Origin: a virus
Virus record (IMG/VR): IMGVR_UViG_3300033233_000147
Location: 1 to 26,614 of that record
DNA length: 26,614 bases
Direction: 5' to 3' (one strand)
The notes below the pieces were generated by a model. That model did not search any database and was not told the DNA's origin. It was given only the letters and a program-made list of their open reading frames with translations. Below, piece after piece: positions 1 through 26,614 of this stretch (the first letter of the stretch is position 1; the number at the start of each line of letters is the position of its first letter). The position numbers were made by a program, and so were the translations under genes.

Positions 1-167
1 TACTTCTGGTCTTTACAGGCCACGACGATGATGCCGGCGGCTGATCCGCCTTCGTTGGTTTCTACGGTATCCAGCAGTTTGCGTAGGGTCTTCTGGATCT
101 CCTTGCAGTCTGGGCAGGTTTTGACCTCGGCGCAGTTGGCGCAGGTACCCATATCAAATGTCCACAT
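1..167 (-). CDS. Small Cys-rich protein, C-terminus outside the window
   Basis: An ATG at 167 follows a good ribosome binding site (GGAGA, six bases upstream). The frame stays open to the edge of the window, giving 55 codons. The visible protein has four cysteines as two CxxC pairs near residues 9 to 21 (CANC and CPDC), a pattern typical of a small zinc-binding knuckle. It then has a charged stretch and a hydrophobic IIVVAC segment. It lies 26 bases after the stop of the large tail protein, in the same direction, so it is probably the next gene of the tail operon. I do not recognise a named family. The cysteines could bind zinc or form disulfides; the sequence alone does not decide this. Confidence 0.6.
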   Translation of the reverse strand, partial: MWTFDMGTCANCAEVKTCPDCKEIQKTLRKLLDTVETNEGGSAAGIIVVACKDQK

Positions 168-193
168 ATTAATTCTCCTTTCTTTTAATCTTA

Positions 194-2617
194 CTAATAC
201 CATTCCAGGGCGCGGATCTCGGCCCGGCCCTGGTCTGTTTTGCGGAATGATTCGATAGAAAACTTTTTGGCGTCGTACAGCAGATTACCTATGTCGAAGG
301 TATTGCCGGTCACCAGGTCGAAGTGCTCCCAAAATACGGGGAAGACCACGATCAGGCGCGGAACCTTGCGCTGAAGCTTAATATGCGCGAGCACGTTATC
401 TGCCATGGCCTGCAGCCGTATGCATTCAAACTGCAGTTCAAGGGGATAGGTGCCGTACTTGGTTATCGAGGCGCTGTCGGCCGTTGCGCTGGTCAGCAGC
501 CATTCCGACTCGCTACCGAGTCGAGAGTATGACCTTTTGACTTTAGCGGTCAGATCGTTGGCGATATCGACCACCGGCGTCCGGTTGAATATAAACTTTC
601 CAAGTGGCTGAGCGATCTCTTCTTTCGTGATGGTCTTGAGTGCGGCCGGCGCGGTATCGGGGATGTAGTCCAGATACCATTTACCGGCAATGTACCTGAG
701 GGTCGAGCGGCATTCAAAGGCCATAAGCTTTAACCTTTCCCCCGGGCTGATCTTGTCGCCGATCCGGAAGCCGAACTTATACCCTCCGCTGACGGCGGCC
801 GCGTAGGCGGTACCTGCAGCGCTGAATGACGTGGCGTCAATCTCGCCGGTGGCAAAGTCCATCTCCCGGACCAGAAAGTGCTTGATCACCCAGTCCGGGC
901 GCTCGACCAGGTTGCCGCTGCCGCCATAGTTACCGTCGGGGTCCTGGTACCCGTCGACCACGGCATGGAAGCGATCGACCATGAAGGTGCCGACAACCCC
1001 GCCGGTAATTGCTACGGTACCGGACTTGCTGGCCGCTCCGGACTTTGCTGCTGATCCGGACTTTGAGGCTGTCCCCGTTTTGCTGGCAGAACCTGTTTTT
1101 GAGGCGCTTCCGGTTTTCGATGCGGATCCGGCTTTGCTTAATGATATAGGTCTAGTGCATTTCAGTACTGCGTCCTCGATGGTAAATTCGAAATACGAGG
1201 CATTAATTCCTGCTCCGGTCACTTGAGCAAAGAAAGGAGGGTTCCAGTACGTCTGAGACTTACGGAATGGGCTGGTAACCAGAGGCGTGATTTTGCCGGT
1301 TGTGTCGGCGGTAGCCACAGTCACGCCATCAATAATAAAGGACAATGTTCCGGTAGATGGACCCTGTGTGCATGAGATTAGAAACTTGTATTCAGTTTCA
1401 ATGTCACTCAGCGTCCCCGACGGTGCGGCAGGAAAAGATAAATACTGCTCAAAATCGTAAGCATTTGTCGGTGACCTCCTGTACATTGTACACGGGGTAG
1501 ATGTGGACAGCTTTTCTATCAGCTCGTTCGCCGCGGTTGAATAGCTAATGGTGTCGGAAACTCCAATGCCGTCACTGACGGCAATGCCATCATTTACCCC
1601 GATGCCGTCCGTCACGCCGATGGTGTCAGATACTCCTATCGTGTCGTTTACCGCAATTGTGTCTGTTACGCCGATGGTATTGCTCACGGGTGCCACGCTG
1701 ATGCTGGCGGTGGCACGCAGGAGGTGTTTGCCGCCGGTGTAGACTGCGGACACGCCGCTGGTGACGCGCAGGAGCTCGCCCTGGATCTCGGCATATATGT
1801 CGCCGACGGCCTTCAGTTCATGTGCGGCCAGCAGGCTGTCGTAGTTAGTCTGCTTCTGCCATACGGTTGCTCCGGATGCATGGGCGGTTGCCACTGTTCC
1901 GCTTGCGCCTCTGGTCACGCCGCTGAGGACTCCGGAAGTTATGCTGGTAAAGCTGATCTGTTCGTCGTCAAGATATATAGTCCCGCTCGCGGGAAAGCGG
2001 GTATATAGGCTCAGTTCTATGCCTGTGGTCTGGCTGTTGTTGATAGCGCCTTTCAGCGTCGTGCGCGCGCCCCAGTCTACGCGATGCGCAGGGACCAGCA
2101 CCCCAGATCCGTAGATGATCGGTTCGACCTTACCGACGTCCTCAAATGCATTGGGGTAAGCCGTTGTGTCAATAACAGGCTGTTTCCAAGCCCGCTCCAG
2201 TGCAGCAAGCCTTGATGACATCCTGCAGACAAACGAGGCCAGATCAATATTTTCCGGCTGGTCGAGGTTCCCGACGATGACAGTCACCGGGGTCCCCGTC
2301 GGGTTATATATTTGCTTTATAGTTGTTACAGCTCCCTCAAAAGGGTAGATCTCACCCATCTCTATCAAGAATGTTTTATCCTGAATCGGTTGATTCTTGA
2401 ATGTTATCGATATATCAGAGTTCAGGAATGTAGAGTCGATGCGTTTTACTTCGTCAGAGATCCCACTGACGGACTCGATGTAATCCTCATACACCTGAGA
2501 ACCGACCATAATATTCCTGTCGGACAAATAAAGAATCGGTCCGCTGTTTTTAAGGGCAATCTCAAAAAGATATATTGGGTCAAGGCGGCTTGAATCCAAC
2601 TCGCTGGTAAGTGTCAC
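194..2617 (-). CDS. Large tail protein, probable baseplate hub or tail-tip component
   Basis: This 807-residue protein follows the tape measure and a distal-tail-like gene, the usual place for the tail hub or tip protein of siphoviruses. The N-terminal part (MTLTSELDSS onward, with YLFEIAL and YLSDRN) and the C-terminal part (about residues 570 to 807, rich in short beta-strand patterns) look like phage tail-tip proteins. The middle holds two low-complexity arrays, seven units of (T/G)I(G/A)V(T/N/S)D and seven units of SK(T/S)G(S/T)A-type, separated by a globular stretch. The start is a GTG at 2617 overlapping the previous stop by four bases (GTGA), indicating translational coupling. Family assignment rests on position and general character, not on a motif I can name. 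Confidence 0.65.
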   Translation of the reverse strand: MTLTSELDSSRLDPIYLFEIALKNSGPILYLSDRNIMVGSQVYEDYIESVSGISDEVKRIDSTFLNSDISITFKNQPIQDKTFLIEMGEIYPFEGAVTTIKQIYNPTGTPVTVIVGNLDQPENIDLASFVCRMSSRLAALERAWKQPVIDTTAYPNAFEDVGKVEPIIYGSGVLVPAHRVDWGARTTLKGAINNSQTTGIELSLYTRFPASGTIYLDDEQISFTSITSGVLSGVTRGASGTVATAHASGATVWQKQTNYDSLLAAHELKAVGDIYAEIQGELLRVTSGVSAVYTGGKHLLRATASISVAPVSNTIGVTDTIAVNDTIGVSDTIGVTDGIGVNDGIAVSDGIGVSDTISYSTAANELIEKLSTSTPCTMYRRSPTNAYDFEQYLSFPAAPSGTLSDIETEYKFLISCTQGPSTGTLSFIIDGVTVATADTTGKITPLVTSPFRKSQTYWNPPFFAQVTGAGINASYFEFTIEDAVLKCTRPISLSKAGSASKTGSASKTGSASKTGTASKSGSAAKSGAASKSGTVAITGGVVGTFMVDRFHAVVDGYQDPDGNYGGSGNLVERPDWVIKHFLVREMDFATGEIDATSFSAAGTAYAAAVSGGYKFGFRIGDKISPGERLKLMAFECRSTLRYIAGKWYLDYIPDTAPAALKTITKEEIAQPLGKFIFNRTPVVDIANDLTAKVKRSYSRLGSESEWLLTSATADSASITKYGTYPLELQFECIRLQAMADNVLAHIKLQRKVPRLIVVFPVFWEHFDLVTGNTFDIGNLLYDAKKFSIESFRKTDQGRAEIRALEWY
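1013..1138 (-). repeat. Seven in-frame 18-base units encoding SKTGSA-like hexapeptides
   Basis: Reading on the minus strand from 1138, seven consecutive 18-base units encode SKAGSA, SKTGSA, SKTGSA, SKTGTA, SKSGSA, AKSGAA and SKSGTV. The units keep frame exactly and differ mostly at third positions. This suggests duplication followed by selection on the peptide. The product would be a flexible, basic Ser/Gly/Ala linker inside the large tail protein. Confidence 0.85.
1553..1678 (-). repeat. Seven in-frame 18-base units encoding TIGVTD-like hexapeptides
   Basis: From 1678 on the minus strand, seven 18-base units encode TIGVTD, TIAVND, TIGVSD, TIGVTD, GIGVND, GIAVSD and GIGVSD. The period is six residues with a conserved I-x-V core and an Asp at each sixth place. 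That fits a stacked beta-strand or solenoid-like element. The array has the same unit length and copy number as the second array in the same gene, but an unrelated sequence. Confidence 0.85.
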
Positions 2618-3354
2618 GCTATAACCTCGACAAAGTCGAAGTCGAACGAATACGTTTGATACGAGATCTCCTTGAGTGCGATTGGCTTACGGAGTTCACC
2701 GAAAATCAGGATCCCGTTATGGTCATGCAACCAGAACGGATTAGCTCCTGCCCATGCTGCATTCAGCGCCTCAATATTGGTCTTCTGCGCCTCTCCGCAT
2801 CGCGGCATTTGGTAGGACCGCTGCCGTTTTAAGGCACCATGGGTAAGATACCGAGCCTGACCGCCCGAAGACTGCAGCCGCTCAACATTAAAGATCGGGT
2901 TCAGCTCCCCGGTCGGGCGAGGAGGGTTCTTTTCCCAGGTGTACGTGCTGGTTAGAAAAAGCTCGTGGAAAGAGGGGATAACTCCCGGGGAGGTGATAAT
3001 AAACTTCCAGTACTGTTTTGTCAGGCTAACCCACGATTTATCTATATCACCGGTAGCGCAGATCCACTGAGCCGTAGCGGCCGTATATGTTACGTCATCG
3101 TCAGACCATTTAATGTCCAGAACCATGCCGCTGAGGTTGTGTCCCGCCGGTATAATCAGCCGGTCGACGGGAAGGACCGTCGCGCCCTGGGCGATCCTTA
3201 CCGTGAGGGTTACAGCCGCAACTGCCTTGAACATGCGACCGATGTTACGATCATACAGCCGCCAAAGCGGATAATTAGCATCCGCAGCCCCGGTGGCGAG
3301 CGTGACAGTTGCAGTTTCAAGGATGTTTTGATAACAGCATTTCATCAGGCTCAT
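2614..3354 (-). CDS. Distal-tail-like protein (tail tip adaptor)
   Basis: This 246-residue protein sits between the tape measure and the large hub-like protein, where siphoviruses carry the distal tail protein. It is rich in aromatic and beta-strand-forming residues (KQYWKFIITSPG, TYSFDFDFVEVIA). A Pro/Gly-rich turn (EKNPPRPTGELNP) divides an N-terminal beta-sandwich-like half from a C-terminal half. The ATG at 3354 overlaps the tape-measure stop as ATGA; a second in-frame ATG at 3345 is also possible. No catalytic motif is seen. The call is from position and composition only. Confidence 0.5.
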   Translation of the reverse strand: MSLMKCCYQNILETATVTLATGAADANYPLWRLYDRNIGRMFKAVAAVTLTVRIAQGATVLPVDRLIIPAGHNLSGMVLDIKWSDDDVTYTAATAQWICATGDIDKSWVSLTKQYWKFIITSPGVIPSFHELFLTSTYTWEKNPPRPTGELNPIFNVERLQSSGGQARYLTHGALKRQRSYQMPRCGEAQKTNIEALNAAWAGANPFWLHDHNGILIFGELRKPIALKEISYQTYSFDFDFVEVIA

Positions 3355-6300
3355 GCGGGCACCAGCTTTTTCTGAAGCGCCGAAAGGATCGGCGAGCGGC
3401 CAAAGGCGATATCGTCGGCAATCTGCTGCTGGATATCCCTACCCATGCCCTTGCCGTCTGCGCTATTGGTGGTGACATTGATCGGCCCGGTTATACTGAC
3501 AGACGGCCCGCCTCCGGCTCCCTGCTTCTGAAAATCGTTATACATATTGACCATCTGGCCCCAGAGGTTATTGCCCAGATCTTCGTACTGATACTGCTGT
3601 TTAACCCCTTCGTAGGATAGTCCGTTTAGGGACCCGAATTTATAGCTTTTTAATTCAGCTGCTCCACCAGCATACCGCTGCCAGTCGTTGGCCAACTGGC
3701 CGAACTTTACTGTATAGTCGCTGCCGGTCGGAAGCGATGTCATCATCTGCTTGATCTTGTTCATTCCCTCGGTAAAGGGGACGATAGGTGAGGCCTTAGT
3801 GAAATACTCTACCACGACCGACTTGTATGTCACCGGGGGGATCGCTTTGAGTTCACTGACCACATTTCTGATATTCTGTGTCGCCTTGCTAGTATCGATC
3901 ATCAGGATCCGCTGTTTTGCGAGTTCGTTGTCGAGATTGACGATCTGCCCCTGGTACATCTCGATCATCTCTTTCGCCTTGGACATAGCCGTTTCAAGGG
4001 CTTGTTTCCATGCTCCGATCTGATCTATTTCGGCCTTGCGTTTACTCTGCACTTGGTCAAAGGCAGAGCCTATTTCTCCTTGCGCCTTCGCTATATCTTC
4101 CATCGCTTTGCGCACTGCAGTCTCTTTATCAATAATCACTTTGTCACCGTCCATCACCGCATCAGAAACAGCTGAACGCTTAACCATCCAGTCGTTGAGA
4201 GCCTTAATCTTAGCCTCTCCATCAAGAGTCAGTGCGATCTGGTACTGTTGCTCTAGAATTTTGAGTTTATCGTAATATTTCTCCTCCTCGCCCATGAGCT
4301 TTTGCCGCAGACCGTTTTGAAGGTCGGCATAGGTATTCCACTGTTCGGCGCGCTTCACCTCAAGATCCGCCAGTTCCTTGGTTTTTGTCTTCATGTTTTC
4401 AGTGGCCGTATTGTGCGCTGTCTGCAGTATTGAATAATATTGCTGCCATGCAGCAAGCCGGGCGTTAGCCAAGCCTGCTTCTACTTTAAAAGCCTCCATC
4501 TGCGCTGCTGCAACTGCCTTCGGATCATTGCCAAGCCCCTTAGCGGCCTCAGCCAGCACCCTCTGCATCTCCTTTTGCTTCGCGAATACGGAATCGATCA
4601 CCCCGAGATATCCCTCGAGACCTGTCTTCATGACGCCTATGTTTTTGACATTATCGTCTATCCACTTTGAGTAGGCTGTGTCCCGCACCGATGCGAGATA
4701 AGATTGCATCGCGTTTTTCATGTCATCAATGTTCTTTACGTTTTCCTTCATGCCCGCTGCAAACTGCTCACCGCCGATCTTTAGCTGCTGTTTGCCGATA
4801 TCGTTGATGACTGATTCCATTTCCTTCAGAACCTTAATGCTTTCCTCAACGGCTTTTTTGCTTTCTTCCTGGGCATTAATAATGGTTCTGGTGTTTTTCA
4901 CCCACTTGCCGGTTGCCTCATCATATACCACCGACCCAGCCTTAACCGCCTCGTTAAAGAGTTTCATGGCCAAGGGGCCTTCAAACCCCAGTTCTTTGAG
5001 TTTCGTGTTATATTTTTCAGCCCGGGAGTTGAGATATTCCTGCTGAACAGCGTTATCCTTCAGCAGCTTATTTACGCCATTCATTCCCGACAGGTCCCAA
5101 CCAGACAGTCTATACACCACTTTATCCAGCCACTTGAATAACTCATAAGCCGCAAGCCCGGCTGCCACAGCCACTACGACAAACCCAGCCGGGCCCAGTG
5201 CCGCCACCGACATGCTACCCACGTTGGCAAGTATCCCGGGGAGTGCGGACAAGCTGCTGCCCAGCCCGGTGATTCCCGCGATCGCTGAGGCGAAAGACAT
5301 ATTTTTCAGAGTGTTAAACCCTGCAATAAGGGTTGGGAACATATACCCCGTCGTGCTGACTGCAGTGATTCCGTTAAGGGCGGAGGTTATAGCTAAAATG
5401 GTTGCCGGAGCCTGTATAAACGCAGTTGCCCCCAGCAATATTATCAGCTTATCGAAATGCTCTGCGAATAACTTTATGGCAGTTATACCCAGGGTGACAC
5501 CCGAGGCTATTCCAGCCGCCCACTCCTTTACCTGAGCGCGTCCGACAGCCGTCTCCATTTCTTTGAGCATGCCCTTTAGGCTGTTTGTCAGTTCAACAAC
5601 AATCACCGACAGCGCAGGTGTAAACATCTCCCCGAACTTTGCCTTTAAATCCTCCAGTGGACGGGCCATAGACGTAAGTTGCTTGCCGACTGTGCCCATA
5701 GACGCCTCGTATGTGCCTGCGATGGTCTTGCCGGCCTCCATAACAACATTTGTCCTGGCCTGAGTTTTCTCTTGCTCAGACAGATCAGCAGTGTTCTTAT
5801 TCAACTGTTTTGCGAGGGAAGCATAAGAGGCCTCGAAGTTCACGTTTATGCCCATGGTTCTTAGCACTTCGATCTGGCCGCTCTGGATGCCATAGATCAG
5901 CCGTTGCATTGCCTCTGAGGAGTTGATGTTAGCAATAACAGCGGCATCCTGTGATATACGGGCAAGCTTTGTAGCCTGGGACATATCCATATGGGCCTGC
6001 ATCATCTTGACCACGGCATCCTTTGACTGTAACGAGGTGATACCCATTTCTTTAATACTGGCCGCAAGATTATCGGTTTGTGTGGCTGATAGGTCAGCAG
6101 TTTTACCTACGGTATGCATTACTACGCTCATAGACTCTGATCTCGCCGCCAGCAGCGTTGATTCTGATATAAACGCAGTAACTTCACTCTTGAGTTTCCC
6201 AATGGCGCTGATGGCATATTCCACCGCCCGGGCACCCAACATGCCTTCAAAGAATGCGACAGCCTGTGATTTAGCCGAGCCACATGCGCTGCCAAAGGAA

Positions 6301-6401
6301 GACACCTCGGCAGCGGCACTTTTCGAATTTTCAGCAACCGCGCGAAAAACTTGCGTTGCACCCGCGTCCTCACCTATGGCTGTGATCTTTACTTCTGCCA
6401 T
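3351..6401 (-). CDS. Tape measure protein
   Basis: This is the longest gene of the window, about 1016 residues from the ATG at 6401. It lies directly after the tail assembly chaperone genes. It is mainly helical, with long Ala/Lys/Glu/Gln-rich coiled-coil stretches in its second half and a central hydrophobic region (LAALPGILANVGS, ALGPAGFVVVAVAAG) resembling tape-measure membrane-inserting segments. The N-terminus MAEVKITAIGEDAGATQ is typical of tape measure proteins. That is why I prefer 6401 over the upstream in-frame ATG at 6479, whose extension looks random and has a weak ribosome site. Length in this family sets tail length; at roughly 1.5 Å per residue it would suggest a tail near 150 nm, which is an inference. 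Confidence 0.88.
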   Translation of the reverse strand: MAEVKITAIGEDAGATQVFRAVAENSKSAAAEVSSFGSACGSAKSQAVAFFEGMLGARAVEYAISAIGKLKSEVTAFISESTLLAARSESMSVVMHTVGKTADLSATQTDNLAASIKEMGITSLQSKDAVVKMMQAHMDMSQATKLARISQDAAVIANINSSEAMQRLIYGIQSGQIEVLRTMGINVNFEASYASLAKQLNKNTADLSEQEKTQARTNVVMEAGKTIAGTYEASMGTVGKQLTSMARPLEDLKAKFGEMFTPALSVIVVELTNSLKGMLKEMETAVGRAQVKEWAAGIASGVTLGITAIKLFAEHFDKLIILLGATAFIQAPATILAITSALNGITAVSTTGYMFPTLIAGFNTLKNMSFASAIAGITGLGSSLSALPGILANVGSMSVAALGPAGFVVVAVAAGLAAYELFKWLDKVVYRLSGWDLSGMNGVNKLLKDNAVQQEYLNSRAEKYNTKLKELGFEGPLAMKLFNEAVKAGSVVYDEATGKWVKNTRTIINAQEESKKAVEESIKVLKEMESVINDIGKQQLKIGGEQFAAGMKENVKNIDDMKNAMQSYLASVRDTAYSKWIDDNVKNIGVMKTGLEGYLGVIDSVFAKQKEMQRVLAEAAKGLGNDPKAVAAAQMEAFKVEAGLANARLAAWQQYYSILQTAHNTATENMKTKTKELADLEVKRAEQWNTYADLQNGLRQKLMGEEEKYYDKLKILEQQYQIALTLDGEAKIKALNDWMVKRSAVSDAVMDGDKVIIDKETAVRKAMEDIAKAQGEIGSAFDQVQSKRKAEIDQIGAWKQALETAMSKAKEMIEMYQGQIVNLDNELAKQRILMIDTSKATQNIRNVVSELKAIPPVTYKSVVVEYFTKASPIVPFTEGMNKIKQMMTSLPTGSDYTVKFGQLANDWQRYAGGAAELKSYKFGSLNGLSYEGVKQQYQYEDLGNNLWGQMVNMYNDFQKQGAGGGPSVSITGPINVTTNSADGKGMGRDIQQQIADDIAFGRSPILSALQKKLVPA

Positions 6402-6508
6402 GGCCTGATATATACTCTGACTATGGGTGCCATCCTGAAATTGGGCGTGTGTATTGTTGGAATATATGTTGCCTTGCATATTCTTGCACTTGGGTTCGTT
6501 GTTGTCAT
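6389..6508 (-). CDS. Possible 39-residue leader ORF overlapping the tape measure start
   Basis: An ATG at 6508 follows GGGAGG at a ten-base spacing and opens a 39-codon frame that stops at 6389, just inside the tape measure gene. The product is basic (MTTTNPSARICK...) with no recognisable domain. Because the tape measure ATG at 6401 has no good ribosome site of its own, this small ORF could deliver ribosomes to it by translational coupling. It may equally be chance. Its amino-acid sequence gives no independent support. Confidence 0.3.
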   Translation of the reverse strand: MTTTNPSARICKATYIPTIHTPNFRMAPIVRVYIRPWQK

Positions 6509-6527
6509 GGCTGCAATACCTCCCGGG

Positions 6528-6806
6528 TCAGTTGTCATTGCTATCGGCTCCCTGATTCTGTTCTTTTGCCTGCGCCAGTTCCTCTTTTATCACCGCCAGC
6601 ATCTCTAAGTCCTCCGTTGTTGCTTCATACATCCTCAGCACCGTTGATGCATCAACCAGACCGTTCAGGCTGCCGATCCGCGCGTGTATCTCGATAATCC
6701 GCTGGCCTGTTTCATCGAGGGGCGGAATGAGGCACCCCTTGTCTGTTTCGCAGTCCGGGGTGACCTCATCAATCCTCCTGGCCTCATCGCAGGCCTCGCA
6801 CGTCAC
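6528..6806 (-). CDS. Tail assembly chaperone, downstream (frameshift) part
   Basis: This frame encodes an acidic, helical 92-residue segment with a CxxC near its start (CEAC) and further Cys residues. It lies between the first tail chaperone and the tape measure, as the T domain does in lambda. If translated alone it would begin at a GTG at 6806 with little ribosome-site support. The same frame is open upstream through 6845, where it joins the preceding gene at an A AAA AAC heptamer. I therefore think it is mainly made as the C-terminal part of a -1 frameshift fusion of about 228 residues. The known role of such proteins is to hold the tape measure during tail assembly. Confidence 0.7.
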   Translation of the reverse strand: MTCEACDEARRIDEVTPDCETDKGCLIPPLDETGQRIIEIHARIGSLNGLVDASTVLRMYEATTEDLEMLAVIKEELAQAKEQNQGADSNDN

Positions 6807-6817
6807 ACCAGGGTACT

Positions 6818-7213
6818 CTAATTTTGCCCTGATGTGACTACGGAGTTTTTTATTGTTGCAGCCTTTTCAGACCTTACCAGCTCGTCGAAATCACTACAGA
6901 TATCGTTGATAAAGCGGCCGAAAGCTGACCACTTGGTCATAACAAAGTCAATGTTATCGGGAGTGCAGGGGAAAGGCTCTCCGTTCATTGTGAAGCCCTC
7001 CCAGTCGCGGACGCACGCCCGGCCCAACAGGATATCGGCCTTGACGTCGTCTATCTCCTCAACCTTCTGGTGATTTCTGTAGCCAACACTTGTCGCCTTT
7101 TTCCCGATTTTCTTCAGCTCCTCACGAGACACATATCTGATGAGGACCTGGCCATCCTCGCCGAACGGTACCCATGCCTCGAAACTGTCTTTCTGTAATC
7201 CCTGTAATTCCAT
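6818..7213 (-). CDS. Tail assembly chaperone, upstream part (lambda G-like)
   Basis: This 131-residue protein is encoded between the tail tube gene and the tape measure. The ATG at 7213 follows AAAGGAG at a good spacing; the longer open frame upstream crosses a structured leader and is not likely translated. The sequence begins MELQGLQKDSFEAWVPFGED, a typical start for tail chaperones. It contains a helical Lys/Glu-rich core and ends SVVTSGQN. Eight codons before its stop the frame contains A AAA AAC in correct phase for a -1 shift into the next gene. I am sure of the gene and fairly sure of the chaperone role, which rests on position and on the frameshift architecture shared with lambda G/GT. 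Confidence 0.78.
   Translation of the reverse strand: MELQGLQKDSFEAWVPFGEDGQVLIRYVSREELKKIGKKATSVGYRNHQKVEEIDDVKADILLGRACVRDWEGFTMNGEPFPCTPDNIDFVMTKWSAFGRFINDICSDFDELVRSEKAATIKNSVVTSGQN
6845..6851 (-). promoter_or_regulatory. Probable -1 ribosomal frameshift site A AAA AAC
   Basis: In the zero frame of the upstream chaperone the codons read ATA AAA AAC. A one-base slip backward places the ribosome on CTC CGT AGT and onward without a stop into the downstream chaperone frame. The result would be 123 zero-frame residues plus 105 shifted residues. The heptamer matches the X XXY YYZ rule. Confidence 0.75.
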
Positions 7214-7220
7214 GTACTGT

Positions 7221-7284
7221 CTCCTTTCTTGTATGCCGGAGGCCCCTGACAAGAAAGGAGTTTCTTGAGCCAGGGGCACGGCAT
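7221..7284 (-). promoter_or_regulatory. Mutually exclusive RNA folds controlling the chaperone ribosome site
   Basis: Two folds compete in the minus-strand transcript. Fold one is a stem of three stacked parts: 7233-7238 with 7279-7284, 7242-7248 with 7271-7277, and 7250-7256 with 7261-7267. It leaves the ribosome binding site of the chaperone gene free. Fold two pairs 7249-7260 with 7221-7232, a perfect 12-base inverted repeat that contains the AAAGGAG ribosome site itself. Switching between them would set how much chaperone is made relative to the abundant tail tube protein. The complementarity is visible; the regulatory role is inferred. Confidence 0.55.
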
Positions 7285-7302
7285 GCTCTGTTAATATTCA
7301 GC

Positions 7303-7322
7303 AGGGCGCTTGAGTGCGCCCT
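7303..7322 (-). terminator. Short GC-rich hairpin after the tail tube gene
   Basis: GGGCGC at 7304-7309 pairs with GCGCCC at 7316-7321, with one extra A-T pair outside, six bases after the tail tube stop codon. No T-run follows in the transcript direction. It is more likely to protect the 3' end of a processed tail tube message or partly stop transcription than to be a full terminator. Confidence 0.4.
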
Positions 7323-7327
7323 TACAG

Positions 7328-8575
7328 TTAATTGCCTATCTGCAACGGATCGCCGCCATAGGTGTTTACCATCGTCATCCTGAACGGCATGGTCACGCCA
7401 GTCATTCCAGTCGGTGCCGACGCCGCGGCCAGAAGATTCAGATCCACCGGATGCTTCATCCTGCCTGCCTCGATCGGCAGATCCACGTTTGCATACATAG
7501 CGTTGGGACATTGGATCAGCAGACTCCGGCTGCCGGATCCCGTAAAGGTAAAATCCAGCTTCTTCGGCGTGTTGGCGTCCCAGTCAAGGAAATTTTGATT
7601 GCTGGTATACTTCGAAAACTCCAGCTTCATCTTTGCCTCGGGCAGGCCGTCGTTTGTCGGCTCGTCCACGTTGTTATACGAGGACCCCGAACCATAATCG
7701 CCCTTCATCTTCCGCTGGAAAGAAAGCTCCCAGGACTTCGGATTGATAATATCGCCGCTGCCGAGAGCTCCTCCGCTCTGGGTGTTCATCCTGATCACTC
7801 CCTGGGACATAAGCACCCTGTTTGCCGTCTCCCTGATCGTGACGGCAGCAAAGGTCACCAGTGTGTTTGTGGCTGAGTTTGTGACCTTGTCAAAGGCAAT
7901 GCACTTGAACGTAATTGTATTTGCCTTGCCGATTTCGCCCTTGATGGTCATGCCGATCGGCTTCAGTGATGCCATCTCCTCGATGTTGACCTTGTTATTA
8001 ATGCAGTAGGTCAAGAACAACCCGTCGATATTCGGGACAATGTCATACACGTGCGTTGTAAATGCGTTGCTGATTTCAAAGGTAGATGTTGCGTCCGGGG
8101 CTGTCCAGTTGCCGTCCGACGCATCAATCGTCAGTGTTGTGGCATCGTTGGAAAGTATTTTCCTGACCTGGCCGATCCCGGTGCCGGCCGTAATCTTTAC
8201 AAACTTCTCGGCGTATGCATTTACCGCCCATCCTGCAGCAGCTTTAACCAGTGTTGAGGTGCTGCCGCCTGTCGCAGTGCCTGCAACCGGTGCCGTATAG
8301 GCGACGCTGGATGATCCCAATAACGATGCAATCCAGAGATCAACCCCGTCGTATCTGAGATACTGCTGACTATCGCCCTCGGCCTTGATTTCAGCCGGGT
8401 CAGAGCTGGTCGGAAAGTAGCTGCCCAACGAATCGTCCACCATGCTGGCACGGTCCTTTTTCACCGTTGCCGGTAGTATCAATATGCCATGCCCGGCACC
8501 AAGGACTTTCGGCGTGCCCCAGACCAGGCCCTTGCGTACTCCTGCTGATAATTCTGCTCCTATTGCTACGGTCAT
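7328..8575 (-). CDS. Major tail tube protein
   Basis: This 415-residue protein is rich in Thr, Ser, Gly and Ala, with a strong alternating beta-strand character. It precedes the tail chaperones and tape measure, the conserved position of the tail tube gene in siphoviruses. It opens with MTVAIGAELSAGVRKGLVWG and closes with MPFRMTMVNTYGGDPLQIGN, consistent with an inner-tube beta-sandwich with extra surface domains; it is longer than a minimal tube protein. The ATG has GGAGG nine bases upstream. No tail sheath gene is present in the window, which supports a non-contractile tail despite the Mu-type head. Confidence 0.75.
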   Translation of the reverse strand: MTVAIGAELSAGVRKGLVWGTPKVLGAGHGILILPATVKKDRASMVDDSLGSYFPTSSDPAEIKAEGDSQQYLRYDGVDLWIASLLGSSSVAYTAPVAGTATGGSTSTLVKAAAGWAVNAYAEKFVKITAGTGIGQVRKILSNDATTLTIDASDGNWTAPDATSTFEISNAFTTHVYDIVPNIDGLFLTYCINNKVNIEEMASLKPIGMTIKGEIGKANTITFKCIAFDKVTNSATNTLVTFAAVTIRETANRVLMSQGVIRMNTQSGGALGSGDIINPKSWELSFQRKMKGDYGSGSSYNNVDEPTNDGLPEAKMKLEFSKYTSNQNFLDWDANTPKKLDFTFTGSGSRSLLIQCPNAMYANVDLPIEAGRMKHPVDLNLLAAASAPTGMTGVTMPFRMTMVNTYGGDPLQIGN

Positions 8576-8782
8576 CTAGTTATCCCTCCTTTTCTTTTTG
8601 GTGTCCGCAGGGGAAGTCCCCTCCGGTACCGGTTCCTCTGTTTCGATTGGCTCACCGGGCCGCGCAAAGATTTTTGGATCGAACTGTCCTGCCTCGATCT
8701 CGTACCCTTCGCCTTTTTTTAGGTCCAGTCCGCTTTTGTCGCACCTGCCGTTAATCCTTGCCACTGCAATCATCCTTGCCAT
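8576..8782 (-). CDS. Small hypothetical protein before the tail tube gene
   Basis: A 68-residue protein with a strong ribosome site (AAAGGAGG upstream of the ATG). It has a compact N-terminal half (MARMIAVARINGRCDKSG, GEGYEIEAGQFDPKIFA) and a Pro/Glu/Lys-rich tail ending KKKRRDN. Its stop directly abuts the tail tube start. In this position other phages carry small head-tail joining or decoration factors, but I see no diagnostic motif. Confidence 0.6.
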   Translation of the reverse strand: MARMIAVARINGRCDKSGLDLKKGEGYEIEAGQFDPKIFARPGEPIETEEPVPEGTSPADTKKKRRDN

Positions 8783-8799
8783 ACAGCCTCCTTTTTGGT

Positions 8800-9660
8800 T
8801 TATAGATCCCTGGTCGCAGTTATCTTCGTGACCAGATGGTTTACGTCCCTGGTATAGCTGACGCTGTATTTCGCGACCAGCCCCGTCACCTTGTCATGCA
8901 TCTGCGCATGTGTCCTGGAGTCGTACAGATACATGATTGAGGACATCTTCATGTTCTGGCCGTCATAGGTAAAGTCGTCCTCAACCTGATTTTCCTGGTT
9001 AAGTCCAAGGCCGCGCAGCAGCGTATCCTCAGACGCCGGGGAGGCGGGCAGCAGATCCGTCTTTGCCTTGATGGCGTTTATTGTGGTGCCCGTCGGCAGC
9101 GCGTCTACCGAGGCCTGTGACGCCGCTGTCATTGCCGCATTGTACGAGACCGAAAGCGAATACCCGCTTTTATCGGTAACGGAATTGACGGCGTACCCGG
9201 TTTTGTCGTTATTCGTCCCGACCGTGACCGGGCTGGTGACGCTGCCTACGCTGCCGGTGACGGACGCAACCGCCCCGCCGGCATAGGTTGACCGCGAGGT
9301 CACTGCCGCGTCTATCCTTGTTTCAAACGGTTCCCAGACGTACATCCAGTACCAGGTGTCGCTGCCCTTTGTGCAATAGCACCAGGCACGGTATTCGAGC
9401 GTGGAGTCAAGGGTCCCCGTGTACGAATAGACATATTCGGACTTCCCGTGCGCCGACGGGTCCGCGATCTCGGTCATTGCGCCGGTACCCAGAGTCAGCA
9501 CTGTTGTAGGCGTAACCCCGCTGAGGCTCACGACATTCACCCCGCAGGAGGCACCTGACGCCACGCCAGGGCAGCTGATCAGTTTTGCTGCCTCCCCGCT
9601 GCGCAAGTCCGCAAACTGGCAAGCAATCAGACACAGTGCGATGAGAATCAGCCGCCTCAC
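8800..9660 (-). CDS. Secreted phage structural or host-interaction protein with signal peptide
   Basis: A 286-residue protein beginning with a clear signal peptide: basic MRRLILIALCLIACQF, then a polar stretch ending in EAA. The mature N-terminal half has paired cysteines and many aromatic residues. A central region (GGAVASVTGSVGSVTSPVTV, then NNDKTGYAVNS) matches the repetitive linkers common in phage tail fibre and appendage proteins. The C-terminal part (YLYDSRTHAQMHDKVTG, ending TKITATRDL) looks like a fibre-end domain. The GTG start overlaps the previous stop as GTGA. A cytoplasmically assembled virion would not normally need a Sec signal, so location and role are open. Confidence 0.6.
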   Translation of the reverse strand: MRRLILIALCLIACQFADLRSGEAAKLISCPGVASGASCGVNVVSLSGVTPTTVLTLGTGAMTEIADPSAHGKSEYVYSYTGTLDSTLEYRAWCYCTKGSDTWYWMYVWEPFETRIDAAVTSRSTYAGGAVASVTGSVGSVTSPVTVGTNNDKTGYAVNSVTDKSGYSLSVSYNAAMTAASQASVDALPTGTTINAIKAKTDLLPASPASEDTLLRGLGLNQENQVEDDFTYDGQNMKMSSIMYLYDSRTHAQMHDKVTGLVAKYSVSYTRDVNHLVTKITATRDL

Positions 9661-9929
9661 TGTATCACCACCGCGCCCTTTATAGTTACGGTACCGTCCG
9701 CTGCGATTGAGGCCACAACATCCCCCGAGCTGTTCTTGATCTGCAGTTTTACCGTTGATGCCGCCTCGGTCGGGCCCTGATTTATCGTGAGAACGGCCCC
9801 GTCAGTAGAGGTCTGCAACTTATACAGGATCTCGCCCTGGGTATCTGTCTGGACGCTTTCAATTCCTGCGATGGCAATAGAGCAGACGGCTGCCAGGATC
9901 AGAGCGACAAGCAAAACTTTTAATCTCAT
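9657..9929 (-). CDS. Small secreted beta-rich protein
   Basis: A 90-residue protein with a typical signal peptide (MRLKVLLVALILAAVCSIAI, then an A-G cut region). About 65 mature residues follow, including a simple beta-hairpin repeat (VKLQIKNSSGDVVASIAADG, then TVTIKG). That ending resembles the short coiled or beta repeats that trimerise in tail appendage stalks. It is coupled to both neighbours by overlapping start and stop codons. No known family is recognised. Confidence 0.6.
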   Translation of the reverse strand: MRLKVLLVALILAAVCSIAIAGIESVQTDTQGEILYKLQTSTDGAVLTINQGPTEAASTVKLQIKNSSGDVVASIAADGTVTIKGAVVIQ

Positions 9930-10135
9930 TTGAGGCCCCCTGTTTTGGTTGTTGCAAAGGTTTTAAAGCGCACGAAGGTGGACGCACCGCTTGTTATCGT
10001 CGACACCGGAAAAGAGTTCCGCACAGGCATGACACCGGCATAGTAATTCAGCCATGCAGGCTGCGTGGGCTGGCTATCAGCAAAAGCAACTCCGGTCATC
10101 AGAATCAAAAAAATCAGGGTCACAAGTTTCTTCAC
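9926..10135 (-). CDS. Small secreted protein
   Basis: A GTG at 10135 follows GGAGG at nine bases and gives a 69-residue protein starting MKKLVTLIFLILMTGVAFA, a textbook Sec signal peptide with an AFA cleavage site. The mature part is about 50 residues, rich in Thr/Ser/Phe (PVSTITSGASTFVRFKTFAT). A longer frame with an ATG at 10144 overlapping the previous stop is possible, but its ribosome site would be too close. It is the first of three consecutive genes with signal peptides. Function unknown. Confidence 0.55.
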   Translation of the reverse strand: MKKLVTLIFLILMTGVAFADSQPTQPAWLNYYAGVMPVRNSFPVSTITSGASTFVRFKTFATTKTGGLK

Positions 10136-10140
10136 GGCGA

Positions 10141-10596
10141 TCATCCTCCCGCGTATTGACAATCAAAGTTGGTTTGAAATTCGACACCGTAAACGGCCCG
10201 GCTGTCGTCTATGTACACAAGGCTGACGCGTGTCAGTGTTAGTTTCTCTATTTCAAGCCCCAAGGTTCTGTTCGTGAGAACCTGCAGGATATCCTTTACG
10301 ATTTTATATGCGTCTTTTTTTGCATCATCCCGAGACCGCGCATTTTCAGCCGCCGCGAGGATCCGGAACTGGGGCTGGAAGTTATAGTTAAGCTCATCCT
10401 GTTTTTCAGCGGGCATATCCCCCAGGATGGCAAACACTGCAGGGAAACTCACGGCCATTCTCTGCAGGTCCTCCTCGGAAAATCCCTGGCCGGCATAGTG
10501 CTCACACGTGGCGATGTATGTCATATCGGGCGCGCCCTGGAGGGTCGGGGTCTGCAGTTCCTCAAGAATCTTGTTTTCAACGTCTTCGAAGTCCAT
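10141..10596 (-). CDS. Mu gp37-like neck protein (DUF1834)
   Basis: This 151-residue protein has the features of the Mu gp37/DUF1834 family: an N-terminal MDFEDVENKILEELQTP-like helix, a central stretch about partial-order conditions and resampling (FPAVFAILGD), an alpha/beta part with KKDAYKIVKDILQVLTNR, and a beta-strand ending (VYGVEFQTNFDCQY). Family members usually follow gp36 (DUF1320) and are thought to be head-tail joining or tail-end proteins. Here about 3.7 kb containing the retroelement separates it from the gp36-like gene. The start has GGAGGAG upstream. Confidence 0.7.
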   Translation of the reverse strand: MDFEDVENKILEELQTPTLQGAPDMTYIATCEHYAGQGFSEEDLQRMAVSFPAVFAILGDMPAEKQDELNYNFQPQFRILAAAENARSRDDAKKDAYKIVKDILQVLTNRTLGLEIEKLTLTRVSLVYIDDSRAVYGVEFQTNFDCQYAGG

Positions 10597-10608
10597 GCCA
10601 TCTCCTCC

Positions 10609-10728
10609 TTAATTTACCCCTGCCAGCGCGAACACCAGCAGGATGCAACCCATTGCTACCGTGAACAGCACTGCGTAATAGACCACTATTTTCAGCCCGC
10701 CCTCCCAGTTAGGGAAATCTATATGCAT
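10609..10728 (-). CDS. Tiny single-pass membrane protein
   Basis: An ATG at 10728 with a perfect ribosome site (AAAGGAGG, five bases before) opens a 39-residue frame: a short polar start (MHIDFPNWEGG), then one long hydrophobic segment (IVVYYAVLFTVAMGCILLVF) and ALAGVN. The stop lies 12 bases before the next ATG. The size and single transmembrane helix suggest a small inner-membrane peptide. Tiny proteins like this are often missed; the ribosome site and tight spacing are the main evidence that it is real. Confidence 0.65.
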   Translation of the reverse strand: MHIDFPNWEGGLKIVVYYAVLFTVAMGCILLVFALAGVN

Positions 10729-10738
10729 AGGGCCTCCT

Positions 10739-11053
10739 TTATGAAAACGTGTAGTACCTGTCGATCTTTTTGATCGTTGTCAGGAATGGAACTTCGGCCT
10801 GGTACCTGTGTATTTGGTCCGACAGGATGACTGAGCCGGTAAAAAGGATATACGTGCGGCCGTCGACCTGGAATTGCAGGGTCAGGCACTGGGCCTTATC
10901 GTCCTGCTTTTCCTGTTTGAATCGACTGGTGCGGATCTTCAGGCCGGTTATTAATATCTCCCGGTTCAGTACATCGTCTATGCGCATCTTAGCGCCATCG
11001 AGCGGCAGATTCTCTTTGTCGGCAAAGTCGCTGAAGCGCTTGACGTTATCCAC
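10739..11053 (-). CDS. Small protein coupled to the DGR reverse transcriptase
   Basis: A GTG at 11053 with GGAGG seven bases upstream overlaps the last eight bases of the reverse transcriptase gene and gives 104 residues. The protein is beta-rich: RIDDVLNREILITGLKI, a polar loop, LTLQFQVDGRTYILFTGS, then PFLTTIKKIDRYYTFS at the end. This pattern is reminiscent of small OB-like phage proteins, but I cannot name a family. It does not look like Avd, the helical-bundle accessory factor of many DGRs. Its tight coupling to the reverse transcriptase makes it a candidate accessory factor. That is inference from position. Confidence 0.65.
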   Translation of the reverse strand: MDNVKRFSDFADKENLPLDGAKMRIDDVLNREILITGLKIRTSRFKQEKQDDKAQCLTLQFQVDGRTYILFTGSVILSDQIHRYQAEVPFLTTIKKIDRYYTFS

Positions 11054-12053
11054 GGCAGGCCTCCAGCGTCTGGTCGATATCAAGGGACAATGCCAGGTTA
11101 TGGGTGTTCGCCCACTTCAGCCAGCCCTTCATGGCTGCTACTGATGATCGCACCTGGTCGGCTGACAGACGGCCCGCGGCCAGGAGATACGGCAGCATCT
11201 TCAGTCGTCGCTTCATGCGGATCGCGGTGCTCTTGCGCAGCAACAGATAGCCGTGAAAGTGCTTGTACCCGAGGAAGTCCAGTCCCTGGGAAACAGGGAA
11301 CAGCTCGCACTTGCTGAGGGTAAACTTCAAGTGAACAGCCAGATATTCTTTGATTGCAATCGCTTTTTCGCGCAGCCAGCGTTTGTCGTTATGGAAGAGT
11401 ACAAAGTCGTCGCAGTAGCGGATGTAATTCCGAACCTTATGCTGGTGCTTCAGGTACTGGTCCAGCTCGTTCATATAGAGATTCCCGAACCACTGGCTGG
11501 TATAGTTGCCGATCGGCACGTTCTTGCCGTCCTGGACGCTGTAGATGATGTCTTCAAGCAGTCTTAACGTCTCAGGGCATTTAATCTTGCGCTTGACGAT
11601 GGCGAACAGCACGTCATGATCCACCGAGGGGTAAAACTTGGATATATCGCACTTCAAGACGTATTTGTTCGAGCGCAGGAACTCCATGGCTCGGCGGCTG
11701 CCGGCGTGGATCCCTTTGCCCTTGATGCAGGCGTATGAATCAGCTATGAACAGCCTGCTCCAGATCGGCTCCAGCACATTCATGATGGCGTGCTGCACTA
11801 TCCGGTCAGGGGCGAACGGCAGGATAAAGATCGTGCGCTTTTTTGGCTCGGTTATCTCTTTGGTCCTATACGGTGATGTATGGAACTGGCCGGAGAGCAG
11901 TGTTTGCTGTATGGCCTGCAGATTGTCCTCGACGTTTAAGGCAAAGGCCTTGATATCGCGCTGCCAGTTTTTCCCCTTGCTGGCGTTGCGATAGGCCAGA
12001 CGGAGGTTATCCATGCTGGTGATCTGTTCAAAGAGGTTGCCGTGTCTTTTCAT
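11046..12053 (-). CDS. Diversity-generating retroelement reverse transcriptase
   Basis: A 335-residue reverse transcriptase of the DGR class. It would copy the template-repeat RNA into cDNA with errors at adenines. Visible motifs in order are KKRTIFILPFAPDRIVQHAI (71-90), the first catalytic Asp in CDISKFYPSVDHD (Asp136), IGNYTSQWFGN (181-191), which is the DGR-type motif, and the active site YCDD (213-216). SKCELFPVSQGLDFLGYK follows (247-264). Length and the absence of maturase or endonuclease domains separate it from group II intron enzymes. All catalytic residues are present, so it should be active. The ATG lies 118 bases past the template repeat; its ribosome site is unusual and is described separately. 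Confidence 0.95.
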   Translation of the reverse strand: MKRHGNLFEQITSMDNLRLAYRNASKGKNWQRDIKAFALNVEDNLQAIQQTLLSGQFHTSPYRTKEITEPKKRTIFILPFAPDRIVQHAIMNVLEPIWSRLFIADSYACIKGKGIHAGSRRAMEFLRSNKYVLKCDISKFYPSVDHDVLFAIVKRKIKCPETLRLLEDIIYSVQDGKNVPIGNYTSQWFGNLYMNELDQYLKHQHKVRNYIRYCDDFVLFHNDKRWLREKAIAIKEYLAVHLKFTLSKCELFPVSQGLDFLGYKHFHGYLLLRKSTAIRMKRRLKMLPYLLAAGRLSADQVRSSVAAMKGWLKWANTHNLALSLDIDQTLEACRG

Positions 12054-12060
12054 GATAATT

Positions 12061-12105
12061 GAGGCAGGTGACGTTCGCCGGGGCTACTGACCACCTGCCT
12101 CCTCC
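12061..12105 (-). promoter_or_regulatory. Hairpin between the ribosome site and the RT start codon
   Basis: In the transcript, a GGAGGA at 12105-12100 overlaps the foot of a perfect 10-base stem (12092-12101 with 12061-12070; 21-base loop). The reverse transcriptase ATG follows seven bases after the stem. Without folding, the ribosome site is more than 40 bases from the ATG; with the stem looped out, GGAG would sit about seven bases away. The same stem lies in the spacer between TR and RT, a region that in BPP-1 is part of the structured template RNA. Either role is inferred. Confidence 0.5.
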
Positions 12106-12170
12106 GTAATGCATTCTGCCTTTCGGCAAGGCCAACAGATCCAGCCAGGAGTTTAACTCGACACCCTGTA

Positions 12171-12284
12171 TCCGCAGCGAAGCGCCTGCCGATATTCGTA
12201 TTCGTATTCCAGCGATAGTTATTCGCATTCCGGCCACGGGAACCGCAATTCGTCCCGTTATTCCAATTTAAGCCGGCAAGCAGC
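12171..12284 (-). repeat. DGR template repeat (TR)
   Basis: This 114-base non-coding copy matches the variable repeat at 12361-12474 in 102 of 114 positions. On the minus strand it reads as a run of Asn codons (AAY) at the places where the target protein varies. TR has 28 adenines on the sense strand; 12 are changed in VR (7 to G, 4 to C, 1 to T). None of the 86 other bases differs. It lies between the target gene and the reverse transcriptase. Confidence 0.97.
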
Positions 12285-12350
12285 CCCTGATCTGTCAGCC
12301 CAAACAAAAGCGCTGCGCGCCCCGTTTTCTTTTTCCGCGCCCGTGCCACG

Positions 12351-13865
12351 TTATACTGGCTCCGCAGCGAAGCGCCCGCCGATATCCGTAGTCGCAGCCC
12401 AGCGATAGCTATTCGCAGTCCGGCCACGGGAACCGCAATTCGTCCCGCTAGCCCAATATAAGCCGGCAAGCAGCTTCACATCACCGTTTGTGCCCTGCCT
12501 GTATATAGAGCCTTTAGCCCCCGGAAGGTCATAATATGCAAAACCCTGGCTGTTAAGAGCGAGGTCCAGAGACTGATCAACGCCGCTTGCGTTATTGGCC
12601 TCGAGGCGGTTATCAGCTCCGTCATCGTAATACAGAGCTACGCCCAGGCTGTTCGCTGTGGCGGAATGCTTGACCTGCAGCATATAGGCGGGGTTATTAG
12701 TCAGGATAAAAACGTCCTTTGCAAATGCGGTGTTATTAACCAGCAGTCGTGCAGGCTGTGTGGCGTCGTCGTCGAAATACACGGGCAGTCCGCCCGTGGC
12801 AGCTGCGGCATCGTGCTTGATGTTGACCTTGTAGTTTGCGGGACCCACGAACTTATCGGCAGTCGCAGCGGCCATGTTGCAGCAGAGGTATGGCACCGCG
12901 CCGTCCCACTTCATATATATCGGATTGCCCCCGGGTACTGCAGCGCGGGTTACGGTAAAGGTGAGTGCTGCCGCCTGGACTGATCCATCAGGATCGCAGC
13001 GGAAGCCCTGCTCGTCCAGCCACTGGTGCATGGCTCCGCAGGCATCCTCCACACCGAAATTGCTGATCATGCGACGACTGGCAGTGTCTACATGCCCGCC
13101 GGTGGTGACGGGATCAGCGCTGCCGAAAATGTTGGTCTCCTCGTTCGACCCTGCAGCCATCCGCTGGAATTCATAGTCACGGAGGAGACGTTTTTTGACG
13201 GCAGCCCCATCGTCCACAAAACTCATCCAATCGCGGGTGTCGCTGATTGTGGCGTTGAATACTGAGGCTGTGGCGGCTCCGGTGCCGGATGCAAGGTATA
13301 TATCTACCCATTTGCCGATTTCATCGACATAGACCATACCAGCAGGAGTTGCCTCACGAGGCTTGTGTTTGAGATCCCAGATAGAGGCGGGGAGAATATC
13401 GCCGGTGAGGAAACCGGTCAGTGTATGCCCGGCGATCGTACCGACTGACAGGCATAAGCAGTGGAAGCCGGCAATCTTGCGGGAGGTGCTGGCCGTGTAG
13501 CCTGCGGGGGCGGTGCTATTTGCCGAAATGAGGATCTTCGGAGCTGCGCCTGTCTGCTGACAGGCGTAGATATAAAAGTCCTTGCCGGCCCGCGTTGCGG
13601 CTACCGTGTAGTCCACAGCAATCGAATCCCAGTTGGCGGCGAGTGACAGATCAAGGGTCTGTTGAGATTCCAGGACAAAACCCCGTTCGGCTATGTTTAC
13701 GGTCAGGCGGTTAGGGCTTAATGCCGAATATCTGTCGGCTGCGACAGCAGATCCCTTTAGACTCCACTTCTCGGACCGTTCGTAATGCGCAGGCAGCGCC
13801 GCTACCAGCGCGGCAAATGACTGCCCGCCATCAGCTTTGTGCCATCCTGACTTTTCGCCGGCCAT
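12351..13865 (-). CDS. DGR target protein with C-type lectin fold, likely receptor-binding
   Basis: This 504-residue protein ends in the variable repeat. The C-type-lectin signature of DGR targets is visible: SRRMISNFGVEDACGAMHQW (264-282), then KGSIYRQG (451-458) and the hypervariable LLAGLYWASGTNCGSRGR region. Unlike compact family members, about 150 residues lie between these two parts; they contain a tandem pair of related segments (YKVNIKHDAAAATGGLPVYF and YMLQVKHSATANSLGVALYY). Residues 1 to 250 form one or more N-terminal beta-rich domains, probably for virion attachment. No signal peptide is present. The ATG lies one base after the previous stop, with GAGGTG upstream. Its likely role is binding a variable ligand on the host surface, like Mtd of phage BPP-1. 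Confidence 0.9.
   Translation of the reverse strand: MAGEKSGWHKADGGQSFAALVAALPAHYERSEKWSLKGSAVAADRYSALSPNRLTVNIAERGFVLESQQTLDLSLAANWDSIAVDYTVAATRAGKDFYIYACQQTGAAPKILISANSTAPAGYTASTSRKIAGFHCLCLSVGTIAGHTLTGFLTGDILPASIWDLKHKPREATPAGMVYVDEIGKWVDIYLASGTGAATASVFNATISDTRDWMSFVDDGAAVKKRLLRDYEFQRMAAGSNEETNIFGSADPVTTGGHVDTASRRMISNFGVEDACGAMHQWLDEQGFRCDPDGSVQAAALTFTVTRAAVPGGNPIYMKWDGAVPYLCCNMAAATADKFVGPANYKVNIKHDAAAATGGLPVYFDDDATQPARLLVNNTAFAKDVFILTNNPAYMLQVKHSATANSLGVALYYDDGADNRLEANNASGVDQSLDLALNSQGFAYYDLPGAKGSIYRQGTNGDVKLLAGLYWASGTNCGSRGRTANSYRWAATTDIGGRFAAEPV
12361..12474 (-). repeat. DGR variable repeat (VR) at the 3' end of the target gene
   Basis: VR encodes residues 464 to 502 of the target protein. 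Ten residues differ from the TR translation: Asn470Tyr, Asn472Ala, Asn473Ser, Asn483Thr, Asn486Ser, Asn490Ala, Thr491Ala, Asn492Thr, Asn494Asp and Arg497Gly. The last 16 bases (12361-12376) are GC-rich and identical to TR, which fits the initiation-of-mutagenic-homing end. The stop codon follows two codons later. Confidence 0.97.
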
Positions 13866-13866
13866 G

Positions 13867-14271
13867 TCAGTTGCACCTCAGCTTGATGCTCGCAACAGTG
13901 CCCGAGGTGATCGTGCTGGTCACATATATTCGGGAGCTGTTGCCCGCGAACTCGTATTTCAGCGTCTCAGCCGTGGCCGATGCGATTCCGACTCCGTCGA
14001 TCTGGGAGACGACCTGCCCGTCGTCGTTGATTGTGAAGGTAATACTGACGGTCGCGCCGGAGGTGGTGAGGATAAGCGCCTTCGGCCCGGTACAGTACTG
14101 CACGTTCACAGCTGTATCGCTGGCCCCGGTAACTGTCTGACTGGTGGCCAGAGTCCATTCATATGCCGTGCCTTTGCCCGCTGGGTTTACGTCCCTGGGC
14201 TCGACATCAGCAGCAAAAGCTGCAGACGCCGTAAGTATCAAAGCCAAAATTATCAGCTGTATTGTCTTCAT
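13867..14271 (-). CDS. Secreted protein upstream of the DGR target
   Basis: A 134-residue protein with a clear Sec signal peptide (MKTIQLIILALILTASAAFA, cut after AFA). The mature part of about 114 residues is rich in Thr, Ser, Val and Ala with alternating strand pattern (ALILTTSGATVSITFTINDD, and RIYVTSTITSGTVASIKLRC). This composition is like head decoration or tail-ornament domains. It lies one base from the target gene, so the two are probably co-translated and may act together. I do not recognise a family. Confidence 0.65.
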   Translation of the reverse strand: MKTIQLIILALILTASAAFAADVEPRDVNPAGKGTAYEWTLATSQTVTGASDTAVNVQYCTGPKALILTTSGATVSITFTINDDGQVVSQIDGVGIASATAETLKYEFAGNSSRIYVTSTITSGTVASIKLRCN

Positions 14272-14693
14272 TAAAAGCCCTCCATTTTCTCCCGGGTGAA
14301 AGCCCGGTCTGATTCTTCTTTGTTCGTCTCTGCGCCGCCTTCGGTAGGCGCTGCCGGCGCGGGATCCACGCCGAGTGTCTTGAGGCCCTTGGCGATGTCC
14401 TTCAACTGGCTAATCGCTTTGTCATAGCGTTTTTCGATCTCCTCAGGCACCATACGGCGCTTGTAGAGGTTGTATATCCAGATCTCCAGCGACAGGCGTT
14501 TGACCTCGGCCGGAGGCGTTGCAAACGGCACGGAATAAAGCTTCCCGCAGTAGCTGTCCACCTCGACGTCGGCATTCTCGCCGCATTCGGTTGCGCGGGG
14601 CTCGTTGAGCGTGCCGAGCTTTTCATCATCCGTGAGCTGGATGATCTTCGTCTCTGGCAGCTGCCCTTTTAATTCGTTAATGGTGTTGTACAT
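14271..14693 (-). CDS. Mu gp36-like head-tail connector (DUF1320)
   Basis: A 140-residue protein matching the pattern of Mu gp36/DUF1320. It has an N-terminal LTDDEKLGTLNEPRATECGE segment, where the helix-forming INELKGQLPE and Asp/Glu-rich parts correspond to the family core. DVEVDSYCGKLYSVPFATPP and a helical RLSLEIWIYNLYKRR follow, with a low-complexity Pro/Ala/Glu tail. Family members are head-completion or connector proteins encoded after the capsid gene. The stop overlaps the next ATG by one base. The ATG has AAAGGA upstream. Confidence 0.8.
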   Translation of the reverse strand: MYNTINELKGQLPETKIIQLTDDEKLGTLNEPRATECGENADVEVDSYCGKLYSVPFATPPAEVKRLSLEIWIYNLYKRRMVPEEIEKRYDKAISQLKDIAKGLKTLGVDPAPAAPTEGGAETNKEESDRAFTREKMEGF

Positions 14694-14709
14694 AGTCCTT
14701 TGACCACCT

Positions 14710-14741
14710 CCCCCTCCCCCGGGGTTGCCCAGAGGAGGGGG
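14710..14741 (-). other. GC-rich hairpin before the gp36-like gene
   Basis: CCCCCTCC at 14710-14717 pairs with GGAGGGGG at 14734-14741 around a 16-base loop in the gap between the gp35-like and gp36-like genes. There is no T-run. It may stabilise or process the message; nothing more can be said. Confidence 0.4.
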
Positions 14742-14749
14742 TATTGGGG

Positions 14750-14962
14750 TTATTTCTTGCCTTCGTTGCCTTCAGGATCCTTCGGCTTCGCAGCCGACAT
14801 TTCGACTACCACAAGGTTTTTCTCTGTCTTCAGGACATTGAGCTCAGACGCGGTGACATCGATGTCCTGGGCCTCGCGGGTGAACTGCCTGCCGAGCCTG
14901 CGAAAGCCCCTCTCGGGCGTTGCGCTCACTCTGACTTTTAATTTCGGTTCTTCTTTTGCCAT
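14750..14962 (-). CDS. Mu gp35 / HI1506-like small head protein
   Basis: A 70-residue protein between the major capsid and gp36-like genes, the position of gp35 in Mu. The core VRVSATPERGFRRLGRQF followed by VTASELNVLKTEKNLVVVE resembles the HI1506/FluMu N-terminal domain family, in which an Arg-rich GFRR motif precedes a short strand-helix unit. The C-terminus is a charged Lys/Glu/Gly tail. The ATG has AAAGGAG upstream. The function in Mu-like phages is not well established; a head-associated role is inferred. Confidence 0.7.
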   Translation of the reverse strand: MAKEEPKLKVRVSATPERGFRRLGRQFTREAQDIDVTASELNVLKTEKNLVVVEMSAAKPKDPEGNEGKK

Positions 14963-14994
14963 ACCTTTTCTCCTTTCTTCGATCTGTTTCCGTT

Positions 14995-15020
14995 TAGGGG
15001 CACGACGCGTCGTGCCCCTA
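14995..15020. repeat. Perfect 26-base palindrome after the capsid gene
   Basis: The two arms, 14995-15007 and 15008-15020, are exact reverse complements (TAGGGGCACGACG and its mirror). It lies 18 bases past the capsid stop codon. No T-run follows on the minus strand, so it is not a classical terminator. It resembles the TAGGGGCACG-type palindromic intergenic repeats scattered in many bacterial genomes. As RNA it would form a very stable hairpin that could protect the capsid message. Confidence 0.75.
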
Positions 15021-15037
15021 CGTTGTTTCGTTATTAA

Positions 15038-16063
15038 TTAGGGCAGCCAGGGCACGATGACCAGCTCCGCCGTGTTTCTCCAGGTGTTTGTGGCTCCGTT
15101 TGCCAGCCTCTCATCAATGAGGACGGCCCTTGCTTCAGCCTCTTTCGACTGACCACAGACCAGGTGAGTGCCCATGATGCCGAGGGGCTGCTCAGACATA
15201 TCTTTTTTGTACGACCCGAGTGCTGCCCTGGCTGCGGAATAGTTTGTCGTGTTCAGGGTATCCTTCGAGGCGAATGCCAGCTGCCAGAGGCCAAAGCCCG
15301 CGGCATTTCTACAGTCCCAGCCGTAGATGTATTTTTTCTTGTAGAAGACATTCGCATCGTCGGGCTTGTCGAGGGCGGTGAACCTCAGCGGCTTTCTGTC
15401 CTGAAAAACAAGCGGCTTGATCGGACGGGAGAGGTCCATCAGGAACCAGGGGGCACCTGCGCCACCGCCGAAGTTGCTGACAGAGGTGATCGATCCGTCC
15501 GTCCTTGTCCAGGGGTGATCCGTATCGAAAAAGAACTGGCCGTCAAAGCAGACGGTATCGAAGCCCGCCAGAAGCAGGCTAAAGATCAGCTCGTCGGGCT
15601 GTTTTGCGCAACTGTCGCCGCCCATGGCTATAATCGGTGAATACAAGCCAATCTTCTCGTCTTCGATCTCCTCTTCATCCAGATCGATCGTGAGTTCGAA
15701 CGGTTTGTTCTTTATGCGGTAATCGGAAGCAGCCAGGTTCGCGATCACCCTGTCCCCGATCCACTCCCTCATTTTCGGGAACGCAGACAGCCATGCATAA
15801 ACCTCTTCAGCCGTCATGGACGGCACGCGCATTGCGACCGTAGGCCAGTAGGTCTTGACCCCCGCAAAGGCCTGGTTAAACAGAGTCTGGAAGCTCTGCC
15901 TTATTGCGGCCGATACGGCGGGGGTGATCAAGATCGCCCCCGCAAACATCGGCATAAATGTCCCGGCCCCCTTATCCGCTGCAGGCCCGATCAGATACAA
16001 TCCGAAGAGGGCGGCGAAGAACATCCCGCTCCAGATCCCTAATACTTTCAAAATTCTTTTCAT
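15038..16063 (-). CDS. Major capsid protein, Mu gpT family, with hydrophobic N-terminal extension
   Basis: This 341-residue protein carries the Mu gpT hallmark region. ILITPAVSAAIRQSFQTLFN (44-63) corresponds to the usual family N-terminus, followed by YAWLSAFPKMREWIGDRVIA and later PDELIFSLLLAGFDTVCFDG with FFFDTDHPW. In front lies an extra 40-odd residue stretch with a basic start and a hydrophobic run (MKRILKVLGIWSGMFFAALF, GLYLIG), as in a signal peptide or membrane anchor. The ATG at 16063 has AAGGAGG at an ideal distance, so the extension is very probably translated. A second in-frame ATG at 15955 follows AAGGGGG and could make the short form. It forms the capsid shell by family. Confidence 0.92.
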   Translation of the reverse strand: MKRILKVLGIWSGMFFAALFGLYLIGPAADKGAGTFMPMFAGAILITPAVSAAIRQSFQTLFNQAFAGVKTYWPTVAMRVPSMTAEEVYAWLSAFPKMREWIGDRVIANLAASDYRIKNKPFELTIDLDEEEIEDEKIGLYSPIIAMGGDSCAKQPDELIFSLLLAGFDTVCFDGQFFFDTDHPWTRTDGSITSVSNFGGGAGAPWFLMDLSRPIKPLVFQDRKPLRFTALDKPDDANVFYKKKYIYGWDCRNAAGFGLWQLAFASKDTLNTTNYSAARAALGSYKKDMSEQPLGIMGTHLVCGQSKEAEARAVLIDERLANGATNTWRNTAELVIVPWLP

Positions 16064-16094
16064 TGATTCCTCCTTATGGAATGTTTTTATTTAA

Positions 16095-17642
16095 TTACGG
16101 GGTTGCTTCAGCCCAAATACCGGCCGAGCCGTTTATGTACCAGCCATCAACTCCGTCGCCTTCGAGAATTACGTAATCTCCGCGCACAGCCGTGGCCTTT
16201 GTGTTAAGCAGATGTTCGGCATCAGCCCCGGCGATGGTGAGTCGGGTGCCGTTGGCGATCCTGGTCTCTCCGAGGATCTTATCCGCTGCAGCCGGTACGA
16301 TCTCAACGATGTTGTTGCCGCTTGCCCCGGTATTGACAACCTTGAACTTGCAGCCCGCAACAGTAGACGGCAGGGTGATCGTCTTTGCGTCAGTCCCTAT
16401 ACCGATTATCTTTCCGCAGTCGGCCGAGGTCAGGACCGTGTTATCCGTGACGATGGTGAAGGTCGTCGGCGCAAGCTTTGCCGTGGTCACGTTGGCATCT
16501 GCTATTTTTGCCGTAGTCACGTTGGCGTTAAGGATTTTAGCCGTAGTCACAGCATCGCTTGCGATATCTGCGGCCACAATCGTGCCGTCTACAATGTCCG
16601 CCGAGACAACCGTTCCGGGGTGTGAGAAATGCAGGAATTCCACCCAGACGCCGGAGCTATCTATCCCAAAGATACGTCCTGCCTCGGATCTTGTTCCTCC
16701 GCCGTTTGTCAGTGCAACAGTGGCGTCGTCCACGATGTAGCAGATTTTCCCGATGTCGTCGTTTGCGATCGCATCAGCGTTTGCAGAGTTCGAAAAGCGG
16801 AAGATTCCCCTGCTGATTCTGATGTTAAGGTCCCCGTTCTGGCCGAGGGTATTGTCTACCGTTGCATCAGCCCGACCCAGTCCGACGAGGGTTGTGGCCG
16901 TGGCTCCGGGGGTTGCGTACCCGCTGCTATTAACTGCGACGAGCGCGCCTTTGTAAATCTTGACGCCGGTAGCTACTCCCAGTTCAAACACTTCGCCGGA
17001 CCGACTCACAGTGCTGCGTTCGGAGCTGAGAGCCGCAAATGCCGGCTGGTCTAAGAATCCACAGAAGAGGCAGATAAGCAATGCCAGGGCAGCTCCTACT
17101 CCTACAGCCTTGACACCGAACTTCTTATGCGTTTCTGCATCGATACCCATCATCTTATTCACCTGCGTCTGTGTGGCGTCCATCACAGCCTGCTCCCCGC
17201 TGGGGACTTCCGCACCGGTGACTGCACCAGTTACGACTACAGCCGGAGCCTTTGCCACAAAGACCTTGAACCCTTCGAGGTCCTTCTTTGCGTATTCCAG
17301 CGCCCAGTCCTTCTGCGCCGGGGTGACTTTGCCGTCTGATATGGCCTTGTTGACCATCGTTACAACGTCACCTTCTTCCTTGGTCTTGAGCTGATCCGTC
17401 AGCTTGTTCACCTGGGTGGTGAGTGTCTCGATCACGGTTGTGGCCTGTTTGCTGGCCATGATCGTGCCGACGATTGCACTCTCCGTTGCACTGTCATCCA
17501 GTCCCAGCGCAGTGAGCACCGCCTTGTTTGCTACGACGGTTGTACCGGCGTCAGCCTTTCCCTTCAGTGCGTTGATTGCTATAACGCCCTGATCTTCGGT
17601 CGTGTCTTCCGACAGACCGAGTGCTGCAAAAATCTTTTTCAT
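16095..17642 (-). CDS. Internal in-frame product: scaffold, gpZ-like, plus decoration part
   Basis: An ATG at 17642 in the protease frame is preceded by a perfect AAAGGAGG five bases upstream and starts MKKIFAALGLSEDTTE. This is the arrangement of Mu, where the scaffold is the C-terminal part of the protease gene expressed from its own start. Here the product would continue into the decoration domain (515 residues). A third possible start at 17153 (MMGIDAETHKKFG) has a weaker AGGTG and would give the decoration part with a signal-peptide-like N-terminus. Confidence 0.65.
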   Translation of the reverse strand: MKKIFAALGLSEDTTEDQGVIAINALKGKADAGTTVVANKAVLTALGLDDSATESAIVGTIMASKQATTVIETLTTQVNKLTDQLKTKEEGDVVTMVNKAISDGKVTPAQKDWALEYAKKDLEGFKVFVAKAPAVVVTGAVTGAEVPSGEQAVMDATQTQVNKMMGIDAETHKKFGVKAVGVGAALALLICLFCGFLDQPAFAALSSERSTVSRSGEVFELGVATGVKIYKGALVAVNSSGYATPGATATTLVGLGRADATVDNTLGQNGDLNIRISRGIFRFSNSANADAIANDDIGKICYIVDDATVALTNGGGTRSEAGRIFGIDSSGVWVEFLHFSHPGTVVSADIVDGTIVAADIASDAVTTAKILNANVTTAKIADANVTTAKLAPTTFTIVTDNTVLTSADCGKIIGIGTDAKTITLPSTVAGCKFKVVNTGASGNNIVEIVPAAADKILGETRIANGTRLTIAGADAEHLLNTKATAVRGDYVILEGDGVDGWYINGSAGIWAEATP

Positions 17643-18179
17643 ACTTGCCTCCTTTGTTGTTATTACTGCGGGGACCAGCCCCGTGCCTATCCCTTTGTTT
17701 ATAAGCGGCACCATGCCGTCGATATTGGGCTTGTTTGTCAAAGCCACATTGAAAAGCTTCACGACCTTGTTGTCAGAAACGCGCTTCAAAAAAACCGGAG
17801 ATACATACCGGTATTCCTTGTTCGCGATATATTGCCGGGCCTTTTCAGTCCATTCGACCGACGCCCAGATTCCATCCGTCCCTTTGTTGATGAGTTTCTT
17901 AATCCAGCCAGAGGCCGGGGCCTCCACAGGGGGTTCCTCCAGTGTCTGATGTTCGTAATCCATGCCCATATCGTTGGCCTCGCCTTCAAACGCAGCGATA
18001 ACACTTGCCGCCGACTCCTCATCGCAGAGGAAGTCCCCCTTCGGCGTATGGTGAAAGCCTGCCGGGATGACCTGTATTTCTGCAGGTACGACTCCGGAGA
18101 GATCCTTACAGACCAGCCGAACGAGTTGTTCCAGGGGAGGTCTTTCAGCACCGCAGACCAGGATCTTTGTGCCTTTCAT
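16095..18179 (-). CDS. Fusion of Mu gpI-like protease, scaffold and head decoration protein
   Basis: Counting from the first in-frame ATG at 18188, residues 1 to about 180 match the Mu gpI prohead protease (MGMDYEHQ, WASVEWTEKARQYI, YRYVSPVF). I place the start at 18179 because AAAGGA precedes that ATG. Residues 183 to about 360 are a helical scaffold ending VNKMMGIDAETHKKFGVK, like the normal end of gpI. Instead of a stop there is a hydrophobic segment (AVGVGAALALLICLFCGFL) ending in AFA, then a decoration-type domain (386 to about 520), TTAKI-type repeats and a C-terminal beta domain. It would supply protease, scaffold and capsid ornament in one chain. The related Mu system also makes scaffold from an internal start. 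Confidence 0.85.
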   Translation of the reverse strand: MKGTKILVCGAERPPLEQLVRLVCKDLSGVVPAEIQVIPAGFHHTPKGDFLCDEESAASVIAAFEGEANDMGMDYEHQTLEEPPVEAPASGWIKKLINKGTDGIWASVEWTEKARQYIANKEYRYVSPVFLKRVSDNKVVKLFNVALTNKPNIDGMVPLINKGIGTGLVPAVITTKEASMKKIFAALGLSEDTTEDQGVIAINALKGKADAGTTVVANKAVLTALGLDDSATESAIVGTIMASKQATTVIETLTTQVNKLTDQLKTKEEGDVVTMVNKAISDGKVTPAQKDWALEYAKKDLEGFKVFVAKAPAVVVTGAVTGAEVPSGEQAVMDATQTQVNKMMGIDAETHKKFGVKAVGVGAALALLICLFCGFLDQPAFAALSSERSTVSRSGEVFELGVATGVKIYKGALVAVNSSGYATPGATATTLVGLGRADATVDNTLGQNGDLNIRISRGIFRFSNSANADAIANDDIGKICYIVDDATVALTNGGGTRSEAGRIFGIDSSGVWVEFLHFSHPGTVVSADIVDGTIVAADIASDAVTTAKILNANVTTAKIADANVTTAKLAPTTFTIVTDNTVLTSADCGKIIGIGTDAKTITLPSTVAGCKFKVVNTGASGNNIVEIVPAAADKILGETRIANGTRLTIAGADAEHLLNTKATAVRGDYVILEGDGVDGWYINGSAGIWAEATP

Positions 18180-18181
18180 AT

Positions 18182-18640
18182 TCACCATCCTTTTGCCTTT
18201 AGAAAGTTTGAGACGCCCTTGTCAAATTCTCGCTGCGGGTTTGTATCCAGAAGGGCGAGATCGAAAAACGGCCGCCCCTTAAAGCCTTTGACTGATCTGC
18301 GCACCCCAATGCCTGGGATATTCAACGCCTTCTTTGTCTTCGGCACGATTCTGGCCTTATTCGGCCCATAAAGCCCTGTGCCGTCATGGACATACGATGC
18401 ATAATCAACCCCGGCCTTGCTCTTAGCAGAGGCCCTGATGGTCCCGACATTGGCGATTACAAAGCTCGATATGCCGTTGATGAGATTCGACGTCCGTACA
18501 TGGGCCTTCTCACCCTTGACCGCTTTGGCCTCAAGCGTCTCGACCAGATTGATCATGCCTGCGTGAACTGCTCCGTCCACGTCATTGACCATGGCCTTTG
18601 CAAGCTTTTCAAGCGCCGGATAGACTGATATCTTGATCAT
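18182..18640 (-). CDS. HK97 gp10-like / Mu G-like virion morphogenesis protein
   Basis: A 152-residue protein in the position of Mu gpG, directly after the portal-F gene, with which its ATG overlaps as ATGA. The sequence has features of the HK97 gp10-like tail completion family: LIKVETL-like helix (MINLVETLEAKAVKGEKAHV), then SNLINGISSF, the YASYVHDGTGLYGP motif and GRPFFDLALL near the C-terminus. Proteins of this kind close the tail-proximal end or join head and tail. Both family names fit; I prefer HK97 gp10-like on the motifs. Confidence 0.78.
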   Translation of the reverse strand: MIKISVYPALEKLAKAMVNDVDGAVHAGMINLVETLEAKAVKGEKAHVRTSNLINGISSFVIANVGTIRASAKSKAGVDYASYVHDGTGLYGPNKARIVPKTKKALNIPGIGVRRSVKGFKGRPFFDLALLDTNPQREFDKGVSNFLKAKGW

Positions 18641-20868
18641 AGTTGTTTAATCACCCGGCCCCTGCAATGAGGATGATATGGCGGCAGCGCACCTGCGGCA
18701 ACAAGCTTGTCCATGTTCTCGATCGTCGGCTGATTATCCGGCTCGGCAAACTGAGCCTGGTATTCCTCAGGGCTCATAGCCATATGCTCCTGCATGCGGT
18801 TGTAGGCGTTGGCTACGCTGATTATCTTGCCATCCATTGCTGCGCAGAAGGCGCAGTCGCGTGTCGGTTCGACAACTTCCAGCGTGGTTATCCCGCCGGC
18901 CTGCAGCTGTGAGATATGCGCCCAGTTGCGTGTACGCTGGACCGCAGTATCAGCGATCCTCCGGATCTGGTAGTCCTGGAGATCTCCGAGCTTCTGGTCG
19001 AAGAGGTCCCTGAATGCCTGGACACTGGAATCAGACTGAGACCGAAAAAGACCTTCCCCGTTTTCCAGGTATTGCTGATTCAAGAAATTCTTGATTGTGG
19101 CGACAGAATCAGGATTTTGCACGAACTTTGAAGCATAGAAGTGATCCAGTTCAGAGAGAAACTGCATCGCCCTGATATCAGGCCCGCCAAAGGTCGCCTG
19201 TACGCCCTGGAGTATATCCGTCAACCGGTAGAACCCATAGATCTCCGCCGTAGCATCAATGATTGCCTTTTTATCCACGTTTGCGAACGACGGGCCGAGG
19301 ATGTTCTGGATCTGAGATACAAAGTCTTCCACAGGAGGACGCGCATCCAGGCCTTTAAGCCATGCCTCTATCTCTGCCAGGGCCGCTGCCCTGGTGCCCT
19401 TCAGCGACGGTGCCAGGGCGTCCATATATTTTTCTATCCAGACGTCATCGGCAGAAGGTGAGCCTGCGTTGATCATAACGGTGTGCTTGTCATTATGGTC
19501 AGCACCGCAGATACACTTATTGCTCATTCCGATTTGTCCGGGATCTTTCTTTGCCGGCGGAATCTCCCCAGAGTTTGCAGGGGTTGCCGTTTGTGTAGCA
19601 ATGACCGTCTCTTCCCCGGGCTCCGGCTCGGGCAGGCCGAACCGCTCCTGGATATGCTTGACGCCGATGCCCTTATAGTTAACATCCTTCACGAGGATGC
19701 CATAAACCTTCGCTATTTTTTCAAGGTCCTCATCGGCCTTATAGTGCAGCTTGAATTTCGGGACCCCTTTGTCCGGACCGAAGTTGAAGGAAGCCCAGGG
19801 AGCCAGCAACTGGGACTTGATCAGCCGCTCGGTAGACTTACCGTCGAACTCCAGGAGATCCTGCCGGACGTCCTTCGCCTCATCCTCGCCGCCGAGCTTC
19901 CCAGGTGTACTGTCGCTGCTGCCGGTATGGCCGAGGACAGCCTTCGACATACCTCGTTCGCAGTACTCCGCCAGGTCCTTAAATGCCGAGGTCTCGCCCC
20001 GCCCTTTGGATTCCAGGATCTCGATGATCGTGGAGTCTGACATGACGGCAGCAGCATCGACAGCCAGGTTGAAGACCGCCTTTTTGAGTGTGGAGATATC
20101 CTGTTTCGAGGCTCCGGCAGGATATTTGCCGATTCTCATCGGCACGGAATACAGTTCCGCAAACGTAAGCCACGCCTTGATATCGAAGTTTTTAAACAGG
20201 TACATATACGCGCAGGGCCTGCAGAGGCCTCCACGGGATGCGGCCCCTGAGCGGGCCTTATACCGGTGATAGATAAATTTATTAGGGAGCAGCTCCTCGC
20301 CGTAAATCTGGGCCTCGTCCGTGATCAGCCGGGGCACCTGCAGCAGCGGGTTGATCGTCATGCCGTTGATCGTTGTCGGCGGGCCGGTGAAGGTGAAGCG
20401 CTTCTGATGGATCCAGTTGAGCTTCTTGGCCCAGACCTGCCCCTCTGAGATGTCCCATATAATCTCCTGTACGGCAAAGCCCTTGCCGATGGCATCCAGA
20501 GTGTCCAGGAGCGAATCCTCCCAGCCGTCGATATACTCAAGCATTTCCTGTGCCGCAACGGCGGTCTTCTTATCCTCCGCTGAATTCGATGCCGGCAGGA
20601 TCTCGTAGTCGAGCCCGACGATAGCCAGCTTCCGGGTCTGGAGGATCCCGCCGAGGTGGAGGTCCTTCTCTTCCATCTCCGCGAAGAGTTCTGACTGACG
20701 ATAGACGTCGCCCTGGTCAGCCTCTTTGAGGATGGTGGCCAGACGCTCAGGAGTGAGTCCCTGAGACGGGTATGAATTGTACCGATCGCGGATCGAGGAG
20801 ACGACAATCTCGTCGGTTATCGGCTTATTTGTTTTGATATCCCTGCCGTACTGGTCGAGGAGGGTCAT
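18637..20868 (-). CDS. Portal protein (DUF935, Mu gp29-like) fused to Mu F-like head morphogenesis domain
   Basis: The first 420 residues follow the DUF935 portal family: RDRYNSYPSQGLTPERLATI near the N-terminus, the region DLHLGGILQTRKLAIVGLDY, and YLFKNFDIKAWLTFAELYSV with PMRIGKYP. A linker (420-475) holds a Cys/His cluster (CICGADHNDKH) that could bind a metal. Residues 475 to 743 are Mu F-like, ending with the typical TRDCAFCAAMDGKI and LPPYHPHCRGRVI. In Mu these are two genes; here they form one 743-residue protein. The portal is the DNA channel at the capsid vertex; F-like proteins are minor head proteins. The ATG overlaps the previous small ORF as ATGA. Confidence 0.92.
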   Translation of the reverse strand: MTLLDQYGRDIKTNKPITDEIVVSSIRDRYNSYPSQGLTPERLATILKEADQGDVYRQSELFAEMEEKDLHLGGILQTRKLAIVGLDYEILPASNSAEDKKTAVAAQEMLEYIDGWEDSLLDTLDAIGKGFAVQEIIWDISEGQVWAKKLNWIHQKRFTFTGPPTTINGMTINPLLQVPRLITDEAQIYGEELLPNKFIYHRYKARSGAASRGGLCRPCAYMYLFKNFDIKAWLTFAELYSVPMRIGKYPAGASKQDISTLKKAVFNLAVDAAAVMSDSTIIEILESKGRGETSAFKDLAEYCERGMSKAVLGHTGSSDSTPGKLGGEDEAKDVRQDLLEFDGKSTERLIKSQLLAPWASFNFGPDKGVPKFKLHYKADEDLEKIAKVYGILVKDVNYKGIGVKHIQERFGLPEPEPGEETVIATQTATPANSGEIPPAKKDPGQIGMSNKCICGADHNDKHTVMINAGSPSADDVWIEKYMDALAPSLKGTRAAALAEIEAWLKGLDARPPVEDFVSQIQNILGPSFANVDKKAIIDATAEIYGFYRLTDILQGVQATFGGPDIRAMQFLSELDHFYASKFVQNPDSVATIKNFLNQQYLENGEGLFRSQSDSSVQAFRDLFDQKLGDLQDYQIRRIADTAVQRTRNWAHISQLQAGGITTLEVVEPTRDCAFCAAMDGKIISVANAYNRMQEHMAMSPEEYQAQFAEPDNQPTIENMDKLVAAGALPPYHPHCRGRVIKQL

Positions 20869-21005
20869 TGAATGCCTCCTGAATTACCCCTGAAAGCGTT
20901 TATGAACGGGGTACAATCGATTTGCGGGCCTATCCCTGCAGTGCAGGGGGGCAAAAGGTGCCGGTTTGCAATCCTGGGGCATTTTCCCGATCTGGGGTTT
21001 TTCAT
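20865..21005 (-). CDS. Tiny ORF coupled between large terminase and portal
   Basis: The ATG at 21005 shares one base with the terminase stop (TAATG) and has AAGGGG at eight bases. The stop overlaps the portal ATG as ATGA. The 46-residue product is basic with three Cys (MKNPRSGKCPRIANRHLLPP, then CTAGIGPQIDC). I recognise no family; it lacks the CxxC pairs of Mu Com. Its exact fit between two genes with overlaps at both ends is the evidence that it is translated. Its main effect may be coupling. Confidence 0.5.
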   Translation of the reverse strand: MKNPRSGKCPRIANRHLLPPCTAGIGPQIDCTPFINAFRGNSGGIQ

Positions 21006-22705
21006 TACCATGCCCCTTTTTGTGCCAGGATCGAAGTACCTCTGGAGGCTCCGTGTCTGTCATCGTCATCCCCGCCTCGTCCACCGAATGCGTCACGGGT
21101 ACCAACGGTCTCGTATTCGATTTTCCCGATCCCTTTTTCCAGCAGGCCCAGCAGCATCTCCAGCGCGTCGGGTCCGTCGTCATGTGTGCCGCGGCCCTTT
21201 GGTCTGTAGTAAAGGAGCTGACGCTTCAGCTCAGTCATATTCTTTTTAAAGCGGATCCACCCGTTTTTGATCCAAGGCTGCAGCCGGATGATCCTGAGGT
21301 CTTTGTCCGTGTTCGGCAGAAACTCATCGATATTGATCGTCTGACCCTTCTGATGCGCCAGCTGCTCGAACTGCCGCGCGAAGAACTCCTGGAACTGGAC
21401 CGTCTCCATGCGGAGCTTATCGAAGCGATCGCGCTCGTGATAGAGGAGCAGATCTGCCATAATCCTGTCGGGCTGACGCTTTTCGATATCGGCGATATCG
21501 AGATAGACGATATGCTCCTTCATGCGGCCGCCGAGGATTGCCGAGGGGTCATTGCGTTTGTTGCGTTTGCCCAGGGAAGGATCGCAGGCACCTCCGTGCA
21601 TACAGCCGGCGAGATCCACGTCACCATCTTCATAGTCCACGAACCACTCTTCAAGAAAGACCTGGTCTTCAGGATTGAGCGGCTCGTTCTGCTTTTCGCT
21701 GTCGAACGCGGCCGGACCGTCCGTAACCCTCATCTTCATGAGGTAGTAATAGTCTTCCTGTTCCGGCCAGAGGACTTCGGTACCGGCGAGCATCGCTTCT
21801 TTGTTGGATAGGAAGAATGCATCAGCCAGGCGTTCGGCCTCATCCTTGCCGACTGAGATGTCCTTAAAGATCTCTTCCCACTGCTCCCAGAGCTTCGATG
21901 GGGAAAATTTTAAGACCGCTTTGAATTTGTGTCCCTTCCAGCCCGGACGCAGCAGGAGATCCGACAGCAGGGCCTCGGCATGCAGGATCGTGCCGACGAC
22001 GATATAGACGGTATACTTCGCGCCGATCTTCATGAGAGCCTTGAAAAACCAGTTGCTCAGCTTCTTTCGCTGATCAGGTGATTCGACCGACTCGTCGTTC
22101 TCGAGGTCGTCGCCGATGACCAGGTCAGGACGCCGGCTGCCGTGCCTGAGGCCTCTGAGCTTCATGCCTGAGCCCACGCCCTGCATCTTCACGCCGTTGC
22201 GAGTTACGATGGTGTCTGACTGCCAGACCGGGCCTTCGCCGAAAATAGCAGGGAAGTCCTGCTTCAGCCGCTCGTTGCTTTCGAGCTCGAGCTTGATCGC
22301 CTGGATGAAGCTTTCAGCCTGGGATAGTGTCTCTGACACCGGCAGGATATAACGGCGCTTTTTAAATACTGCACACCACAGCGGCAGCACAAACGTACCC
22401 CAGGTTGATTTCGCATTGCCTCGAGGCGCTGCGTTTGCCTCTTTGTCCCCCTCTCCCGTTTCGATCGCGTTGTTGATCATCTCCGGGTACCGCTTGCAGA
22501 AATAATCGTGGAGCTTCGAGCTGGGAGAACTGATGTAGTGAGGGAAGTACGTCCGACCGAAAAACTCCATATCCTTTTCGGCCCGGGCGATCCTGGCCTT
22601 CTGTGCCTTCTTATCGTCAGGGAAGGGCTGCGCAGATGACTGGATGATGGCCCTGAGGGCCTCCATCTCTTTGTTGAATTTCTTCTCGCTTAATTTAAGC
22701 GGCAT
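21005..22705 (-). CDS. Terminase large subunit
   Basis: A 566-residue DNA-packaging motor. From the ATG at 22705 the ATPase Walker A is APRGNAKST (about 93-101) and Walker B DLVIGDDLEND (about 194-204). The nuclease half contains GGACDPSLGKRNKRNDPSAI and ends with GRGTHDDGPDALEMLLGL, the typical C-terminal Asp cluster of phage terminases. I chose 22705 (MPLKLSEKKFN) because it follows GGGAGA; the longer open frame overlaps the small terminase with unlikely sequence. It overlaps the small terminase by 11 bases. Together the two cut and package the genome into the prohead through the portal. Confidence 0.93.
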   Translation of the reverse strand: MPLKLSEKKFNKEMEALRAIIQSSAQPFPDDKKAQKARIARAEKDMEFFGRTYFPHYISSPSSKLHDYFCKRYPEMINNAIETGEGDKEANAAPRGNAKSTWGTFVLPLWCAVFKKRRYILPVSETLSQAESFIQAIKLELESNERLKQDFPAIFGEGPVWQSDTIVTRNGVKMQGVGSGMKLRGLRHGSRRPDLVIGDDLENDESVESPDQRKKLSNWFFKALMKIGAKYTVYIVVGTILHAEALLSDLLLRPGWKGHKFKAVLKFSPSKLWEQWEEIFKDISVGKDEAERLADAFFLSNKEAMLAGTEVLWPEQEDYYYLMKMRVTDGPAAFDSEKQNEPLNPEDQVFLEEWFVDYEDGDVDLAGCMHGGACDPSLGKRNKRNDPSAILGGRMKEHIVYLDIADIEKRQPDRIMADLLLYHERDRFDKLRMETVQFQEFFARQFEQLAHQKGQTINIDEFLPNTDKDLRIIRLQPWIKNGWIRFKKNMTELKRQLLYYRPKGRGTHDDGPDALEMLLGLLEKGIGKIEYETVGTRDAFGGRGGDDDDRHGASRGTSILAQKGAW

Positions 22706-23201
22706 ACTTCTCCCGGGCAAAGGCCATGAAGTCGTCGAAGTTCCTCTCGAGGAGGGGAACAACTTCGGGATCGTTCTTGCTGTAGAAATTCACGAGGTCT
22801 TTCATGAAATCGATGAAGAGTGACGTTTTGAAAGATGCGGTCTTTGTGCGGATCTCGAAGATCGTCTTGATTACTCCGGCATAGGCATACTGAGCCTGGT
22901 GATCGGGAACAGACAGAGTCTCGAAATAGGCCTCGTATTTATCCTTTTGCTTAATGAGGGCATTCATCATCTGATCTTCAAAGGAGATCTGACAGTCTTT
23001 TGTCTTCTGGCGCTCTGCGTCCACCTTCACCCGCCGGTCCTCGAAATTGAACTTCTCACGCCACTCATTAAAGGAGGGCTTGCTGAGTTTCAGCCCGGCC
23101 TTATCCATCGCCCGCAGTGTAGCTTCGACGTTGCCGCCCTGTTCGCAGTAGATGCGGAAGGCGAGCTCGCGGTTTTCGGCGATGAAAGACTTGCCTTTCA
23201 C
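22695..23201 (-). CDS. Terminase small subunit (Mu gp27/DUF3486 or DUF1804 type)
   Basis: A GTG at 23201 overlaps the previous stop as GTGA and has GAGG upstream, giving 168 residues. The N-terminal part (SFIAENRELAFRIYCEQGGN onward, with ATLRAMDKAGLKLSKPSFNE and W) is a helix-turn-helix unit of the phage terminase small-subunit kind. A basic segment and a helical C-terminal half (TIFEIRTKTASFKTSLFIDF) follow. It immediately precedes the large terminase. It should recognise packaging DNA and stimulate the large subunit. Confidence 0.78.
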   Translation of the reverse strand: MKGKSFIAENRELAFRIYCEQGGNVEATLRAMDKAGLKLSKPSFNEWREKFNFEDRRVKVDAERQKTKDCQISFEDQMMNALIKQKDKYEAYFETLSVPDHQAQYAYAGVIKTIFEIRTKTASFKTSLFIDFMKDLVNFYSKNDPEVVPLLERNFDDFMAFAREKYAA

Positions 23202-23500
23202 AGGACCTCGTCGATTCCGTTTTCGTGAATATGGCCGTCGATCAGGTCCCACCCTGAAGCGGTGAGGCAGGCAAACGCAACCTGGAATCCATAGCCCTTG
23301 CGCTTGTCAATCCGCACATATCCCTTCTCGGAGAGATACGTCAGATGCGCAACAAGCTGGTCATCGAGCATCGGGTACCCCAGGTTGTCGAGCGAGAACA
23401 ATAGAACCTTCATATCCAGCGCCCCCGGATAGTTGGTTTTCAACAGCTCCAGTATGGCGATCCTGATACGTTTATTTTTCTCGCTGTTAAGGCTTCTCAT
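23198..23500 (-). CDS. Winged-helix protein, Mu gp26-like
   Basis: An ATG at 23500 overlaps the preceding stop as ATGA and has AGGAGAAGG upstream; the product is 100 residues. It starts MRSLNSEKNKRIRIAILELL and has a clear winged-helix outline: three helices followed by LTYLSEKGYVRIDKRKGYGF and a wing strand. It ends GHIHENGIDEVL. Mu-like phages often encode a small winged-helix protein just before the terminase genes, and this fits that place. Whether it regulates transcription or helps packaging is not known to me. Confidence 0.65.
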   Translation of the reverse strand: MRSLNSEKNKRIRIAILELLKTNYPGALDMKVLLFSLDNLGYPMLDDQLVAHLTYLSEKGYVRIDKRKGYGFQVAFACLTASGWDLIDGHIHENGIDEVL

Positions 23501-23865
23501 TCTTGCGCCTTCTCCTTCTCCCCTGAAAGTTGTGGATCGGTTGCTCTGCGTCCGCAATGGGATGTGTCGTTCATCCGCTCGTGATGTTCGCGCTCAATCT
23601 GGTCGAACGCCTGACTGCGCTGTGCGATGTACTTCAGCAGCACGAGCATCTCGCGGTGCTCGCCATTATCCTTCTCGACCGATTCCTTGATGCTCAGTGT
23701 CAGGGTCTCCATCGCAGTGGCCTGCCTGGCGAGTGCATCGGCCACCTTATCGCCCAGCTTGCTGAGCAGGCTCGTAACCAGCCGGTAGGTCAGAACTATG
23801 ATCAGCGCGGCGATCAGGCCTCCCGCCCCAGCATTTACCGCCGCTATGATCAGTTTCTCTTCCAT
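23497..23865 (-). CDS. Membrane-anchored coiled-coil protein (Mu gp25-like position)
   Basis: A 122-residue protein with one N-terminal transmembrane helix (AGAGGLIAALIIVLTYRLVT) and a long polar helix predicted to be coiled coil (ALARQATAMETLTLSIKESV to EREHHERMND). It ends in a charged tail. Mu-like phages carry a short membrane-anchored coiled coil (DUF2730 type) in this place. It could act as a spanin-like, holin-regulating or membrane-tethering factor. The evidence is topology and location, not sequence identity. Confidence 0.6.
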   Translation of the reverse strand: MEEKLIIAAVNAGAGGLIAALIIVLTYRLVTSLLSKLGDKVADALARQATAMETLTLSIKESVEKDNGEHREMLVLLKYIAQRSQAFDQIEREHHERMNDTSHCGRRATDPQLSGEKEKAQE

Positions 23866-23874
23866 GTCGAATCC

Positions 23875-24312
23875 CTAGAACGTTGCCCGTATGATCGAGA
23901 CGATAAACCCCGCATCGATCTTACCGGTCCGGAAGTCGTAGAGGGGCATGATGCCGAATGCGGGATTGATCACGCCTGCCGTCCATTGTCCGCCGAGCCG
24001 CGTCACGAGCTTCGGAATATTTAACATGGGCCCCGCGCCGATAAAGACGGCCCCGGAGTTTGTCTCTGTCTTCTGAGGCGCAACGGCCTCGATCCGAAGG
24101 GTCAACAGTCCGTCGTACATCTTCGCGATGTCCGTACCGACGCCTACGGCAAGGGCCTTGCCCCTGATCAGATACGCAGTATCGCCCTGGAGGTTTATGC
24201 CTGAGAGCTGCAGCGCGTCGTCAGGGGTTGCTGGAGGAGCGTCTGCGGCTAAAACCGGAATGCTCATCACCATTACTGCCAGAACTGCGAATAACATGAG
24301 AAATTTTTTCAT
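23875..24312 (-). CDS. Secreted hypothetical protein
   Basis: A 145-residue protein with a strong signal peptide (MKKFLMLFAVLAVMVMSIPV, cut near LAA-DA). The mature part has alternating hydrophobic strands (TAYLIRGKALAVGVGTDIAK, and GAVFIGAGPMLNIPKL) and ends FIVSIIRATF, with a terminal Phe. A terminal aromatic residue and amphipathic strands are features of small outer-membrane beta-barrels, but the protein is short. The ATG overlaps the previous stop (ATGA). The role in the lysis block is unknown. Confidence 0.6.
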   Translation of the reverse strand: MKKFLMLFAVLAVMVMSIPVLAADAPPATPDDALQLSGINLQGDTAYLIRGKALAVGVGTDIAKMYDGLLTLRIEAVAPQKTETNSGAVFIGAGPMLNIPKLVTRLGGQWTAGVINPAFGIMPLYDFRTGKIDAGFIVSIIRATF

Positions 24313-24929
24313 TTGATCTCCTTGTCTGAATCCCAGATTAAGATAGTGGAGCCACGCTCCATGGTTTTATAGATGCCGGTCGGGCTGATATACGGCCTGC
24401 CGAGTCCGGCCAGATCGTCAAGCCTTGCGCCGATACGATTTTCAACGTCAGATTGATAAACGAGCTCGGAGCAATACAGGGTTTTAACGCCAAGATCAAA
24501 TAGGTAATCGTAGTGACAGTCCGCAAACGTCAGGCAGTTGCCTATAACCGTTTTCAGGTAGGCATCGTCCCAGGCGGGGCAGCGCAGGATGACAACCCGG
24601 TCCGCCTCTTTGCATATGTCGAAAAAGGTGGACCTGGTGAAATCTGTGTGGGTCATCTCCGCAACGTCGAAATCAGTGCCTTTGTCGATGCAGAGAGCCG
24701 CGTGAGAAAATTCCCCGGGGATCAGCAGCGTCGTCAACTTTTTCCTGTCCAGGGCAAGGAGTATATCTCCCGTCCGCAGCAGCTCATAACCCCGGCGATA
24801 CTTCCAGCCGCGCATTGAGGTGTAGTAAGTCGTAAAGCGGACATACGGAATTACGCGCCTCAGCAGCCACGTGTAGAACTGTGTCTGCATCAGCCAGAGG
24901 ATCAATCTGCGACGAATAAGATTAAGCAA
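24309..24929 (-). CDS. YiiX/YebB-like papain-fold (NlpC/P60 superfamily) hydrolase
   Basis: A TTG at 24929, with AAGGGG seven bases upstream and overlapping the previous stop, gives a 206-residue protein. ATG 24950 is possible but lacks a ribosome site. An N-terminal hydrophobic or amphipathic stretch (ILWLMQTQFYTWLLRRVIPY) may attach it to membrane. The fold signature follows: LLRTGDILLAL, then FSHAALCID with the His, and LYCSELVYQSD with the probable Cys nucleophile. This His-before-Cys order is that of permuted papain-like enzymes of the YiiX group. Members cleave amide bonds in peptidoglycan or lipid substrates; the substrate here is not predictable. It sits in the lysis block. Confidence 0.7.
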   Translation of the reverse strand: MLNLIRRRLILWLMQTQFYTWLLRRVIPYVRFTTYYTSMRGWKYRRGYELLRTGDILLALDRKKLTTLLIPGEFSHAALCIDKGTDFDVAEMTHTDFTRSTFFDICKEADRVVILRCPAWDDAYLKTVIGNCLTFADCHYDYLFDLGVKTLYCSELVYQSDVENRIGARLDDLAGLGRPYISPTGIYKTMERGSTILIWDSDKEIK

Positions 24930-25233
24930 CCTGCTTCCCCTTGACTGCATTGATGAGCTTGGCAACAACGCCGTAGACCGAGAGCGCTGCACCGTATACT
25001 GTGCCGGCGACCGCCGCGATCTGAGTGACGCCGTCCGTCAGGATTGTCATGTCAGATGCATTGACGGTCACACCGGAGCCGATCGCAAGCGCACCTGACG
25101 CCAAGGCGAGGACTGCACCGATAAAGGTCCTCTGCAGATAGAGCGGCCTCTTTGCCAGGCCTGCAGCTTTGACCTCGGCGGATACGTTTTGAAATAAACC
25201 AGCTAAGGGCAAATACTTCAGTAATTTAAGCAT
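24922..25233 (-). CDS. Holin-like small membrane protein
   Basis: A 103-residue protein with two hydrophobic segments: TFIGAVLALASGALAIGSGV and GVTQIAAVAGTVYGAALSVY with GVVAKL. A short linker separates them and the C-terminus is basic (NAVKGKQVA). Size, topology and place among lysis genes fit a two-helix holin that lets the transglycosylase reach the cell wall. The ATG overlaps the upstream stop (TGATG) with GGAGG before it. No sequence family is named, so the holin call is by topology. Confidence 0.6.
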   Translation of the reverse strand: MLKLLKYLPLAGLFQNVSAEVKAAGLAKRPLYLQRTFIGAVLALASGALAIGSGVTVNASDMTILTDGVTQIAAVAGTVYGAALSVYGVVAKLINAVKGKQVA

Positions 25234-25733
25234 CAGATTCCTCCTTTTTTGGCTTTAAAGAGAACTGGTTTCCAAAAGGCATAATAGAGCGAGGCGTGCC
25301 CGTACTCGACAGCCTCATCATATGCCGCGTCGATCTCCCATCCATTGACGCGCGTGCGATACTCCGCCACGGCGAAACCGGTGCGGTCCTTACCTCGCCG
25401 GCAATGGATGAACGTCTTAACACCGGGATCGCTGATGATGTCGGCGACAATATTCCTCAGCGTCTCGGACCCGGGACGTATGAACGGAGATTCAGAAAGC
25501 GGATAGTGATGGAAGATTAAGCCGTGCGCCTCAGCGTACTGTTTTTCGGCCTCGACAAATTCGTTTTGTTCTTCCAGATTGAGGATCTTATCGAACTGTA
25601 AGAGTTGTGAAAGGTCGGACTGCCGACTGCCGCGCCACAGATTACCGTCAACGTGTGCGATATAATCACTGGAGCTGACGGAAGCGCAGGCGCTGAGGAT
25701 AAGCAACAGCATCGTGAGCAGTGCTTTTTTCAT
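25233..25733 (-). CDS. Lipoprotein dual-specificity/tyrosine phosphatase
   Basis: A 166-residue protein. Its first 16 residues (MKKALLTMLLLILSAC) are a lipoprotein signal with lipobox LSAC at Cys16, so it should be anchored in the envelope facing the periplasm. The rest is a cysteine-based phosphatase: GNLWRGSRQSD near the start and the catalytic loop HCRRGKDRTG with nucleophile Cys111 and Arg117 (C-x5-R). This family removes phosphate from protein tyrosine/serine or small phospho-compounds. The ATG overlaps the transglycosylase stop as ATGA. A periplasmic phosphatase inside a phage lysis cluster is unusual; a role in the envelope during lysis or lysogeny is inferred. Confidence 0.8.
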   Translation of the reverse strand: MKKALLTMLLLILSACASVSSSDYIAHVDGNLWRGSRQSDLSQLLQFDKILNLEEQNEFVEAEKQYAEAHGLIFHHYPLSESPFIRPGSETLRNIVADIISDPGVKTFIHCRRGKDRTGFAVAEYRTRVNGWEIDAAYDEAVEYGHASLYYAFWKPVLFKAKKGGI

Positions 25734-26296
25734 GCGGTTGTTCCTTTGTAATCAGTCCAGATCTTCTCGACGTAAGCCACCGTCTGTTTCTCTTCAGGAT
25801 CGTGACCTTTGACCAGGCAGCGTTTGTCACCCAGGGCGACGGCAACGCTCTCCCAGGTGATCGGTATGTTGTCTGCAACGCAGATATTTATCGCTTTGAA
25901 TACATAGCCCATCCCGCAGTTGTAAGAGGCGAGTGCCAACTTCCAGTAATCGTCCTGTGTTGCTGACTTCGATAATTCGGTAAACTCTTTCGGCAGACAC
26001 ACAACCTGACGGAAGCAGGCCATACGCAGACGCTTTAGGTACTTCGCCCCTGCGTCGAGGTTTTTGTCGGGCTCGAAGATATAGTTATTCGCATCGGCGT
26101 CTTTACCCGTGAGTTCTCTCCACGTCGGCGGCATGATCTGCAGCAGCCCGCGTGCGCCGCACTTGCTGACGGCAAGGGGATCGAAGGATGACTCCTGTTT
26201 GACCTGGGAATAAAGCAGCTCATACGGGATGACGTGCTTTGCAGCAGCGGCAATGATGAGAGCGTCAATTTCGGGTGTCGGGCGGCGGCTAGGCAT
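25730..26296 (-). CDS. Lytic transglycosylase (SLT family), phage lysin
   Basis: This 188-residue enzyme has the SLT goose-lysozyme-like fold. The catalytic Glu35 is in SQVKQESSFDP, followed by GLLQIMPPTW (50-59), NLDAGAKYLKRL and ALASYNCGMGYV. It cleaves the glycan strands of peptidoglycan with formation of anhydro-muramic ends. There is no signal peptide, so release would need the holin-like protein encoded further down. It is the first gene of the lysis block. An in-frame TAG lies four codons before the ATG, so 26296 is the certain start. The ATG lies in a hairpin loop, described separately. Confidence 0.9.
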   Translation of the reverse strand: MPSRRPTPEIDALIIAAAAKHVIPYELLYSQVKQESSFDPLAVSKCGARGLLQIMPPTWRELTGKDADANNYIFEPDKNLDAGAKYLKRLRMACFRQVVCLPKEFTELSKSATQDDYWKLALASYNCGMGYVFKAINICVADNIPITWESVAVALGDKRCLVKGHDPEEKQTVAYVEKIWTDYKGTTA

Positions 26297-26314
26297 TAAT
26301 AACCCCTAGCCGCC
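26284..26314 (-). promoter_or_regulatory. Start-codon hairpin of the lysin gene
   Basis: A perfect 10-base inverted repeat (26284-26293 with 26305-26314, GGCGGCTAGG and its complement) flanks an 11-base loop that contains the ATG of the transglycosylase. The likely ribosome site (TAGGGG) is partly in the stem. Folded, it would reduce lysin translation. A timing role is inferred. Confidence 0.65.
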
Positions 26315-26359
26315 CTTGGGTGCTGCCTACTGAATGGGGAGGGTTTTTAGAGAAAGAGT

Positions 26360-26395
26360 GGCAGGCCCGGAGGGAGGTGAAGCCCTGGGCCTGCC
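26360..26395 (-). terminator. Terminator-like hairpin between the regulator and the lysis genes
   Basis: GGCAGGCCC pairs with GGGCCTGCC (26387-26395 with 26360-26368) around an 18-base loop. Downstream in the transcript comes a pyrimidine-rich CACTCTTTCTCT. This resembles an intrinsic terminator that separates the regulator transcript from the late operon. The T-run is imperfect. The late promoter itself should lie in 26297 to 26488, but I could not identify it with confidence. Confidence 0.55.
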
Positions 26396-26488
26396 GTGGC
26401 GCAGCGAGCGCATATGAAATATCTATGGATGTGATAAGCATGCATAGAGACTACAGGGTGAGGGGCGCAGCAAACGAGACGAAAGACT

Positions 26489-26614
26489 TCAGTCGTTCTG
26501 GTTCTTAATAAGGGACAACAAGGGGGCAGGGGCTGGAGCGTCAGGCTCCGTGCCAAGTATATTCCAGATGTGTCTTTCTGTCAATCTGAACTTGATCGCC
26601 AGTTGCGGTGCTTT
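26489..26614 (-). CDS. C-terminus of a Mor/C-like transcription regulator (partial)
   Basis: The frame is open from the window edge and ends at 26489, giving 41 residues. It starts KAPQLAIKFRLTERHIWNIL, a helix-turn-helix like the one ending Mu Mor and C proteins (LA-x-KF-x-LTER-x-I-x-x-IL), and has a Pro/Ala-rich tail ending NQND. In Mu, Mor and C activate middle and late promoters just upstream of the lysis genes, matching its place here. The 5' part is outside the window. The family call is from this short segment only. Confidence 0.55.
   Translation of the reverse strand, partial: KAPQLAIKFRLTERHIWNILGTEPDAPAPAPLLSLIKNQND

Follow-up and report, generated by a model that had tools for sequence, protein, structure and literature searches.

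The window, that is, the whole stretch of 26,614 nt of viral DNA that was analysed, contains the genes and repeats of a diversity-generating retroelement (DGR), all of them on the same strand (Table 1). Read 5′ to 3′ on that strand, a target gene carrying the variable repeat (VR) at its 3′ end is followed by the template repeat (TR), a structured spacer RNA and the gene of a reverse transcriptase (RT). A further gene, encoding 104 amino acids, was absent from an earlier note on this DNA, which also made no mention of the structured spacer RNA, the lack of Avd or the missing hairpin after VR. The gene starts with a GTG at position 11053, overlaps the RT stop codon by 8 nt and has a GGAGG upstream, and it is kept in relatives whose other neighbour genes are not.

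Table 1. Features of the DGR locus and the evidence on which each was assigned
Feature	Position	Strand	Evidence
Candidate accessory gene, 104 aa, predicted OB-like fold	10739..11053	-	GTG start; beside RT in relatives; model pLDDT 89
DGR reverse transcriptase, 335 aa	11046..12053	-	RVT_1; PHROG 1423 E 1e-123; PDB BPP-1 RT E 1.6e-58; tree
Structured spacer RNA between TR and RT	12061..12151	-	Covariation
IMH*-like TR 3′ end, ...GCGGATACAG	12166..12189	-	Comparison with relatives
TR	12171..12284	-	Direct-repeat search; TR/VR comparison
Target gene, 504 aa Mtd-like tail protein, C-terminus encoded by VR	12351..13865	-	Pfam mtd_2nd E 1.1e-18; PHROG 11262 tail protein E 6.6e-54; PDB Mtd E 1.7e-15
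IMH-like VR 3′ end, ...GCGGAGCC	12358..12379	-	GGAGCC, kept across relatives
VR	12361..12474	-	12/114 mismatches against TR, all on TR A
Target insert, ~145 aa, residues ~292-440, between Mtd-like part and VR	12546..12992	-	phmmer domain coordinates

Repeats, reverse transcriptase and target protein

The comparison of the two repeats gave the result described in the earlier note: TR and VR differ at 12 of 114 positions, every mismatch falls on one of the 28 adenines of TR, and the 86 non-adenine bases are unchanged. The probability of such a distribution by chance, which had been bounded at about 5 in 10^8, was 5.5e-9 when calculated hypergeometrically, an order of magnitude lower. Ten residues are altered between TR and VR (N to Y, A, S, T, S, A, T and D; T to A; R to G), again as reported. 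An independent search for direct repeats ranked the same pair first in the region (119 nt, 88% identity), and the window contains no third copy of TR, since all 86 non-adenine bases were matched at TR and VR only and the next best site matched 42. The 3′ ends of the repeats are distinct, VR having GGAGCC where TR has GGATACAG; this difference, of the kind that separates IMH from IMH*, is conserved across relatives. VR and TR are 76 nt apart in the window and less than 150 nt apart in most relatives. The window shows no stem of at least 6 bp with a loop of 3-8 nt between VR and TR, and we found no clean hairpin following VR.

The RT retains the catalytic and DGR motifs previously listed, namely D136, YCDD at 213 and IGNYTSQ (GNYTSQ at 182). 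An RT of a group II intron or a retron lying beside an unrelated repeat is a scarcely conceivable alternative. The NCBIfam group II RT model does score 123 bits on this protein, under its cut-off of 300; yet among solved structures the BPP-1 DGR RT is far the best match (201.6 bits; the top score of a group II intron RT is 76.2, and the retron Ec83 RT scores 22.6), and the repeat with adenine-only mismatches adjoins the RT gene. Moreover, a tree of 102 RTs places the window RT among DGR RTs and the group II introns apart, whereas retrons, which have no RT among its rows, are excluded by score alone. In this quick tree, which has some long branches and whose deep joins are tentative, the window RT belongs to a starred clade of 85 rows and adjoins a locus of a Nitrospirae MAG (L083), while the Avd-bearing set formed by BPP-1, BalMu-1, VP58.5 and Ideonella clusters together with moderate support.

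Residues 86-287 of the target protein align by sequence with Mtd crystal structures, and a fold model built without alignment had a pLDDT of 36. Judging from sequence, the target probably adopts a lectin fold and is a probable host-binding tail protein, which would bind a ligand. The adenine-only mismatches, the DGR-type RT, its position in the tree, the Mtd-like target and the distinct IMH and IMH* ends all support the reading of the locus as a DGR. In many relatives residue ~291 of the target joins ~441 directly, and the insert between them is present in some (phmmer domain coordinates). By eye, this insert seems to consist of repeated beta-rich units.

The spacer between TR and RT folds into a structure common to 28 sequences, comprising 26 pairs with 94.9% of the cells paired. 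The structure consists of a closing helix (CUCC/GGAG), a pair of inner hairpins and one long hairpin, whose AGUAG/CGAA internal loop is visible by eye in ANMV-1 and BalMu-1 too. Compensatory changes occurred in 15 of the 26 pairs, amounting to 124 compensatory cells as against 41.6 in shuffles (0 of 500 reaching that number) and at most 46 when the structure was slid. The long hairpin, which immediately precedes the start of RT, holds most of this covariation. A search of Rfam gave no hit. As a side observation, the conserved GGAG of the spacer RNA, which pairs with CUCC, could double as the ribosome-binding site of the RT gene, acting across the long hairpin, and folding of the spacer might control RT translation.

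Diversification in this phage and its relatives

Eighty viral and 23 genome loci with a related RT were collected, giving 104 RT loci with the window included. The adenine-only TR/VR pattern was present in about 75 of the related loci. Nearly all loci with both repeats in view had it. Automatic TR/VR picks in L002, L003 and L087 were spurious repeats within the target gene and were left out of these counts.

The earlier note had asked whether VR is identical in related phages. We found that VR differs between close relatives and that it does so at TR adenines. Two records (L013 and L014) have identical RT genes (980/980 nt) and identical TRs, and their VRs differ at 20 sites, 20 of which are TR adenines. 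Likewise, VR mismatches fell on TR adenines in 16 of 16 cases between L004 and L096, whose TRs are identical, in 17 of 17 between L049 and L052, whose RTs are 99.8% identical and whose TRs have 5 differences, and in 16 of 17 between L059 and L060. The small gene downstream of RT is present in L013, L014, L049, L052, L004 and L096, and Avd in none of them. Two other pairs (L018/L019 and L029/L030) have identical VRs, which is what clonal records, or records assembled more than once, should give, and the VR differences between L075 and L076 were not counted because they coincide with 8 Ns. Since VRs differ only at TR adenines where RT and TR are identical, the DGRs of close relatives are, on this sequence evidence, active.

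A near-identical copy of the phage was not found, as 25 kb of the window had no megablast match among annotated phages and the exact TR/VR core had no match in IMG/VR. The DGR of this phage is itself probably active. Alternatively, it might be decayed or recently silenced, with TR and VR as relics and an RT that no longer works in this phage, a situation that we regard as very unlikely. In its favour, no classical hairpin was found after VR, and derivatives with a deleted RT exist among the relatives. However, the perfect agreement of TR and VR at the 86 non-adenine bases, the intact RT with its catalytic residues and the intact spacer RNA and IMH/IMH* ends argue against decay.

The RT-deleted derivatives are three viral loci in which a deletion took RT and the 5′ part of the small gene (L138, 2770-3237; L137, 2791-3207; L139, 2962-3111). 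What remains is the target, VR and, at most, a portion of TR. Outside a deletion of ~1.36 kb, whose junction shows an 8-nt overlap, L138 has 98-99% identity with L052, and L139 matches L130 at 90% with a 4-nt overlap at its deletion junction. These look like phages in which diversification was lost.

The small gene beside the reverse transcriptase and the absence of Avd

No Pfam family was assigned to the small protein of the window at E 0.001, and among 61 members of its family there was one marginal match only. Half of the members matched PHROG 19665 (function unknown), and no PDB chain matched the family by sequence. An AlphaFold2 model built from the 61 sequences had a pLDDT of 89 and a pTM of 0.75, and its elements follow the order b1-b2-b3-a-b4-b5, which is that of the OB fold. 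Foldseek searches against viral models returned, with good support, neighbours that include several phage SSBs and DGR-type RTs. Matches against the PDB were weak, none reaching E 0.001, and were headed by RuvB-like proteins of INO80/SWR1 and by HIN domains, both of which contain OB folds. The small protein is thus predicted to be an OB-like barrel and, as OB-type folds usually bind nucleic acid, a role together with TR RNA or cDNA is a reasonable inference from the model.

A profile search detected the OB gene in 81 of the 104 RT loci, a proportion that describes this clade rather than all DGRs, as the loci were defined by a search with the window RT. The gene lies nearly always directly after RT, and precedes it in L089 and L099. 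When the small protein alone was used as query, 35 viral loci were found, 34 of them in DGR cassettes. RT is directly upstream in 31, several of which are contigs also reached by the RT search; three (L137-L139) are the recognisable cassettes with RT deleted and the small gene truncated, and the last (L140) is a short partial match close to a contig end. Whole-genome searches found exactly one copy in 16 of 17 host genomes. Because each genome has a copy beside its RT, this single copy is the one of the DGR, and in the Nitrospirae genome this was checked by coordinates.

The OB gene had no match in a supported subclade of 8 tree rows (L042, L053, L054, L057, L058, L063, L064 and L068) nor at single loci such as L018, L069, L077, L079 and L086, among others; where checked, it was not found elsewhere on these contigs, which are incomplete. 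L058-L060 of this subclade lack the OB gene and still show adenine-directed VR divergence, and hence not every DGR of this type requires it. Some backgrounds would either do without the OB protein or have something unseen in its stead.

Two observations concern the surroundings of this gene. In L033 (6988-9897) it is split by an insertion of ~2.5 kb, its pieces lying at +988..1119 and +3679..3897 from the RT start. In addition, an uncharacterised gene (MKGFPK...), here called type B, occurs in 73 of the 104 RT loci (for example, L002:3875-4228) and is absent from the window. It is usually placed after OB or before the target, and in L079 its frame is continuous with RT. The idea that type B replaces OB was dropped, given that type B is also found adjoining OB or upstream of the target.

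With respect to Avd, a four-helix-bundle protein, a profile built from five reference sequences, including that of BPP-1, recovered all five reference Avd genes; in the 104 RT loci, to which the window belongs, it matched no ORF. The gap between VR and TR, in the window and in most relatives, is too short for avd. The earlier description of a complete DGR consequently needs to be amended: the DGR is confirmed, but its cassette has no Avd, the canonical helper, and holds instead a small gene unrelated to it.

We consider it fairly probable that the window carries an adenine-directed, Mtd-like diversifier of an Avd-less clade, in which, we propose, the OB protein takes Avd's accessory place. Reverse transcription of TR RNA would introduce errors at adenines, and VR would be replaced by the resulting cDNA, so that the C-terminus of the Mtd-like receptor-binding protein is diversified. 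In its putative accessory role the OB protein would bind RT, the structured spacer RNA or single-stranded cDNA. Rather unlikely, in our judgement, is that the DGR is an ordinary one in which RT and spacer RNA suffice and the OB gene is a passenger of the cassette, such as a replication or repair protein. This would agree with the continued activity of the OB-minus relatives and with the behaviour of type B, which also travels with these cassettes, shifting position, and so shows that hitch-hiking genes exist here. A passenger, however, would be expected away from DGRs too, yet all but one of the viral homologues are in a DGR cassette and host genomes have a single copy; and whereas the place of type B varies, that of OB, overlapping or abutting the end of RT, is conserved across phyla. 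These features speak for the proposed accessory role.

Comparison with known systems and phage context

The locus shares with BPP-1 (mtd-avd-TR-brt) the order target, VR, TR and RT on one strand, the adenine-specific mutagenesis, an Mtd-like target, IMH and IMH* ends and an RNA spacer between TR and RT (PMC12875486). In contrast, BPP-1 has avd between VR and TR, where the window has its 76-nt gap and no Avd was found, and the window has the OB-like gene after RT. In BPP-1 the folded spacer brings in the RT-Avd complex and serves to prime cDNA synthesis, and a stem-loop after VR is important, albeit not essential (PMC12875486); that stem-loop is clean in BPP-1, while none was found in the window.

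The closest DGR that we found is the phage or prophage locus L083 of Nitrospirae MAG WY3.bin163, whose RT is 72% identical over 328 aa. It has in common with the window the OB gene and the flanking phage genes, and differs in an extra type B after OB. A homologous small gene, annotated 'hypothetical protein', also lies directly after RT in ANMV-1 virus and in Methanosarcinales virus vir525, which, unlike the window, are archaeal viruses. The ANMV-1 repeats are of 114 bp, like those of the window, and the vir525 RT is 60% identical to the window RT. Paul et al. 2015 label an Avd in ANMV-1 (PMC4372165); our Avd profile matched no ORF in the ANMV-1 stretch scanned.

The crAss-like phages LMMB and cr7_1 had no match to the Avd profile either in the stretches scanned. 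Among the crAss-like DGRs (LMMB, cr7_1 and cr55_1), some have an extension of RT, in contrast to the separate OB gene of the window. This C-terminal extension is colinear with the OB family at an hhalign E of 0.005 and a probability of only 7%, and cr7_1 RT is among the Foldseek fold neighbours of the OB model. That the extension is a fused relative of OB is suggestive only and, given the 7%, was not accepted as a proven fusion. Small ORFs overlapping the RT end in crAss-like cr50_1 and cr10_1 and in Vibrio VP58.5 had no match to the OB profile. More tentatively than the accessory role in the window, we suggest that OB may represent a second, unrelated class of DGR accessory protein, replacing Avd across a large phage and prophage clade of bacteria and archaea and fused to RT in some crAss-like phages.

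We found no description of an Avd-free DGR with a linked OB-like gene in the literature searched. According to a 2023 paper, an earlier survey had put forward a single protein associated with DGRs that has no attribution in Pfam or CDD (PMC10053308); the survey is presumably Wu et al. 2018, and its unnamed protein may be the OB family. The main text of Roux et al. 2021 does not mention Avd or accessory genes (PMC8144416). We regard the DGR itself as one of many, and its lack of Avd together with a linked OB-like gene as the apparently new part of it. Almost all that is known of DGR mechanism, to our knowledge, comes from a single Avd-dependent system. A large clade, apparently active, that lacks Avd and has another, tightly linked small protein offers a natural comparison for the step served by the accessory factor, be it RNA recognition, priming, cDNA protection or strand invasion. 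In addition, targeted protein diversification might be done more simply with such a cassette, which is compact, free of Avd and equipped with a well-defined spacer RNA.

Tail genes neighbour the DGR, as do genes for portal, protease, major head and gp36, which make up a Mu-like head module; the phage is best taken to be a tailed one whose head module is of this kind. Flanking structural genes at 8576-14693 of the window are common to L083, and sequence kinship suggests a Nitrospirota host. Near an endolysin-like gene, the window also encodes a predicted tyrosine/dual-specificity phosphatase (25233-25733) and a C92 peptidase of the YaeF/YiiX type (24309-24992), which together are unusual cargo for a phage.
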